The notes under the pieces were generated by a model. The model searched no databases. It had not been told where the DNA came from and saw nothing but the letters and a program-made list of their open reading frames with translations. Below are positions 1-64,000 of a stretch of 64,000 bases of DNA, one piece after another (the stretch's first letter is position 1; each line of letters starts with the position of its first letter). Source of the DNA: Streptosporangium sp. NBC_01495 (GTDB taxonomy: Bacteria; Actinomycetota; Actinomycetes; Streptosporangiales; Streptosporangiaceae); contig NZ_CP109430.1 of the NCBI RefSeq assembly GCF_036250735.1, forward strand, positions 5,704,001 through 5,768,000. The letters are read 5' to 3'. A program made the translations under genes and the position numbers.

Positions 1-533
1 CCCGCGCGGCTCTCGGCCAGCTCGGTGATGCGGCGCCGCAGCGCGTCGGTGGGGTCGGGGCCGAGCATGCGTACGGCCAGCCGCCGTTCCAGTGTGTGCA
101 CCCCCACCAGGCCCGACAGGTCCAGGAACAGCAGGACGACGCCCCCCAGGAAGGCGTAGGCGAGCAGTGGCAGGCTCGGCGTCATGCCGTCGAACGGCAG
201 GCCCCTCCCCCAGGACCAGGAGAGGGCGACGGCCATCTCGGCGCCGTAGACGAGCAGGGTGAATACCAGGCCGCCGAGTACGCCCACCGGCACCCTGGCC
301 GCCAGGTAGCGCAGCTCCCGCCCGTCCGGGCGATCTGTGTCGAGTTCGAGGGCGGCGGGGTCGAGACGCAGGCGGCGGGCCTCGATCGCGACCAGCCGCC
401 GGGCCGCCCCCCGCACGGCCGGTCGGCTGGCGAACGGCAGCGTGAGCAGCAGGAACACGACGTCGAGCAGGGCGGTGACCGTACCGAGGACCACCGCGCG
501 CAGCAGCCGCAGCCCCTCGGCGGCGGGACCCAT
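1..533 (-). CDS. Sensor histidine kinase, N-terminal part (cut by window edge)
   Basis: Only the first 177 residues are inside the window; the catalytic half continues to the left of base 1. Hydrophobic segments at about residues 10-35, 80-107 and 121-145 form a membrane sensor region. The visible part ends in MLGPDPTDALRRRI and LAESRA, the lead-in that in actinobacterial NarL-type kinases with a putative sensor domain (PF13796-like) comes just before the phospho-accepting His region. The start ATG follows AGGGG at good spacing. Kinase function is inferred from that lead-in, since no H-box or ATP site is visible. A response regulator would be expected to the left, outside the window. Confidence 0.72.
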   Translation of the reverse strand, partial: MGPAAEGLRLLRAVVLGTVTALLDVVFLLLTLPFASRPAVRGAARRLVAIEARRLRLDPAALELDTDRPDGRELRYLAARVPVGVLGGLVFTLLVYGAEMAVALSWSWGRGLPFDGMTPSLPLLAYAFLGGVVLLFLDLSGLVGVHTLERRLAVRMLGPDPTDALRRRITELAESRA

Positions 534-541
534 GCCGCCCC

Positions 542-694
542 TCAGCGGCGGTACGAGGGACGGCACGCGTGCCGCCGCAGCCCCTCGCACCGCTCGATCG
601 ACCCGGCGTCCGCGATCACCGGGACGGCCGGGAGCACCGGCCCCGCGCCTGGCGCCGCGAGGCTTTCCATCAGTTCGAACAGCCCATCTGACAT
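542..694 (-). CDS. Possible 50-residue protein upstream of the kinase
   Basis: A 50-codon frame starting MSDGLFELMESLAAPGAG ends 8 bases before the kinase start on the same strand. That spacing would suit a short co-transcribed leader gene. It has no recognisable domain, and only a weak GGGG-like ribosome site precedes the ATG. It could equally be untranslated leader. No function is proposed. Confidence 0.22.
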   Translation of the reverse strand: MSDGLFELMESLAAPGAGPVLPAVPVIADAGSIERCEGLRRHACRPSYRR

Positions 695-776
695 GCCCCG
701 AGACTACAAACGATCGGGACGTGGCCGGAATGAGGTACATGGCCGTTCCGGGGTGCGGAAAACCACAGCGTCGGCC

Positions 777-1469
777 TCAGCCCGACGGCGGGATCAACGC
801 GCCGAGCGCGGCGGCACCGTCGAGAAGGGCTCTCGATCGGGCGTCGACGCTCGCGTCCCGGGCGGCCAGCGTGGTCATCACCTCGTCCCAGCGGCGGGTG
901 CGCCGCAGCTCCGGCATCAGCGCCCGGAGCGGGGCGATGCGGTAGCCGGCCATGCGCAGCTGATGGACGATCCGCGCGTCCCGGACATCGTCCGGGAAGT
1001 AGCGTCGCGGTCCTTTCGGGGAGGCCCGCCGGGGCACGACGAGCCCCTCCGCGTCCCAGTGCCGCAACGTCGAGGGGCGCACGCCGAGCGCGACGGCGAG
1101 CTCTGAGACGCCCATGACGTCCGAGGGGCGTACGTCGCCGATCGACTCCCCGGAGATCGTCGCGGCGGCCTCCCTGGCCAGCCTGAGCTCCCGCCGCTCC
1201 GTGTCGAGCCGGGCGTGTGCCGCGTCGAGCAGGGCGAGCAGGTCCGAGGCGGGATACGCGTGCGCCGCGCGCATGATCCTCCTGGCCTCGACCGGCCCCG
1301 TGCCGTCGGCGAGGGCTCGATAGGCCAGCGCGGAGCGCAGATGCGCCTCGTCGTAGATCCGGTATCCCGTGTCGGTGCGCGCCGCCGGAGGCAGCACGCC
1401 GTCGCGCTCCAGGTTGCGCACCTGCTGGACGGAGCACCCGGCGTGTCGCGCGACATCGACCGTCCGCAT
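777..1469 (-). CDS. MerR-family regulator with two DNA-binding units
   Basis: A 230-residue transcription factor carrying two MerR-type helix-turn-helix units in one chain. The first spans about residues 1-55 (CSVQQVRNLERDGVLPP) and the second about 118-187 (GVRPSTLRHWDAEGLVVP), separated by a helical linker. No cysteine metal site is visible, so it is not a metal sensor of the classical type. I chose the ATG giving MRTVDVARHAG, because the longer in-frame start adds 22 residues unlike MerR proteins. It is divergent from the DUF6194 gene, with 87 bp between them, so it probably controls itself and that gene. The inducer cannot be read from sequence. Confidence 0.85.
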   Translation of the reverse strand: MRTVDVARHAGCSVQQVRNLERDGVLPPAARTDTGYRIYDEAHLRSALAYRALADGTGPVEARRIMRAAHAYPASDLLALLDAAHARLDTERRELRLAREAAATISGESIGDVRPSDVMGVSELAVALGVRPSTLRHWDAEGLVVPRRASPKGPRRYFPDDVRDARIVHQLRMAGYRIAPLRALMPELRRTRRWDEVMTTLAARDASVDARSRALLDGAAALGALIPPSG

Positions 1470-1556
1470 ATTGGCCGACTTGCGACTTCTCACCCATCCA
1501 CCTGGGCATGTTCGGGGAAAAGTCTCCACAACCACATGAATGAAACGCTACAACAC

Positions 1557-2033
1557 ATGAGTATCGACGAGATCATCGAATTCCTCACCGGCCTCGACGG
1601 GATCCTGATCCTCAGGCCGGCACCCGGCGACGGTTCACCCGAGCTCACCTGGGGCGACGCGTTCTTCTACTACGCGCCCGACGGCGAGGTCCCGAAGACG
1701 ACCCAGCCCTTCGCGACGATCGTGACGAAGGACTACCCGGAGGACGAGCGGTCACGGCTGAACCGTCCCGGCGCCTTCCGCCTGAACGTCTCCGCGGGAA
1801 AGGACGCCTTCGTCAGCTGGACCGGTCTGCAGCCGCGCGACGCGGCCACGAGCGAGGCCGATCCGAGCGAGGCCGACTCCGTGGTGGCGCACCCCGTCTA
1901 CGGAACGCTGGGCTGGCTGGCCGTGGTGAACCCGGGGCCGAGGACGGAGCAGGCGGTCCGGGAGCTGCTTCGCACGGCCCACGACCTGGCCCGCTCGCGC
2001 TACCGGCGGCGCGCCGGATCGACGTCCCCCTGA
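1557..2033 (+). CDS. DUF6194 family protein
   Basis: A 158-residue soluble protein starting MSIDEIIEFLTGLDGI, with GDGSPELTWGDAFFYYAPDG and PFATIVTKDYPEDERSRL. This is the pattern of the actinobacterial DUF6194 family, whose function is unknown. No signal peptide or membrane segment is present. An ATG 21 bases upstream (1536) is also in frame and lies closer to a GGGGAAAAG stretch; I prefer 1557 because family members begin at MS-(I/M)-(D/E)EII. It is divergent from the tandem-HTH MerR gene, which is its likely regulator. Confidence 0.8.
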   Translation: MSIDEIIEFLTGLDGILILRPAPGDGSPELTWGDAFFYYAPDGEVPKTTQPFATIVTKDYPEDERSRLNRPGAFRLNVSAGKDAFVSWTGLQPRDAATSEADPSEADSVVAHPVYGTLGWLAVVNPGPRTEQAVRELLRTAHDLARSRYRRRAGSTSP

Positions 2034-2102
2034 TCCGCCGCACCCTTTCCGGCCCTCGCCGACACCTCCCGGGCGCTTCCGGACCGTTGTCTCCCGGTTC
2101 TT

Positions 2103-2143
2103 CGCAACGCGGGGAAATCCCGATTCCCCGCAACGCGGGGAAA
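2103..2143 (+). terminator. Hairpin and 26-bp direct repeat after the DUF6194 gene
   Basis: CGCAACGCGGGGAAA occurs twice (2103-2117 and 2129-2143), 26 bp apart. The second copy lies inside a tight hairpin CCCCGC-AAC-GCGGGG (2126-2140). No T-run follows, so terminator activity is inferred from position between two converging genes. Two copies are too few for a CRISPR call. Confidence 0.4.
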
Positions 2144-2267
2144 AGCACCGGCGAACGTGTCGCGAGCGGGGAAGGGCCCGCCGGGAGAGGAGGGGAGCGG
2201 CCGGGGCCGAGGGACCCGGCCGCGAGCCCCGCCGGCTCCCGGCAGGCCCTGATCGGCGCGTTCCCGG

Positions 2268-2903
2268 CTACGCGTGGTGCCTGCCCTTGCGCCTGTCGGA
2301 CAGCCTGACCACGATGAAGACGATCACGGCGAGAATCACGATGCCCAGCACCGACTTCGACACGATCCCCATGTACTGCTCGACCAGGTCCCACTGCTCA
2401 CCGAGCAGATACCCCGCCATCACGAAGGCCGTGTTCCAGATGAGGCTGCCCAGGGTGGTGAGGAGGGTGAAGATCAGGATCGGCATCCGCTCGACCCCCG
2501 CCGGGATCGAGATGAGGCTGCGGAAGATGGGGATCATCCGGCCGAAGAAGACGGTCTTCCTGCCGTGCCTGGCGAACCACGCCTCGGTCTTCTCGATGTC
2601 GGAGACACTGACCAGCGGCAGCTTGGAGGCGATGAACACCACACGATCCCGGCCCAGCAGGGCCCCGACCGCGTACAGCGCCAGCGCGCCGACCACCGAT
2701 CCCAGGGTCGTCCAGAGCACGGCGTCGAACAGCCCCATGTTCCCCTTGCTCGCGGTGAACCCGGCCAGCGGCAGGATCACCTCGCTGGGCAGGGGCGGGA
2801 ACAGGTTCTCGAGTGCGATCGCCAGCCCCGCCCCGGGCGCGCCCAGGGTTTCCATAAGGTTGATCGCCCATCCGGCGATCCCGTCGACATTCGGTGAACT
2901 CAT
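2268..2903 (-). CDS. DedA/VTT-family membrane protein
   Basis: A 211-residue inner-membrane protein of the DedA (SNARE-associated/VTT) family, members of which act as lipid scramblases or flippases for carrier lipids and affect envelope integrity. It shows the family marks ENLFPPLPSE near residue 30, a Gly-rich membrane stretch, FFGRMIPIFRSLISIPAG in the middle and a C-terminal membrane anchor followed by a basic tail (SDRRKGRHH). The start MSSPNVDG was chosen because a longer in-frame extension is low-complexity and basic. It is probably monocistronic. The substrate lipid is not determinable here. Confidence 0.88.
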   Translation of the reverse strand: MSSPNVDGIAGWAINLMETLGAPGAGLAIALENLFPPLPSEVILPLAGFTASKGNMGLFDAVLWTTLGSVVGALALYAVGALLGRDRVVFIASKLPLVSVSDIEKTEAWFARHGRKTVFFGRMIPIFRSLISIPAGVERMPILIFTLLTTLGSLIWNTAFVMAGYLLGEQWDLVEQYMGIVSKSVLGIVILAVIVFIVVRLSDRRKGRHHA

Positions 2904-2980
2904 AGGGACAAGGCTACGGAGAGCTGCGTACGGTGTGGATGCGGAACGCTCCCCGCCTCGCCTGGTGCGCGCCGTAGAGC

Positions 2981-3004
2981 GCGGCTGCGGAAAACCGCAG
3001 CCGC
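2981..3004 (-). terminator. 10-bp stem hairpin in the DedA/IMPACT gap
   Basis: GCGGCTGCGG-AAAA-CCGCAGCCGC is a perfect 10-bp stem with a 4-base loop. It sits downstream of the leftward IMPACT gene and upstream of dedA. No U-tract follows. The rest of the 2904-3259 gap shows no gene I can support. Confidence 0.45.
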
Positions 3005-3259
3005 CCGCGACGCGACCGCGAGGGCCGGAGATTCCCCCGGATTCCCGCACGTCAGGAAGGCATCGAGCGGCCAGGACGGGGATGGCGGGGGCGTGAGGGG
3101 AGCCCGTCTCGCCACCGGGGACGGGCGGCCGGGGCCGTCGATCGGCGCCGTCGCCCCGCGCCGAGTGTGACCCATCCCACATTTATCACCCCGGAGACGG
3201 CGCGTGTCCTGGGCCTTCCCGGGGAAAGATCTACGTTTCCCGCGGGAGTCCGGCGCGGG

Positions 3260-3889
3260 TCAGGCGTCCCTGAGGTGGATCGCCTCGCCCGGCTCGACCC
3301 CGGCGCGTCCCGCGGTCAGCGTGGCGACCCAGCCGGGGAAGGCGGGCAGGTCCCGCTCGCGCACCCCGACGCGGAAGCCGACGTCCGCGCCGTAGACGAC
3401 CTCCCTGACCTCGTACGGCGAGGCGTGCAGGTCGTTCTCCAGCCGCCCGGCCCTGACGTGGTCCACGGTCACGGTCATCACCCTGGCGGGCACCATCCCG
3501 ACCAGGGGCGTGAGGTCCAGCGTCTTGCCGACCGACGAGCCGTACGCGCGGACCAGGCCCCCGGCGCCGAGTTTCACCCCGCCGAAGTATCGGGTGACCA
3601 CCGCCACCGCGTCGGCGACGCCCCGGCGCAGCAGGGTCTCCAGCATCGGGGTCCCGGCGGTGCCGCCGGGCTCGCCGTCGTCGTCGGCCCGCTGGACCCG
3701 GCGGTCGCCGCCGATCACGTACGCCGAGCAGTTGTGCGTGGCGTCACCGTGCAGCCGCCTGCGCGTGGCGACGAACTCCCTCGCCGCCTCCTCCGAGGAG
3801 ACCGGGCCGACCGCGCACAGGAACCGGGAGCGCTTGATCTCGATCTCGTGTTCCGTGGTCTCCTGCGGAGTCAGGTACGGGTCGGGCAC
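3260..3889 (-). CDS. IMPACT/YigZ family protein
   Basis: A 209-residue protein of the IMPACT/YigZ (UPF0029) family. The N-terminal domain has the expected EIKRSRFLCAVGPV, the block RRLHGDATHNCSAYVIG and the signature DDDGEPGGTAGTPMLETL, followed by VVTRYFGGVKLGAGGLVRAY. The C-terminal half is a DUF1949-like ferredoxin-fold domain. Bacterial homologues are thought to act around translation or peptide handling, but the reaction is not established. Length and domain order are normal. It lies upstream of dedA on the same strand with a 356-bp gap, so co-transcription is unlikely. Confidence 0.88.
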   Translation of the reverse strand: MPDPYLTPQETTEHEIEIKRSRFLCAVGPVSSEEAAREFVATRRRLHGDATHNCSAYVIGGDRRVQRADDDGEPGGTAGTPMLETLLRRGVADAVAVVTRYFGGVKLGAGGLVRAYGSSVGKTLDLTPLVGMVPARVMTVTVDHVRAGRLENDLHASPYEVREVVYGADVGFRVGVRERDLPAFPGWVATLTAGRAGVEPGEAIHLRDA

Positions 3890-3940
3890 CCGGCAAGGCT
3901 ATCCACCCGCGCGGGCCCGGCGGCGCCCCGGGCCACGGCG

Positions 3941-3970
3941 GGGCACAGCGGGGCACAGCGGGGCACAGCG
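3941..3970. repeat. 10-bp tandem repeat x3 next to the sigma-GH128 stop codon
   Basis: GGGCACAGCG is repeated three times exactly (3941-3950, 3951-3960, 3961-3970). On the coding strand of the adjacent leftward gene the array begins one base after its TGA (3972-3974). Confidence 0.9.
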
Positions 3971-3971
3971 G

Positions 3972-5897
3972 TCAGCGGGCCGCCTGGAAGGCGCGGCCCG
4001 CGCGGGTGACGGTCCCGTCGCTGCGGAACAGCCCGCTGTTGGGCTCGGTGTCCGAGGAGGGCAGGCCGAACCAGGCGTAGCGCCGCACGTACGGCAGGGA
4101 GGCGAGCATCTTGGTGGAGGCGGTGACGAACGCGGCCTGCTGGGCGTCGCTGGCGTAGCGGGTGCCGTTCGAGAAGTCGATCAGGGCGTACTCGGTGAGC
4201 CAGATCGGCTTGCGGTAGCGCTGGTACACGGCCTGGATGTACGACTTGAGCTGGTTCACCGCGGGCTGGGGGCGGAAGTCCGCCCCGTACCAGTGCAGCG
4301 CGATGAAGTCGACGCGGTAGCCCCGCTCCTCCGCTCCGGACATGAAGCGGTCCAGCCAGCCGCCCGGGGTGTCGGCGCCGAACGCGACGGAGGGGCTGCT
4401 GAGCACGCGGCCCGCGGACATGAGTTTCGGCCAGAGCGACAGCGCCTCCTCCACGGTCATGTTGGCCTGCTGGGGCAGGTCGGGCTCGTTGAAGGCGAGC
4501 AGGTAGGGTCCGGCGCTCCTGGCCTGGGCGAGGTTCTCCGGGGTGACGCTGCCCGATCCCCAGATCATCGGGACGAATCCGTCCGCCCTGGGGCCGGTGA
4601 CGCCCTCTCGACGGGTGGACCAGGTGTAGTACCAGCTCGCGCCGGACTTCGCGAGGGCCGAGCCGACGCCGGGCATCTTCCACACGCCGACGCCCTTCCT
4701 GGGGGAGGTGACGACGGCGGGGGGCGGCGGGGCCGGCGTGGGCGTGCGGGAGGCCTTCTTGCGGCTGGGGGTGGGGGACGGGGAGGGCTTGGGCGTGGCG
4801 CGCTCCGACGGCGTCCGCGACGGAGGTGGCGGCGACGGCGAGGCCGTCTGCGCGGGTACGGCCAGCGGCGGGGCGGGCTCGGGGGCGGGGGCCGTGAGCT
4901 GCCCGAACACCAGGACGCCGGTGACGATCACGGCCGCCGCGCCGCCGATCGTGATCGGGGCGGGGGGCAGGGAGGCCAGCAGGCCCGGCCGCGTCGTCTC
5001 GAGGGCGTGCGCGCCGTGGGAGGCGCCCCAGGAGGTGGCGTGCGCCACCGCCTCGACGGCGGAGGGAACGGCCTGGAGGTGGTGCATGGCGAAGCCGACC
5101 GGCAGGGGCAGCAGCGGCAGCCCGCTGAGCAGCCGGTCGATGGGCAGCAGGTTCGCGGTGCGTCCCTGGCAGACGGCGCAGTCGCGGATGTGCCGGGCGA
5201 AGCGCTTGCGCCACAGCGGGCTGGGGATGCCGTTCCAGTTCGCGGTGAGGGCGTGCAGCTCGCGGCATCCGGAGTCGGCGCGCAGCGCCCGCACGATGGT
5301 GCGGGCCGTCTGGACCTGCTCCTTCATCCGCTGGACGCGTACGGCGGCGTGGCGCCCCGACAGGCCGAGGGCTCCGGCCAGGTCGGCGCGGCCGAGCTCG
5401 CCGGTCTCCTCCAGCCACCACAGGGCGAGAAGCGCCTGGTCGTCGCCGTCCAGCCAGCGGGTGGCCTCGGCGACCTCGCGGCGCTGGTCGGTGAGCCCGA
5501 GCCGCAGGATGGTCACGGCGGCGAAGTCGGAAGCGGGGTCGGGCATCTCCTCGGCGGTGTCGAGGTCGGCCCTGCGGTGCTGGGTGGTCCTGCGGTCCTG
5601 CTCGTGGTCGCGCACCTGGCGGACGGCGATGGCCACCAGCCAGGACCGGTACGCCTGCGGGTCCCGCAGGTCGGGCAGCGCGCGGACGACCCGGAGGAAC
5701 GTCTCCTGGACCACGTCGTCGACGTCGGTGTGGCCGTTCAGCGCTCGCCCGACGATGTTGTAGACGAGCGGGAGGGAGTCGGCCACCAGGGCGTCCAGCG
5801 CCTGCTGGTCTCCGTCGCGCGCGGCGGCCACCATCGCCGTGTCGGGTCCGCCCCTGCCGGTTCCGAGCATCGCACTCCGCTTCCTGTCGTCGTCCAC
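3972..5897 (-). CDS. ECF sigma factor fused to zinc-finger segment, TM helix and extracellular GH128 glucanase
   Basis: One 641-residue chain spanning the membrane. Residues about 12-105 are sigma region 2 (DVDDVVQETFLRVVRALPDLRDPQAY) and about 140-195 sigma region 4. A zinc-finger-like H236-x3-C240-x2-C243 resembles the ZAS motif of anti-sigma factors. Residues 314-335 form one TM helix, 337-400 a Pro/Ser/Thr linker, and 402-641 a glycosyl hydrolase of the GH128/Asl1-like type (beta-1,3-glucan cleavage) with both expected glutamates, E471 in FNEPD and E569 in WLTEY. The GTG start follows GGGGAGGA; ATGs at 5960 and 5870 are alternatives. The sigma domain would be cytoplasmic and the glucanase outside, implying glycan-controlled transcription (inference). 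Actinobacterial ECF groups with large C-terminal extensions are known. Confidence 0.88.
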   Translation of the reverse strand: MDDDRKRSAMLGTGRGGPDTAMVAAARDGDQQALDALVADSLPLVYNIVGRALNGHTDVDDVVQETFLRVVRALPDLRDPQAYRSWLVAIAVRQVRDHEQDRRTTQHRRADLDTAEEMPDPASDFAAVTILRLGLTDQRREVAEATRWLDGDDQALLALWWLEETGELGRADLAGALGLSGRHAAVRVQRMKEQVQTARTIVRALRADSGCRELHALTANWNGIPSPLWRKRFARHIRDCAVCQGRTANLLPIDRLLSGLPLLPLPVGFAMHHLQAVPSAVEAVAHATSWGASHGAHALETTRPGLLASLPPAPITIGGAAAVIVTGVLVFGQLTAPAPEPAPPLAVPAQTASPSPPPPSRTPSERATPKPSPSPTPSRKKASRTPTPAPPPPAVVTSPRKGVGVWKMPGVGSALAKSGASWYYTWSTRREGVTGPRADGFVPMIWGSGSVTPENLAQARSAGPYLLAFNEPDLPQQANMTVEEALSLWPKLMSAGRVLSSPSVAFGADTPGGWLDRFMSGAEERGYRVDFIALHWYGADFRPQPAVNQLKSYIQAVYQRYRKPIWLTEYALIDFSNGTRYASDAQQAAFVTASTKMLASLPYVRRYAWFGLPSSDTEPNSGLFRSDGTVTRAGRAFQAAR

Positions 5898-6054
5898 GGT
5901 CCGTCCTCCCCGCGCCACGCCAGGCGCCGGGCAGGGACGATTCTCTCCATAACTCCTCATAGCGGAAGACCGACGAGCCCCCTCTATGGAGACCGGCGGC
6001 AGGTCAGGTGGACAACGAAAATTTTCTTCGTCCTTTTTTTAGGTTTTTGTTGTC

Positions 6055-6110
6055 ACCCGTCCTCCCACGGGTCTCCTGTACAGGAGCAGAACACGCCCGG
6101 CGCCGGGCGT
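6055..6110. promoter_or_regulatory. Three adjacent inverted repeats in the sigma-GH128/DUF1996 gap
   Basis: Three perfect palindromic elements are packed into 56 bp: ACCCGT-N6-ACGGGT (6055-6072), CTCCTGTACAGGAG (6073-6086) and ACGCCCGGCGCCGGGCGT (6093-6110). A T-rich stretch precedes them (about 6021-6052). They are probable operators or hairpins of the 610-bp gap 5898-6507, which holds no gene I can support with confidence. Confidence 0.5.
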
Positions 6111-6165
6111 GACGGCGAAGGAGGCTCGTGACGATGGCACCCGGGAGGCGCGCGGTGGCACTGTT

Positions 6166-6184
6166 ACAGGACTATATGTCCTGT
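6166..6184. promoter_or_regulatory. 19-bp perfect inverted repeat, likely operator
   Basis: ACAGGAC-TATAT-GTCCTGT is a perfect 7-5-7 inverted repeat 324 bp upstream of the secreted DUF1996 gene. The AT-rich spacer resembles a -10 element. It shares the CCTGT/ACAGG half-site with the palindrome at 6075-6084. Confidence 0.5.
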
Positions 6185-6507
6185 TCAGTACGGTGCTGCT
6201 GTGCACGGCGGCGGTGTTCGCGCCCCCACTCCCCCGCCCCGTCCGAGCGGCACTGCCTCGTCGTCTCCCGCGTCGCCGTCGGCGGCGGCCGATGGGATCG
6301 CCGTCCCGGCGACCTCCGGCCACACCCCGATCGGGGGTGGTCCCACCCGCCTGAACCCCGCCGGAGCGGTCGCGGCCACCCGGCGCCACCGACGCCTCCC
6401 CCACAGGACGCCGTCCGCTGACCCGCCGGGCCACGAGCCGGTCCGGCCGAGACGCAGCCGAGACATCACGTCCACCGCAACTCGATCCCCCTAAGGACCT
6501 CATCCAC

Positions 6508-7992
6508 ATGAGTGAGACTGTTCCGCGCACCACGGCCCCTGGTCGCAGATCGGGCAGGCGAGTCCACCGCTTCGCGCTCACCGGCGCCCTCGCGACCATC
6601 CTGGGTGCCTCGCTGGTGAACGGCGTCCTTCCGGCCAGCGCGGCCGAGGTCCCGCTGTCGCAGAGTGGCAAGGCCACCGCCTCCTCGTCCGAGAGGGGCG
6701 ACCTGTCCGCCTCGGCGGCGATCGACGGCAAGGAGAACACCCGCTGGTCGAGCGCCTTCAGTGACCCCCAGTGGCTCCAGGTCGACCTGGGCGCGTCCAA
6801 GGCGATCGAGAAGATCGTGCTGAACTGGGAGAACGCCTACGCCACGGCCTTCACGATCCAGACCTCCGCCGGTGGCGGCCAGTGGAAGACGATCCACACC
6901 ACGACCGCGGGCAAGGGCGGCGTGCAGACCCTGAACGTCTCGGCCACCGGCCGCTACGTACGGCTCAACGCCACCAAGCGCTCCTCCCGGTACGGGGTCT
7001 CGCTGTGGGAGTTCGAGGTCTACGGCACCGGCTCGGGCACCGCCACCCCGAAGCCGAGCACCACCCCTACCGACCCCAGCACCACTCCCAAGCCGAGCAC
7101 CACCCCGAAGCCCAGCACCACCCCTACCGACCCCAGCACCACTCCCAAGCCGAGCACCACCCCGAAGCCGAGCACCACACCGACCACGCCGGCTCCCGGC
7201 GGTAACCTGCCCAAGGGCCCGGTTCCGCCCGGCGCGGTGCGGGTCGCGGAGTTCGTCGCCGAGTGCCCCTACACCCACCGGCTGCCCGACGACCCGATCG
7301 TGATGCCGGGCCTCGCCGGCGGGTCGCACATGCACAGCTTCTTCGGCAACACCTCCACAGACGCCAACTCCGACGTCGAGAGCCTGCTGAAGGCCGGTAC
7401 CACCTGCAGCCCGAAGACCGACCTCTCCTCGTACTGGGTGCCGACCCTCTACAGCGACGACAAGCCCGTCGAGCCGACCGGCACCACGTTCTACTACCTG
7501 GGTGAGGGCATCAAGGACGAGCTGATGGCCCAGACCCGGCCGCTGCCGCTGGGCCTGCGGATCGTGGCCGGCAACGCCAAGGCCACCCAGCCCGACGCCG
7601 GCAGCAACGCGCGCTGGTCGTGCCTGCACGCCGGTGAGGTGGGTTCCTCCAAGAACTTCGTCAACTGCCCGGCCGGCAAGATGCTGGAGTCCTACCTGGA
7701 CTTCCCGCACTGCTGGAACGGCGAGGACCTGGACTCCCCCGACCACAAGAGCCACATGTCCTACCCGGTGAACGGCGCCTGCCCGGCCTCGCACCCGGTG
7801 ATCGTGCCCAAGCTGCGCCAGGTGCTGCGCTATCCGGTCAGCGGCGACCCGGCCAAGTTCCGGCTCTCGTCGGGCCCCGGATTCACCATGCACGGTGACT
7901 TCTTCAACGCCTGGCCCGAGGCCGAAATGGAGCGCCGCGTGCGCGACTGCATCCGCCCGATCGTCAAGTGCGGCGCCGACGGCACCCCCTGA
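6508..7992 (+). CDS. Secreted discoidin (F5/8 type C) plus DUF1996 protein
   Basis: A 494-residue exported protein. A twin-Arg-like basic start and hydrophobic segment (about residues 20-46, ending ASAAE) form the signal peptide. Residues about 48-172 are a discoidin/F5-8C carbohydrate-binding domain (DLSASAAIDGKENTRWSS, QWLQVDLGASKAIEKI). A Thr/Pro linker made of 19-residue repeats follows, then a DUF1996 domain (about 240-490) with conserved His, Trp and Cys (GGSHMHSFFGN, FPHCWNGEDLDSPDHKSHMSYP). DUF1996 is common in secreted fungal and actinomycete proteins and is often linked to polysaccharide; its catalytic activity is unproven. Its position beside the sigma-glucanase gene makes it a candidate target of that regulator. 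Confidence 0.88.
   Translation: MSETVPRTTAPGRRSGRRVHRFALTGALATILGASLVNGVLPASAAEVPLSQSGKATASSSERGDLSASAAIDGKENTRWSSAFSDPQWLQVDLGASKAIEKIVLNWENAYATAFTIQTSAGGGQWKTIHTTTAGKGGVQTLNVSATGRYVRLNATKRSSRYGVSLWEFEVYGTGSGTATPKPSTTPTDPSTTPKPSTTPKPSTTPTDPSTTPKPSTTPKPSTTPTTPAPGGNLPKGPVPPGAVRVAEFVAECPYTHRLPDDPIVMPGLAGGSHMHSFFGNTSTDANSDVESLLKAGTTCSPKTDLSSYWVPTLYSDDKPVEPTGTTFYYLGEGIKDELMAQTRPLPLGLRIVAGNAKATQPDAGSNARWSCLHAGEVGSSKNFVNCPAGKMLESYLDFPHCWNGEDLDSPDHKSHMSYPVNGACPASHPVIVPKLRQVLRYPVSGDPAKFRLSSGPGFTMHGDFFNAWPEAEMERRVRDCIRPIVKCGADGTP
7062..7178 (+). repeat. 57-bp in-frame repeat encoding a Thr/Pro linker
   Basis: Two nearly identical 57-bp units plus a partial third encode TTPTDPSTTPKPSTTPKPS twice, between the discoidin and DUF1996 domains. 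Such linkers are typically extended and often glycosylated in actinomycetes. Confidence 0.85.
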
Positions 7993-8042
7993 GACGGCAG
8001 GTGACCGCCTTCGGGCGGAAGCGTACCGTCTGACCTGAACGG

Positions 8043-8070
8043 GGCGAGGCCCGGCATACCGGGCCTCGCC
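8043..8070 (+). terminator. Terminator after the DUF1996 gene
   Basis: GGCGAGGCCCGG-CATA-CCGGGCCTCGCC is a perfect 12-bp stem with a 4-base loop, 50 bp after the stop codon and before the next gene on the same strand. Confidence 0.75.
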
Positions 8071-8103
8071 TCACCATGGGAACGGCGCGAGTGGAGGAGC
8101 GAC

Positions 8104-8703
8104 ATGAAGGCGTCCACGATCGGTGCATCGGTGCTCGTCGTACTCACCGTGCTGCTGGTCTCGCGATGTGTCGCCGCCGAGCCGCAGACCCATTCGGCCA
8201 CGAATCACCCACCGTCGCGAAGCGGTCCCGCCGCGCTTCCCACACCGACCGGAAGCGCGTCGGGCCCCTTCAACGGCACCGACATCGCGTGGTTGCAGCT
8301 GATGATCCCGATGACCGAGCAGGCGGCACGCCTGCTGGAACTGGCCCCCGGCAAGACCTCGAATCCGAAGCTCAGGCGGTTCGCCGAGGAGCACGTCGCC
8401 GATCGCCGCACGACGCTCCGGGAACTGCGCGACCTGCTGCGGCGGTCCGGGGTGCCGGAGAGCAACGAGCACGAGGGGCATGACATACCGGGCATGGTGA
8501 TTCCCAACGACTTCGCGGCCCTGAAGCGGGCCGACGGCGCCGCGTTCGACCGGCTCTTCACCAAGGACGCGCGCGAATATCTCACGCAGTCCGTCCTGGT
8601 CGCGAAGGGCCTGCAGAAATCCGGCGCCGACCCGGAGACCAAGGCGTTCGCCGCCGCCCTGGAGAAAACCTACAGCGGCCAGCTTCCCCGGCTGGAGCCG
8701 TGA
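8104..8703 (+). CDS. DUF305 family exported protein
   Basis: A 199-residue secreted or membrane-anchored protein. An N-terminal hydrophobic helix (about residues 5-24) is followed by a Ser/Pro-rich stretch and a DUF305 four-helix domain (about 55-195). It has IAWLQLMIPMTEQAARLLELA, where family members usually carry a His-rich M-x2-H-H-xQA motif. Here the His residues of that first helix are replaced (MIPMTEQA), so a metal role is doubtful, although HEGHD remains near residue 122. Its stop overlaps the GTG start of the reductase gene, so the two are translationally coupled. It may be an accessory protein of that redox enzyme. Confidence 0.78.
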   Translation: MKASTIGASVLVVLTVLLVSRCVAAEPQTHSATNHPPSRSGPAALPTPTGSASGPFNGTDIAWLQLMIPMTEQAARLLELAPGKTSNPKLRRFAEEHVADRRTTLRELRDLLRRSGVPESNEHEGHDIPGMVIPNDFAALKRADGAAFDRLFTKDAREYLTQSVLVAKGLQKSGADPETKAFAAALEKTYSGQLPRLEP

Positions 8704-10097
8704 GAGGCGCCGCCCCCGATTCCGGCACGCGCCCGCACCCCGCCGCGCGTACGCGGCGGCACGGGACCCCCGCCCGCCCGCCCGCGCGCCGGGCGCGGCC
8801 GTCCCTGGTCCTCGCCCTGATCGGCGCCGGAGCCGTCGCGGCGACCGCGACGTGCTGGTCCGACATGACCTCGGTCTCCGGGTTCACCGGGGCACTGGCC
8901 TGGGCGGGCAGGCTCACCGGCATGCTCGCGGGCTACGCCTGCGCCGTCCTGCTGGGGCTGATGGCCCGCGTTCCCGCTCTGGACCGCGGGGTCGGAACCG
9001 ACCGGCTGGCCCGCTGGCACGCCACGGGCGGCCGCCACACCATCGTCCTGTCGGTGGCCCACATGCTGTTCGCCGTCGCGGCCCACGTGGCGCGATCCGG
9101 CGCGGGCGTGCTGGAGGGGACCGCGGGGCTGATCCTGGACGGCCCGGCCATGCTGGAGGCGACGCTCGCCCTCCTGCTGCTGACCGGCGTCGCGGTCGTC
9201 TCGGTGCGCGCGGTGCGGCGCCGGATGCGGTACGAGATCTGGCACTACCTGCACTTCGTCACCTACGGGGCCGTCTTCCTCGGGTTCGGCCACCAGCTCA
9301 CCGGCCCGGACTTCGCCGGCAGCGCCGTCATGAGCGTGTTCTGGTACGCGCTGTACGTGTCCGTCGCCGCCCTGCTGGTCTGGTACCGCTTCCTCACCCC
9401 CGTCCACCGCGCCCTGCGTCACCGGCTGCGGGTCGCCGGGGTCCGCAGGGAGTCGTCCTCCGTGGTGTCGGTCTACCTGACCGGCGAGCACCTGGACGAG
9501 CTGGGCGCCGAGCCCGGCCAGTTCTTCCGGTGGCGGTTCCTCGCCCCCGGCATGTGGTGGACGGCCAACCCCTACTCGCTGTCGGCCCCCGCCAACGACC
9601 GCTTCCTGCGGATCACCGTCAAGGACGTCGGCGACCACAGCGGCGCGCTGGCCGGGCTGCGGCCCGGCACCCGCGTGTGGGCCGAGGGTCCCTACGGGGC
9701 CCTCACCGCCGCGCGGCGCCGCAGGCCCCAGGTGCTGCTGGTCGGTGGCGGCGTGGGGATCAGCCCGCTGCGCGCGCTCTTCGAGACGCTGCCCGGCGAG
9801 GTGACCCTGGTCTACATGGCACGCCGTGACGAGGAGCTGATCCTCCGCGACGAGCTGGACGCCATCGCCGCCGCACGCGGCGCCAAGATCCACTACACCG
9901 TGGACGAGCTGACCGGATCGTCCGGTAAGCGGAGCGTGCCGCTGACCGGACGCGCCCTGCGGACCCTCATCCCCGGCCTGGCCGTCCACGACGTCTACCT
10001 GTGCGGCCCCGCCGGGATGACGGTCGCGGCACGCCAGGCCCTGCGCCGCGCGGGCGTGCCCGGCCGCCGTATCCACGTGGAGTCGTTCGACTTCTGA
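8700..10097 (+). CDS. Ferric-reductase-like transmembrane oxidoreductase (FAD/NAD binding)
   Basis: A 465-residue membrane flavocytochrome-type protein. About six hydrophobic helices (residues 33-225) contain the paired histidines expected to hold haem (WHATGGRHTIVLSVAHMLFAVAAH and WHYLHFVTYGAVFLGFGH). The C-terminal half is a ferredoxin-NADP reductase module: FAD motif NPYSLSAPAND, NAD-binding VGGGVGISPLRALF and the terminal LCGPAGM. It should move electrons from NAD(P)H through FAD and haem across the membrane, as in ferric reductases and NADPH oxidases; the acceptor is unknown. The GTG start overlaps the DUF305 stop. Confidence 0.87.
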   Translation: MRGAAPDSGTRPHPAARTRRHGTPARPPARRARPSLVLALIGAGAVAATATCWSDMTSVSGFTGALAWAGRLTGMLAGYACAVLLGLMARVPALDRGVGTDRLARWHATGGRHTIVLSVAHMLFAVAAHVARSGAGVLEGTAGLILDGPAMLEATLALLLLTGVAVVSVRAVRRRMRYEIWHYLHFVTYGAVFLGFGHQLTGPDFAGSAVMSVFWYALYVSVAALLVWYRFLTPVHRALRHRLRVAGVRRESSSVVSVYLTGEHLDELGAEPGQFFRWRFLAPGMWWTANPYSLSAPANDRFLRITVKDVGDHSGALAGLRPGTRVWAEGPYGALTAARRRRPQVLLVGGGVGISPLRALFETLPGEVTLVYMARRDEELILRDELDAIAAARGAKIHYTVDELTGSSGKRSVPLTGRALRTLIPGLAVHDVYLCGPAGMTVAARQALRRAGVPGRRIHVESFDF

Positions 10098-10173
10098 GCG
10101 GTTCACCTGGTTCACTCGTTTTGCCCGGCTCGTGGGGACTTACCTGGTTCACGGAGATGGCGTTGCCGCCGGC

Positions 10174-10389
10174 CCGGCTCAGCTCGGCACCCCCCGCCAT
10201 CAGGGAGGTGAGCTCCTCGGGGGTGATGTCCGCCTTGGCGTACTCGCCGAGGCTCGCCCACCGGTTCAGCAGCGGGAAGCGGTCGCCGATCGGGTAGGCG
10301 TGGTGCGGGTTGTGGGTGTTGACCTCCTCCCCCTCGTAAAAAAGGGGGATCCTCACGGTCACCGCGACCAGCCCTGTCGTCCACTTCAT
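10174..10389 (-). pseudogene. Relic of a sugar ABC transporter ATP-binding protein (C-terminal end)
   Basis: The translated segment TRIPLFYEGEEV-like text is unrecognisable, but THNPHHAYPIGDRFPLLNR, SLGEYAKADITPEEL and TSLMAGGAEL match the switch-histidine region and C-terminal tail of ribose/xylose-type sugar ABC ATPases (about residues 25-70 of this frame). No Walker A, signature motif or Walker B is present upstream, and the frame then runs on into the reductase gene on the other strand. I read it as a degraded fragment of a lost or moved transporter. A short translated peptide cannot be excluded. Confidence 0.6.
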
Positions 10390-10969
10390 CGGTTCCTCCG
10401 CGCGTCGCCGCGCCGGATCTCCCTCATTCCTGGTTTGCAGCCAACGCATTACCTTCATGCCAATGATTTGTCGTGACATTAGGACTTATGAAATCGCGGC
10501 GATGACCCTTACCGCCCAGGTTCGCCTTTGCGCCATGACATTCGCACCCGCCTTTGCCTGGGCTTTCGCCGATCGTCGGCGCGGCGTGACCGTACGGCCC
10601 GACGGCACCTCCACGCCGCTCACTCGGCACGGGCGGGGCACGGCGCCCCGGCACGGGGGCACGAGATGGCACGTCACGGCACCGCAGAGGCCGTTTGGAA
10701 ACGATCCGGGCGGGAAGGGCACCTGGGCCGGATCGCGGGAGGGCGGGGGCAGGTCTCCCGGCGAGATCGAATCTTAAATACGGCACAGGTATCCTGTTTA
10801 TTCATAACGCGACAAAAATCCTCCGCAGCAGTGAAATAGCGGAAAAGAACTCAGCGTTCACTGAACGGGACAGCACCCTTCACGTCCACGACCTGGAGAT
10901 AAGCGCCGACGATCGAAATCCCGGCCCCCGGGAAGCCCCTCGGAGCGCGACGATCGCATGGCCGGGCAC
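10390..10969. other. Intergenic region, no gene supported
   Basis: About 580 bp between the ABC relic and the sulfotransferase promoter. The part from about 10770 to 10870 is clearly richer in A+T than its surroundings and contains the inverted repeat ACAGG-TAT-CCTGT (10785-10797). Short open frames here lack ribosome sites and family features. Confidence 0.5.
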
Positions 10970-10997
10970 TTGCCTTCGCCCGAGAAGGGGCTATATT
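10970..10997 (+). promoter_or_regulatory. Sigma-70-type promoter of the sulfotransferase gene
   Basis: TTGCCT (10970-10975), a 16-base spacer and TATATT (10992-10997) stand 36 bases before the start codon, in an A+T-rich stretch. Confidence 0.5.
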
Positions 10998-11033
10998 AAC
11001 CAATAATCACAGTAGGGATTAAGGGTAATAGCG

Positions 11034-12020
11034 ATGCCCCTGCCGAATTTCCTCACGATCGGTGCTCCCAAAGCCGGGACCACCGCCCTGCACGCCGCGC
11101 TGGCCCGGCACCCGGGACTGTTCATGTCCCCGGTGAAGGAACCGAAGTTCTTCCTCAGCGACGGCCCGCCACCGACCAAGGGAGGACCTGGCGACGCCCA
11201 GACCTACCGCGAGCACGTCTGGCGACGTGAGGACTACGAGGCCCTCTTCGGTGCGGCACCACCGGGCACGCTCACCGGCGAGTCCACCCCGTTCTATCTC
11301 TACGACCTGGCGGCGCAGCGGCGCATCAGGGCGGCCATCCCCGACGCCAGGCTCATCGTGGTGCTGCGCGACCCGGTGGAGCGCGCCCACTCCAACTGGA
11401 CCCACCTGTGGTCGGCCGGGCTGGAGCCGATCGGCGACGTGGTGAGGGCCTGCGCCGAGGAGGAGCGACGGGTCAGGGCGGGCTGGGCGCCGTTCTGGCA
11501 CTATCTCAGGCTCGGCAAGTACGGCGAGCAGCTGGAGCACCTGTTCACCCTGTTCCCCCGCGATCAGGTGCTCGTCTACCGCTACCGCGACCTGGTCGAC
11601 CGCCCCGCCGAGACCCTCGACCGGATCTGCCGCTTCCTCGGGGTGGAGACCGGCGTGGTCACCGAGGTCCCCCGGGAGAACGTGACCGCCCACCCCGAGC
11701 CGACCCTCGAACACCGGATGCTGTCGCGGGCGCTGCGCGTGGGATCGTCCATGGGACGGTTCCTGCCGTCGCGGGTGAGCGTGGCGCTGACCGACCCGCT
11801 GGAGCGCAGGCTGCAGGAGCGGGCCCGCTCCCGCCAGCCGCTGACCTGGGACCAGCGGGAGAAGCTGATCTCCTACTTCACCGAGGACGTGGCACTGCTG
11901 CAGAAGGTGACCGGCGAGGACTTCAGCGACTGGCTCCGCCCCCGCGAGCGTTCGGGCGGCCTGGTCGGCATCCGCCCCGACGGCCAGCGTCAGGCGCGCA
12001 ACGGTCGCCCCCAGACATAG
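11034..12020 (+). CDS. PAPS-dependent sulfotransferase
   Basis: A 328-residue cytoplasmic enzyme of the sulfotransferase family, moving sulfate from 3'-phosphoadenosine-5'-phosphosulfate to an alcohol, amine or sugar. The 5'-phosphosulfate loop is FLTIGAPKAGTTAL (residues 6-19) and the 3'-phosphate site is VVLRDPVERAHSNW (109-122). KEPKFFLSD near residue 40 and GKYGEQLEHLFTLFP also fit the family. The acceptor cannot be told; glycolipid or natural-product sulfation are the usual roles. It stands alone behind its own promoter and is flanked by repeat-rich and relic DNA, which is compatible with lateral acquisition. Confidence 0.87.
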   Translation: MPLPNFLTIGAPKAGTTALHAALARHPGLFMSPVKEPKFFLSDGPPPTKGGPGDAQTYREHVWRREDYEALFGAAPPGTLTGESTPFYLYDLAAQRRIRAAIPDARLIVVLRDPVERAHSNWTHLWSAGLEPIGDVVRACAEEERRVRAGWAPFWHYLRLGKYGEQLEHLFTLFPRDQVLVYRYRDLVDRPAETLDRICRFLGVETGVVTEVPRENVTAHPEPTLEHRMLSRALRVGSSMGRFLPSRVSVALTDPLERRLQERARSRQPLTWDQREKLISYFTEDVALLQKVTGEDFSDWLRPRERSGGLVGIRPDGQRQARNGRPQT

Positions 12021-12085
12021 AGGACGATCCAGGGCGTAGCCCGCCAATCCCCAGCATGGCTGGACGGTCCCGGGCACTGCCCCGC

Positions 12086-12300
12086 GCCCGGGACACCGGC
12101 CGTCCGGCGCGTGATCCGCGCGCCGGTCCGCCCGGGACACCGGCGGCGGGATTCTCGCGCGGCACACGACCGGCACGGTTCGTGCGCGCCCACGCCCGGG
12201 ACATCGGCGGTGCGACACGTGGTCATCGAAGCAGCCAGGCGAACCGTCGACACCACCACGCCTGGGATACCGGCGGCGCGACACGGGGTTCGTGCGCGTC
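12086..12300. repeat. Degenerate 44-66 bp tandem repeat
   Basis: The core GCCCGGGACACCGGCGG or close variants recurs at 12086, 12130, 12194 and 12260, with GGTTCGTGCGCG blocks between copies. It fills most of the 358-bp gap 12021-12378 between two converging genes. No gene is supported in the gap. Confidence 0.6.
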
Positions 12301-12378
12301 ACCGTGCCCGTACGCGGCCGGGGATCGCCCGGCACGCGAGGGGCACGGTTCGTACGTGCCGGTGCGGCCGTGCCGTGA

Positions 12379-13305
12379 TCAGCGCAGCTCGGTGCGGAGC
12401 TCGTGCGCCCCGTCCGCGCGGGTGTACTCGTAGTAGAGCCGCCGCCCGCCGCCCGGCAGGTCCACGATGTCCATGTAGCGCAGGCCGCCGCCCGCGTACG
12501 GCGAGACCCCGACGGGGTCGGTGCCGAGCGGGGTCAGCTCCGCCGGGTCGGTGCCGACCGCGACGCCGGTCTTCTCCTCGTAATTCTCCGCAGCGGTGGC
12601 CCTGCCGTCGTAGAAGGCCACCACCCCCTCGCCGAGGAAGCGGACCGCCGCCACCCGCGCCCCCCTGGCGTCCCAGGTGCCGGGACGGCCGCTGAGCGCG
12701 GTGCCCTGCCAGGTCCACTCGATGCCGTCGGCGCTGGTGGCGTAGTCGGTCACCATCTGGTCGGCCTCGTGGGCCTCCTCCAGCGGGTGGCAGGAGGCCC
12801 ACAGGTGCCACACGTCGTCCCGCAGCACGATCACCGGGTCCTTGACGCCGGTCTTCGGGTCGCCGGGCAGCACGACCTGCCGCTGCGCGGCACGGAAGCC
12901 GGACGGGTCGTCGGCCTCCAGCACCTCGACCCGCCAGTGCTTGGTGTCGTAGGTGGCGCAGCTGAGGTAGAGCCTCCAGCGCCCCTCCGGCGTGCGGACC
13001 AGGGTGGGCCGCTCCAGCGACTCGGTGTCCATCTCCTCCCTGCCGATGGTGAGCAGGGTCTCGAACCTCTCACCGTCGGTGGAGCGGGCGACGACGACGG
13101 CGTAGCCGCGGCCCTCGCCGACGGGGCGGCGTAGCCGGTAGGCAAGGTAGATCAGCCCGTCGCTCGCCACGGCGCTCGGGGCGCCGGCCCAGTGGCCGGC
13201 ACCCGGCTGTGCCGGTTCGATCGCGACGGTGGAACGGTCGGGGTCGGGAAGGAAGTCCTCGATTGTCACGACACCGAGATTAGGCAAGCCTTGGGTAGCA
13301 CTCAC
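12379..13305 (-). CDS. Five-bladed beta-propeller glycosidase-like protein
   Basis: A 308-residue soluble protein with blade-like repeats typical of GH43/GH130-related beta-propellers: [79 protein letters not shown]. The acidic residue in VKDPVI is where many propeller glycosidases have an essential Asp. No signal peptide is visible, so it would act on cytoplasmic oligosaccharides or sugar phosphates. Substrate and even catalytic activity are unproven. It converges on the sulfotransferase gene; no operon partner is evident. Confidence 0.7.
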
Positions 13306-13679
13306 GGAGAATCACCAATCGTCATCACGAGCTTTGTCACCCCTTGACGGCCAAAGGGCACATCGTCCTTGCTTCCTCCGGCGCGAGGGGCACCGGTGGC
13401 CGCCCCTCCGGACCGGATCGGCACGATCGGGCGCAGCGGGGGTGACACGGTCCGGGGTGCCGGGGCGGCGCCGAAGGGACGTGTCCGTGGCGCCGGGCCC
13501 GGTGGAGGCCTCGATGCCCGACCGTACAGGGTGGGGGGAGGTGCACGGGCGCGGCAGGCCGCGGGGACCCTCGCGTCGCGCCCTCCGGCGCCGTTCGCAC
13601 CGCCTCACGGCGGCGGCCCCCCGTCACGCTCACCCGCGATGACCGGCCGGCTCGTCGGCGGCGTGCCCTCCACGATCGT
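13306..13679. other. Intergenic region, no gene supported
   Basis: 374 bp between the LanC-like gene and the glycosidase-like gene. A leftward frame of about 98 codons (13312-13608) is Arg/Pro-rich with no ribosome site or family match. I looked for a short lanthipeptide-like precursor and found none convincing. Confidence 0.45.
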
Positions 13680-15002
13680 TCAGGACCGGCGGAGCGTCGC
13701 ACTCGGCAGCGGGATGGCGGGGAACGGGTTGTCCGGCGGCAGGATGAGCCGCCGGGCCTCCTGAGGGCGGGCGGTGGCGTCCAGGTGCAGGAGAGCGGCC
13801 CCGACCCCCGCCGCGCCGACCATGTAGCCGGTGTCGGCGGTGACCTCCCAGGGGCGGAGCCGCCGGTAGGCCTGGTACCAGCGGGTGCCCCTGCCGTCGT
13901 GGCCGGTGGCCCGGCCGGCCAGGCTCTCCCCCAGCGTGCGGGCGAACTCCAGGTGCCGGCTGTGGCCGGTCGCCGCCCAGAGGCCGACGAACAGCTCCAC
14001 CAGGCCGGCGGTGCCGCAGCACTGGCAGGCCGAGTTCCAGGAGCCGCCACTCTGGTTGGCGGGGGCGCCGCTGCGGACGATCCCCCTGGCCAGCCGCTCG
14101 GCCCAGTCGAGGTCCCCGGCGTCGCCCGAGACCCGGTGCAGCTCGTAGAACATCCGGGCCACCCCGGCGGAGCCGGAGCAGAAGCCCAGGTAGTGCAGGT
14201 CGCGCCCCTGCGGGATGTGGTGCGGCACCAGCGCGCACCGCTCGGTCACGGCGCTGACCGCGCGGACGAAGTCGGCCCCCCTGCGGGAGGCGCCCAGGAA
14301 GTCGCTCTCGCCGGTCACGCCGTACAGGCGGGCGAGCAGGAAGGCGGTTCCCGCGGTGCCGGACAGGAAGCCCGGGGTGACCGCGTCCAGCGGCAGGTCG
14401 GCGCAGGCGCCCTCGCCGAAGCGGTGGCCGGGGACGACGAGCGTGGCGATGCGGGCGCCGGCCTCGACGGCGACCTCCTGGTAGGCGGGCACCCCCAGGA
14501 TGCCCGCGGCGTGCAGCAGGCCGAGGATGATCCCGCCGTCGCCTCGCTGCGCGGGGTCGCCGGTCCAGCCCAGGCCGCCGTCGATGGAGCGGGCACTGCG
14601 CACGATGCGGTCGGCGACGGCGCCGGCCTCGGCCTCGAAGTCCCCCTCGCCGATGGCCCAACCGGTCTCGGCCAGGGCGAACATCACCCCGGCCAGACCG
14701 TGGTGGAGGGAGAGGTCGGCCTGCTCCCGCCAGGTGGCGGCGAGGTAGCGGGCCCCGGCCGCGGCGTCGTCCAGATAGCCGTCGTCGCCGGTGGCGGCGG
14801 CGAGCTCCAGGAAGAACAGGATGATCCCGGCCGCCCCCGAGTAGAGCGACAGGGGGTGGTCGGGCATGGCGGCCCGGCCCCGGGGGTCGGGGTTGGCCCG
14901 CCAGTGCCGTCCCCGCTCGTCGTCCACGGCCGCGGAACGGATCCAGCGCGCGGCCCCGACCGCGGTGGCCAGCGGGCTCTCGGCCTCCGGCTCCAGGCTC
15001 AT
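13680..15002 (-). CDS. Orphan LanC-like cyclase
   Basis: A 440-residue alpha/alpha-toroid protein of the lanthionine synthetase C-like family, with repeated Gly-rich hairpins (LYSGAAGIILFFLEL, LHHGLAGVMFAL, FLSGTAGTAFLLARLYG, FCSGSAGVARMFYEL, CQCCGTAGLVELFVGL). In true LanC enzymes zinc is held by Cys, Cys and His of a CHG motif. Here C275 and C328 are present but the His position is C329 (CCG), giving a possible Cys-Cys-Cys site as in the ProcM type of LanM. No LanB, LanM or precursor peptide is nearby. The start MSLEPEAESP follows AAGGAG. It may be a cyclase acting in trans or a glutathione-adduct enzyme as proposed for eukaryotic LanCL proteins. Confidence 0.82.
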   Translation of the reverse strand: MSLEPEAESPLATAVGAARWIRSAAVDDERGRHWRANPDPRGRAAMPDHPLSLYSGAAGIILFFLELAAATGDDGYLDDAAAGARYLAATWREQADLSLHHGLAGVMFALAETGWAIGEGDFEAEAGAVADRIVRSARSIDGGLGWTGDPAQRGDGGIILGLLHAAGILGVPAYQEVAVEAGARIATLVVPGHRFGEGACADLPLDAVTPGFLSGTAGTAFLLARLYGVTGESDFLGASRRGADFVRAVSAVTERCALVPHHIPQGRDLHYLGFCSGSAGVARMFYELHRVSGDAGDLDWAERLARGIVRSGAPANQSGGSWNSACQCCGTAGLVELFVGLWAATGHSRHLEFARTLGESLAGRATGHDGRGTRWYQAYRRLRPWEVTADTGYMVGAAGVGAALLHLDATARPQEARRLILPPDNPFPAIPLPSATLRRS

Positions 15003-15036
15003 GGCGGCTCCTTCGTACGGCGAGACAATCATTTTA

Positions 15037-15053
15037 CCTGTATTTCCTACAGG
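15037..15053 (-). promoter_or_regulatory. Inverted repeat upstream of the LanC-like gene
   Basis: CCTGTA-N5-TACAGG lies about 35 bp upstream of the LanC-like start in an A+T-rich pocket. It is a candidate operator and shares the CCTGT/ACAGG half-site seen at 6075, 6166 and 10785. Confidence 0.4.
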
Positions 15054-15147
15054 ATCAATAGGTAATGCGATGGCCGACACGCGGAGCCTGCCCCGCGCGA
15101 GGGTCTTCCATGCGGGTTTCTCGCCATCCCGCCCGGCTCACCGGCGC

Positions 15148-15951
15148 TCAGGCCGGACGGACGGGCGGGAGCAGGTCGCTCATGACCGACCCCGCCAGGT
15201 CGAAGCCCCCGACGTGGGCGAGATAGCCACCGGTCTCGAAGATCGACCCGTCCAGCGGGATGAAGACGCCTCCCGCCTGACGGACCAGCAGCGACCCCGC
15301 CGCCATGTCCCACGGACTGACCCTACTGCCGTAGGCGACGTCCGCCCACCCTCCCGCGACGTGCGCCAGCTTGAGCGCGGTGCTGCCGGGACGGCGCGTG
15401 GAGGCGAACGCCGTCACCATCCCGCCGAACCGGCGCAGTGCCTCCTCCCCGACCTCGGCCAGCTCCCAGGGGGTGGGATAGCTGGTCAGCAGCACCCCCT
15501 CCCGGTCGCGCGCGGCACCGGCGCTGCGCAACCGCACGCCGTTGCACCAGGCCCCGCCCAGGTCGGCCCGGAACTCGTCGTCGCGCACCGGGTCGTACAC
15601 CACCCCGGCGACCACCTCGTCCCCGACGGCGGCGGCGATCGACACGCAGAAGAACGGCAGCCCGGCGGCGAAGTTCGCGGTCCCGTCGATCGGGTCGACG
15701 TACCAGCGGATCTCGCCGGAACCCCTGCTGCCGCCCTCCTCGCCGATGATCGTGCTTCCCGGGACGCGCCTCTCGATGACCTCCCTGATGGTCTCCTCCG
15801 CGGCGCGGTCGTGCTCGGTCACCGGGTCGTGGAAGTCCCTCTTGGTCTCGACCTCGGGACGCGACCTGAACGCCTCGCGGAGCCGGTCGCCCACCGCGCG
15901 GGCGGCCTCGACCGCGACGGCGGAGAGATCTGTTGCGGTGCTCTGGTCCAT
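15148..15951 (-). CDS. Inositol-monophosphatase-family phosphatase
   Basis: A 267-residue Mg-dependent, Li-sensitive-type sugar phosphatase of the IMPase/FBPase/CysQ superfamily. The metal-binding set is complete: GEEGG near residue 67, WYVDPIDGTANF near 80 and SPWDMAAGSLLVRQAGG near 210. Substrates in the family include inositol-1-phosphate, fructose-1,6-bisphosphate, histidinol phosphate and PAP; sequence alone does not decide. The ATG gives MDQSTATDL after GGGAGGAAG. It is divergent from the GntR/UTRA regulator 253 bp away, which may control it. Confidence 0.87.
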   Translation of the reverse strand: MDQSTATDLSAVAVEAARAVGDRLREAFRSRPEVETKRDFHDPVTEHDRAAEETIREVIERRVPGSTIIGEEGGSRGSGEIRWYVDPIDGTANFAAGLPFFCVSIAAAVGDEVVAGVVYDPVRDDEFRADLGGAWCNGVRLRSAGAARDREGVLLTSYPTPWELAEVGEEALRRFGGMVTAFASTRRPGSTALKLAHVAGGWADVAYGSRVSPWDMAAGSLLVRQAGGVFIPLDGSIFETGGYLAHVGGFDLAGSVMSDLLPPVRPA

Positions 15952-16144
15952 GCTTCCTCCCGTGGCGCGAACCGGTGGCGCGAACCGGCCGCGCCGGTCG
16001 CCGGCGGCGTCCGGGCGGCGGGCCGGAACGTTCCCGGGACACCTCTCCCGGCCCGCCGCCACCGCGCGCCCCGCCCCCCATCCTGTACGAGGACACCGGC
16101 CCCGTACGCGCGCGCCGGGCGCCTCCGCCGGCCCTGGCCGGTTT

Positions 16145-16174
16145 TTGTCAAGACATTCTGATGTCCGCTAGCCT
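16145..16174 (+). promoter_or_regulatory. Promoter with internal operator before the GntR gene
   Basis: TTGTCA (16145-16150), 18 bases, TAGCCT (16169-16174). The perfect repeat GACAT-TCTG-ATGTC (16152-16165) lies between the two boxes, an ideal site for repression. The adjacent GntR/HutC-type regulator is the likely ligand-controlled repressor. Confidence 0.6.
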
Positions 16175-16204
16175 GACGGCGCGGCGTGTCAACCGGGAGG
16201 GCGA

Positions 16205-16945
16205 ATGACGGCGCAGTTCGCCATCGATCTCGACCGGTCCAGCCCGGTCCCGCTCTACTTCCAGGTGGCCGAGCAGATCTCCGAGGCCATCCGCCGCGGC
16301 GACCTGCCCCCGGGGTCGCGGCTCGACAACGAGATCCTGCTCGCCGACCGGCTGGGCCTGTCACGGCCGACCGTCCGCCAGGCGATCCAGTATCTGGTCG
16401 ACAAGGGCCTGCTGGTGCGCAAGCGGGGCGTCGGCACCCAGGTGGTGCACGGCCAGGTCAAGCGCTCCGTCGAGCTGACCAGCCTCTACGACGACCTTCG
16501 CAGGTCCGGCCAGGAGCCGGCCACCAGGGTGCTGCTCCTGGGCCCGGCGCCGGTGGAGGAGGAGGTCGCCGCGGTCCTCGGCGTCGCGCCCGGCACCGAG
16601 ATGCTCCGCCTGGAGCGGATCCGCTACGCCGCCGGGGAGCCGCTGGCCCTGCTGCACAACTGGCTGCCCTCCGGTCTCGCCCCGCTGACCGCCGAGGGCC
16701 TCCAGGAGCGCGGGCTGTACGAGACGCTCCGCGCCTCCGGGGTGCGGATGCGCGTGGCGAACCAGCGGATGGGGGCGCGAGCGGCCACGGCGGCCGAGGC
16801 CAGGCTGCTCGGCGAGCGGCGCGGGGCGCCGCTGCTCACGATGACCCGCACCACCTACGACGACCAGGGCAGGGCCGTCGAGCACGGCTCCCACATCTAC
16901 CGGGCCTCGCACTACTCCCTGGAGGTCACGCTCATCGAGCGCTGA
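16205..16945 (+). CDS. GntR-family repressor with UTRA ligand domain (HutC type)
   Basis: A 246-residue regulator. Residues about 13-78 form the winged HTH (PLYFQVAEQISEAIRRGDLPPGSRL, LSRPTVRQAIQYLVDKGLLVRKRGVGT). Residues about 95-240 are the UTRA chorismate-lyase-fold effector domain (LRLERIRYAAGEPLALLHNWLP, LLTMTRTTYDDQGRAVEHGSHIYRASHYSLEV). HutC-type repressors bind small acids, sugars or amino-sugar phosphates and release DNA. A good ribosome site (GGGAGG) precedes the ATG. An inverted repeat inside its promoter suggests autorepression, and the divergent phosphatase gene is the other likely target. Confidence 0.9.
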   Translation: MTAQFAIDLDRSSPVPLYFQVAEQISEAIRRGDLPPGSRLDNEILLADRLGLSRPTVRQAIQYLVDKGLLVRKRGVGTQVVHGQVKRSVELTSLYDDLRRSGQEPATRVLLLGPAPVEEEVAAVLGVAPGTEMLRLERIRYAAGEPLALLHNWLPSGLAPLTAEGLQERGLYETLRASGVRMRVANQRMGARAATAAEARLLGERRGAPLLTMTRTTYDDQGRAVEHGSHIYRASHYSLEVTLIER

Positions 16946-17079
16946 CCGGGCGACGGGGTCCGTACGGTCAAAAAAGGTCAAATCTGCGCCAAACCACCGG
17001 CGCGCGGCGGTGCCCGACGCGTGATGATTCGTCCCCTGGGGATGTCATATGCGTAATCACCGCGGAGGAAGCCCGCCGT

Positions 17080-17124
17080 ATGACCCCAGATCCGAGACAG
17101 GACTATGCGCGGCCGGAGAGATGA
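17080..17124 (+). CDS. Possible 14-residue leader peptide overlapping the LuxR gene
   Basis: ATG after GGAGGAA opens a 14-codon frame (MTPDPRQDYARPER) that ends at 17124, twenty bases inside the LuxR regulator gene. The regulator start itself has only a weak ribosome site, so ribosomes leaving the leader could re-initiate there. Expression is inferred from the ribosome site only. Confidence 0.3.
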   Translation: MTPDPRQDYARPER

Positions 17125-19408
17125 GTGGGCGGCGGTCCTCGCCCTGCTGGACGGCGTCACGTCCACGACCGGGAACGTCATGCTCGTCGAGGGCGAACCG
17201 GGAGCGGGCAGGTCACTGCTGCTCGCCGAGGCCGCGAGCGCGGCGAGCGCGCGAGGGACGCCGGCGGCGAGCGGCCGGGCCGACGAGCTGGGACGGCTCA
17301 CCCCGCTGGGGCCGCTGCTGTCCGCGCTCGAGGAGTCGCCGGCGTCGACGGCCCCGATGCCCATGTTCAGGAACGCCTTCCCCGACGCGCCTGGGCTGCT
17401 GCTGTGGCTGGCCGAGCAGGTCCGCACCTCGCTGGAGAGAAGGCTGGCCTCGGGGCCGCTGCTGGTGACGCTCGACGATCTCCAGTGGGCCGACCCCGCC
17501 ACGCTCATGGCCCTGCGGACGATGCCCTCGCGGCTGGCCTCGTGTCCGGTGGCGTGGCTGCTGGCCTGCCGCGACGCCCCGGCGGGCGGCGACGTGGGAC
17601 GGCTGTTCGACCTGCTGGAGGAGGAGGGGGCCACCCGGATCGTCCTGCGCCCCCTCGACGAGGACGCGGTGGCCGAGATCTCCGCCGACATCCTGGGCGC
17701 GGTCCCCGGGGAGGACTTGGCGGCGCTGGCCGCCCAGGCCGGCGGCAACCCGCTCCTGCTCTCCGAGCTTCTCACCGGGCTGCGCGAGGAGGGCGCCGTC
17801 CTGGTCGAGGACGGCGTCGCCCGGCCGGCCGGGCTCACACCCGCCGGGGCGGTGCTGCCCCCGCGCCTGCACGCCGCCGTCCGGCGGCGCCTGGACGAGC
17901 TCGGCACCAGGACCCGCTACCTGCTGGAGGCCATCGCGGTGCTCGGACGCTCGGTCACACCGGCGTACGTGGCCGAGACGCTCGGCGAGACCCCGGCCGC
18001 GCTGCTTCCCCCGCTGGAGGAGGCCCTGGCGGCCGGTGTGCTCGTGGCCACCGGCGACGAGCTGACGTTCCGTCACGAACTGGTGTGGCGGTCGATCGTC
18101 GACGGGGTGCCCGCACCGGTGCGGCGGGCACTGCGGGAGCAGGTCGAGCGCTCCGCCGGAACCCGCCTGGCCCTCGTGCCCCGGGGCGGCGACGGGGCCG
18201 GGAGGCTCGTGGACCTGGCCCTGCTCGCGTGGGACGAGGGCGGGCTCGCGCGCGGGCTGGACCTGGCGCGCGAGGCCGTGGAGCGGCCGGCCCACGGCCG
18301 GCACCGGCAGCCGCGCGCGGTACTGGCCTCGATGCTCATCGACCTCTGGCTGCTGGACGAGGCGGAACTGTCGACGGAGAGCGCCGCCGAGGAGGCCGAC
18401 GCCGAGGGGGAGCCCGCGTGGGCCGCCGAGATCCCCGTCCTGCGCGCCCGGCTGGCCCTGGCCGCGGGACGGCTCGGCAGCGCCATCGAGCACGCGGAGA
18501 CCGGCCTGACCGCCGCCGGGACCCTGGACGCCCCGCTCCTGGCCTCCTCGGCCCTGTCGGTGCTCGGCACCGCGTCGCTGCGGGCGGGCGACCTGCCGGG
18601 GGCCATCAGGTACATGGAGAGGGACCTGGCCAGGTCGGCACCCGGCACGCCGCCGTACGCGCGGCTGCGGTCGGAGCTGGCGGCCGGGCGGATCAGCGAG
18701 GCGCGCGACGGCGCGGCGGGCGGCATGAGCTCGCTCGGCGGGGTCTACGACGCGCTGCCCCGGCACATCGGGGTCCTGGCCGGCGAGCCCACCGGCGCGG
18801 CGTGGCTGGTGCGGGTGGCGCTGGCGGTGGACGACCGGCGCAGGGCCGACGCCGTGATCGACGCGGCCGAGGACGTCGCCCGGCGCAATCCCCGCCTGTC
18901 CGACCCGTCGGTGTCCGCCGACCACGCGCGGGGGCTGCGGGAGGGCGACGCCGAGGCGCTGGGCCGCGCGGTCGCCGGGCACACCGACCCCTGGGCCAGG
19001 GGATCGGCGGCGGAGGATCTCGGCGTGCTGCTCGGCGCGGGCGACGGCCGCAGGGATCTGGCGGTGGAGAGCCTGAAGACCGCGCTGGCCTGCTACGGGG
19101 CCGTGGAGGCCGCCCGGGACGCGGCGCGGGTGCGGGGCAGGCTGCGGCTGCTGGGCGAGCGGTGCCGCCACTGGGTCAGGACCGACCATCCCGTGTCGGG
19201 GTGGGCCAGCCTGACCGGCACCGAGCAGGCCGTCTGCGACCTGGTCTCCCAGGGGCTGACGAACAGGCACGCCGCCGAGCAGATGTTCATCAGCGAGCAC
19301 ACCGTCGCCTTCCACCTCCGGCAGGTCTTCCGCAAGCTGGGCATCCACTCGCGGGTCGAGCTGGCCAGGCTCGCGGCGCAGGAGAGCGGCCACCGGCGCT
19401 CCAGCTGA
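17105..19408 (+). CDS. Large LuxR-family regulator with N-terminal ATPase (LAL type)
   Basis: A 767-residue transcription factor. An AAA/STAND-like ATPase occupies about residues 1-240, with Walker A GEPGAGRS (the usual Lys is Arg) and Walker B LLVTLDDLQWAD. A helical, TPR-like sensor region covers about 250-690, and a LuxR HTH about 700-760 (LTGTEQAVCDLVSQGLTNRHAAEQMFISEHTVAFHLRQVFRKLGIHSRVEL, in pieces). LAL regulators activate secondary metabolism or sugar use when ATP and an inducer bind. The Arg in the P-loop may lower or abolish ATP hydrolysis. No in-frame start lies upstream because a stop precedes it at 17081-17083. It converges on clpB. Confidence 0.88.
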   Translation: MRGRRDEWAAVLALLDGVTSTTGNVMLVEGEPGAGRSLLLAEAASAASARGTPAASGRADELGRLTPLGPLLSALEESPASTAPMPMFRNAFPDAPGLLLWLAEQVRTSLERRLASGPLLVTLDDLQWADPATLMALRTMPSRLASCPVAWLLACRDAPAGGDVGRLFDLLEEEGATRIVLRPLDEDAVAEISADILGAVPGEDLAALAAQAGGNPLLLSELLTGLREEGAVLVEDGVARPAGLTPAGAVLPPRLHAAVRRRLDELGTRTRYLLEAIAVLGRSVTPAYVAETLGETPAALLPPLEEALAAGVLVATGDELTFRHELVWRSIVDGVPAPVRRALREQVERSAGTRLALVPRGGDGAGRLVDLALLAWDEGGLARGLDLAREAVERPAHGRHRQPRAVLASMLIDLWLLDEAELSTESAAEEADAEGEPAWAAEIPVLRARLALAAGRLGSAIEHAETGLTAAGTLDAPLLASSALSVLGTASLRAGDLPGAIRYMERDLARSAPGTPPYARLRSELAAGRISEARDGAAGGMSSLGGVYDALPRHIGVLAGEPTGAAWLVRVALAVDDRRRADAVIDAAEDVARRNPRLSDPSVSADHARGLREGDAEALGRAVAGHTDPWARGSAAEDLGVLLGAGDGRRDLAVESLKTALACYGAVEAARDAARVRGRLRLLGERCRHWVRTDHPVSGWASLTGTEQAVCDLVSQGLTNRHAAEQMFISEHTVAFHLRQVFRKLGIHSRVELARLAAQESGHRRSS

Positions 19409-19456
19409 CCCGCAGTTCCGGCATTGCCGGATATTTGGGGATATGAATGGTTCTCC

Positions 19457-19510
19457 TCATCCGTAGGTGATGGCTCATCCTTAGATGACGGCTCATCCAT
19501 AGGTGACGGC
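19457..19510. repeat. 18-bp tandem repeat x3 across the clpB stop codon
   Basis: Three 18-bp units (19457-19474, 19475-19492, 19493-19510) of the form TCATCC-N-TAGRTGAYGGC. The third contains the last codons and stop of clpB, so the VTYG-stop end is repeated twice more downstream, in frame, each copy with its own stop codons. Confidence 0.9.
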
Positions 19511-22099
19511 GAGCTCGTCATCGGCGAGGTCCACCCGGACCACCGCTCCCTCGTCCGCCTCTCCCGACAGGAGCGCGCGGCCGATGCGCGTCTCGACCTC
19601 CCTGGCGATGAACCGGCGCAGCGGGCGGGCGCCGTACACGGGGTCGTACCCCCGCTCGGCGATGTACCCGAGCGCCGCCTCGGTGACCTCCAGCCGGATG
19701 CCCCGCTGGTCGAGGCGGTTTCGCAGCTCGACGAACATCAGGCCGACGATGCGCTCGATCTCCTCGGGGGTGAGCGGCTTGAAGATCACGATGTCGTCGA
19801 CGCGGTTGAGGAACTCGGGGCGGAAGTGGGAGCGCAGCTCGGCCATGACCTGCTGCTTCGCGTCGGGCTTGATCTCCCCGGTCGACGTGACGCCCTCGAG
19901 GAGATACATGGAGCCGAGGTTGGAGGTCATGATCAGGACGGTGTTGCGGAAGTCGACGGTCCTGCCCTGCGCGTCGGTGAGCCGCCCGTCGTCGAGCACC
20001 TGCAGCAGCGTGTTGAAGACGTCGGCGTGCGCCTTCTCCACCTCGTCGAAGAGCACCACGGAGTACGGCTTGCGCCGCACGGCCTCGGTCAGCTGGCCGC
20101 CCTCCTCGTACCCGACGTAGCCGGGGGGCGCGCCGACGAGGCGGCTGACCGTGTGCCGCTCCTGGTACTCGCTCATGTCGATGCGGATCATGTTGTCCTC
20201 GGTGTCGAAGAGCGCCTCCGCGAGCGCCTTGGCCAGCTCCGTCTTGCCGACGCCCGTCGGCCCCAGGAAAATGAACGACCCGATCGGGCGGCGCGGGTCC
20301 TTGATGCCGGAGCGGGCCCGGATGACGGCGTCGGCCACCAGCCGCACCGCCTCGTCCTGGCCGATCACCCGCTCGTGCAGGATCTGGTCGAGCCGCAGGA
20401 GCTTCTCGCGCTCGCCCTCGCGCAGCCGGCTCACCGGGATGCCCGTCCACCGCGAGACGATCATCGAGATCTCCTCATCGGTGACGACCTCGCGCAGCAG
20501 GCGCGACGTCCCCTGCTTGGAGCACAGTCGCTCCTCCTCGGCCTCCAGCCGCCGCAGCAGGTCGGGCAGCCTGCCGTGCCGCAGCTCCGCGGCGCGGTTG
20601 AGGTCGTAGTCGCGCTCGGCCCGCTCGGCCTCCGCGCGTACCTGCTCGATCTCCGCGCGCAGGGCCTGGACGGCGCGCAGGGCGTGCCGCTCGGCCTCCC
20701 ACTGCGCCCGCATGGCGTCGGCCTGGGCGCGCAGGTCGGCGAGCTCCCTGCGCAGCTCCTCCAGCCTGCTCCCGCTCGCGGAGTCCTCCTCCTTGGCGAG
20801 CGCGGCCTCCTCGATCTCCAGGCGCATCACCCTGCGGGTGAGCTCGTCGAGCTCGGCGGGCATCGAGTCGATCTCCGTACGCAGCATCGCGCACGCCTCG
20901 TCCACCAGGTCGATGGCCTTGTCCGGCAGGAAGCGGTCGGAGATGTAGCGGTGGCTCAGCACGACGGCCGCCACCAGCGCGCTGTCCTGGATCTTCACCC
21001 CGTGGAAGATCTCCAGGCGCTCGCGCAGGCCGCGCAGGATGGACACGGCGTCCTCGACCGAGGGCTCGTCGACCATCACCGGCTGGAACCGGCGCTCCAG
21101 GGCGGCGTCCTTCTCGACGTGCTTGCGGTACTCGACCAGGGTCGTCGCCCCGATCATGTGCAGCTCGCCGCGGGCCAGCATGGGCTTGAGCATGTTGCCC
21201 GCGTCCATCGCGCCCTCGGCGGCTCCCGCTCCCACCACGGTGTGCATCTCGTCGACGAAGAGCAGGATGCGCCCCTCGGCGGCCTTGATCTCGTTGAGCA
21301 CCGCCTTGAGCCGCTCCTCGAACTCGCCCCGGTACTTGGCCCCGGCCACCAGCGAGCCCATGTCGAGGCTGAAGACCGTCTTGCCCTTGAGCCCCTCCGG
21401 CACGTCCCCGTGGCTGATCCGCAGGGCGAGTCCCTCCACGATGGCGGTCTTGCCCACGCCGGGGTCACCGACCAGGACGGGGTTGTTCTTCGTCTTGCGG
21501 GACAGGATCTGGATGACGCGGCGGATCTCGGCGTCGCGCCCGACGACCGGGTCGAGCCTGCCCGACACGGCGTCCGCCACCAGGTCGCGCCCATATTTCT
21601 CCAGCGCCTCGTACGCCACCTCGGGCATCGCGGACGTCACCCGCTGGTTGCCGCGGATCGCGGTGAGCGCCTTGAGGAAGCCGTCCCTGGTCAGCCCCTG
21701 CTCGTGCAGCAGCCGCCCGGAGGAGGTCGAGCTGCCCTCCTCCAGCAGGGCGACGAGCAGGTGCTCCACCGACACGTACTCGTCCCTGAGCCGGTCGGCC
21801 TCCCGCTTGGCCGTGTCCAGCAGGCGGGAGAGCCGCTGCGTCACGTAGACCTGGCCGGGCGAGGCACCGGGGCCGCTCACCCGGGGGCGGCGGTTCAGCT
21901 CGGCCTCCAGCTCGGTCCTGAGCCGGTCGGTGTCGACGTTCGCGTACGAGAGCAGGCGAGGGATCAGCCCCTCCGGCTGGTCGAGCAGCGCCAGCAGCAG
22001 GTGCTCGCCGTCCACCTCGGTGTGCCCGAAGCGCAGGGCCTTGGTCTGCGCGTCGTGCAACGCCTCCTGTGACTTCTGCGTCAGCTGGTTCATGTCCAC
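19493..22099 (-). CDS. clpB: ClpB disaggregase (Hsp104 family)
   Basis: An 868-residue AAA+ hexameric disaggregase that pulls polypeptides from aggregates with DnaK. Two N-terminal Clp repeats (1-150) are followed by AAA-1 with Walker A GDPGVGKT (211-218) and Walker B LLFVDE, the long coiled-coil middle domain (about 405-530), AAA-2 with GPTGVGKT (613-620) and VVLFDE, and the C-terminal D2-small domain. The pore loop [12 protein letters not shown] is intact. GTG (VDMNQL) is chosen because GGAGG stands 6 bases before it; ATG at 22093 is the alternative. It is the last gene of dnaK-grpE-dnaJ-cbpM-clpB and overlaps cbpM by 10 bases. Confidence 0.95.
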
Positions 22100-22530
22100 G
22101 GCGGGCCTCCGGTGGGTCGGGAACGACCGCGCTGGGCGGCCTCCAGGTCGGCGATGCGGTCCAGCAGGTCCATGACGAGGCCGAGCGCCGCGTAGTTGAT
22201 CGAGAATCCGGCCCGCAGCCGCCGGACGCGCGCCATGGTGAGCAGCTGGGAGGGCGGGAACCACAGGTGCCCGGCGGCGTCGGTCCAGGCGTCGAGCACG
22301 CCCAGCGCGACGAGGCGCCGCACCAGCTCGGGGTGGGTTCCCGTCGCCCTGGCGAACGTCTCCAGATCCAGCCGCGCGGGCCTGGCCAGCTGGTAGGTCC
22401 TCCCCGTCTCCGGCGGCCGGGAGACCGCGCCTCCGTCCGGGGCGGGCCCGGCACGCCCCGCCTCCGCCCCAGGACGGGCGGGACTCGGCCCCTGGCCGGA
22501 TGGCCCGCGCTCGGGGAACGGGTGGGTCAT
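22090..22530 (-). CDS. cbpM: CbpM-type chaperone modulator (MerR-like)
   Basis: A 146-residue protein. About 50 Pro/Gly-rich residues lead into a MerR-related helix-turn-helix-like domain: [39 protein letters not shown], split here for reading, then [40 protein letters not shown]. This matches CbpM, which binds DnaJ/CbpA and tunes co-chaperone activity, rather than HspR, whose C-terminal tail is absent. Its ATG overlaps the dnaJ stop (ATGA) and its stop overlaps clpB, so its amounts are tied to both. A regulatory DNA-binding role cannot be excluded. Confidence 0.8.
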
Positions 22531-23474
22531 CACCGCCTCCTCGGGTCGAACGCGGAGACCGCGGCGAGCTGCTCGAACAGCCGCCGCTCCTCCTCCGTCA
22601 GCCGCTCCGGGACCATGATCCGCACCTCGGCGTACAGGTCGCCCGGCCTGTCGCGGCGGCTGGGCATCCCCCGGCCGCGCAGCCGCAGTCGCCTGCCGCT
22701 GGACGTTCCCGGCGGCACCTTGACCTTGGCCTCCCCCTCGGGGGTGTCGACCGCGACGGCGGCGCCGAGCGCCGCCTCCCACGGGGTGACCGGGAGCAGG
22801 ACGTGGATGTCGCGCCCCTCGACCCGGTAGCGGGGGTGCGGGGCGATCCTGACGATCAGGTAGAGGTCGCCCGCGGGGGCCCCGTCGCCGCCCCGGCCCC
22901 CCTGTCCGGCCAGCCTGACGCGCTGCCCGTCGGTGACGCCCGGCGGGATGTCGACCTGCAGCCCGCGCGAACCGACGGTGATGGAGCGGCGCCCGCCCCG
23001 GTAGGCCTCCTCGAGGGTGAGGACGATCTCGGCCTCCTGGTCGGCGCCGGGGATCGGCCCCCAGCTCGCGCCGGACCGGCCCCTTCTGCCGGAGAACAGC
23101 CCTCCGAAGAGGTCGTCGAGGTCGACCCCCTCCTCGAAGCCGCCGAAGCCACCGCCTCCGCCTCCGCCACGGGGACCGGCCCGGCCCGCACCCGCCCCTC
23201 GGCTCCTGGCGCGCGCCCACGTCTCGGGGTCCACGTCCTCGGGCACCTGGCGGAAGTTCGGCCCGAACGCGTCGTAGCGGCGCCGGGTCTCGGGGTCGGA
23301 CAGCACGCTGTAGGCCTCGGAGACCTCCTTGAAGCGGTCCTCGGCGGACGGGTCCTTGTTGACATCGGGGTGGTTGGCCCGCGCCAGCTTGCGGTAGGCG
23401 CGCTGGACGTCCTCCTGGCTCGCGCCCCTCCGCACGCCGAGGATCTCGTAGAAGTCCCGGTCGGGGGGCATCAT
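22530..23474 (-). CDS. dnaJ: DnaJ/CbpA-type co-chaperone
   Basis: A 314-residue J-domain protein that delivers clients to DnaK and stimulates its ATPase. The J-domain (residues 1-70) holds the HPD motif in [12 protein letters not shown] Gly-rich segment with [20 protein letters not shown] follows, and then two C-terminal beta-barrel client domains (about 130-310). The zinc finger (CxxCxGxG repeats) of class A DnaJ is absent, making it class B, CbpA-like. The MM start overlaps the grpE stop. The CbpM gene immediately downstream fits the CbpA assignment. Confidence 0.92.
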
Positions 23475-24313
23475 GCCCCCTTGGCCACCACGACCAGCGC
23501 GGGCCGCAGCTGCTGTTCGCCGTCCCCGTAGCCGGGCCGCACGACCCGCACGACCGTGCCGTCGGGCACGCCCTCCCGCGAGAGCACGCCCACCGCCTCG
23601 TGCCTGGCCGGGTCGAACACGGTCCCGGTGTCGTCGCGGCGCGCGTAGCCGAGGCGGGAGAGCACCTCCTGCGCCTGGTCGCGGATCGCCCGCATCCCGT
23701 CGGCGATGGAGGCCGGATCGGTCTCCGCGTGCTCCAGCGCGCGGTCCAGGTTGTCCAGCACGGGCAGCCACTCCGCGGCGGCACGGGCCCGCTCCTCGGA
23801 CTGTGTCCGCACGGCGTCCCTGCTGACGCGCTTGCGCAGGTTGTCGAGGTCGGCGAGGGCGCGCCGCCAGCGGTCCTGGAGATCGGTCACCAGGGCCTGG
23901 AGCTCCACGACGCGGTCCTGGAGACCGTCCGGGGCGGGCCCGGCCCCTTCCGGGACCTCGGGCTCCCGGTCACCCGCCCCCTGACCACCGCGCCGGGTCT
24001 CCGCCCCCCGAGGCCCGTGCCGGTCGCGGGGCCGGTCCTCGGCTCGGTCCTCGGCTCGGCCGTGGGTTTGGTCGTGGGACCGGTCGTGGTCTTGGGCGCG
24101 GGGCCGGTCCTCGGCTCGGTCGCGGGACCGGTCGTGAGGTTGGTCGTGGGCTCGGTCGTGAGGCCGGTTTCGGGCTCGCGCCTCCCTGCCCGCTTCCTCC
24201 CCCTGGTCGTACGGCTCCCGGTCCTGCCGCTCCTGACCTGACGGGCCGTACCCGCCGCGCGGATCCCGGTCGGGGCGCGGGACGTGCCGGCCGCGCCCGG
24301 ATGCCTCATTCAT
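23471..24313 (-). CDS. grpE: GrpE nucleotide exchange factor with a long charged N-terminus
   Basis: A 280-residue protein; usual GrpE is about 200. The C-terminal 160 residues form the normal coiled coil and beta-domain ([68 protein letters not shown] in pieces), which open the DnaK cleft to release ADP. The first about 120 residues are low-complexity, built of HDR, EDR and PHD-like triplets rich in Asp, Arg and His, and look disordered. The start overlaps the dnaK stop by 8 bases; the end overlaps dnaJ. Confidence 0.93.
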
Positions 24314-26222
24314 CGGTCGTGAACTCCGCGTCGATGACGTCGTCGTCCCGGCCGCCCGGGGAGCCGGACGCTCCGGCGGCCCCCGGACCGCCCGTGGCCC
24401 CCGCAGCCCCCGCAGCCCCCGCCGTGCCGGAGCCCGCCGCGCCGAGGCTCTGGTAGACCTGCTGGAGCTCGGGGGTGAGCGAGCGGACCCGGTCGAGCGG
24501 GGCCTCCTGCTTGATCGCGTCGCGGGCGTCGTGCACCAGCATCTCGGCCCTCGCCTTCTCGTGGACGGGTACCGAGTCGCCCAGCTCCGCCAGGCGGCGC
24601 TCCACCTGGTAGGCGACCGAGTCGAGCTCGTTGCGCGCGTCCACGACCTGCCGCATCCGCCGGTCCTCCTCACGGTGCCGCTCGGAGTCGGCGACCATCC
24701 GCTCGACCTCGCTCTTGTCCAGGTTCGAGCTCTCGCTGATCGTGATGCGCTGCTCGGCCCCGGTGTCCTTGTCCTTGGCCGAGACGTTCAGGATCCCGTT
24801 GGCGTCGACGTCGAAGGTCACGTCGACCTGCGGCACGCCGCGCGGCGCGGGCCGGATGTTCTCCAGCCGGAACCGGCCCAGGGGACGGTTGTCGGCGGCG
24901 CGCTCGCGCTCGCCCTGCAGCACGACGACGTCCACGGCGCTCTGGTTGTCCTCGGCGGTGCTGAACGTCTCCGAACGGCGGGCCGGGATGGTGGTGTTCC
25001 GCTCGATGACCTTCGTCATGACCCCGCCGAGCGTCTCGATGCCGAGGGAGAGCGGAGTCACGTCGAGCAGTACGACGTCCTTCAGCTCGCCCTTGATGAC
25101 GGCGGCCTGGATCGCGGCGCCCAGTGCCACGACCTCGTCCGGGTTGACCGTCATGTTCGGTTCCTTGCCACCCGTCATGCGGCGTACCAGGTTCTGCACG
25201 GCGGGCATCCTGGTCGAGCCGCCCACCAGGATCACCTCGTCGATGTCGTCGGCGGTGAGCTTGGCGTCGGCCATCGCCTGCTGGACGGGGCCCCTGCACC
25301 GTTCGAGCAGGTCGGCGGTGATCTCCTCGAAGGTCGAACGCCTGAGCGTGGTGTTCAGGTGCTTGGGGCCCGAGGCGTCCGCGGTGATGAAGGGCAGGCT
25401 GATCTGCGTCTGGGTGACCGACGACAGCTCGACCTTGGCCTTCTCCGCGGCCTCGAACAGCCGCTGCAGGGCCTGCGGGTCCTGGCGCAGGTCGATGCCG
25501 TTGTCCCGCTGGAACTCGTCGGCGAGGTGGTCGACGATGCGCCGGTCGAAGTCGTCGCCGCCCAGATGGGTGTCGCCCGCGGTCGACCGTACCTCCACGA
25601 CGCCGTCCCCGATGGCGAGGATGCTGACGTCGAAGGTGCCGCCGCCCAGGTCGAAGACGAGCACGGTCTCGCTCTCCTCGCGGTCGAGGCCGTAGGCGAG
25701 GGCCGCCGCGGTCGGCTCGTTGATGATCCGCAGGACCTCCAGACCGGCGATCTTCCCGGCGTCCTTGGTGGCCTGGCGCTGGGAGTCGTTGAAGTACGCG
25801 GGCACGGTGATGACCGCCTCGGTGACCTTCTCCCCCAGGAACTTCGAGGCGTCGTCCACGAGCTTGCGCAGGATCGCCGCGGCGATCTCCTCGGGCGCGT
25901 ACAGCTTCTCGTTGATCTTGAAACGGACGGCCCCGTCGGGGCCGGGGACGACGTCGAACGACACGGCGGTCAGCTCGCTGGAGACCTCGTCGTGGCGGCG
26001 GCCGATGAAGCGCTTGGCCGAGTAGATCGTCCCCTTGGGATTCAGGATCGCCTGGCGGCGGGCCAGTTGCCCGACCAGGCGCTCACCGTTCTCGGTGAAC
26101 GCCACGACCGACGGCGTCGTCCGCGCGCCCTCGGAGTTGGGGATCACCGTGGCCTTGTCGCCCTCCATCGTGGCGATCACCGAGTTGGTGGTGCCCAGGT
26201 CGATTCCGACTGCTTTAGCCAT
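24306..26222 (-). CDS. dnaK: DnaK (Hsp70) chaperone
   Basis: A 638-residue Hsp70. The nucleotide-binding domain (1-380) shows [12 protein letters not shown] at the start, [25 protein letters not shown] and [10 protein letters not shown]. The substrate-binding beta domain and helical lid follow, ending in a Gly/Ala/Pro-rich tail and the acidic [13 protein letters not shown]. The ATG follows AGGAGG. It is the first gene of a five-gene chaperone operon without hspR. I find no CTTGAGT-N7-ACTCAAG (HAIR) or CIRCE element in the 222 bp upstream, so control may differ from the main actinobacterial dnaK operon; this may be a second dnaK locus. Confidence 0.95.
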
Positions 26223-26382
26223 GCTGGCCTCCTATGCGCTGTGACACCGGCACCCGCCGCACTGCACCGCCCCGCCCGCGACGTCCCGGCGTCCCCCGGC
26301 CCGGTGGATCCGCGTCCCGAAGCAGGCCCGGTGGACCCGGCCGGCCCCGGACGGGCGGGCGGCCCGGCGGCGGATACGGGAC

Positions 26383-26412
26383 GGCGGCGCGGGCGATGCC
26401 GCCCGCGCCGCC
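26383..26412 (-). terminator. Hairpin after the stress-protein gene
   Basis: GGCGGCGCGGGC-GATGCC-GCCCGCGCCGCC is a perfect 12-bp stem 33 bp downstream of the leftward stress-protein gene and upstream of dnaK. It separates the two units. Confidence 0.6.
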
Positions 26413-26444
26413 GCCAGTGCGGGCTCCGTCCCGGGGAGCGCCGG

Positions 26445-26927
26445 TCAGATCTGTTGGTGCATCTGCTGGGACGTGCCCACGTTGAGCAGCCTGCGCGCCT
26501 CGGCGGCGTGCGGGGCCGCGACCAGTACCTCGTAGCGGTCGGCGACGATCGCGCTCGACGAGAGGAAGTCACGCTTGCCCCCGGTGAGCGCGTGGCCGAC
26601 CAGTCCGAAGATCGCTCCGGCTATGGCGCCCCAGATCAGGCCCCACAGGACCAGGATGAAGGGGAAGCGTCCGGGAGTGAAGATCGCGAAGAACAGGCCG
26701 ATCAGCAGTCCGAACCAGGCTCCGGTCGCCGCGCCCATCCCCGCGGCGCGAAGATAGGTCAGCCGCCCGAGCACCTGTTCGACGAGCCGGAGACCGACTC
26801 CGACGATCATCGTGTGCTCGACCGGGAACTTCTGGTCCGACAGGTGGTCCACGGCGCGCTGGGCCTCGGCGTAGTTGCCGAAACCCGCCACCGTCTCGTG
26901 GCCGGTCAAACTGACGTCAGGTCGCAT
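26445..26927 (-). CDS. General-stress-protein 17M-like membrane protein
   Basis: A 160-residue protein starting MRPDVSLTGHETVAGFGNYAEAQRAVDHL. Its first domain resembles the YflT/general stress protein 17M fold (residues 10-50, ending KFPVEHTMIVGVGL). Two Gly-rich membrane helices follow (about 70-95 and 100-125), then a small cytoplasmic end (SAIVADRYEVLVAAPHAAEARRLL). The ATG follows AAGGGA; an earlier ATG adds seven residues. Its job is unknown, but homologues in actinomycetes often belong to general stress regulons, which would fit the chaperone operon next to it. Confidence 0.78.
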   Translation of the reverse strand: MRPDVSLTGHETVAGFGNYAEAQRAVDHLSDQKFPVEHTMIVGVGLRLVEQVLGRLTYLRAAGMGAATGAWFGLLIGLFFAIFTPGRFPFILVLWGLIWGAIAGAIFGLVGHALTGGKRDFLSSSAIVADRYEVLVAAPHAAEARRLLNVGTSQQMHQQI

Positions 26928-27104
26928 GGCACTTCCCTTCGAGGGCACCCGCGAGGTGAATCCGTACTCGATTCACCCTCACCCCGTGACGGCGTCCCCA
27001 CATCCCCAGACCTGACAGTCATCACCGTCACATCACCGTCGTCGCCGCCCGGTCGTCCCCGCCGCGCCGTGCCCCCGCCACCCCGGTGCCGCACGCCGTC
27101 CCGG

Positions 27105-27746
27105 TCAGTCGGGGACCAGGCCGTGCCGGAAGGCGTACGTCACCGCCTGGGCCCGGTCGCGCAGTCCCGCCTTGGCGAAGAGGTTGTTGATGTGCGTCTT
27201 GACCGTCGCCTCGGAGATGAACAGCTCCCCGGCGATCTCCGTGTTGGAGCGGCCCGCCGCTATCAGCCGCAGCACCTCGCTCTCGCGGCGGGTGAGCCCG
27301 TCGGGCGGCTCCGGCGCGCGGCGGCCCCCGGTCACCGCCTCGGCCAGCCGCCGCTGGACACCGGGGTCGAACTGGGCCTCGCCCTCGACCACGGTGGCGA
27401 TGGCCGAGGCCAGGGACTCGGCGTCGGTGTCCTTGGTCAGGTAGCCCCGCGCCCCCGCGGCCAGCGCGGCGAAGACCGACTCATCGTCGGAGTACGTTGT
27501 CAGGACCACCACGTGGATCTCCGGGTGGGCCGCCCTGATCCTGCGGGTCGCCTCCACCCCGTCCATGCGGGGCATCCGCAGGTCCATCAGGACCACGTCG
27601 GGCCGAAGGGAGCCGGCGAGCCCGACCGCCTCCCGCCCGTCGGCCGCCGCCCCCACCACCTCGATGCCGGGCAGCAGTCCCAGCAGCAGCACCAGCCCCT
27701 CACGCACCACCGTCTGGTCGTCGACCACCAGCACCCGCACGGTCAC
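27105..27746 (-). CDS. NarL/LuxR-family response regulator
   Basis: A 213-residue response regulator. The receiver domain (1-120) has the acidic pair VVDDQ near residue 8, the phospho-Asp in VVLMDLRMPRMDG near 54, the switch Thr in VVLTTYSD and the Lys in YLTKDTD. The HTH (about 148-205) reads LTRRESEVLRLIAAGRSNTEIAGELFISEATVKTHINNL in pieces. It is followed upstream by its kinase gene on the same strand. The divergent ABC exporter, with two GGTGGA/TCCACC repeats in front, is the probable target. Confidence 0.93.
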   Translation of the reverse strand: MTVRVLVVDDQTVVREGLVLLLGLLPGIEVVGAAADGREAVGLAGSLRPDVVLMDLRMPRMDGVEATRRIRAAHPEIHVVVLTTYSDDESVFAALAAGARGYLTKDTDAESLASAIATVVEGEAQFDPGVQRRLAEAVTGGRRAPEPPDGLTRRESEVLRLIAAGRSNTEIAGELFISEATVKTHINNLFAKAGLRDRAQAVTYAFRHGLVPD

Positions 27747-27897
27747 CTCGGCCCCCCCGCGTCCCTCGAACCCGCCCGCGTGCGCCGGTGGCGCTCCCGC
27801 CCCCGCCCGCTTCCCGCGTGGCTGTACCGTACGGCACCGGCGTGAACCGTCCGCGGCGCGGCGCCCACCCCCGAAGCGGCGCCGCGCCGCGGGCGGC

Positions 27898-28995
27898 TCA
27901 CGCCGGGACCCGCAGGAGGATCTCGAAGCCCTCCGCGCCCGGCCGCACGGCCAGCGAACCGCCGATCAGCTCGGCCCGCTCGCGCATCCCCACCAGCCCG
28001 TATCCCCCTCCCGACGCCGGCGGGCCCGGCGGCCCGCCCGTGTCGCGCACCTCCAGCTCGCACCAGGTGCCGACGCGGCGCAGCGCCACCGACACCGCGG
28101 CGCCCGGCGCGTGCTTGCGCACGTTCGTCAGTGCCTCCTGGGCGGTCCTGGCCACCGCCAGCCTGGCCCCCGCCTCCAGCGAGTCGAGGTTCCCCTCGAC
28201 CGAGACCGCGCAGGGCAGGCCGGTCACCGACCGGAACTCCACCGCCAGCCGCTCCAGCCGCTCGGCCAGCGGAAGCTCCTCCCCGCGCAGCGCGTCGAGC
28301 GCCCGGCGGGTCTCCTCCAGCCCTGCGCGCGCCAGCCGCACGGCGCGGTTGACCCGGTCGAGGGCCGCCGCCGGGTCCTCCCCCCGTTCGAGCAGCAGCC
28401 GCGCACCCTCCAGGTGGACGATCTGCGCCGACTGCGAGTGCGCCAGGATGTCGTGGACCTCCCTGGCCAGCCGCGCCCGCTCGGCCAGCACGGCCTCGCC
28501 CGCCCGCGCCTCGGCGAGCGCCGCGGCCTGCTCCCTGATCGCCTTCATCTGCCGTATCAGGAAGGCGAAGACGGCGACGTAGGTGAGGCCGAAGGCGTTG
28601 CCCAGCACCTCCCCGCTCGGCAGCCCGAGCAGGAAGGACACGGCCGTCGTAGCGGCGACGTCCGCCGTGACCAGGACCACCGCCGGCCACAGGCGGGTTT
28701 TGAACGGCGCGACGAAGATCACAATGTACAGGAACCCCATGCCGCTGTAGGGGCTGATCCCGTGCAGGGCGAGCCCTCCGGCCAGGGTGACCGCGAGCAG
28801 CGGGGCGGCGCGCCGCGTGTCCCGGCCCAGCAGCACCCACAGGCAGCAGCCGCAGGTGACGGCAGCGAACGGGACCATCCCGAGCAGCCCGGGCCAGCCC
28901 GTCCCGACCGCGCCGATCACCGGGCCGGAAAGTATGTAGCCCGCCAGCACGACGGTGAGGAACCGGCGTACCGGGGGTCGGCGGAGGAATGTCAC
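27898..28995 (-). CDS. NarL-type sensor histidine kinase
   Basis: A 365-residue membrane kinase. Five to six hydrophobic segments (residues 10-160) form the sensor. A coiled linker leads to the HisKA_3 domain with the phospho-accepting His in LAREVHDILAHSQS (near residue 201), and the HATPase_c domain occupies about 285-365 (ALTNVRKHAPGAAVSV for the N-box, YGLVGMRERAELIGG for the G-box). It pairs with the response regulator downstream. The stimulus is unknown; the adjacent ABC exporter suggests cell-envelope or antibiotic stress. Confidence 0.92.
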   Translation of the reverse strand: MTFLRRPPVRRFLTVVLAGYILSGPVIGAVGTGWPGLLGMVPFAAVTCGCCLWVLLGRDTRRAAPLLAVTLAGGLALHGISPYSGMGFLYIVIFVAPFKTRLWPAVVLVTADVAATTAVSFLLGLPSGEVLGNAFGLTYVAVFAFLIRQMKAIREQAAALAEARAGEAVLAERARLAREVHDILAHSQSAQIVHLEGARLLLERGEDPAAALDRVNRAVRLARAGLEETRRALDALRGEELPLAERLERLAVEFRSVTGLPCAVSVEGNLDSLEAGARLAVARTAQEALTNVRKHAPGAAVSVALRRVGTWCELEVRDTGGPPGPPASGGGYGLVGMRERAELIGGSLAVRPGAEGFEILLRVPA

Positions 28996-29037
28996 GACGC
29001 CAAGCTATCCACGCCCACGGCGGCGGGCCATGGTCGC

Positions 29038-29106
29038 GGGGGTGGAGATCGTCTCCACCCCCGGCCGCCGATCTCTCCCCCCGGGTGGATCTCGCGGGTT
29101 CCACCC
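29038..29106. promoter_or_regulatory. Two inverted repeats between the kinase and ABC exporter genes
   Basis: GGGGGTGGAGA-TCG-TCTCCACCCCC (29038-29062) is perfect. A second site, GGGTGGA-N10-TCCACCC (29083-29106), repeats the same half-site. Both lie in the 156-bp divergent gap and are probable binding sites for the response regulator. Confidence 0.6.
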
Positions 29107-29151
29107 CCGGGACCGTGCGCTCCCACCCGCCTCGGGGCCATCGTCGAGGCC

Positions 29152-29838
29152 ATGTCAGCAATCAGCGTCACCCACCTCGGCAAGTCGTTCGGCGGGGTAC
29201 GCGCCGTCGAGGACCTGTCGTTCACGGTGGAGCGGGGAACACTCACGGCCTTCCTGGGCCCCAACGGGGCGGGCAAGACCACCACCCTGCGCATGATCCT
29301 CGGCCTGGTCGCGCCCAGCGAGGGCACCGCGACGATCGACGGCACGCTCTACCGCGACCTGGAGCGGCCCGTCACCACCGTCGGCGCCGTACTGGAGGCG
29401 ACGGCCTTCCACCCCGGGCTGAGCGCCCGCGCGCACCTGGAGGCGCTCCGCCTCGCCGCGGGGCTCGACCCCGCACGCGTGGCGTACGTCCTGGAACAGG
29501 TCGACCTCGCCGACGCGGCCGGCCGCAAGGTGGGGGGATTCTCCCTGGGCATGCGCCAGCGGCTCGCCCTGGCCTCCGCCCTCCTGGGAGACCCGGAGAT
29601 CCTCATCCTCGACGAACCCGCCAACGGCCTGGACCCGGCGGGCATTCGCTGGCTGCGGGGCTTCCTGCGGGCCTACACCCACGAGGGCCGCACGGTCCTG
29701 GTGTCCACCCACGTGCTCGCCGAGATCCAGCAGATCGCCGACCACGTGATCATCGTCGGGGCGGGGCGCCTCGCCTGGCAGGGCCCGCTCACCTCGGAGA
29801 CCGACCTTGAGGAGCTCTACATGAAGGTGACCGGGTGA
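29152..29838 (+). CDS. ABC transporter ATP-binding protein
   Basis: A 228-residue ABC ATPase with Walker A GPNGAGKTTT (near residue 38), signature GGFSLGMRQRLALA, Walker B LILDEPANGLDP and switch His in VSTHVLAEI. It powers the membrane permease encoded next, whose GTG start overlaps its stop. The pair resembles exporters for antimicrobial peptides or lantibiotic-type molecules, with a single ATPase and one six-helix permease. It is divergent from a two-component system, the usual arrangement for stress-induced drug exporters. Confidence 0.93.
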   Translation: MSAISVTHLGKSFGGVRAVEDLSFTVERGTLTAFLGPNGAGKTTTLRMILGLVAPSEGTATIDGTLYRDLERPVTTVGAVLEATAFHPGLSARAHLEALRLAAGLDPARVAYVLEQVDLADAAGRKVGGFSLGMRQRLALASALLGDPEILILDEPANGLDPAGIRWLRGFLRAYTHEGRTVLVSTHVLAEIQQIADHVIIVGAGRLAWQGPLTSETDLEELYMKVTG

Positions 29839-30566
29839 ACCGCCTGATCCGCGCCGAGTTGTTCAAGATCCGCGCGAGCCGCGTCACCTGGATCCTCGTC
29901 GGCCTGGCGCCCCCGCTGTGCGTGCTCTGGGCGGGGCTGATGGTCGCCCTGGCGGAGCCGGCCGGCGCGACGGGGCCGCAGATCGAGAACGTCTACAACA
30001 TGGCGCAGCAGTCCTACGTCTTCGCCCTGGTCCTCGGCGTCCTCGGCGTGGCCGGGGAGTACCGCCACCAGACGATCACCTGGCAGTTCCTGGTCACCCC
30101 GGTGCGGAGCCGGGTGATCACGGCCAAGCTGGCCGCGTACGGGATCGTCGGGCTGCTCGTCGGCCTCCTGTCGGCGCTGGTCACGCTGCTGGCGGGCCTG
30201 GCCATGCTCGGCCTGGCCGGTCATCCCGCCTGGACTCCCCAGGTGCCGCTGGTCCTGCTCGGCTCGGTGTTCAGCGTCGCCGTGTACGGCCTGCTCGGGG
30301 TGGGCCTCGGCGCCCTGATCCGCAACCAGGTCGCGGCGGTGGCGGTGGCGCTGGCCTGGTTCATGTACGCCGACTACCTGCTCACCATGCTCCTGCCGGG
30401 GCTGGGCCGCTGGCTGCCGACCGGGGCGGCCCGCGCCCTGGGCGGCATGCACCTGCAGGACGCGGAACTGCTGCCCGTCTGGGCCGGCGGGCTGCTGTTC
30501 GCCGGCTACGTCGTGGTGACCGTGCTCGCCGCCCGCCTGCTGACGCTCCGCCGCGACGTCACGTGA
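29835..30566 (+). CDS. ABC-2 type permease
   Basis: A 243-residue membrane protein with six hydrophobic helices: about 18-38, 55-75, 98-125, 133-155, 158-185 and 215-238. It starts LIRAELFKIRASR, the amphipathic entry helix of ABC-2 permeases, and has the intracellular GEYRHQTITWQFLVTP motif typical of the family. It forms the transport channel with the upstream ATPase. Translation is coupled through a 4-base overlap. The substrate is not readable. Confidence 0.9.
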   Translation: MNRLIRAELFKIRASRVTWILVGLAPPLCVLWAGLMVALAEPAGATGPQIENVYNMAQQSYVFALVLGVLGVAGEYRHQTITWQFLVTPVRSRVITAKLAAYGIVGLLVGLLSALVTLLAGLAMLGLAGHPAWTPQVPLVLLGSVFSVAVYGLLGVGLGALIRNQVAAVAVALAWFMYADYLLTMLLPGLGRWLPTGAARALGGMHLQDAELLPVWAGGLLFAGYVVVTVLAARLLTLRRDVT

Positions 30567-30610
30567 CCTCGCCGTACGACGGCACGGGCCACGTCGGGGC
30601 AAGACACGGT

Positions 30611-30806
30611 GTGATCCCGGGGCACGCGTCACCGCACGCGGACGGCGGTGCGGACCGCGGCGCGGCGTGATCCCCCGGGGCGCGCGTCACGCCATGACGT
30701 CGCGGACGGCGGCGTGGGGCTCGACGCGGCGTGATCCCGGGGGCACGCGTCACGGCGGGCGCCCGGGGGGCGCGTCACACCATGACGTCGCGGACGGCGG
30801 CGTGGG
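30611..30806. repeat. Repeat block duplicating the menD 3' end
   Basis: Bases 30771-30806, which encode the last residues and stop of menD, recur at 30683-30718 with one mismatch in 36 (period 88 bp). A 22-24 bp core beginning GTGATCCC and ending GCGTCAC is found at 30611-30632, 30667-30690 and 30731-30753. The array fills the gap between the converging ABC permease and menD. Confidence 0.85.
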
Positions 30807-32436
30807 CCGCGTCGCGCATCATGGAGTGCAGCACCGCGTTGGACTCCCGGTCGGTCCGCACCTCGACCATGCGCAGCCCGTCGCCGCGCAGCGCCTTGAC
30901 CAGCTGGCCCGGCTCGTCCACGAAGGTGTACGGCGTGCCGGTGGCGGCGGCCACGTAGCCCAGGTCAACCCCGTGCGAGGTGCCGAAGACCCGCTCGAAG
31001 GGGTCGCGCAGCGCGGCCTGGGGGAGCAGCGAGAAGATCCCGCCGCCGTCGTTGTTCACCACGACCAGGCAGAGGTCGGGGCGGGGCTCGCGGGAGCCGA
31101 GCAGCAGCCCGTTCTGGTCGTGCAGGAAGGTCAGGTCGCCCATCAGGGCGTAGGAGGGGCCGTTGTGGGCGAGGGCGGCGCCCATCGCGGACGACACCAC
31201 GCCGTCGATCCCCGCCGCCCCCCGGTTGGCCAGGATCCGCAGGCCCCGCCGGGGACGCATCGCCTGGTCGAGGTCGCGGATCGGCATCGAGGAGCCGGAG
31301 AACAGCAGCGACCCGTTGGGCAGCGCCTCCACCAGGTCGCGGGCCAGGCGCGGCTCGTTGAGCCCCGTCGTCCCGTCCAGCACCTCGTCGATCGCGGTCC
31401 TGGCCGCCGTCTCGGCGCGGCGCCAGGAGTGCAGCCACGCGTCGTCGCCCGCCGCGACCGGGATCTCCACCACCTGGGCGACCTGGGTGGCCGAGCGGGT
31501 CGGGTCGGGCCAGCGGGTCATGTCGGCGGCGACCACGATGTGCTCGTCCGCGTGCCTCAGCCAGTTGAGCAGCGGCCGGGACAGGCCGGGGCGGCCCAGG
31601 GTGACCACGACGTCGGGGCGGTGCCGGTCGGCGAACTCCGGGGTGCCGAGGAGGAAGTGGTAGGCCGACATCGCGTGGTCGCCGTAGCGGGCGCCGCCGT
31701 TGGGCTCCGACAGGACCGGCCACCCGGCCATGCCCGCCGCCGCCACGTATCTGCGCGTGTTGGTCGCGCCGTCGCCGACGACCAGCACGCCCCGCCGGGT
31801 CGGCGGCAGGTGCAGCGCCACCGGCGGGGAGGCCACCCTGGCGCGGACCCACGGGCCTCCGGCGTCACCCTCCAGGGACTCGCACCAGGACGGGTCACCG
31901 TCCGGGACCAGCGGCTCGCGGAAGGCCACGTTGAGGTGGACCGGTCCCGGGTCGTACGGGCCCAGCGCGCGCTGGTAGGCGCGGCAGACCGTCGACCGCC
32001 AGTAGGCGACCTGGCCGGGGCGGTCCTCGGGCACGCCGACCTCGCTGAACCAGCGGACGGCCGTGCCGTACAGCTTGACCTGGTCGACGGTCTGGCTCGC
32101 GCCGGTGTCGCGCAGCTCGGGCGGGCGGTCGGCGGTGAGCACCAGCAGCGGCACCCCCGACTCGTGCGCCTCGATGACGGCCGGGTGGAAGTTGGCCGCC
32201 GCGGTGCCGGAGGTGCAGATCAGGACGACCGGACGGCCGCTGCGGCGGGCGAGGCCCACCGCCAGGAAGGAGGCCGAGCGCTCGTCCACCCGCACGTGCA
32301 GCCGGATGCGGCTGTCGGCGTGCACGGCCAGGGCGAGCGGCGCCGAGCGCGACCCGGGTGCGAGCACCACGTCCGTGAGACCGCAGCGGGCGAGCTCGTC
32401 GACCAGCACCGTCGCGAGCGCGGTCGCGGGATTCAC
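30775..32436 (-). CDS. menD: MenD, SEPHCHC synthase (menaquinone)
   Basis: A 553-residue thiamine-diphosphate enzyme joining isochorismate and 2-oxoglutarate to give 2-succinyl-5-enolpyruvyl-6-hydroxy-3-cyclohexene-1-carboxylate, the first committed menaquinone step. Domain order is normal: PYR domain (VLAPGSRSAPLALA, CTSGTAAANFHPAVIEA), transhydrogenase-like middle, and ThDP domain with NRGAAGIDGVVSSAMG and the metal-binding NNDGGGIFSLLPQ. The gene lies upstream of nothing on its strand but sits near menB and menE, the usual clustering. Length is typical. Confidence 0.95.
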   Translation of the reverse strand: MNPATALATVLVDELARCGLTDVVLAPGSRSAPLALAVHADSRIRLHVRVDERSASFLAVGLARRSGRPVVLICTSGTAAANFHPAVIEAHESGVPLLVLTADRPPELRDTGASQTVDQVKLYGTAVRWFSEVGVPEDRPGQVAYWRSTVCRAYQRALGPYDPGPVHLNVAFREPLVPDGDPSWCESLEGDAGGPWVRARVASPPVALHLPPTRRGVLVVGDGATNTRRYVAAAGMAGWPVLSEPNGGARYGDHAMSAYHFLLGTPEFADRHRPDVVVTLGRPGLSRPLLNWLRHADEHIVVAADMTRWPDPTRSATQVAQVVEIPVAAGDDAWLHSWRRAETAARTAIDEVLDGTTGLNEPRLARDLVEALPNGSLLFSGSSMPIRDLDQAMRPRRGLRILANRGAAGIDGVVSSAMGAALAHNGPSYALMGDLTFLHDQNGLLLGSREPRPDLCLVVVNNDGGGIFSLLPQAALRDPFERVFGTSHGVDLGYVAAATGTPYTFVDEPGQLVKALRGDGLRMVEVRTDRESNAVLHSMMRDAAHAAVRDVMV

Positions 32437-32620
32437 CGCACCGCCTCCTTAACTCCGCACCCGGGGGTGAGTCCGTCTTGAGGCACGCGAAAGCGACCTC
32501 GCCTACGTGGGACGGCGCGCCTCGGGACCGAACCCGTTCGGATCCTCGCTGCCCCTGGGAGCGGCGGGGGAACCCGTCCTCGCCGCCCGGGGCCGCGCCG
32601 GAACCAGCCTTCCGCCGCCC

Positions 32621-33514
32621 CTAGGGACGGCGCGGGAACCTGCCGAAGTCGGGGGCGCGCTTCTCCTTGAACGCGTCGCGGCCCTCCTGCGCCTCCTCGC
32701 TCATGTAGTAGAGCAGGGTGGCGTCACCGGCGAACTGCTGCATCCCCGCGGCGCCGTCGGTCACCGCGTTCAGCGCGCCCTTGAGCATACGCAGGGCCAG
32801 CGGCGACTTCTCCAGCATCTCCCTGGCCCATTTGACCGTTTCGGTCTCGAGCTCGGCGAGCGGTACGACCGCGTTGACCAGGCCCCAGCCGAGGGCGGTC
32901 TGCGCGTCGTACTGGCGGCAGAGATACCAGATCTCGCGGGCCCGCTTCAGGCCGACGGTCTCGGCCAGCAGCCAGGAGCCGTAGCCGCCGTCGAAGGAGC
33001 CGACCTTGGGGCCGGTCTGGCCGAAGACCGCGTTGTCGGCGGCGATGGACAGGTCGCAGCACACGTGCAGCACATGGCCGCCGCCGATGGCGTAACCGGC
33101 GATCATCGCGATGACCGGCTTGGGGCAGCGGCGGATCTGGACCTGCAGGTCGAGCACGTTGAGCCGGCCGACGTGCGGGGTGGACTTGTCGACGTAGCCG
33201 TCGTCGCCGCGGATCTTCTGGTCGCCGCCGGAGCAGAAGGCCCTGTCGCCCGCGCCGGTGAAGATGATCACACCGACCCCGGCGTCCTCCTGGGCGGCGT
33301 TGAAGGCGTCCTTGAGCTCGAAGAGCGTCGTCGGGCGGAACGCGTTGTGCCGCTCCGGCCGGTTGATCGTGATCTTGGCGATGCCCTCGCCGGTCTCGTA
33401 GATGATGTCCTCGTACTGCCCGGACCTCTTCCAGTCGACCGCGCCGTCACGCTCGGGGGCCGTCTCCGCCGCCACCCGCTCGTCCACGCCCGGCTCGACC
33501 CGCTCCGTGCCCAC
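32621..33514 (-). CDS. menB: MenB, 1,4-dihydroxy-2-naphthoyl-CoA synthase
   Basis: A 297-residue crotonase-fold enzyme that closes the second ring of menaquinone from succinylbenzoyl-CoA. Signature parts are [63 protein letters not shown] and the catalytic Asp loop [17 protein letters not shown]. The C-terminus [13 protein letters not shown] is normal. The GTG start (VGTERVEP) is chosen from a GGAGAGGG site; the conserved family region begins at [12 protein letters not shown], so the exact start is uncertain. It is divergent from menE. Confidence 0.93.
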
Positions 33515-33574
33515 GATGGCTTCACCCTCTCCGCTGCGCCGGGACCACCCCGGCCGTTGTCCGGCTTCCGGCAC

Positions 33575-33590
33575 TAACCTTACGACTGTG
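33575..33590 (+). promoter_or_regulatory. menE: -10 element of menE; transcript probably leaderless
   Basis: TAACCT (33575-33580) ends seven bases before a GTG-ATG start, and no Shine-Dalgarno sequence lies between. This spacing puts the transcription start at or next to the start codon, the usual actinobacterial leaderless arrangement. The -35 box is not clear. Confidence 0.45.
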
Positions 33591-34784
33591 ATGACCATTC
33601 CTGTGCACGAGGTATGGCTTTCCGTGCAACGGGAATTGCACGCCGTGGTGTCGCCGGCGGGCCCGGAGCTGTTCCGGGCCGTGGGCGCGGCACTGGACGG
33701 CAGCGGTCCCGCCGTGCTGCCCCTCTCCCCCGCCCTGCCCGCCCCCGCGCTGCGGGCGACGCTCGACGCGCTGCGCCCGACCCACGTGAACGGGGTACGC
33801 CGCGAGGGCGGCGTCGGCGTGCCCGCCGACGTGGCGGTGGTCATCGCCACCAGCGGCTCGACCGGCGTCCCGAAGGGCGCGCAGCTGTCGGCCGAGGCGC
33901 TGCGCGCCTCCGCGTCGGCCTCGCTGCGGCGCCTGGACGCCGGGGCGGGCGAGCGCTGGCTGTGCTGCCTGCCGCCCTCCCACGTGTCCGGCCTGCAGGT
34001 CCTGGTGAGGTCGCTGCTGGGCGGGACCGAGCCGATCGTGCACGACGGGTTCTCCCCCGAGGCAGTGCTCTCCAGCGGCGCGGACCACGTCTCGCTGGTG
34101 CCGACCCAGCTGCGCCGGCTGCTCCAGGTGAATTCGACGCGTTTGCCGCGCCTATCAACGTTCGGGACGATCCTGCTCGGCGGCGCCGCCGCTCCCCCCG
34201 GCCTGCTCGACGCGGCCCGCGCGGCCGGGGCCCGGGTGGTCACCACGTACGGCATGAGCGAGACCTGCGGCGGGTGCGTCTACGACGGCGAGCCCCTCGA
34301 CGGGGTGGGGCTCGCCGTCGGCGACGACGGCCGGATCCGCCTGAGCGGGCCCGTGCTGTTCTCCGGCTACCGGCTCCGCCCCGACCTCACCGAGGCGGTC
34401 CGCGACGGCGACTGGTTCCTCACCTCGGACCTGGGCGCCCTGGAGGGAGGGCGGCTGCGCGTGCTCGGGCGGGCCGACGACGTCGTCAACACCGGGGGCG
34501 AGAAGGTCGTCGTCGCGGCGGTGGCCGCGGCGGTGGCCGAGCATCCCGCGATCGTCGACGTCGCCGTGGTCGGCCGTCCCGACCCCGAGTGGGGCGAGCG
34601 GGTGGTGGCCGTCGTCGTCTCGCCCTCCCCGCCGTCCCTGGCCGAGCTGCGCGCCTTCGTCAAGGAGCGGCTGCCCGCCTACGCGGCCCCCGCCGACCTG
34701 ATCGTCGTGACCGAAATACCGCTTTTGGCCAATGGCAAGCCGGATCTCGAAGCTCTCCGTTATGGTCGTGATCGGGAACCGTGA
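33591..34784 (+). CDS. menE: MenE, o-succinylbenzoate-CoA ligase
   Basis: A 397-residue adenylate-forming enzyme activating o-succinylbenzoate with ATP and CoA before MenB acts. The AMP-binding P-loop is [12 protein letters not shown], then [10 protein letters not shown] (motif A5), the aspartate in [27 protein letters not shown] (hinge), and the catalytic C-terminal Lys in [10 protein letters not shown]. It is shorter than ordinary acyl-CoA ligases, as MenE proteins are. The start may be GTG at 33588, one codon earlier. It is divergent from menB. Confidence 0.93.
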
Positions 34785-34835
34785 AGGCGTTCTCATACGT
34801 CCAATGAGATAGCCGAAGCAGGAGGGACAAGCCCG

Positions 34836-35210
34836 ATGAACGTCACCCGGAAGACATGGGTCTCGGCTGGAATCGTGAGCCTGGTCCTCGCCGGCGGCAT
34901 CTCCGTCACGGCCGCCGCCGCGTCGGGCGGGATCGGGAGGGCGGAGAAACCGTCGGGAGAGCCGGTGCCGGTGGCCCCGCACGAGCCCGGACGATCCTCG
35001 CAGGAGCCGTCGCCGACCGCGTCCGCTCCCCCCGCGGAGGAGTACGTGGTCTCCAGGGACGTCAACCCCGACCCCGGGAAGGTCGTCGAGTACTGGAGCG
35101 AGAACCGGCTGGAGGAGGCGGAGCCCTTCCCGATGCCCATGGTCGACGACCCCGTGCTGGAGGGGTCCTCGGGCTCGGCGGAAGAGGGCCCCGTGGAAGT
35201 GCTCGAATAG
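34836..35210 (+). CDS. Small exported Pro/Ser-rich protein
   Basis: A 124-residue protein with an N-terminal signal (MNVTRKTWVSAGIVSLVLAG, cleavage likely after AAAA near residue 29), then a disordered Pro, Ser and Glu-rich body. The only ordered-looking part is VVSRDVNPDPGKVVEYWSEN. Many actinomycete genomes carry such proteins of unknown role. GGAGG precedes the ATG. It lies between menE and the sigma-factor gene on the same strand; I infer no function. Confidence 0.7.
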   Translation: MNVTRKTWVSAGIVSLVLAGGISVTAAAASGGIGRAEKPSGEPVPVAPHEPGRSSQEPSPTASAPPAEEYVVSRDVNPDPGKVVEYWSENRLEEAEPFPMPMVDDPVLEGSSGSAEEGPVEVLE

Positions 35211-35284
35211 GCCCTCTCGGGCGCCCATACGCGGGTGGATCGCCGGGACGGCGGTCCACCCATCATATTTTCCGAGTCAAGTCG

Positions 35285-35310
35285 GGAACAGAAAGTTCTT
35301 GACTGGGGTT
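35285..35310 (+). promoter_or_regulatory. SigR-like promoter of the sigma-factor gene
   Basis: GGAAC (35285-35289), exactly 18 bases, GTT (35308-35310). This is one base from the GGAAT-N18-GTT consensus of the thiol-oxidative-stress sigma factor SigR. It lies 95 bp before the start codon. Confidence 0.55.
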
Positions 35311-35405
35311 ATTGGTACTGGTGCGCCGAGCGGCCCCCAGACCGCCCCACCCCAAGACCATCAGATCGTAAATTCAGACGACTCCGTGATGGAGGAGGTG
35401 TCCTC

Positions 35406-36785
35406 ATGCCCCCAACCGCCGTGGCGACCTCATCTGAGGCCCCGACGACCCTCGACCAGCTCCTTGACCGAGGGCGAGTCCAGGGCCACCTTTCACTCGC
35501 GGAGCTGCGCCACGCCTTCGCCGAGGCGGGCATCAGCCCCGCCGAGGGCAGGTCGATCCTGCGCGAGCTCACCGAGGCGGGCGTCAGCCTGGCGGCCGAG
35601 AACGAGCCCGCGCTCTCCACGTCCGCCGCCAAGAGCGCCCGCAAGACCCCCGCCCGCAAGGCGAAGGCCGCCCCCGCGAGGAAGACCGCGGCGAAGACCG
35701 AGCCCGCGGCGGGTGCCGCCGGGACCAGGGCGGAGCCCCCGGGCGACCCCAGGGCCACCAAGACCACCAAGGCGACCGCGAAGGACGCCGCGGCGGAGCT
35801 CGACGACGAGTGGAACCCGCCGGAGGAGACCGAGGTGGAGGCCGAGCCGACCCTCGACCTCGACGACCAGTCCTCCGTCATGGGCGACTCGGTGCACACC
35901 TACCTGAAGTCGATCGGCCGTCGTACCCTGCTCACCGCCGCGCAGGAGGTCGAGCTGGCCAAGCGCATCGAGGCCGGCCTGTACGCCGAGTCCAAGCTGG
36001 AGGCCGACCCGGGCCTGTCCGCGGTCGCGCGTGACGACCTGGAGTGGATCGCCGAGGACGGCCGCCGGGCCAAGGACCACATGCTGGAGGCGAACCTCCG
36101 CCTGGTCGTCTCCGTGGCGAAGAAGTACACCGACCGGGGCATGGCCCTGCTCGACGTGGTCCAGGAGGGCAACCTGGGCCTGATCCGCGCGGTGGAGAAG
36201 TTCGACTACACCAAGGGCTACAAGTTCTCCACCTACGCGATGTGGTGGATCCGCCAGGCCATCCAGCGCGGCTTCGCCGACTCGGCCCGCACCATCAGGC
36301 TGCCGGTGCACGTGCTGGAGATGCTCTCCAAGCTGTCGCGCGTCGAGCGCGACATGCACCAGCGCCTGGGCCGCGAGCCCACGCCGGAGGAGCTGGGCGT
36401 CGAGCTGGACAAGACCCCCGACCAGATCGAGGAGCTGCTGCGCACCAGCCGCCAGCCGATCAGCCTCAATGCCACCATCGGCGAGGACGGCGAGACGACC
36501 ATCGGCGATCTCATCGAGGACGTCGACTCGCCCGAGGCATCGGAGGTCGTCGACCGCCAGCTGCTGGGCGAGCAGCTGCGCGGGGTGCTGGGCAACCTCT
36601 CCCCCAGGGAGGCCAAGATCATGGCCCTGCGCTTCGGCCTCGTCGACGGCAAGCCCCACACCCTCGACGAGATCGGCAAGCACCTCGGCCTGACGCGCGA
36701 GCGCATCCGCCAGCTGGAGAAGGAGTCGCTCTCCAAGCTCCGCCACCCCAGCAACACCCGTCCGCTGCTCGACTGGGCCAGCTGA
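35406..36785 (+). CDS. Principal-type RNA polymerase sigma factor (RpoD/HrdB family)
   Basis: A 459-residue sigma-70 protein with all regions: 1.1-like helices (TLDQLLDRGRVQGHLSLAEL, about 12-60), a long Lys/Ala/Pro-rich spacer, region 1.2 (DSVHTYLKSIGRR), region 2 (LRLVVSVAKKYTDRGMALLD, FSTYAMWWIRQAIQRGFADS), region 3 and region 4 with the HTH (TLDEIGKHLGLTRERIRQLEKE). It can be the housekeeping sigma or a close HrdB paralogue; the ending LLDWAS differs from the HrdB proteins I know. ATG follows GGAGGAGG. The SigR-like promoter suggests induction by oxidative stress. Confidence 0.92.
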   Translation: MPPTAVATSSEAPTTLDQLLDRGRVQGHLSLAELRHAFAEAGISPAEGRSILRELTEAGVSLAAENEPALSTSAAKSARKTPARKAKAAPARKTAAKTEPAAGAAGTRAEPPGDPRATKTTKATAKDAAAELDDEWNPPEETEVEAEPTLDLDDQSSVMGDSVHTYLKSIGRRTLLTAAQEVELAKRIEAGLYAESKLEADPGLSAVARDDLEWIAEDGRRAKDHMLEANLRLVVSVAKKYTDRGMALLDVVQEGNLGLIRAVEKFDYTKGYKFSTYAMWWIRQAIQRGFADSARTIRLPVHVLEMLSKLSRVERDMHQRLGREPTPEELGVELDKTPDQIEELLRTSRQPISLNATIGEDGETTIGDLIEDVDSPEASEVVDRQLLGEQLRGVLGNLSPREAKIMALRFGLVDGKPHTLDEIGKHLGLTRERIRQLEKESLSKLRHPSNTRPLLDWAS

Positions 36786-36827
36786 CCGGCAGCTCTGACC
36801 GGCAGCCGACCGGCAGCCGACCGGCAC
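36783..36827. repeat. 11-bp repeat x4 starting in the sigma-factor stop codon
   Basis: TGACCGGCAGC (36783-36793, containing the stop), again at 36796-36806, then CGACCGGCAGC (36807-36817) and CGACCGGCAC (36818-36827). Two copies carry TGA, in different frames. Confidence 0.85.
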
Positions 36828-36865
36828 TGCGCCGCCCGGCCCCGTCCGGCCCCGTCCGGCCCGTC

Positions 36866-36914
36866 GCGAAGGGCGCCACCGCGAGACCTCCCGGTCCGCG
36901 GTGGCGCCCTTCGC
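36866..36914 (+). terminator. Strong terminator hairpin after the sigma-factor gene
   Basis: GCGAAGGGCGCCACCGCG (36866-36883) pairs perfectly with CGCGGTGGCGCCCTTCGC (36897-36914) around a 13-base loop. Confidence 0.75.
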
Positions 36915-36978
36915 CGTGTCCGGCCCCTGCGGGGAGAGCCCCCCGAAGGGACCTGCGGGAGCGCGGAGCGCCCCTCCC

Positions 36979-37026
36979 CGAGGGCCGGGTACGGGACCGG
37001 GGCGACGGTCCCCGTACCGGCCCTCG
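36979..37026 (-). terminator. Terminator hairpin after mbtH
   Basis: CGAGGGCCGG near 36979 pairs with CCGGCCCTCG ending 37026; TACGGG/CCCGTA continues the stem after a one-base bulge. It lies just downstream of the leftward mbtH. Confidence 0.6.
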
Positions 37027-37041
37027 AAGGTCTGAGAGGAG

Positions 37042-37251
37042 TCAGCCACCCATCTCGGCGACGAGGCTTCGGGGGCGCATGTCGGTCCAGGAGCTCTCGA
37101 CGTAGGCCAGGCAACCGGCGCGGGAGTCCTCGCCGTGGGCGATCTCCCAGCCCGCGGGGACGTCGGCGAACGCGGGCCACAGCGAGTGCTGCCCCTCGGC
37201 GTTCACCAGCACCAGGAAGGACGCGTCCTCATCGTCGAAGGGGTTGGTCAT
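37042..37251 (-). CDS. mbtH: MbtH-like NRPS accessory protein
   Basis: A 69-residue MbtH-family protein that binds and activates adenylation domains of non-ribosomal peptide synthetases. Family marks are [20 protein letters not shown] at the start, then [14 protein letters not shown] and the end [11 protein letters not shown]. No NRPS is in the window, so its partner is elsewhere; the divergent dhb genes and iron boxes point to a catechol-peptide siderophore. GGAGGTAACC precedes the ATG. Confidence 0.95.
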
Positions 37252-37532
37252 CGGTTACCTCCAGCATGGGTGTACCGGGTGGCGGACCCGGATCGGTGGA
37301 TTCGCCCGGCGCCGACGGTGACGGTCAACGCGGGTCCTCCGTACGGGCGGCGCGGGGGTGTTCCACCGGCGCGCCCGGGGGTCGGCGACCGCCGCTTCCC
37401 CACCGGATGCGAGGAGTCCCCGGGCGCGGGAATAAGGCAGACGAAAATGGCATAACTGCGTGCACCTCGGTGAAGTGCCTGGTCACGGCGTTGGGCGAGT
37501 GGCCTGAGAGGCCACTGGGGCGGAGTGTCTTA

Positions 37533-37551
37533 TTAGGGAAGCCTAACCTAA
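37533..37551. promoter_or_regulatory. Iron box 1 (DmdR/IdeR-type)
   Basis: TTAGGGAAGCCTAACCTAA matches the TTAGGTTAGSCTAACCTAA consensus at 17 of 19 positions. A leftward TTGACA sits just to its right, so it probably controls transcription toward mbtH. The surrounding gap (37252-37678) holds no gene I can support; it also contains the hairpin AGTGGCCT-GAG-AGGCCACT (37498-37516). Confidence 0.75.
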
Positions 37552-37646
37552 GATCCACCCCATTGACGACAATGTCAAGATGCCTAATCATCAGGAGCTA
37601 GATCACCTTGACTCCTATCCGCCGCACTCTCGACAGTCGGGGTAAG

Positions 37647-37665
37647 TGAGGCAAGGCTAACCTAA
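37647..37665. promoter_or_regulatory. Iron box 2 (DmdR/IdeR-type)
   Basis: TGAGGCAAGGCTAACCTAA matches the iron-box consensus at 16 of 19 positions. It ends 13 bases before the dhbA start and overlaps a TAACCT -10-like box, so iron-loaded repressor would block dhbACB. Confidence 0.72.
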
Positions 37666-37678
37666 ATTTATCAGTGAG

Positions 37679-38446
37679 GTGCGTGTGATCGATAGGCAAG
37701 ACCATCCCGGGCTTTCCGGGACGGTGGCTCTCGTCACGGGCGCCGCCGGAGGCATCGGGGCCGCCGTCGCGGCGACCCTCGCCCGCGCCGGGGCGGTCGT
37801 GGCCGGGGTCGACGTGCGCGACGGGCCCTGGGAGGACCACGGGGAACCGGTGACCCGACACCACACCGACGTCACGGACCCCGAACAGGTGGACGCGGTC
37901 GTCGGAAGGATCGAGGACGAGCTGGGACCGATCGGGGTCCTGGTCAACGTCGCGGGCGTGCTGCGCACCGGCGCGGTGACCGAGACGGGCACCGACGACT
38001 GGGCCCACGTGTTCGCGGTGAACGCCGGCGGGGTCTTCCACACCGTCCGCGCCGTCGCCCGCCGCATGATCCCCCGCGGCGGCGGGACGATCGTCACGGT
38101 GGCCTCCAACGCCGCGGGCGTGCCGCGCGTCGGCATGGCGGCGTACGCGGCGTCCAAGGCCGCCGCGGTCATGTTCACCCGGTGTGCCGGGCTGGAGCTC
38201 GCCCGCCACGGCATCCGCTGCAACGTGGTCTCGCCAGGATCGACCGACACCGCCATGCAGGCGGGGCTCGATCCCCACGCGGCGCTCATGGGAGACCTCT
38301 CCTCCTACCGCGTGGGCATCCCGCTGGGCCGGCTGGCCGACCCCCAGGACGTCGCCGAAGCCGTGATCTTCCTGGCCTCGGACCGTTCCCGGCACATCAC
38401 CATGCAAGACCTGTACGTGGACGGCGGCGCCACGCTCAGGGCCTGA
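37679..38446 (+). CDS. dhbA: 2,3-dihydro-2,3-dihydroxybenzoate dehydrogenase
   Basis: A 255-residue short-chain dehydrogenase using NAD to make 2,3-dihydroxybenzoate. The cofactor loop is [15 protein letters not shown] follows, and the active-site set is [10 protein letters not shown] (Ser is displaced by Asn/Ala as in EntA-type enzymes), Y-AASK. The dhbA-dhbC-dhbB order and iron boxes support the EntA/DhbA role over other SDRs. The start may be GTG at 37679 or 37685. First gene of the rightward operon. Confidence 0.88.
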
Positions 38447-38466
38447 GATCCCCCGAAAGGTCAGCC

Positions 38467-39693
38467 TTGACTATCGCATACGAGGCGGTCAGCGCCACCG
38501 AACTTCTCGATGAGTACCGGCCGGGTTCCTCATCGATCTTCTCCTCTCCCCGGCACACCCTTCTCGCCGGGGGCGTCGCCGACGTGGTGGCGCCCGCCTG
38601 GACCATGCGGGAGCTGGCCGAGCGCGTGCGCGAGCACCGCGACCTGGTCCTCGGCGCGATCCCGTTCGACGACCCCGCCGCGGCACGGCTGATCACCCCG
38701 GTGCGCGCCCGCTGGGCCGACCCTTTCGTCCCCGGCGAGCCGCCACCCCGCGAGGGCGCGCGACCGCCGTGGCGGATCACCCCCGTCCCCACCCCCTCGG
38801 GCCATCTGGAGGGCGTACGACGTGTCCTGGAACTGCTCGGCACGGGCGCGGTGGAGAAGGTGGTGCTGGCCAGGTCACTGGAGCTGACGAGGCCTGAGCC
38901 GGTCGACGTCGCCGCGATGGTCCGGCGCCTGGCGGTCCGCGACCCGCACGGCCACGTCTTCGCCGTCGACCTGCCCGGCGGGCGGACCCTGGTGGGCGCC
39001 AGCCCCGAACTGCTGGTCTCCAGGGACGGGCCCGCCGTCGTCGCCAACCCGCTGGCCGGCTCCGCCGCGCGCAGCGCCGACCCCGTGGAGGACCGCCGCC
39101 GCGCGGCGGCGCTGCTCTGCTCGGCCAAGGAGCAGCACGAGCACGCGGTCGTGGTCCAGGCCGTGGCCGCCGCGCTCGCCCCGCACTGCCGGGCGCTGAG
39201 CGTCCCGGCCGAGCCGTCGCTGATCTGCACCTCGACCATGTGGCACCTGTCCAGCAGGATCACCGGGCGGCTCGCCGACCCGCGCACCACCGCGCTCGAC
39301 CTCGCCGTCGCCCTGCACCCGACCCCCGCGGTCTGCGGGACGCCCACCCTCGCGGCGCGCGCCGCGATCGCCGGCATCGAACCCTTCGACCGGGGCTTCT
39401 ACACCGGCATGGTCGGCTGGTGCGACGCCTCGGGGGACGGCGAGTGGGCGGTGGCGATCCGCTGCGCCGAGGTGACCGGCGGCGGCATCCGGCTGTTCGC
39501 CGGTGGCGGGATCGTCACGGGCTCGGTCCCCGAGGAGGAACTGGCCGAGACCTCCGCGAAGTTCCGGACCCTCCTGCAGGCCCTCGGCCTGGCCCCGGAC
39601 CTCGATGTGGACCTGGACCTGGACGCGGACACGGTCTCCGGCATGGAGGCCGTCGCCGTCACCGGGGAGAAGCCCGGGAGAGGACAGGTGTGA
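38467..39693 (+). CDS. dhbC: Isochorismate synthase (siderophore)
   Basis: A 408-residue chorismate-binding enzyme turning chorismate into isochorismate. The TTG start follows AAAGG by six bases. Core motifs are [55 protein letters not shown] and [26 protein letters not shown], then [10 protein letters not shown]. The Lys/Glu pair that selects water as nucleophile appears intact. It feeds DhbB; the same product is also MenD substrate (31 kb), but the iron boxes tie this copy to siderophore synthesis. Confidence 0.92.
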
Positions 39694-39740
39694 CCCCCAG
39701 CACGTCGAGACGCCGAGAGAAAGCAGAAGGAGAGGCAGTC

Positions 39741-40400
39741 GTGGCCATACCCGCAATCACCCCCTATCCGATGCCCCGCGAGGACGAGATGCCCGTCAAC
39801 CGCGTCTCCTGGACACCGGACGCCCGCCGGGCGGTGCTGCTCGTCCACGACATGCAGAACCACTTCGTGAACGCGTTCGCGCCGGGAACCTCGCCGATCG
39901 TGGAACTGGTCTCGGCGATCACGGATCTCCGCGAGACGGCCTGGGAGCTCGGCGTCCCGGTGGTGTACTCGGCCCAGCCCGGCGGACAGACCTCGGCCCA
40001 GCGCGGCCTGCTGGAGGACTTCTGGGGAGCCGGGGTCGGCACCGACCCGAGCGCCCAGGAGATCGTCGCGGCGCTCACCCCCGGCCCGGACGACATCCGG
40101 CTGACCAAGTGGCGCTACAGCGCCTTCCACCGCACCCCGCTGCGCACCCTGCTCGCCGAACAGGGCCGCGACCAGCTCATCGTCACCGGCATCTACGCCC
40201 ACATCGGCTGCCTGATGACGGCCTGCGACGCCTTCATGGGCGATGTGGAGGTGTTCTTCGTGGCCGACGGGGTGGCCGACTTCTCCGCCGAGCACCACCG
40301 GATGGCCCAGACCTATGCGGCCGAGCGGTGCGCGGCGGTCCTGCCCGCCGCCCGCGTCCGGCGGCTGCTCGCCTCCTCGGCCGCGCACGCCACCCGCTGA
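39741..40400 (+). CDS. dhbB: Isochorismatase
   Basis: A 219-residue isochorismatase-fold hydrolase splitting isochorismate into pyruvate and 2,3-dihydro-2,3-dihydroxybenzoate. The catalytic Asp lies in LLVHDMQNHFVNAF, the Lys in LTKWRYSAF, and the motif TGIYAHIGCLMTACDAFM carries the usual cis-peptide and Cys region. It lacks the C-terminal aryl-carrier domain of EntB/DhbB fusions (219 residues only), so a separate carrier is needed. GTG follows AAGGAG. No dhbE ligase gene follows. Confidence 0.9.
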   Translation: MAIPAITPYPMPREDEMPVNRVSWTPDARRAVLLVHDMQNHFVNAFAPGTSPIVELVSAITDLRETAWELGVPVVYSAQPGGQTSAQRGLLEDFWGAGVGTDPSAQEIVAALTPGPDDIRLTKWRYSAFHRTPLRTLLAEQGRDQLIVTGIYAHIGCLMTACDAFMGDVEVFFVADGVADFSAEHHRMAQTYAAERCAAVLPAARVRRLLASSAAHATR

Positions 40401-40415
40401 GCCCGTAACCCGAAG

Positions 40416-40440
40416 ACCCGCGGGGAGAGGCCCCGCGGGT
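40416..40440 (+). terminator. Bidirectional terminator after dhbB
   Basis: ACCCGCGGGG-AGAGG-CCCCGCGGGT, perfect 10-bp stem, between the converging dhbB and the hypothetical gene at 40459. Confidence 0.75.
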
Positions 40441-40458
40441 GAGGATCAGGGGTGGGGA

Positions 40459-40860
40459 TCAGCGGGCGGAGGCGGTGACCGGGCGCGGAACCCGGGGGAT
40501 GCCGGTCAGCCGGTTCTGCTCGCGAAGGGTGCGCAGGCGGTTGACCTCGGCGGTCCACTCGGCGCCCTTGGGGGTGGCCCTGCCCTTGCGGCGGCGGATC
40601 CGGTCGTCGTACGACTTGATCCCGAACGTCGCGCGCTGGTTGGCCTCGGCCGCGCGCAGGGCCTCGGTGAGCGCCCCGTCGAAGGCCAGCCCGGCGGCGC
40701 GCAGCTCCTGCACGGGGGCCGCGGCGGCCTGGGCCCGGCGCACCTCGGCCTCGGCCTGGCGCGCCTTCTCCAGGAGCTCGGGGAAGCTCTTCCCGACCTC
40801 CTGGTCAGCGTGGTGACGAACCTCCGCCTCCCGGCTCACGCGCGGTCGGAAAAACGCCAT
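40459..40860 (-). CDS. Hypothetical helical protein
   Basis: A 133-residue basic, mainly helical protein with a coiled-coil-like middle (LLEKARQAEAEVRRAQAAAA) and FGIKSYDDRIRRRKGRATPKGAEWTAEVNRL near the C-terminus, split here for reading. I do not recognise the family. No membrane segment or signal. It converges on dhbB and stands divergent from the TetR gene, with about 200 bp between them. Confidence 0.6.
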   Translation of the reverse strand: MAFFRPRVSREAEVRHHADQEVGKSFPELLEKARQAEAEVRRAQAAAAPVQELRAAGLAFDGALTEALRAAEANQRATFGIKSYDDRIRRRKGRATPKGAEWTAEVNRLRTLREQNRLTGIPRVPRPVTASAR

Positions 40861-41067
40861 CTTCTTCCCTCTCTCGCCGGTCGCCGGGTCTCCTCCGGCA
40901 GATCACCGCTCGTAGCCTACGCGCTCCGCCCCCACCCCACACACTCAGGGACCGGACCTCTCCCGGAGCGGCCCGGCTCGCCGGGCGGCGGCGTCGCCGG
41001 GAGAGGTCCGTTCCGTCCGGCGCGCCGTCCTTTACGCAGTAAGGTGCGCGGTGGCAGGATGCCTCCC

Positions 41068-41664
41068 ATGCCTGCCAAGCGACCGCCCGTCCCGCTCTCC
41101 AGGGAGCGCATCATCGACGCCGCCCTCCACATCGCAGACGGACAGGGGCTCCGGCGCCTGACGATGCGGCGGCTGGGTGACGCGCTCCAGGTGGAGGCGA
41201 TGGCCATCTACCACCACCTGCCGCGCGGCAAGGACGCCCTCATGGACGCGCTGGCCGAGCACGTCACCACCGTCCACGCCGAGCCCGGCGAGAGCTGGCA
41301 GGAGAGCGCGAGGGCCTGGTGCCGGGCGAGCCGGGCGGCACTGAGGGAGCATCCCGGGGTGCTGGCCCTGGCCCTGACCAAGCCCCCCAGGGGCAGGGCG
41401 GCGATCGCGATCAGGGAGCAGACCGACCAGCTGGCCGACGCGGGCCTGGCCGACCCGGCGGGGGCGGTACGCGCCCTGCGGGCCTACGTCTTCGGCGCGG
41501 TGGCGGTGGAGGTGCAGCAGTCGGGCTGGGCAGAGCCCCAGGGCGACCCGGGCGACGAGGACGAGCCCTGGCGCCCCCCGTCGAGGGGCGGCGGCAGCCC
41601 GGGGGCGGACACCGACTTCGAGCACGGGCTGGACGCGCTCCTGGCCGGCCTGGGCGCACGGTGA
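41068..41664 (+). CDS. TetR-family regulator
   Basis: A 198-residue repressor. The N-terminal HTH is LSRERIIDAALHIADGQGLRRLTMRRLGDALQV with YHHLPRGKDALMDALAEHV after it; the C-terminal domain resembles the tetracycline-repressor C-terminal class (TetR_C). The ligand is unknown. ATG at 41059 is an in-frame alternative. The divergent hypothetical gene (40860) is the nearest possible target. The stop codon is the first of four 11-bp repeat units. Confidence 0.85.
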   Translation: MPAKRPPVPLSRERIIDAALHIADGQGLRRLTMRRLGDALQVEAMAIYHHLPRGKDALMDALAEHVTTVHAEPGESWQESARAWCRASRAALREHPGVLALALTKPPRGRAAIAIREQTDQLADAGLADPAGAVRALRAYVFGAVAVEVQQSGWAEPQGDPGDEDEPWRPPSRGGGSPGADTDFEHGLDALLAGLGAR

Positions 41665-41704
41665 GCGCGCAGTGAGCACACAGTGAGCACACAGTGAGCA
41701 CACA
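41661..41704. repeat. 11-bp tandem repeat x4 starting on the TetR stop codon
   Basis: GTGAGCGCGCA followed by three exact GTGAGCACACA units (41661-41671, -41682, -41693, -41704). Each carries TGA (41662, 41673, 41684, 41695), so stops fall in all three frames. Confidence 0.92.
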
Positions 41705-42124
41705 GTGTCGGTAAGGGGCGGCCAGGGGTTGGGAAAGCCCGTATCGGCGCACGTCAGAAACTTGTAACCGATCGTTTACCCGCCGGGCGGCGTGTCGCAC
41801 TTGGTCGAATATCCTTATATGAGGCATGCTGTGTTATAGGTCACATCCCCTGATAAAGCCCTGCCGGACTGACCCTCTACCAGTTCTTAAACAGTCCTAA
41901 CGGGCTATGTCGCCGAGGTGCGATTGATCGCACACTTGATCTGCTTGATGTGCGCTCCTCGTTCTGTTACGGGGGTCGCATGGCCATATATCAACATTCA
42001 GATGCTCGTCCCCGTCATACGTGGGAACGGAGACCCATCGGTGACGGTGCCGCCGGATGTCCGATACCCACCCGTGCCCGGCATGACCCGGGCGAGCCGA
42101 CACGAGAGATCCGGAGGCACGCCG
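41705..42124. promoter_or_regulatory. A+T-rich gap with a 16-bp inverted repeat
   Basis: 420 bp before the DUF5999 gene. The stretch 41750-42000 is clearly lower in G+C than neighbours. GTGCGAT-TG-ATCGCAC (41918-41933) is a perfect inverted repeat. No convincing coding frame; a small RNA or long 5' leader is possible. Confidence 0.4.
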
Positions 42125-42316
42125 ATGTGCCCGCACGAGCCGTCCTGTCCGTCCGCCGACGCGCTGGACCGCGAAGCCGCCCGCACCATGGCGGCCCACC
42201 CCGAGCAGGGCTGGAGCCTGCTCTGCAACGGTGTGGTGCTGTTCGACGACACCGGCGAGCTCCTCCCGGACGGTGCCGTCATCGAGCCGCACCGGCCACT
42301 GGCCGGCGTCGTCTGA
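42125..42316 (+). CDS. DUF5999 small protein
   Basis: A 63-residue protein MCPHEPSCPSADALDREAAR followed by HPEQGWSLLCNGVVLFDDTGELLPDG. This is the actinomycete DUF5999 family, often with conserved Cys near the N-terminus (here C2, C8 and C49-like positions); function unknown. The ATG follows GGAGG. A long A+T-rich upstream region suggests regulated expression. Confidence 0.85.
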   Translation: MCPHEPSCPSADALDREAARTMAAHPEQGWSLLCNGVVLFDDTGELLPDGAVIEPHRPLAGVV

Positions 42317-42322
42317 GGCCCG

Positions 42323-43045
42323 TCACCCCCGACCGGTCACGCTGAGCGAGTTCACCGAGCCCGGCCGCATCCTCGCGCCGAGCCACTCGGCGACCACCTC
42401 GCCCACCCTGGCGGGATTTCTCCCGAGGTCGTGACCCTCCCCCGGCAGCACCACCAGGCGCGCGGCGTCCGCCGCCTCGGGCACGCCGAACGGGTCACGG
42501 TCTCCGTTCACCACCAGCACGTCCACGCCCGCCGAGCGCAGCTCGTCGGCGCGTGACCGCTCCGGCTTCCTCGGCGGGTGCAGCGGGAACGCCAGCGCGA
42601 CGACCGCGCCGGCCTCGACCCTCCCGGCCGTACGGCACGCGACCCTGGCCCCGTTGCTCCGCCCGCCCTGCGCCAGCGGCAGCCCCGGATAGCGCCCGCG
42701 CAACCCGGCCACCAGCGTCTCCCACGCCTCGTCCTGCTTGACCGCCGACCCCGGCGCGCGGGCCCCGCGCACGCGGAACGGCTGGAGCACCCGTGCGACC
42801 GTCCCGCCGATCGCCGTCACGGCGTCCCGCACGGCCAGCAGGTCGGGGGCGTCCACTCCCCCGGCCGAGCCGTGGGTGAGTACCAGCAGGAAGCGCGGGG
42901 CGGCCACCTCGTCGATCTCCACCAGGGCCGGGCCGTGCGGGGTCGCGATCTCCACGGGCTGGACCGCGCCCGCCGGGTGCCGGGACCCCGGCCCGGTCCC
43001 CGGGGCGGACGCCGGCGCGAGAGAGGTGGGCTCGGAGGTGGACAC
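42323..43045 (-). CDS. Alpha/beta-hydrolase (KANL3/Tex30-like)
   Basis: A 240-residue hydrolase of the KANL3/Tex30-like dienelactone-hydrolase clan. Nucleophile elbow is GGRSNGARVA, the acid is in NGDRDPFG and the His in PGEGHDLGRNP. The first about 30 residues are Ser/Pro-rich. The GTG start is one option; an in-frame ATG at 43093 would add 16 residues. Substrate unknown. It converges on the DUF5999 gene with only 6 bp between stops and is divergent from the small membrane protein gene. Confidence 0.8.
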   Translation of the reverse strand: MSTSEPTSLAPASAPGTGPGSRHPAGAVQPVEIATPHGPALVEIDEVAAPRFLLVLTHGSAGGVDAPDLLAVRDAVTAIGGTVARVLQPFRVRGARAPGSAVKQDEAWETLVAGLRGRYPGLPLAQGGRSNGARVACRTAGRVEAGAVVALAFPLHPPRKPERSRADELRSAGVDVLVVNGDRDPFGVPEAADAARLVVLPGEGHDLGRNPARVGEVVAEWLGARMRPGSVNSLSVTGRG

Positions 43046-43100
43046 GGATATCGTCCTAACGACTGATGCCCGGCGGGCGGGTGGAAGGAACAATCGAAGC

Positions 43101-43451
43101 GTGCAGGACTATCAAGATATCCGCCAGGACATGCGCGCCACCGTCGAGGCCCGGCGCGACCTCGGCCCGGAGTACGAGACCGCGCTCATCGAGTCGTTCG
43201 TGTCACGCCTCGACGCGACCATCGCCCACCGGGTACGCGCCGAGATGCACGCAGCCGGGGCACCGAAGGTCAAGCCGCGCAAGAACACGAACTCCTCGAT
43301 CCCGATCGCCCTCGGTTCGATGGGCATCGGGATCCCGCTGACCGCCATCGCGGCGCAGACCTCCGGCACCGCCGGACTGCTGCTGGCCTGGGGCGGGATC
43401 GTCGCGATCAACTTCGCCCACGCCCTGAGCCGCTGGCGGGAGCGCGACTGA
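43101..43451 (+). CDS. Small membrane protein
   Basis: A 116-residue protein from a GTG start after GGAAGGA. A helical N-terminus (DIRQDMRATVEARRDLGPEY) leads to a basic stretch PKVKPRKNTNSS and two membrane helices (about 70-90 and 92-110, GIGIPLTAIAAQTSGTAGLLLAWGGIVAINFA). It resembles uncharacterised actinomycete membrane proteins that combine a cytoplasmic helix with two TM segments. No function is inferred. It may be leaderless-like since its distance to the divergent hydrolase is small. Confidence 0.7.
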   Translation: MQDYQDIRQDMRATVEARRDLGPEYETALIESFVSRLDATIAHRVRAEMHAAGAPKVKPRKNTNSSIPIALGSMGIGIPLTAIAAQTSGTAGLLLAWGGIVAINFAHALSRWRERD

Positions 43452-43505
43452 CACCCGCCGGGCCCACCCGGCGCACCGCGCCCCGGCCGCAGAGGTGCCA
43501 GGGCC

Positions 43506-44288
43506 TCAGAGATCCCGGTCGAGGCGCAGGCGGACCTCGCCGGCGAGATCCTCGTCGGCGCTGTCCAGACCGTAGCGCCACACGCGCTCGGCGTCCTCGT
43601 CACGTCCCCTGAGCGGAAGTGTGCGGGCCAGGAGCTCGATGGCCAGCGCGCCGGTCTCGACGTCTCCGCCCTCCTCGATCGCACCGGAGAACTCGGCGCA
43701 GGCCAGCTCCAGATGAGCGATGCCGAGCATCACCCGCAGTCTCGGCACCTCGGCCACGTCGGGCACCGAGAGCGCCTCCAGGAGCACCTGGGCGGCCTCC
43801 CCCGGCTCGCCCTCCTCGAGGAGCGCCTCCGCCAGCCGCTGGGCGGCACGGGGAGCGATCTCCGGGTCGCCGGTGGCCAGCGCGTCGCGCAGCGACCGCT
43901 CGGCCTCCTCCTCGCCCGTGGCGAGCCTGGCGAGGGCCATGTGCGCCGGCGGGACGTAGGCGGGGTGGCCGACGCCCAGCGCGGCCTGCCAGGCGGCGCG
44001 GGCCTGGTCGGCCAGGCCCTCCCGTTCGAAGCTCCCGGCGAGCAGGCAGGCGGCCTGGGCGGCGAACTCCGGGTGCCCGGTCGCCAGCGCGGTGCGCGCG
44101 GCCGCGCGGGAGCCCGGCACGTCTCCGCTCTCCTCCAGCACCACCGCGAGACCCACCGCCGCCTGGGCCCGGTCGGGCTCGTCGGGGTCGGCGACCAGCT
44201 CGGCGAAGATCGTGGCGGCGCCGTCGAGATCGCCCGACTCGGCCAGTCTTCGCGCGGCGTCCAAGGGACGGGTGTCCACCTCAGGCAT
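43506..44288 (-). CDS. Tetratricopeptide-repeat protein
   Basis: A 260-residue soluble protein built of about six TPR-like helix pairs (DAARRLAESGDLDGAATIFAEL, AQAAVGLAVVLEESGDVPGS, EFAAQAACLLAGSFEREGLA). Such scaffolds mediate protein-protein contacts. No enzymatic motif, signal or membrane segment is present. Start ATG gives MPEVDTRPLDAA after a GGAT-rich stretch. It is downstream of nothing obvious and about 125 bp upstream of the gcvP end on the same strand; its partner is unknown. Confidence 0.78.
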   Translation of the reverse strand: MPEVDTRPLDAARRLAESGDLDGAATIFAELVADPDEPDRAQAAVGLAVVLEESGDVPGSRAAARTALATGHPEFAAQAACLLAGSFEREGLADQARAAWQAALGVGHPAYVPPAHMALARLATGEEEAERSLRDALATGDPEIAPRAAQRLAEALLEEGEPGEAAQVLLEALSVPDVAEVPRLRVMLGIAHLELACAEFSGAIEEGGDVETGALAIELLARTLPLRGRDEDAERVWRYGLDSADEDLAGEVRLRLDRDL

Positions 44289-44391
44289 GCAGGATCCTTC
44301 CGGATACGGAGACGCCCCGAGCCTAACGACTCGGGGCGCCGTCCGTCCTCCCGCATTCCCCTCGGATATCGCGGTTCGCGCGGGCTTTCGG

Positions 44392-44412
44392 CCCCGCCGG
44401 GCTTTGGCGGGG
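44392..44412 (-). terminator. Terminator hairpin after gcvP
   Basis: CCCCGCC-GGGCTTT-GGCGGGG immediately downstream of the gcvP stop (44414-44416). Confidence 0.6.
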
Positions 44413-44413
44413 A

Positions 44414-47269
<2,856 letters not shown>

Positions 47270-47342
47270 TGGTGAAGCCTCCCGGGACGGGGGTGGAGAC
47301 CGGCGCTGGGCGCGGGCGTATGCCTGGTCTCCCCCTCTGTCA

Positions 47343-47545
47343 TCACGACCGTCGTTCACGGGTCGTGACCTGAGAGCTTCACCTGCCCTTGACGGGAGGC
47401 TTGCACCGTCGGTGAGTCGCGCCTGGCGAGCGCGCCTTCTTTCCAGAGTTGCCTCGTCCGTGCGGTACCGGGTGCCTGAGAGATTCCGGGGAGGTTGCTC
47501 CTTCGGCGCCCCGATCGCGGTCGGGGTCTCTCCCGCACAGGGTCA
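47343..47545 (-). ncRNA. Tandem glycine riboswitch of gcvP
   Basis: On the gcvP strand, aptamer 1 begins GCGGGAGAG (about 47536) and runs through GCCGAAGGAGCAA to CTCTCAGGC; aptamer 2 includes ACTCTGGAAAG, CACCGACGGTGCAAGCC and CTCTCAGGTC (about 47361). TCACGACC/GGTCGTGA (47343-47350 with 47361-47368) can form a hairpin at the downstream end, a candidate expression switch. Two-aptamer glycine riboswitches turn on gcv genes when glycine is high. It begins only about 15 bases after the merR stop. Confidence 0.92.
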
Positions 47546-47560
47546 GTGGCAAGTCCGAGT

Positions 47561-48181
47561 TTACCCGGTTCGTCGTGCTCTGCGACGGCGGGCCAGCTCA
47601 TCGGCCTGATGATCGCCTAAAGGGCCCTCGCCCGACTCCGCACGTTCGCCGGGCAGATCCGCGAGGGAGCCCTCCACCTCCTGCCACACCCGTCCCAGTG
47701 CTATGCCGAAGACTCCCTGACCGCCCTGGAGGAGGTCGATGACCTCGTCGGGGGAGGTGCACTCGTAGACGCTCACCCCGTCGCTCATCAGGGTGATCCC
47801 GGCCAGGTCGTTGACGCCCCGGTCGCGCAGGTGCTGCACGGCGATGCGGATCTGCTGGAGGGAGACGCCGGTGTCGAGGAGCCGCTTGACGACCTTGAGG
47901 ACCAGGATGTCGCGAAAACCGTACAGCCGCTGGGAGCCGGAGCCGTGAGCGGCTCGCACGGTGGGCTCGACCAGGCCGGTGCGCGCCCAGTAATCGAGTT
48001 GCCGGTAGGTGATGCCGGCCGCCGAACAGGCCGTCGGGCCCCGGTAGCCGATGTCGGCGGGCACTTTCACCGGTTGCCCGTCGAACAGCAGACCCTCTTC
48101 ACCCGCGCGCTGACGTGCCGACTGGCGCCGTTCCGGGTCATCCTGATCGGCGTTTCTACCCTCGCCGCTGCTGACCGCCAC
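47561..48181 (-). CDS. MerR-family regulator (Rv1830 type)
   Basis: A 206-residue MerR regulator. A disordered 50-residue N-terminus is followed by the winged HTH (ACSAAGITYRQLDYWARTGLVEP, QRLYGFRDILVLKVVKRLLDTGVSL) and a helical dimerisation region, SPDEVIDLLQGGQGVFGIALG. By gene order (gcvP, this gene, bifunctional nuclease, ftsR, garA) it corresponds to M. tuberculosis Rv1830. GTG follows GGAGG. Its targets are not established from sequence; cell division or central metabolism are suggested by its neighbours. Confidence 0.88.
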   Translation of the reverse strand: MAVSSGEGRNADQDDPERRQSARQRAGEEGLLFDGQPVKVPADIGYRGPTACSAAGITYRQLDYWARTGLVEPTVRAAHGSGSQRLYGFRDILVLKVVKRLLDTGVSLQQIRIAVQHLRDRGVNDLAGITLMSDGVSVYECTSPDEVIDLLQGGQGVFGIALGRVWQEVEGSLADLPGERAESGEGPLGDHQADELARRRRARRTG

Positions 48182-48325
48182 GCGGACCTCCGGCTTTCTC
48201 TCATCCCACGGCCTGATCTGGGGGTTTACGCACGACCGCGGGTTTCACTTGCACCGTAGGACTGGGGCCAAGTCCAGTCAACGACCCCACCCGGCGCGTC
48301 GTGAAGCGTAAATGCACCGAAATTC

Positions 48326-48796
48326 CTACCCCGCGCGACCGAAGTCCTCGGGCGTGATCGTGTCAAGGAACTCCCTGAACTTCTCCACCTCGTCCTCCTG
48401 GTCGTCGGGGATGATCACCCCCGCCTCCCTGACCACGTCCTCACTCGCGAAGATACGTGCGCCGGTGCGAAGTGCCAAGGCGATCGAGTCCGAGGGACGC
48501 GCGCTCACCTCCACCCCGTTGGAGAACACGAGATCGGCGAAGAAGATGCCGTCGCGCAGGGCGACGATGTTGACCGTGCTCAGCCGGACTCCGAGCCCTT
48601 CGAGCACGTCGCGGAACAGGTCATGGGTGAGCGGCCGAGGTGGTGGTTCCTCGGCCTGGGCCATGGCGATCGCCGTGGCCTCCGTCATGCCGATCCAAAT
48701 AGGTAGGTAACGCTCCCCATGCGTCTCTTTCAGCAAGACGATCGGCTGGTTGGAGGGCATCTCAACTCGAACGCCCACGACCTCCATCTGCAACAC
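48326..48796 (-). CDS. Bifunctional nuclease (DUF151) family protein
   Basis: A 156-residue protein of the DUF151/bifunctional nuclease family: VVGVRVEMPSNQPIVLLKE, RYLPIWIGMTEATAIAMAQ, PRPLTHDLFRDVLEGLG, then FFADLVFSNGVEVSARPSDSIALALR. Plant homologues have DNase and RNase activity; in Actinobacteria the gene sits beside ftsR (Rv1829). The GTG start (VLQMEV) follows GGAG. The acidic C-terminus EDEVEKFREFLDTITPEDF is conserved in actinomycetes. Confidence 0.9.
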   Translation of the reverse strand: MLQMEVVGVRVEMPSNQPIVLLKETHGERYLPIWIGMTEATAIAMAQAEEPPPRPLTHDLFRDVLEGLGVRLSTVNIVALRDGIFFADLVFSNGVEVSARPSDSIALALRTGARIFASEDVVREAGVIIPDDQEDEVEKFREFLDTITPEDFGRAG

Positions 48797-48875
48797 GGGC
48801 TGCTCCGTCTTCGCTGGATTCCGACCGGTTTGTTCAACGTAACACTCGTGGGGGTACGAGTGCCTGGTCAGGTTC

Positions 48876-49556
48876 TCACCGGCCCAGGGCCCCACGAACG
48901 CCGGAACGCAGCAGCGAGGCGTGCAATTCCAGCAGCAGGCCGGAAATCTCCCTCGCCGTCTCGTCGGCCTGGTCGATCGCGCCCGGCCCGCGGCGGCGCA
49001 GCAGCGGGGCGACGGCCTGCTCCACCAGGCCCGCCTCGCGCTCGGCCGCGGCCTTGACCGCCCGCAGGTGGCGGGCGCGCAGGCCGAAGGCGGCCAGCGC
49101 TCCGACACTGCGGGCCACGGCCAGCGCCTCGGCGTCGTAGTAGCGGGCCACGGCGGCGAGCAGACCATAGTCCTCCAGCTCGGCGAGGGTCTCCTCGTCG
49201 AGCTCGGCGGCGGCGATCAACTCCTCGCGGGTGAGCCGGATCTCGGGAGGCGCGTCGTCGGGGACGGCGCGCGGCCGGGCGGCCGGGCGCTCCTCGCGGT
49301 CGGCCGCCTCCAGGTGGTCCTTGATCACTCGCAGCGGCAGGTAGCGGTCACGCTGCTCGCTGAGGATGTAGCGGAGCCGCTCGACGTCGGCGTAGGTGAA
49401 CTTGCGATAGCCGGAGGGACTGCGCTCCGGCTCGATCAACCCCTCGCCCTCCAGGAAACGAATCTTGGAGATGCTGACGTCGGGGAACTCGCCCTGCAGG
49501 AGAGCGAGCACCTCCCCGATGCTCATGTGCGCACGAGCGGCCTGCGAGCTCATCAT
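48876..49556 (-). CDS. ftsR: FtsR-like MerR regulator
   Basis: A 226-residue MerR protein equivalent to Rv1828/FtsR, which activates ftsZ expression in corynebacteria. N-terminal winged HTH: MSIGEVLALLQGEFPDVSIS, KIRFLEGEGLIEPERSPSGYR and FTYADVERLRYILSEQRDRYLPLRVIKDHL, split here. The C-terminal region (120-220) is the family-specific helical effector domain (LTREELIAAAELDEETLAEL). Its start overlaps the garA stop by 4 bases, so the two are translationally coupled. Confidence 0.9.
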   Translation of the reverse strand: MMSSQAARAHMSIGEVLALLQGEFPDVSISKIRFLEGEGLIEPERSPSGYRKFTYADVERLRYILSEQRDRYLPLRVIKDHLEAADREERPAARPRAVPDDAPPEIRLTREELIAAAELDEETLAELEDYGLLAAVARYYDAEALAVARSVGALAAFGLRARHLRAVKAAAEREAGLVEQAVAPLLRRRGPGAIDQADETAREISGLLLELHASLLRSGVRGALGR

Positions 49557-50065
49557 CCTCCAGCGGCACCGCGGGTGAGGAAGACGAGGCGGAACTTGCC
49601 GATCTGCACCTCGTCCCCGCCGTACAGCGGGACCTCCTCTATGCGCTCGCGGTTCACGTACGTGCCGTTCAGGCTGCCGACGTCGCGGACGGTGAAGACC
49701 CCGCCGCCGCGCCGGTAGAACTCCACGTGACGGCGCGAGACCGTGATGTCGTCGAGGAAGATGTCACTCTCGGGGTGGCGGCCCACGGTGGTGAGATCAC
49801 TGTCGAGCAGGAAACGGCTGCCGGCGTTGGGACCGCGCATCGCCACCAGCAGCGCGGTGCCCGGGGGCAACTGCTCGACGGCCTGCCGTTCGGCGAGAAG
49901 CGTCTCACCTGTCTCCGCCTCGTAGGCCTCGATCCCGGAGAGGGAGATCGTCGATGTGCTGTCTCCGGGGGTCTCGGCTTTGGTAAGCGGCGACCCGCAT
50001 CGTGAACAGAAACGGGCATCCTCAGGATTGGCATGACCGCACTGCGTGCAGTAGACGCTCGGCAT
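49553..50065 (-). CDS. garA: GarA-type FHA protein with N-terminal zinc ribbon
   Basis: A 170-residue FHA-domain regulator of the GarA/OdhI family, which, unphosphorylated, binds and inhibits 2-oxoglutarate decarboxylase/dehydrogenase and glutamate dehydrogenase. The N-terminus has two CxxC pairs (CTQCG, CSRCG), a zinc ribbon not found in mycobacterial GarA. TST/ISLSGIEAYE is a candidate phosphorylation segment. FHA core: VGRHPESDIFLDDITVSRRHVEF and SLNGTYVNRERI. Start MPSVYCTQCG; upstream promoter TTGACC-N17-TATGTT. Confidence 0.88.
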   Translation of the reverse strand: MPSVYCTQCGHANPEDARFCSRCGSPLTKAETPGDSTSTISLSGIEAYEAETGETLLAERQAVEQLPPGTALLVAMRGPNAGSRFLLDSDLTTVGRHPESDIFLDDITVSRRHVEFYRRGGGVFTVRDVGSLNGTYVNRERIEEVPLYGGDEVQIGKFRLVFLTRGAAGG

Positions 50066-50167
50066 CGATCGGCTCGGCCTCCTACCGCGAAGACGCGGCA
50101 ACGGTGCTCAGTGATGCGCGCCTCGCTTCTTCGCTTCTCAAGTGTTTTCTCGGACTGCGAATGCCGC

Positions 50168-50196
50168 AACATACAGTGATGAGGCGCGAAGGTCAA
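50168..50196 (-). promoter_or_regulatory. Sigma-70-type promoter of garA-ftsR
   Basis: On the leftward strand TTGACC (50191-50196), 17 bases, TATGTT (50168-50173). It would give a leader of about 95 nt before garA. Confidence 0.6.
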
Positions 50197-50512
50197 GGTT
50201 GACGCTGAACCGCGGGTACGGTCGGTGACAAAGTTACAGTGGGGTACTGTCTCCGGTCCATGGCGCCGCGCTGTGTTTGTCGCAACCGCTCGGCCCGGCG
50301 CCTCCCTCCCTGCGCCTTCCCACCCGGCCCGGAGTCTCATCCCGGTGCTTCTCCGCGCCCTCCGGAACCTCCCTCCCGGCGCCTCTCCGCGCGGCCTGGA
50401 ACCCTCGCCCACGCCCTTTCCCGGCCCCGGCCGCCGGGCCCGGCCCCAACCGGCCCGCCAGCCGCCCACGGCCCCCTCGACCAGCCGGTCCCGGCCGGTC
50501 CCAACCGGCCCG
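50197..50512. other. Intergenic region, no gene supported
   Basis: G+C-rich, Pro-codon-like low-complexity DNA between the garA promoter and the sugar-nucleotide transferase gene. Open frames in both directions have no ribosome site or family features. Confidence 0.4.
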
Positions 50513-53014
50513 TCAGCCACCCGCGGCCTCCTCGACCACCCGCGCCCAGTGCTCGATCAGGGTCTGCGCGGAGTCGACGTCGAACCCCTCGGCCCACAGG
50601 TGGGTGACCGCCTCCGTCGGGTCGGGCAGCACCAGGGTCCAGCTGCCGTCCTCGGCGACGACCCGGACCCCGTCGGTGGTGTCGATGCGGTAGTGCTCGG
50701 CGGCCTCGATGACCGAGCGCATCACGGCGCCCTTGGCCGCCCACGGGGTCGGCACGGTCCGGCGCAGCAGTTTGGCCTCGGGGATCCTGGCGTCGATCTG
50801 GCTGAGCGAGAGGCGGGTCCTGGCGACCAGGCCCAGCAGGCGCAGGAACACCGCCAGGCCGTCCACCGTGGGCCCGAACTCGGGCACGATGAAACCGCCG
50901 CGCCCGTCGGCCGCGAAGATCATCTCTGGCCCTCTGGCGGCGGCGGTGAGCGCGTCGATCGCGGTGGAGGTCCACTCGGCCTGGACGCCGTGGAAGCGGC
51001 AGACCTGCTCGGCCACCCGGGTGGTGGTGACCGGCAGCGCCACCCTGCCGCCGCGCCGCTCGGCGGCGACCAGGTCCAGCACCACCAGCAGGGCGCGCTC
51101 CTCGCTGATCAGCTGGCCCATCTCGTCCACCAGGGCGACCCGCTCCCCCACCGGGTCGAAGCGGACCCCGAAGGCCGCCCTGGAGGAGCTGACGAGCTCC
51201 GACAGGCGCTGCAGGTCGCGGCGTCGCTCGGCGAGGGTCTCGGTGGGCGAGGCGTCGTCCAGCCGGTTGTTGACGGTCAGCACGTCCACCCCGACCCGGC
51301 CCAGCAGGCTGGGCAGCACCAGGGAGGAGGTGCCTCCGGCGCAGTCGACCACGACCTTCATGTCGGCGTCGCGCACCCCGCTGATGTCCACCAGGCGCAG
51401 CAGCTCGTGCGTGTAGTCCTCCACCGCCCTGGCGGGGAAGCTCAGCTCGGCGATCTCCCCGGGGAAGGCGCGGCGGAACTCCTGCCGGGAGAAGACCCGG
51501 TCCAGCTTGCGCTGGGCCGCCGGCGACAGGTCCGCGCCGTGCTCGTCCATGAAGACGATGTCGACGCTCTGCGGGTCGCCGGGGGTGGTGCGCAGCGCGA
51601 TGCCGCCGACGGCGTTCTCCCTGGCGGTGTGGAAGCGGGCCACCGGGAGCGGGGACGCCTCCAGGTCGAGCACGTTGATCGCGCTGGCGTTCAGGGCGCT
51701 GATCACGGCCCGCTTCAGCGCCCGCGCGGCGCGGGAGGAGTCGCGGGAGGTGATGACCGAGGCGCCCTTCTTCAGGGTGGTGGCGTAGGCGCTGGCCAGC
51801 CGTACGCACAGCTCTGGGGTGATCTCCACGTTGACCAGCCCGGAGACCCCCCGGGGGCCGAACAGGTTGCGCTGGGCGCGCGGCTCCCAGATGACGCTGT
51901 TGTTGATCACCGCCCCCGCCTCGATGGTCTTGAACGGGTAGATCTTGACCCCGGAGGAGATGTACGCCTCGGCCTCGATGATGCACTCGTCCCCGACGAC
52001 GGCGCCCTCCTCGACCCTGGCGGCGGTCATCAGGTCGGTGTTCTTGCCGATCACACAGCCGCGCAGGTGGGCGCTGGGCCCGACGTAGACGTTGTCGTGG
52101 ACGACCGCGCGGTGCAGGAAGGCCCCCTCCCTCACCACCGCGTTGCTGCCCAGCACGGTGTACTCGCGCAGCTCGGCCCCCGCCTCGACCTTGGCGTAGT
52201 CGCCGACGTAGAGGGGGCCCTTGAGGATGGCGTCGGCGTCGACCGAGGCCCCCTCCGCCACCCAGATGCCCGGCGAGACCTCGAAGGCGTCGATGTCGAC
52301 CTTGACCCGGCCGGACAGGACGTCGGCCTGGGCCTTGAGGTAGCTCTCGTGGGTGCCGACGTCCTCCCAGTAGCCGTCGGCCACGTAGCCGTACAGCGGG
52401 GCGCCGCGCTCCAGCAGCCTCGGGAACACGTCGCCCGACCAGTCGACGGACTCCCCCGCCGCGATCTCGTCGAGGACCTCGGGCTCCATCACGTAGATGC
52501 CGGTGTTGGCGGTGTCGGAGAAGACCTGGCCCCAGGTCGGCTTCTCCAGGAAACGCTCCACCCTGCCATGGTCGTCGACGATGACGATGCCGAACTCCAG
52601 CGGGTTGGGGACGCGCTTGAGCCCGATCGTGACCATCGCGCCGTTCTCGCGGTGGAAGCGGATCATGTCGGTCAGGTCGATGTCGGTCAGCGCGTCGCCG
52701 GAGATGACCAGGAAGCGGTCGTCGCGGAGCCGGTCGGCGGCGTTCTTGACGCTGCCCGCGGTGCCGAGCGGGGTGTCCTCGGTGGCGTAGTACAGGCTCA
52801 TGCCGAGCTCGTCGCCGTCGCCGAAGTAGTTGCGGACCAGGGCGGCCAGGAACTGTACGGTGACCACCGTCTCGGTGAAGCCGTGCCGTTTCAGGAGGCG
52901 AAGCACATGCTCCATGATCGGCCGATTGATCACGGGTAGGAGGGGCTTGGGCTGGTTCGCGGTCATCGGCCGGAGCCGTGTCCCCTCCCCGCCCGCCATG
53001 ACGACGGCCTTCAC
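50513..53014 (-). CDS. Mannose-1-phosphate guanylyltransferase / phosphomannomutase-like fusion
   Basis: An 833-residue protein of two enzyme folds. Residues 1-240 are a nucleotidyltransferase (MKAVVMAGGEGTRLRPMT, QPKPLLPVINRP, VISGDALTDIDL) and about 250-370 a left-handed beta-helix. Residues 370-830 resemble phosphomannomutase, but the phospho-serine loop is TSRDSSRAARA rather than the usual TASHNP. The metal loop VVVDCAGGTSSLVLP is followed by a replaced DGDADR motif (RFDPVGERVALVD). It is inferred to supply GDP-mannose for glycans, with the mutase half perhaps altered. The neighbour below is a CDP-alcohol phosphotransferase, as in Streptomyces. Confidence 0.88.
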   Translation of the reverse strand: MKAVVMAGGEGTRLRPMTANQPKPLLPVINRPIMEHVLRLLKRHGFTETVVTVQFLAALVRNYFGDGDELGMSLYYATEDTPLGTAGSVKNAADRLRDDRFLVISGDALTDIDLTDMIRFHRENGAMVTIGLKRVPNPLEFGIVIVDDHGRVERFLEKPTWGQVFSDTANTGIYVMEPEVLDEIAAGESVDWSGDVFPRLLERGAPLYGYVADGYWEDVGTHESYLKAQADVLSGRVKVDIDAFEVSPGIWVAEGASVDADAILKGPLYVGDYAKVEAGAELREYTVLGSNAVVREGAFLHRAVVHDNVYVGPSAHLRGCVIGKNTDLMTAARVEEGAVVGDECIIEAEAYISSGVKIYPFKTIEAGAVINNSVIWEPRAQRNLFGPRGVSGLVNVEITPELCVRLASAYATTLKKGASVITSRDSSRAARALKRAVISALNASAINVLDLEASPLPVARFHTARENAVGGIALRTTPGDPQSVDIVFMDEHGADLSPAAQRKLDRVFSRQEFRRAFPGEIAELSFPARAVEDYTHELLRLVDISGVRDADMKVVVDCAGGTSSLVLPSLLGRVGVDVLTVNNRLDDASPTETLAERRRDLQRLSELVSSSRAAFGVRFDPVGERVALVDEMGQLISEERALLVVLDLVAAERRGGRVALPVTTTRVAEQVCRFHGVQAEWTSTAIDALTAAARGPEMIFAADGRGGFIVPEFGPTVDGLAVFLRLLGLVARTRLSLSQIDARIPEAKLLRRTVPTPWAAKGAVMRSVIEAAEHYRIDTTDGVRVVAEDGSWTLVLPDPTEAVTHLWAEGFDVDSAQTLIEHWARVVEEAAGG

Positions 53015-53017
53015 AGA

Positions 53018-55547
<2,530 letters not shown>

Positions 55548-55555
55548 GACCCTGT

Positions 55556-55627
55556 GGGGCGCGGGAGGGACGTCGTCCGAAGGGGTGCCAGGGGGCACCG
55601 CCTTCGCGCCGTCCTCCCGCGCCCCAC
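55556..55627 (+). terminator. Long-stem terminator after thiC
   Basis: TGGGGCGCGGGAGG (55556-55569) pairs with CCTCCCGCGCCCCA (55614-55627), with an inner hairpin GGTGCC-AGGGG-GGCACC. Confidence 0.65.
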
Positions 55628-55746
55628 GGGCCCGCACCCGGTCCGGGCGGGCAGCCCTGTGGGGAGGAGATCCCGCCTCAGGACGACCGTCGAGATCCTC
55701 CAGATGGTGTACTTCCGGGCCCCTCGCACCCTCTACCCTTCAAACC

Positions 55747-56355
55747 ATGACCAATGACACCGCGCTCTTCCTGGGGCAGTGGATCCGCTCGCCGGGCACC
55801 GTTGGAGCGGTGGCGCCGAGCTCTCGGCGGCTCGCCGAGGCGGTGGCCTCGCCGGTCCCCCTCCGGGGAGATCCGGTGATCGTCGAGCTCGGCCCCGGCA
55901 CGGGCGCTTTCACGGCGGAGATCCAGCGCCGGCTGGGCGGCCGGGGGCACCACCTCGCCGTCGAGATCAACCCGAAGCTCGCCGAGTTCCTCGCCGCCGG
56001 AAACCCGGGGGTGGACGTCGTGGTCGACGACGCGGCACGGCTGCCGCAGCTGCTCCAGGAGCGCGGCCTGTCCAGGGCCGACGCGATCGTGAGCGGGCTC
56101 CCCTGGGCCGCGTTCTCCGCGGAGACACAGGGACGCCTGCTGGACGCGGTCACCGCGATCATGGGCCCGCACACGGCCTTCACCACCTTCGCGTACAGCT
56201 TCGCCAAGCACCTTCCCCCCGCGCGGCGCTTCAAGAAGCGCCTGGTCGACACCTTCGAGGAGGTCGTCGTGGGCCGGACGGTGTGGGGGAACGTGCCGCC
56301 GGCCTTCGTCTACCACGCGCGCAGGCCCCGGCTGGATCCCGCCCGGGAAGCCTGA
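55747..56355 (+). CDS. SAM-dependent methyltransferase (phospholipid-methylase-like)
   Basis: A 202-residue class I methyltransferase. SAM motif I is VIVELGPGTGAFT (residues 45-57); motif II region GHHLAVEINPKLAEFL and DAIVSGLPWAAFS follow. Early FLGQWIRSPGTVGAVAPSSRRLA resembles bacterial PmtA-type phospholipid N-methyltransferases, while rRNA adenine dimethylases share the same core. A lipid-linked role is the better guess because of the N-terminal block FLGQWIR...GAVAPSS. Neighbours give no further clue. Confidence 0.75.
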   Translation: MTNDTALFLGQWIRSPGTVGAVAPSSRRLAEAVASPVPLRGDPVIVELGPGTGAFTAEIQRRLGGRGHHLAVEINPKLAEFLAAGNPGVDVVVDDAARLPQLLQERGLSRADAIVSGLPWAAFSAETQGRLLDAVTAIMGPHTAFTTFAYSFAKHLPPARRFKKRLVDTFEEVVVGRTVWGNVPPAFVYHARRPRLDPAREA

Positions 56356-56381
56356 CCTCGGGCCCCGGAGATACCGAATTA

Positions 56382-56411
56382 CGTTCTACGATTGCGCACG
56401 CAGCTAGAACG
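56382..56411. promoter_or_regulatory. Inverted repeat before the acyl-CoA dehydrogenase gene
   Basis: CGTTCTA-N16-TAGAACG lies 13-42 bp upstream of the start codon, overlapping where a promoter should be. It is a likely operator for a dimeric repressor, possibly of TetR type acting on fatty-acid genes. Confidence 0.45.
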
Positions 56412-56423
56412 GAGTTGATCAAC

Positions 56424-57605
56424 ATGGACTTCACCCTCCCCGAGAGCGCCCTCGCCGTGCAGCGCGGCATCGGCGACATCTGCGCGCGCTACGACCTGGA
56501 CTACTGGCAGCGGTGCGAGAGCGAGAAACGCTGGCCGGAGGAGGTCTGGCAGGACCTGGCCAAGGGCGGCTGGCTCGGCCTGGCCGTGCCCGAGGAGTAC
56601 GGGGGCGGCGGGCAGGGCCTGCTGGAGCTGGCCGTGGCCACGGAGACCCTGTCGGCCTCCGGTTCGGCCGGCGGCTCGGCGTTCACCTACGTGCTCACCC
56701 CCGGGTTCGGCGCCATGACCCTGTCCAGGCACGGCAGCCGGTGGCAGCGCGACGAGCTGCTGCCCAGGCTGGCCACCGGCGAGCTGGAGACCTGCTTCGC
56801 GCTGACCGAGCCCGACGCCGGGTCCAACGCCCTGGGCATCTCCACCTTCGCCCGCCGCGACGGCGCGGAGTTCGTCGTCAAGGGCCAGAAGATCTGGATC
56901 ACCGGCGTGCAGCGCGCCACCTGGATGCTCCTGGTCACCCGGACCATCCCGGCCGCCGAGGCCAAGCCCCGCTCCAACGGCCTGACCGTCCTGCTGGTGA
57001 ACGTCCCCGAGGCGGTCGCCGCCGGGCAGCTGTCCTTCCAGCCGATCCCGAAGATGGGCGCCAACACCACCCCGTCCAACATGGTCTTCATCGACGACCT
57101 GCGGGTCCCGGAGAGGAACGTCGTCGGCGAGGTCGACCAGGGCGCGATGGTGCTGTGGGACATCCTCAACCCCGAGCGCGTCCTGCTCGCCGCCTCCGCG
57201 CTCGGCGGCGCCGAGGTGGCGCTGCGGGTGGCCGTGCAGTACGCCAAGGAGCGGGAGGTCTTCGGCCGCCCGATCGGCGCCAACCAGGCCATCGCCTTCC
57301 CCCTCGCCCAGGTCAAGGCCAAGATCGAGCTGGCCAGGCTGATGCTCTACAAGGCCGCGTGGCTGTTCGACGGGCAGCAGCCCTGCGGCACCGAGGCCAA
57401 CATCGCCAAGCTGACCGCCTCGCAGGCCGCGTGGGAGGCGGCGGACCACGCCTTCCAGACGCACGGCGGCATGGCCTACTCGCTGGAGTACCCGGTGGCC
57501 CGCCTGCTGGCCGACGCCCGCATCGGCAAGGTCGCCCCCGTCACCGAGGAACTCCTGCTCAACTACCTGGCCACCCAGGTGCTCGGGCTGCCCAGGAGCT
57601 TCTGA
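56424..57605 (+). CDS. Acyl-CoA dehydrogenase
   Basis: A 393-residue FAD enzyme oxidising acyl-CoA to trans-2-enoyl-CoA in fatty-acid or branched-chain breakdown. Three domains in order: helical (1-120), beta (CFALTEPDAGSNA at about 130, GQKIWITG), helical with YAKEREVFGRPIGANQAIAF and QTHGGMAYSLEYPVARLLADARI. The chain length specificity is not readable. ATG follows GGAG. The adjacent operator repeat suggests substrate-responsive control; the SRPBCC gene 64 bp downstream may be co-transcribed. Confidence 0.92.
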   Translation: MDFTLPESALAVQRGIGDICARYDLDYWQRCESEKRWPEEVWQDLAKGGWLGLAVPEEYGGGGQGLLELAVATETLSASGSAGGSAFTYVLTPGFGAMTLSRHGSRWQRDELLPRLATGELETCFALTEPDAGSNALGISTFARRDGAEFVVKGQKIWITGVQRATWMLLVTRTIPAAEAKPRSNGLTVLLVNVPEAVAAGQLSFQPIPKMGANTTPSNMVFIDDLRVPERNVVGEVDQGAMVLWDILNPERVLLAASALGGAEVALRVAVQYAKEREVFGRPIGANQAIAFPLAQVKAKIELARLMLYKAAWLFDGQQPCGTEANIAKLTASQAAWEAADHAFQTHGGMAYSLEYPVARLLADARIGKVAPVTEELLLNYLATQVLGLPRSF

Positions 57606-57669
57606 CCAGATTGCCGCGCGGCACGCACGGGCAGACCCTCGGTGACGAGACCAGCACGAGGAGTGGCCG

Positions 57670-58086
57670 ATGTCCGCGTACGCCAGCACGGTGATCAACG
57701 CCTCCGCCGACGAGGTGTGGGAGTACCTCAGGGATTTCGGCAACCTGGCGGAGTGGCTGCCGGGGATCACCGGCTGCGAGATCGAGGACGGCGGGGACTC
57801 CCGGCCGGGCGCGGTGCGCAGGCTGGAGGGCCCCGGCGGAACCTTCAGGGAGCGGCTGCTCACCCTCGACGACGCCTCGCGTTCGGCGACGTACGGGATC
57901 CTGGAGAGCCCGCTGCCGGTCCGTGACCACCGGGCCTTCTACCGCGTCGCCCCCGTCACCGACAGCGGGAGGGCGTTCGTCGAGTGGTCGGCCACCTTCG
58001 AGGCCGACGACATGGCGAAGATGGAGGAGTTCGTCGTCCGCCAGGTCTTCGCGCCCGGCCTGGCCTCCCTGCACAGGCGCTTCTGA
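57670..58086 (+). CDS. SRPBCC (polyketide cyclase/START-like) protein
   Basis: A 138-residue single-domain SRPBCC protein with the fold marks ADEVWEYLRDFGNLAEWLPGI near residue 15 and GGTFRERLLTLDDASRSATYGI. Such proteins have a deep hydrophobic pocket for lipids, polyketides or hormones, sometimes with enzymatic activity. Start ATG follows GAGGAG. It lies behind the acyl-CoA dehydrogenase gene on the same strand and may bind its hydrophobic substrate; this is inference. Confidence 0.85.
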   Translation: MSAYASTVINASADEVWEYLRDFGNLAEWLPGITGCEIEDGGDSRPGAVRRLEGPGGTFRERLLTLDDASRSATYGILESPLPVRDHRAFYRVAPVTDSGRAFVEWSATFEADDMAKMEEFVVRQVFAPGLASLHRRF

Positions 58087-58146
58087 CCGGGCACCGCCAC
58101 CCGGGACGACGATGCCGTACGGGTCCCGCCCCGCCGGAAAGGCCCC

Positions 58147-59061
58147 CTACCTGAAGGCCTCCGCGAGACGGGTCGCGGCGTACTCGCGCGCCTCGATCGC
58201 CTGGTCGAAGAAGCCCGGCAGTCCGAAGAAGCCGTGGATGGCCCCGTCGTACCTCCTCACCTCGACCGGCACCCCGGCCGCGGCGAGCTGGGCGGCGTAC
58301 TCCTCGCCCTCGTCGCAGAGCGGGTCGCACTCGGCGACGATCACCGTCGCCGGGGCCAGGCCGGACTTGTCGGCGAGCCGGGCCGGGGCCAGCCGGGGGT
58401 CGGCCGGGTCACCGCCGTACTGCGCGACGAACCAGGCCATCTCATCGGCACCGAGCCCGAAGCCGGTGGCGTAGGTGCGGTAGCTCTCGGTGTCCATCGC
58501 CACGTCTGCCACCGGGTAGACGAGCAGCTGGTGTGCCAACCTGAGCCCGGCGTCCCTGGCCCGCCAGGCGGCCACGGCCGCGACGTTGCCCCCGGCGCTG
58601 TCGCCGCAGACCGCGATGCGCTCCGGGTCGGCCCCGTAGGCGCCGGGACGGGCGAAGAGGTCCTGGACGACGCTCCACGCGTCGTCGGCCGCCGCGGGGA
58701 AGGGGTGGTGGGGCGCGAGCCGGTAGTCGACCGAGATCACGACCGCCCCGTTGCGCACCGCGAGGTCGCGGCCGAGGGCGTCGTTGCGCTCGACGCTTCC
58801 GAAGACCCAGCCTCCGCCGTGGAAGTAGACGATCGCGGGGAGAGGGCGGTCGCCCTCCTCCGGCCGGTAGACGCGGACCGGCACGCCCGCGGCGACGTCG
58901 TCCCTGACCAGCGGGAGGGGAATGAGCGGACCGCGCTGCTCGGCGAAACCGTCGAGGGTCCGCAGCTCGGCGATCATCTCGTGTGTGAGCGTGGAGAGAG
59001 GGGCACCGAGGTCCGTCTGGAAGAGCTTCAGGTAGGCCTCGGCCTGCGGGTGCAACGACAT
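58147..59061 (-). CDS. HSL-family alpha/beta-hydrolase (esterase)
   Basis: A 304-residue esterase of the hormone-sensitive lipase family. Oxyanion motif YFHGGGWVFGS, nucleophile elbow GDSAGGN (Ser near residue 145), acid in ECDPLCDEG, His in YDGAIHGFFGLPG. These give a complete triad. Start MSLHPQAEAYL after AAAG. Substrates are probably short-chain esters. It ends facing the SRPBCC gene across 60 bp. Confidence 0.92.
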   Translation of the reverse strand: MSLHPQAEAYLKLFQTDLGAPLSTLTHEMIAELRTLDGFAEQRGPLIPLPLVRDDVAAGVPVRVYRPEEGDRPLPAIVYFHGGGWVFGSVERNDALGRDLAVRNGAVVISVDYRLAPHHPFPAAADDAWSVVQDLFARPGAYGADPERIAVCGDSAGGNVAAVAAWRARDAGLRLAHQLLVYPVADVAMDTESYRTYATGFGLGADEMAWFVAQYGGDPADPRLAPARLADKSGLAPATVIVAECDPLCDEGEEYAAQLAAAGVPVEVRRYDGAIHGFFGLPGFFDQAIEAREYAATRLAEAFR

Positions 59062-59160
59062 GATCGGCACTTTACCCGCCGGATCCCCGGCACGGCGGGA
59101 CCCCGTGCGACGCCCCCCGCGCAACGGCGTCGCGGCCGGGCCGCGAGCGGGCCACGGCGG

Positions 59161-59292
59161 CCAGACGGCGGCCAGACGGCGGCCAGACGGCGGCCAGATG
59201 ACGCGGACGGACTGCGGCCAGATGACGCGGACGGACTGCGGGCGGATGACGCGGACGGACTGCGGGCGGATGACGCGGACGGACCGCAGACG
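59161..59292. repeat. 11-bp x3 and 24-bp x4 tandem repeats
   Basis: CCAGACGGCGG repeats three times (59161-59193), then a 24-bp unit starting GATGACGCGGACGGACTGCG repeats four times (59197-59220, -59244, -59268, -59292) with few changes. It fills the 59062-59398 gap, which holds no gene I can support. Confidence 0.9.
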
Positions 59293-59370
59293 GACGGCAA
59301 ACGGCGGACGGCGGTGACCGGGGAACGCGGGTCGGCACCGGACGTCAACACCGGATGTCAGCAGGCGGGG

Positions 59371-59409
59371 CGTCAGTGCCGGACGTCAGTGCCGGACGTC
59401 AGTGGCGAG
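59371..59409. repeat. 13-bp repeat x3 across the PuuD-like stop codon
   Basis: CGTCAGTGCCGGA (59371-59383), again (59384-59396), then CGTCAGTGGCGAG (59397-59409). On the gene strand each unit holds TGA (59399-59401, 59386-59388, 59373-59375), giving stops in all three frames. Confidence 0.88.
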
Positions 59410-60085
59410 CGGCCTCGACCAGGGCCTCGACGAGCCGGTTGTCCCCGGCGCGCGCGGGGTTCCACTGCACGCCGACGCCGAACCGATGCCCCTGCAGCTC
59501 GACGCCCTCGACGATCTGGTCGTCGGCCCAGGCCACGGCGAGCAGGCCGGTGCCCAGCCGCTTGACGGCCTGGTGATGGGGCGCGGTCACCTCGGCCGTG
59601 TCGCCCAACGCCTTGCCGAGCTTGCTGGAGACGCTGATCTGGATGCGGTGCGCCTGGGAGGCGGCGTGGCGGTCGTGGTCGACCACCTCGGGAAGCCAGG
59701 GGATCAGGGTCCCGCCCTGGGCGACGTTCAGGACGTGCATGCCCCGCCCCGAGGCGAGCAGCGGCAGGTCGACCTCGACGGCGGCGCGGGCCAGCGCCAG
59801 CTCGAAGCGGTCGCGGTGCGGCTGGGGGTCCCGGACGCGCTCCTCGCGGGCGGCCCCGTACAGGGAGGGGTCGAGCTCGCCCCCGCCGGCGAGGATCACG
59901 CCGGACAGACCGCGGACGTAGTCGTCGATCCCGCCGAGGTTGAGCGGCGGCAGCAGCACCGGGGCGCCGCCCGCCTTCTCGACGGCCCGCGCGTAGGAGG
60001 GGGGCGACAGGACGGCCTCCCTGACCCAGTCGCCCCAGCGGGCGGCCTCAAGGTAGGCGGTGATACCGATCAAGGGTCGGGACAT
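59399..60085 (-). CDS. PuuD-like glutamine-amidotransferase fold protein lacking its catalytic triad
   Basis: A 228-residue protein of the gamma-glutamyl-GABA hydrolase (PuuD/peptidase C26) family, with intact fold marks: PLIGITAY, GVILAGGGELDPSLYG, FELALARAAVEVDLPLL, RGMHVLNVAQGGTLIPWLPEVVDH. The nucleophile motif ICRG is SGRG, so the catalytic Cys is Gly113. The usual WHPE is WNPA, losing His and Glu. Fold residues elsewhere are kept, so it is probably a folded pseudoenzyme. ATG follows GGAG. Its partner amidohydrolase-like gene 3 kb to the right is also altered. Confidence 0.85.
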   Translation of the reverse strand: MSRPLIGITAYLEAARWGDWVREAVLSPPSYARAVEKAGGAPVLLPPLNLGGIDDYVRGLSGVILAGGGELDPSLYGAAREERVRDPQPHRDRFELALARAAVEVDLPLLASGRGMHVLNVAQGGTLIPWLPEVVDHDRHAASQAHRIQISVSSKLGKALGDTAEVTAPHHQAVKRLGTGLLAVAWADDQIVEGVELQGHRFGVGVQWNPARAGDNRLVEALVEAARH

Positions 60086-60575
60086 GCGTTCTCCAGGGGG
60101 GCGTGCGCGAGGTGGCGCCACCTGTTTCGGACAGCACCGATCCCATCTCCAACAGCTCCTCTATCATGACGCACTCCATTTCGGTCATGTCACACATCTG
60201 AGGTATCAGTGTCGTCTCGCCAGGAGTCCGCAACCCTCACCTCCTGGGGAGTTCCCCTCGCCCACGACCTGGGACTTCGACATGACCGAAAATCTTACGA
60301 CCAGTAAATTTTCCATTCAAAGAGAACGTGATTATTATTCGCCTATCCCGATCACCATCAATTAGTTGGTCACACAAAATAACTTTCCAATTACGGATAG
60401 TTAGATTTCCCACTATATTGCTGAGAAACGGTTGTGACGTCTACATGGTGATGGAAGACTCAAATTCGAGGGACCAGGTGAGCCGGGGCTCCCGGTCGCT
60501 CGTCACCCGGAGCCGTCAGGGAGGTGGATCTGTGTGATCGGACTTTGATCCGGTCAATTAGGGTGGGTTCGTTAA
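60086..60575. other. A+T-rich intergenic region
   Basis: 490 bp between the divergent PuuD-like and flavohemoglobin genes. From about 60280 to 60430 the sequence is far richer in A and T than anything around it, with TTACGGATAG-like and TATATT motifs. Short open frames of up to 69 codons have no ribosome site or family match. It probably holds promoters for both sides. Confidence 0.45.
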
Positions 60576-61691
60576 ATGTCTTTGAATCCGCGTCTCGTCA
60601 AGGAAAGCTTCGCCGTCGTCGAGCCCGTCGCGGACAAGGCCGCGGCGTACTTCTACGGGCGCCTGTTCGCCGAGAGCCCGCATCTGCGGGCGATGTTCCC
60701 CCCGGCGATGGACGTCCAGCGCGACCGCTTGTTCAGCGCGCTGACCAGGATCGTCTGGAGTCTGGACAGTCCCGGCAGCCTGGCGTCGTTCCTCGGCCAG
60801 CTCGGCCGTGACCACCGCAAGTACGGGGTGCTCGCCGAGCACTACACCGCGGTCGGCAACGCGCTCCTCGCCACGATCCGGCACTTCGCCGCCGAGATCT
60901 GGGACACCGAGATCGAGGCGGCGTGGGTGGCCGCGTACACCGCCGCCGCCAATCTCATGATCGAATCAGCCGAGTCGGACGCGGGGGTGTCGCCCGCCTG
61001 GTGGCTGGCCGAGGTGATCGACCACGAGCTCCGCACGCCGGACATCGCGGTGATCACCCTGCGGCTCGACCAGGACCTGCCCTACACGCCCGGCCAGTAC
61101 GTCAACGTGCAGACCGCGCGCTGGCCGCGCGTCTGGCGCACGTTCTCCATCGCGAACGCGCCCCGGGACGACAACACCGTCCGCCTGCACGTCCGCGCGC
61201 TCACCGGCGGCTGGGTCTCCACCACGCTGGTCCGGCACACCCGGATCGGCGACACCGTGACGCTGGGCCCTCCGATCGGCACCATGGTGCCCGCCGACTC
61301 GGAGCGCGACATCCTGTGCGTGGCGGGCGGCACCGGCCTGGCCCCGATCAAGGCCATCCTGGAGCACGTGATCGACTCCGGGCGCCGCCCCAACATCCAC
61401 CTGCTGTACGGAGCCCGCACGGCCGCCGAGCTCTACGACCTGACCGACCTGGTACGGATGGAGTCGGCCTTCCCGCGGCTGCGGGTGCTGCCCGTGGTCT
61501 CCGAGGAACCGGGGTACGACGGCATGCGGGGTAGGGTTCCCGACGTGATGGAGCGCTTCCACTCGTGGGCCGAGCACGAGGCCTACGTCTGCGGCCCGAC
61601 CTCCATGGTCAACGAGGCGGTCCGCAGACTCCAGCGGGGCGGAATGCCGTCGGCCCAGATCCACCGGGACATCGTGCCGGGTGAGCCCTGA
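60576..61691 (+). CDS. Flavohemoglobin-like globin/FAD/NAD oxidoreductase
   Basis: A 371-residue protein with a globin domain (1-135) fused to a ferredoxin-reductase module. Proximal His is probably H80 in RDHRKYGVLAEHYTAVG; aromatic YFYGRLF is the B-helix. The reductase part has PYTPGQYVNVQ, the FAD RTFS motif (RxYS in Hmp), the NAD loop CVAGGTGLAPIKAIL and the terminal YVCGPTSMV. It should reduce O2 or nitric oxide with NAD(P)H. The shortened globin and variant FAD motif separate it from classic Hmp. It faces the PuuD-like gene. Confidence 0.88.
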   Translation: MSLNPRLVKESFAVVEPVADKAAAYFYGRLFAESPHLRAMFPPAMDVQRDRLFSALTRIVWSLDSPGSLASFLGQLGRDHRKYGVLAEHYTAVGNALLATIRHFAAEIWDTEIEAAWVAAYTAAANLMIESAESDAGVSPAWWLAEVIDHELRTPDIAVITLRLDQDLPYTPGQYVNVQTARWPRVWRTFSIANAPRDDNTVRLHVRALTGGWVSTTLVRHTRIGDTVTLGPPIGTMVPADSERDILCVAGGTGLAPIKAILEHVIDSGRRPNIHLLYGARTAAELYDLTDLVRMESAFPRLRVLPVVSEEPGYDGMRGRVPDVMERFHSWAEHEAYVCGPTSMVNEAVRRLQRGGMPSAQIHRDIVPGEP

Positions 61692-61797
61692 ACGACATTC
61701 GGGACTAACACCCCGAACTGATCACCCAAATTTTATAGAGCACGGCGGGACGCGGCGTGACATGGCAGCATGAGGCCCAATCCGAAAGGAGATGGTC

Positions 61798-62052
61798 ATG
61801 CACGACGGCCCCCCTCACAGCCCGTGCCCCCCTCTCGACCGCCACCCGCACGGACCCGTCCGCCACCATCGTCATCCGCCCGGCCCCCCGGCCGGAGCCG
61901 CCCACCCGCACGAACCCGTCCCCGGTCCCCTCCACCGGTGGTGGCTCTTCCACGATGAGGGCGACGCCCGCCCCCGGCACCCGTCCGACCGGCGACCAGC
62001 CGGCCGTCCAGGCTCCCCGGGCGTGCCCGCCCGGCGCGACACGGTGCTCTGA
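61798..62052 (+). CDS. Possible His/Pro-rich small protein
   Basis: An 84-codon frame begins ATG six bases after AAAGGAG, the best ribosome site in this stretch, and ends five bases before the MoaD-like start. The product is rich in His and Pro (HDGPPHSPCPPLDRHPHGP, RHHRHPPGPP), as in metal-binding low-complexity proteins. I do not recognise it. Codon choice and the tight junction support translation; biological meaning is open. Confidence 0.45.
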   Translation: MHDGPPHSPCPPLDRHPHGPVRHHRHPPGPPAGAAHPHEPVPGPLHRWWLFHDEGDARPRHPSDRRPAGRPGSPGVPARRDTVL

Positions 62053-62056
62053 GCCG

Positions 62057-62386
62057 ATGGCCAGACCCGTCACCCTCGTGACCTTCATGCTTCCCCCCAC
62101 CCTGCGGCACTGGGCGGGCGAGACCACCGAGATCCGCGTCTTCGCCATCGCCGACCACGACGACGGCCACCCCACGCTGGGCTCCGCCCTCGACATGCTC
62201 CGCCGCACGCACCCGTCCCTGGAGCAGCGGCTCCGCGACGACTACGGGTGCATCCGCCGGCACATCAGCATGTTCGTCTGCGGCGAGAACGCCCGGCACC
62301 TCGGCGGCCTCGACTGCGCGCTGCCTCCGGGCGCCGAGATCCTCGTCCTGCCCGCCCTCTCCCGCCGCCAGGAGACGACGGGCTGA
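62057..62386 (+). CDS. MoaD/ThiS-like ubiquitin-fold protein without a GG end
   Basis: A 109-residue beta-grasp protein of the MoaD/ThiS type: VTFMLPPTLRHWAG, ALDMLRRTHPSLEQRLRD, ISMFVCGENARHLGGLDCALPPGAEILVLPAL. Family members end in Gly-Gly, which is thiocarboxylated to donate sulfur. Here the chain ends SRRQETTG, so the usual carrier function needs processing or is lost. It may act as an adaptor. It starts five bases after the His-rich frame. Confidence 0.75.
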   Translation: MARPVTLVTFMLPPTLRHWAGETTEIRVFAIADHDDGHPTLGSALDMLRRTHPSLEQRLRDDYGCIRRHISMFVCGENARHLGGLDCALPPGAEILVLPALSRRQETTG

Positions 62387-62480
62387 CCACCGGCGCCGGA
62401 CGCGGAGACGACGAACCGGGAGACGACGACAGGAAGACGGCGGGCGGGACCCCTCCGGCCCGCACGCCCGGCGGACGCCT

Positions 62481-63245
62481 CTAGGGGGCGACCCTGCCGG
62501 CGGCCACGAAGGCCGCGTGCGTGAGAGGCATCAGCTCCGCCCAGGCCGCCTCCATCTTCTCCGCCACCATCTCGATCTCGCGCTGCGGGAACGAGGGCAC
62601 CCTGGCCTGCTCGTTCTTGGTGCGCAGGGAGAGGAAGTGCATGAGCGAGCGCGCGTTACAGGTGGCGTACATCGACGAGAAGAGACCGACGGGCAGCACC
62701 GCCCTGGCCACCTCCCGGGCGATCCCGGCCGCCAGCATCTCCTGGTAGGCGGCGTAGGACTGCCGGTACGACGACTCCATCGCCTCAGTGACGATCTTGT
62801 GCTGCTCGGCGCTGCCCTCGGCGAAGACGTACTTGCCCGGACGGCCCTCCTGAACCAGCTTCCGCTCCGCCCCCGGAACATAAAAATTAGGCTGAAGCTC
62901 CCGGTAACGCCCACTTTCTTCGTTGTATGACCATCCAACCCTGTGGCGGTGAAATTCCCGGAAGACGAAGATCGGTGCGCTGACGAGGAAGGTCATCGAG
63001 TTGTGCTCGAAGGGACTGCCGTGCCGGTCGCGCATCAGGAAGTTGAGCAGCCCCCTGGAACGCTCGGGGTCCTTGCCGACCTCCTCCAGGGACTGCTCCC
63101 CGGCGGTCGACACCCGCGCTGCCCAGAGCACGTCGGTGTCGGAGGCGCTGTGCTTGACCAGCTCCACCGTCACGTCGTCGAGAAAACGTGCCTCTGCCCC
63201 ATCGTCCGTCAACTTGCTCCCCCTCGTCGCACCAACAGTCGCCAC
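62481..63245 (-). CDS. thyX: Flavin-dependent thymidylate synthase ThyX
   Basis: A 254-residue FAD enzyme making dTMP from dUMP with methylene-tetrahydrofolate and NADPH. The ThyX motif RHR-x7-S is present in FHRHRVGWSYNEESGRY, with the substrate loop RARSLMHF-like CNARSLMHFLSLRTKNEQA in its expected place. Start MATVGATRG. No thyA is in the window; actinomycetes often use ThyX as sole or extra enzyme. Stand-alone. Confidence 0.95.
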   Translation of the reverse strand: MATVGATRGSKLTDDGAEARFLDDVTVELVKHSASDTDVLWAARVSTAGEQSLEEVGKDPERSRGLLNFLMRDRHGSPFEHNSMTFLVSAPIFVFREFHRHRVGWSYNEESGRYRELQPNFYVPGAERKLVQEGRPGKYVFAEGSAEQHKIVTEAMESSYRQSYAAYQEMLAAGIAREVARAVLPVGLFSSMYATCNARSLMHFLSLRTKNEQARVPSFPQREIEMVAEKMEAAWAELMPLTHAAFVAAGRVAP

Positions 63246-63285
63246 ATTATTCCAGGGGCTCAGCCGTCCCAGGGTCGGGCACCCG

Positions 63286-64000
63286 TCACAACCGGTATAT
63301 CCGCCGGGCGTTGCCCGAGCCGATCATCTGGGCCACCCGGGCGGCGTCGGCCGCGCTCCACTCGCCGTCGGCCAGCCGCGCGGCGAGCGCCCCGGCCAGG
63401 CCGCGCCGGTAGTGCAGGGCGCCGAGGTGGCAGGTCTCGGCCACACCGTGGCCACCGGAGCCGAACAGCTGCTTGTGGAACGGCACGAGCTCCAGCAGTT
63501 CCGCCATGACCGCGGCCGAACCCGTGGCGCTGCGGGTCAGGGCCGCTCCCACATCGACGTAGACGTGCGGGAGGGCGCCCGCCAGGCTGGCCGCCTGGCG
63601 GTGGAACGGGTGGGAGCGCAGCAGGACGACGGGGACGCCCACCGGCTGCACGGCCATGATGAAGCCGGTCACCGGCGCCGGACCGGTGCCGTGCGGGCCG
63701 GGGTCGGGGCCCCAGCCGGGACCGGCGTGGACTCCGGAGGAGCCGGCCCCCCCGGAAGCGCCGCCGTACGCGCCGCGACGGCCCGAGGTGACACGGCCGC
63801 CGCGCCCCGGGTGGGCGCCGTGGCGCGTACCGCCGGCGTAGCGGGCGAGACCGGTGTGGAACTGCAGCGGCCGCCCGTACTCCCTGGCCACGTCGACGGC
63901 CGTCCAGAGCAGGTGGCGCAGCAGCACCTGGTCGGTGAGTTCCTCCCCCGGGCAGGCCAGCCGCCGGGTGGCCGCCGCGATCACCGCTCCCCGGCTCGGC
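63286..64000 (-). CDS. Amidohydrolase-family protein, C-terminal part, altered active site (cut by window edge)
   Basis: The first part lies to the right of base 64000. Visible text GRPLQFHTG, AGALPHVYVDVGAALTRS, LLELVPFHKQLFGSGGHGVAET and WSAADAARVAQMIGSGNARRIYRL fits the amidohydrolase family found fused to or beside glutamine-synthetase-like proteins (FluG/polyamine type). The metal Asp in the usual SSDAYG is Gly (GSGGHG), and the usual LLHC is LLRS. Between QFHTG and the beta strand VTGFIMAVQ a Gly/Arg/His-rich insertion of about 55 residues replaces normal sequence. Likely a pseudoenzyme. Confidence 0.72.
   Translation of the reverse strand, partial: PSRGAVIAAATRRLACPGEELTDQVLLRHLLWTAVDVAREYGRPLQFHTGLARYAGGTRHGAHPGRGGRVTSGRRGAYGGASGGAGSSGVHAGPGWGPDPGPHGTGPAPVTGFIMAVQPVGVPVVLLRSHPFHRQAASLAGALPHVYVDVGAALTRSATGSAAVMAELLELVPFHKQLFGSGGHGVAETCHLGALHYRRGLAGALAARLADGEWSAADAARVAQMIGSGNARRIYRL

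Follow-up and report, generated by a model that had tools for sequence, protein, structure and literature searches.

One unbroken reading frame in the window (the 64,000-nucleotide stretch of Streptosporangium sp. NBC_01495 DNA analyzed here) encodes an ECF sigma factor joined on a single chain to a ZAS-like zinc anti-sigma segment, a transmembrane (TM) helix, a Pro-rich stalk and a GH128 domain. We consider it probable (roughly 70%) that this protein is an autoinhibited, membrane-tethered sigma factor that senses β-1,3-glucan through its own GH128 domain and activates its own gene together with a small secreted, glucan-directed set. According to this model, the fused zinc ZAS segment would keep the N-terminal ECF sigma inactive at the inner face of the membrane, while the TM helix and the stalk would display the GH128 domain on the outside. 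When this domain binds or cleaves a β-1,3-glucan, the stalk or the juxtamembrane region would change, and the chain would be cut or opened, freeing the sigma. The freed sigma would then read promoters of the form TTNNGTTRTCN-N14/15-SGTCTCC at its own gene and at the genes of the secreted set, predicted to comprise a discoidin-GH128 glucanase and discoidin-DUF1996 proteins, with thaumatin-like proteins in some relatives.

The frame runs on the minus strand from position 5960 to 3972 of the window and specifies 662 amino acids from ATG 5960, from which all residue numbers of the protein are counted here. The true start is likely to be ATG 5870 (632 amino acids), because a good ribosome site (GGAAGCGGAG) precedes it and because conservation among the 18 homologues compared begins there, at about residue 31. 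GTG 5897, chosen in an earlier sequence-only reading, is a possible start. That reading had described the one-chain fusion at this place, without stating the strand, and every part that it listed was found at the coordinates given. Sigma region 2 (5592–5789, minus strand, as are all parts of the protein; residues 58–123) matched PF04542 with E = 1e-12, and the NCBIfam profile TIGR02937 spanned regions 2 and 4 (residues 54–218), both above cut-off. Region 4, with its HTH (5307–5489; residues ≈158–218), was placed from TIGR02937, the helices of an AlphaFold model and the match of that model to SigW. The ZAS-like segment follows at 5091–5279. The single TM helix (4896–4961; residues ≈334–355) corresponds to the sole clear hydropathy peak (residues 334–352; 2.1 over 19 residues), and the Pro/Ser/Thr linker is recognizable from its composition as a Pro/Ser/Thr/Ala-rich, wall-spanning stalk (4707–4895; residues 356–418) with 23 Pro among 63 residues. 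The homologues also have a linker, variable in sequence. The C-terminal GH128 domain (3987–4652; residues 437–658) matched PF11790, Glyco_hydro_cc, with E = 3e-50.

Homologues were gathered by searching first the genus and the family with PF11790 and then, without taxonomic restriction, with the sigma–ZAS part; 52 distinct sigma–GH128 fusions entered the tree. They come from the Streptosporangiaceae, where the intact fusion was found in many genera, and from the Streptomycetaceae, Micromonosporaceae, Frankiaceae and Actinospicaceae. Two draft Streptomyces homologues (L085:5956-7813 and L114:5812-8222) carry the sigma and GH128 parts in two overlapping frames, reflecting either a sequencing error or a broken gene. 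Such a frame break between the parts is what one would expect if an assembly or frame error had joined two genes. However, the fusion is intact in more than 50 homologues from five actinobacterial families, so that an artefact is refuted in practice and deserves virtually no weight; neither separate genes nor a frame error, the two outcomes against which the sequence-only reading had warned, was present at the window locus. Where a member of the GH128 clade of the sigma tree has no GH128, its sequence is truncated by the end of a contig. A Frankia MAG (L067:5575-10123) carries a tandem pair of sigma–GH128 genes, of which the second has diverged strongly (sigma branch ≈1.0).

In the closest sister group, from Streptomyces, the sigma, ZAS, TM and stalk parts are retained and the chain ends in a CAP domain (PF00188), which suggests that the outer domain is exchangeable. 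These CAP-type sigmas form one group in the sigma tree. The CAP-ended, PR-1-like siblings are found at Streptomyces loci L089–L124 (for example L121:6001-7677). The Streptosporangium genome itself has no second close paralogue of the sigma (next best E = 2e-14, compared to 1.6e-131). Two further ECF sigmas in this genome (L210, C1:1804417; L214, C1:10338575) have an H-x3-C-x2-C segment and a long Pro-rich C-terminal tail on one chain.

The H-x3-C-x2-C motif noticed in the sequence-only reading corresponds to H257, C261 and C264. These residues and an upstream cysteine, C232, are invariant in the 57 aligned sigma–ZAS sequences (C195, H220, C224 and C227 of A3), and the invariance of C232 extends the motif to a full four-ligand ZAS site. 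An AlphaFold model of residues 38–290, made with a 57-row alignment, had a mean pLDDT of 80 and a pTM of 0.69. The sigma fold matched SigW and SigE; the best structural match was SigW as bound to the zinc anti-sigma RsiW (5wur), with Z = 13.9 over 156 residues at 3.0 Å, covering both sigma domains, whereas RNAP-bound sigmas fitted a single domain of the model, or the pair of domains only with an rmsd of 27 Å. The predicted model thus shares the closed sigma2/sigma4 arrangement of SigW–RsiW (5wur/5wuq), a fit in keeping with a sigma that is kept shut by its fused ZAS segment. Since the matches listed by the structure search mostly span model residues 1–186, they reveal little about the ZAS segment itself. 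SigW–RsiW differs in having a separate anti-sigma protein and another outer domain and signal. Here, the ZAS segment with its four invariant ligands is fused to the sigma, so that a partner anti-sigma gene is unnecessary, as had been proposed.

The ECF53 group is reportedly due to the surveys Huang 2015 and Casas-Pastor 2021. The architecture is of a known kind, since surveys already describe such sigma factors, and glycosyl hydrolase-bearing members of ECF52/ECF53 were first listed some ten years ago. Reviews bear out the statement in the sequence-only reading that actinobacterial ECF groups with large C-terminal extensions, ECF52 and ECF53, exist (PMC8999054, PMC10766802): ECF48, ECF52 and ECF53 of Actinobacteria have ZAS and TM extensions, with release by proteolysis expected (PMC8999054), and some ECF52/ECF53 members have predicted, unvalidated glycosyl hydrolase catalytic domains (PMC10766802), to be compared with the Pfam name “Glycosyl hydrolase catalytic core” of the domain found here. 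The window protein shares with ECF53 the actinobacterial ECF sigma, the C-terminal zinc-finger/ZAS segment, the TM helix and the large extension (PMC8999054, PMC10766802), and it probably belongs to this group, an assignment based on the architecture as the reviews describe it. Membership in ECF52 was considered and rejected: the SCO4117-like sigma–NPCBM proteins of Streptomyces aligned only at E ≥ 0.002, with a branch > 5, and Pfam found no NPCBM domain in the window protein. Our literature search, which did not extend to the original group surveys, turned up no experimental work on the protein or on its group, and nothing on the group's promoter, regulon or divergent partner. The predicted promoter and regulon of the sigma–GH128 type are what the present analysis adds, not found in the literature and not certainly new.

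GH128 enzymes cleave β-1,3-glucan, for example curdlan (PMC10956234). The best PDB match of the GH128 domain was AmGH128_I (6uaq; E = 1e-81, 57.4% identity), and both catalytic glutamates, already noted in the sequence-only reading, are present: the acid/base E492 (4485–4487) and the nucleophile E590 (4191–4193). PDB entry 6ufl carries Q at the position aligned with E590, which we read as an inactivating mutant. Both residues are invariant in 17 fusions, and both Glu motifs are retained in 41 further, partly overlapping fusions; one fusion that escaped the Glu search pattern reads LNEPD. Within a genome, the GH128 domains of the sensor and of the secreted protein share 67–80% identity. Secreted and fused domains fall on opposite sides of one branch, the support for which is weak (44/91), and we therefore make no claim about the order of fusion.

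A mirrored bipartite element was read in the intergenic DNA in both directions and refined to the form given above. The candidate −35/−10 promoter of the sigma gene (TTTCGTTGTCC-N15-GGTCTCC; 5988–6020, minus strand) suggests autoregulation. The copy on the plus strand (TTTTGTTGTCA-N14-GGTCTCC; 6045–6076) is the candidate promoter of the divergent gene (6508–7992, plus strand), a predicted target coding for a secreted protein with an F5/8 type C (discoidin) domain (PF00754), a Pro/Thr linker and DUF1996 (PF09362). When the 11.1-Mb genome was scanned with a slightly looser pattern, TTNNGTTRTCNN{14,16}SGTCTC, four sites were found (control, 0), preceding the sigma gene, the divergent discoidin-DUF1996 gene, a discoidin-GH128 paralogue (C1:2408257) and a second discoidin-DUF1996 gene (C1:3053360). 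A shorter pattern, GTTGTC...SGTCTCC without the upstream TT, was discarded; it gave 13 matches in this genome (control, 1), mostly with no TT or with longer spacers.

Among 19 GH128-bearing relatives, 17 genomes had a site, and 32 of their 35 sites (control, 0) precede sigma–GH128 (5), discoidin-GH128 (8), discoidin-DUF1996 (16) or thaumatin-like (3) genes. The remaining three precede a DUF305/DUF4142 lipoprotein gene of a kind also present in the window locus and a truncated discoidin gene, or have no clear gene. In family genomes lacking a full-length GH128 match, 31 of 32 had no site. The exception, L208 (G005), is located antisense inside a small ORF that looks conserved; we attribute it to chance. 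The motif was originally derived from a few of these very loci, in genomes that are related to one another; the site counts are therefore not independent, and the difference between 17/19 and 1/32 genomes (Fisher p = 2e-10) is descriptive only. Fourteen sites were found in 15 genomes of other families, before six sigma–GH128 genes, three thaumatin (PF00314) genes, three genes for PATR-repeat secreted proteins and two alginate-lyase-like genes. Of 59 GH128-type sigma genes, 47 are preceded by the element (≤1 mismatch) at a distance of no more than 250 bp, against a background of at most 3%; the 12 without a recognizable upstream copy include those of G007 and G014, where it is missing on the side that faces the sigma gene. 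Some start codons lie only 4–6 nt past the element, as in leaderless mRNAs. The element thus lies before the sigma gene and its presumptive targets and is rare elsewhere, the pattern predicted for an autoregulated regulon, and we infer that it is the promoter of the sigma–GH128 factor.

It could instead be the site of another regulator or sigma, with the sigma–GH128 protein controlling something else. The same element is found upstream of 24 of 30 CAP-type sigma genes at ≤1 mismatch, so the specificity may be shared between the siblings, and in Streptomyces paradoxus, which was found via its CAP-type sigma, a site precedes an unrelated secreted gene. We nevertheless regard control by another factor as quite unlikely: the element has the form and spacing of an ECF promoter, lies 4–90 nt from many starts and tracks the sigma–GH128 genes across genomes, and the Streptosporangium genome has no second close paralogue, as noted above. 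In Streptomyces L178, L179, L183, L185 and L186, alginate-lyase-like (PF05426) and PATR-repeat secreted genes start 5–6 nt after the element, in a leaderless-like arrangement; the CAP-type sibling sigma, alone or together with the GH128 type, may control these genes.

The predicted regulon backs the suggestion of the sequence-only reading that glucan is the likely signal of the tethered sigma. Thaumatin-like proteins bind β-1,3-glucans (PMC6272156); a glucan role of DUF1996 is not proved. The glucan might be fungal, and a curdlan-type glucan of bacterial or algal origin is also possible. Alternatively, the protein might sense the cell's own envelope or development, with GH128 acting on a glucan of the cell's own making or of the matrix, not on a foreign or fungal one. 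The hosts are mycelial, sporulating actinobacteria, and SCO4117 (ECF52), a sigma of similar architecture, controls differentiation in Streptomyces coelicolor and affects sporulation (PMC5826349). It has the same order of sigma, zinc finger, TM helix, Pro-rich stalk and carbohydrate-linked outer domain, and release by proteolysis has likewise been proposed for it (PMC5826349). However, the SCO4117-type sigma is only remotely related: the sequences are barely alignable, its outer domain is NPCBM, and its proposed promoter motif is CSGYN-17bps-SRHA (PMC5826349). Moreover, the predicted regulon consists of the sigma and secreted, mostly glucan-linked genes and contains no development genes. Sensing of the cell's own envelope or development is thus unlikely.

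Redox sensing is known from some ZAS proteins, for example RsrA. The GH128 domain could be simply a cell-anchored digestive enzyme, in line with its retained catalytic glutamates, while the fused sigma answers another cue, such as redox or zinc, via the ZAS segment. We find this highly improbable, since the regulon encodes the sensor's own GH128 fold, at the 67–80% identity given above, as in the RsgI6/Xyn10D pair, and the replacement of the outer domain by CAP with the sigma–ZAS part kept fits a sensor module. Retention of the glutamates need not mean that catalysis matters, because the GH10 domain of RsgI6 has very low activity.

Clostridium thermocellum SigI6/RsgI6 provides a precedent for the proposed glucan-sensing sigma–GH128 protein. 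There, the outer GH10 domain of RsgI6 binds xylan, the sigma controls its own gene, and xylanases are among its targets, one of them 57% identical to the sensor (PMC4711584). An outside glycoside hydrolase as polysaccharide sensor, autoregulation and a regulon that encodes enzymes of the sensor's own family are predicted here from sequence. The two systems differ in that SigI6/RsgI6 consists of two proteins, a SigI-family sigma and an RsgI anti-sigma, with GH10 and xylan in place of one chain with GH128 and β-1,3-glucan. IutY of Pseudomonas putida (ECF243) is a sigma fused to a membrane anti-sigma and is freed by Prc/RseP; it differs in responding to a siderophore via cell-surface signalling, with no carbohydrate (PMC8999054). 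The RsgI pathway also involves RseP cleavage (PMC12203970). By analogy with IutY and RsgI, the sigma–GH128 chain may be released by intramembrane proteolysis.

A more specific version of this model, which we hold only tentatively and at somewhat less than even odds, is a fungus-detecting switch, in which GH128 would read β-1,3-glucan and induce a compact group of antifungal proteins (GH128 glucanase, thaumatin-like and discoidin-DUF1996 proteins), while the siblings carry CAP instead. If so, three of the protein classes would parallel the pathogenesis-related proteins of plants: the glucanase PR-2, thaumatin PR-5 and CAP PR-1. Given the promoter element and a predicted regulon of two to four genes, one reporter strain would be enough to test the group, and the way in which soil actinobacteria may perceive β-1,3-glucan, from fungi or elsewhere, becomes open to study.

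The place of the divergent neighbor is occupied by discoidin-GH128 in two genomes of the same genus (G007 and G014) and in Sphaerisporangium, and by a thaumatin-like gene in Planotetraspora. The syntenic secreted partner thus varies in its C-terminal domain or identity, between DUF1996, GH128 and thaumatin-like (window vs. L012, L013, L051 and L046). A DUF305/DUF4142 lipoprotein-like gene (8104–8703, plus strand) lies 3′ of the divergent target and might be co-transcribed with it, a tentative suggestion; in G093, no other gene stands between the promoter element and its homologue. Further 3′, the window encodes a ferric-reductase-like membrane protein (8700–10097, plus strand), and similar genes follow in L013 and L049.
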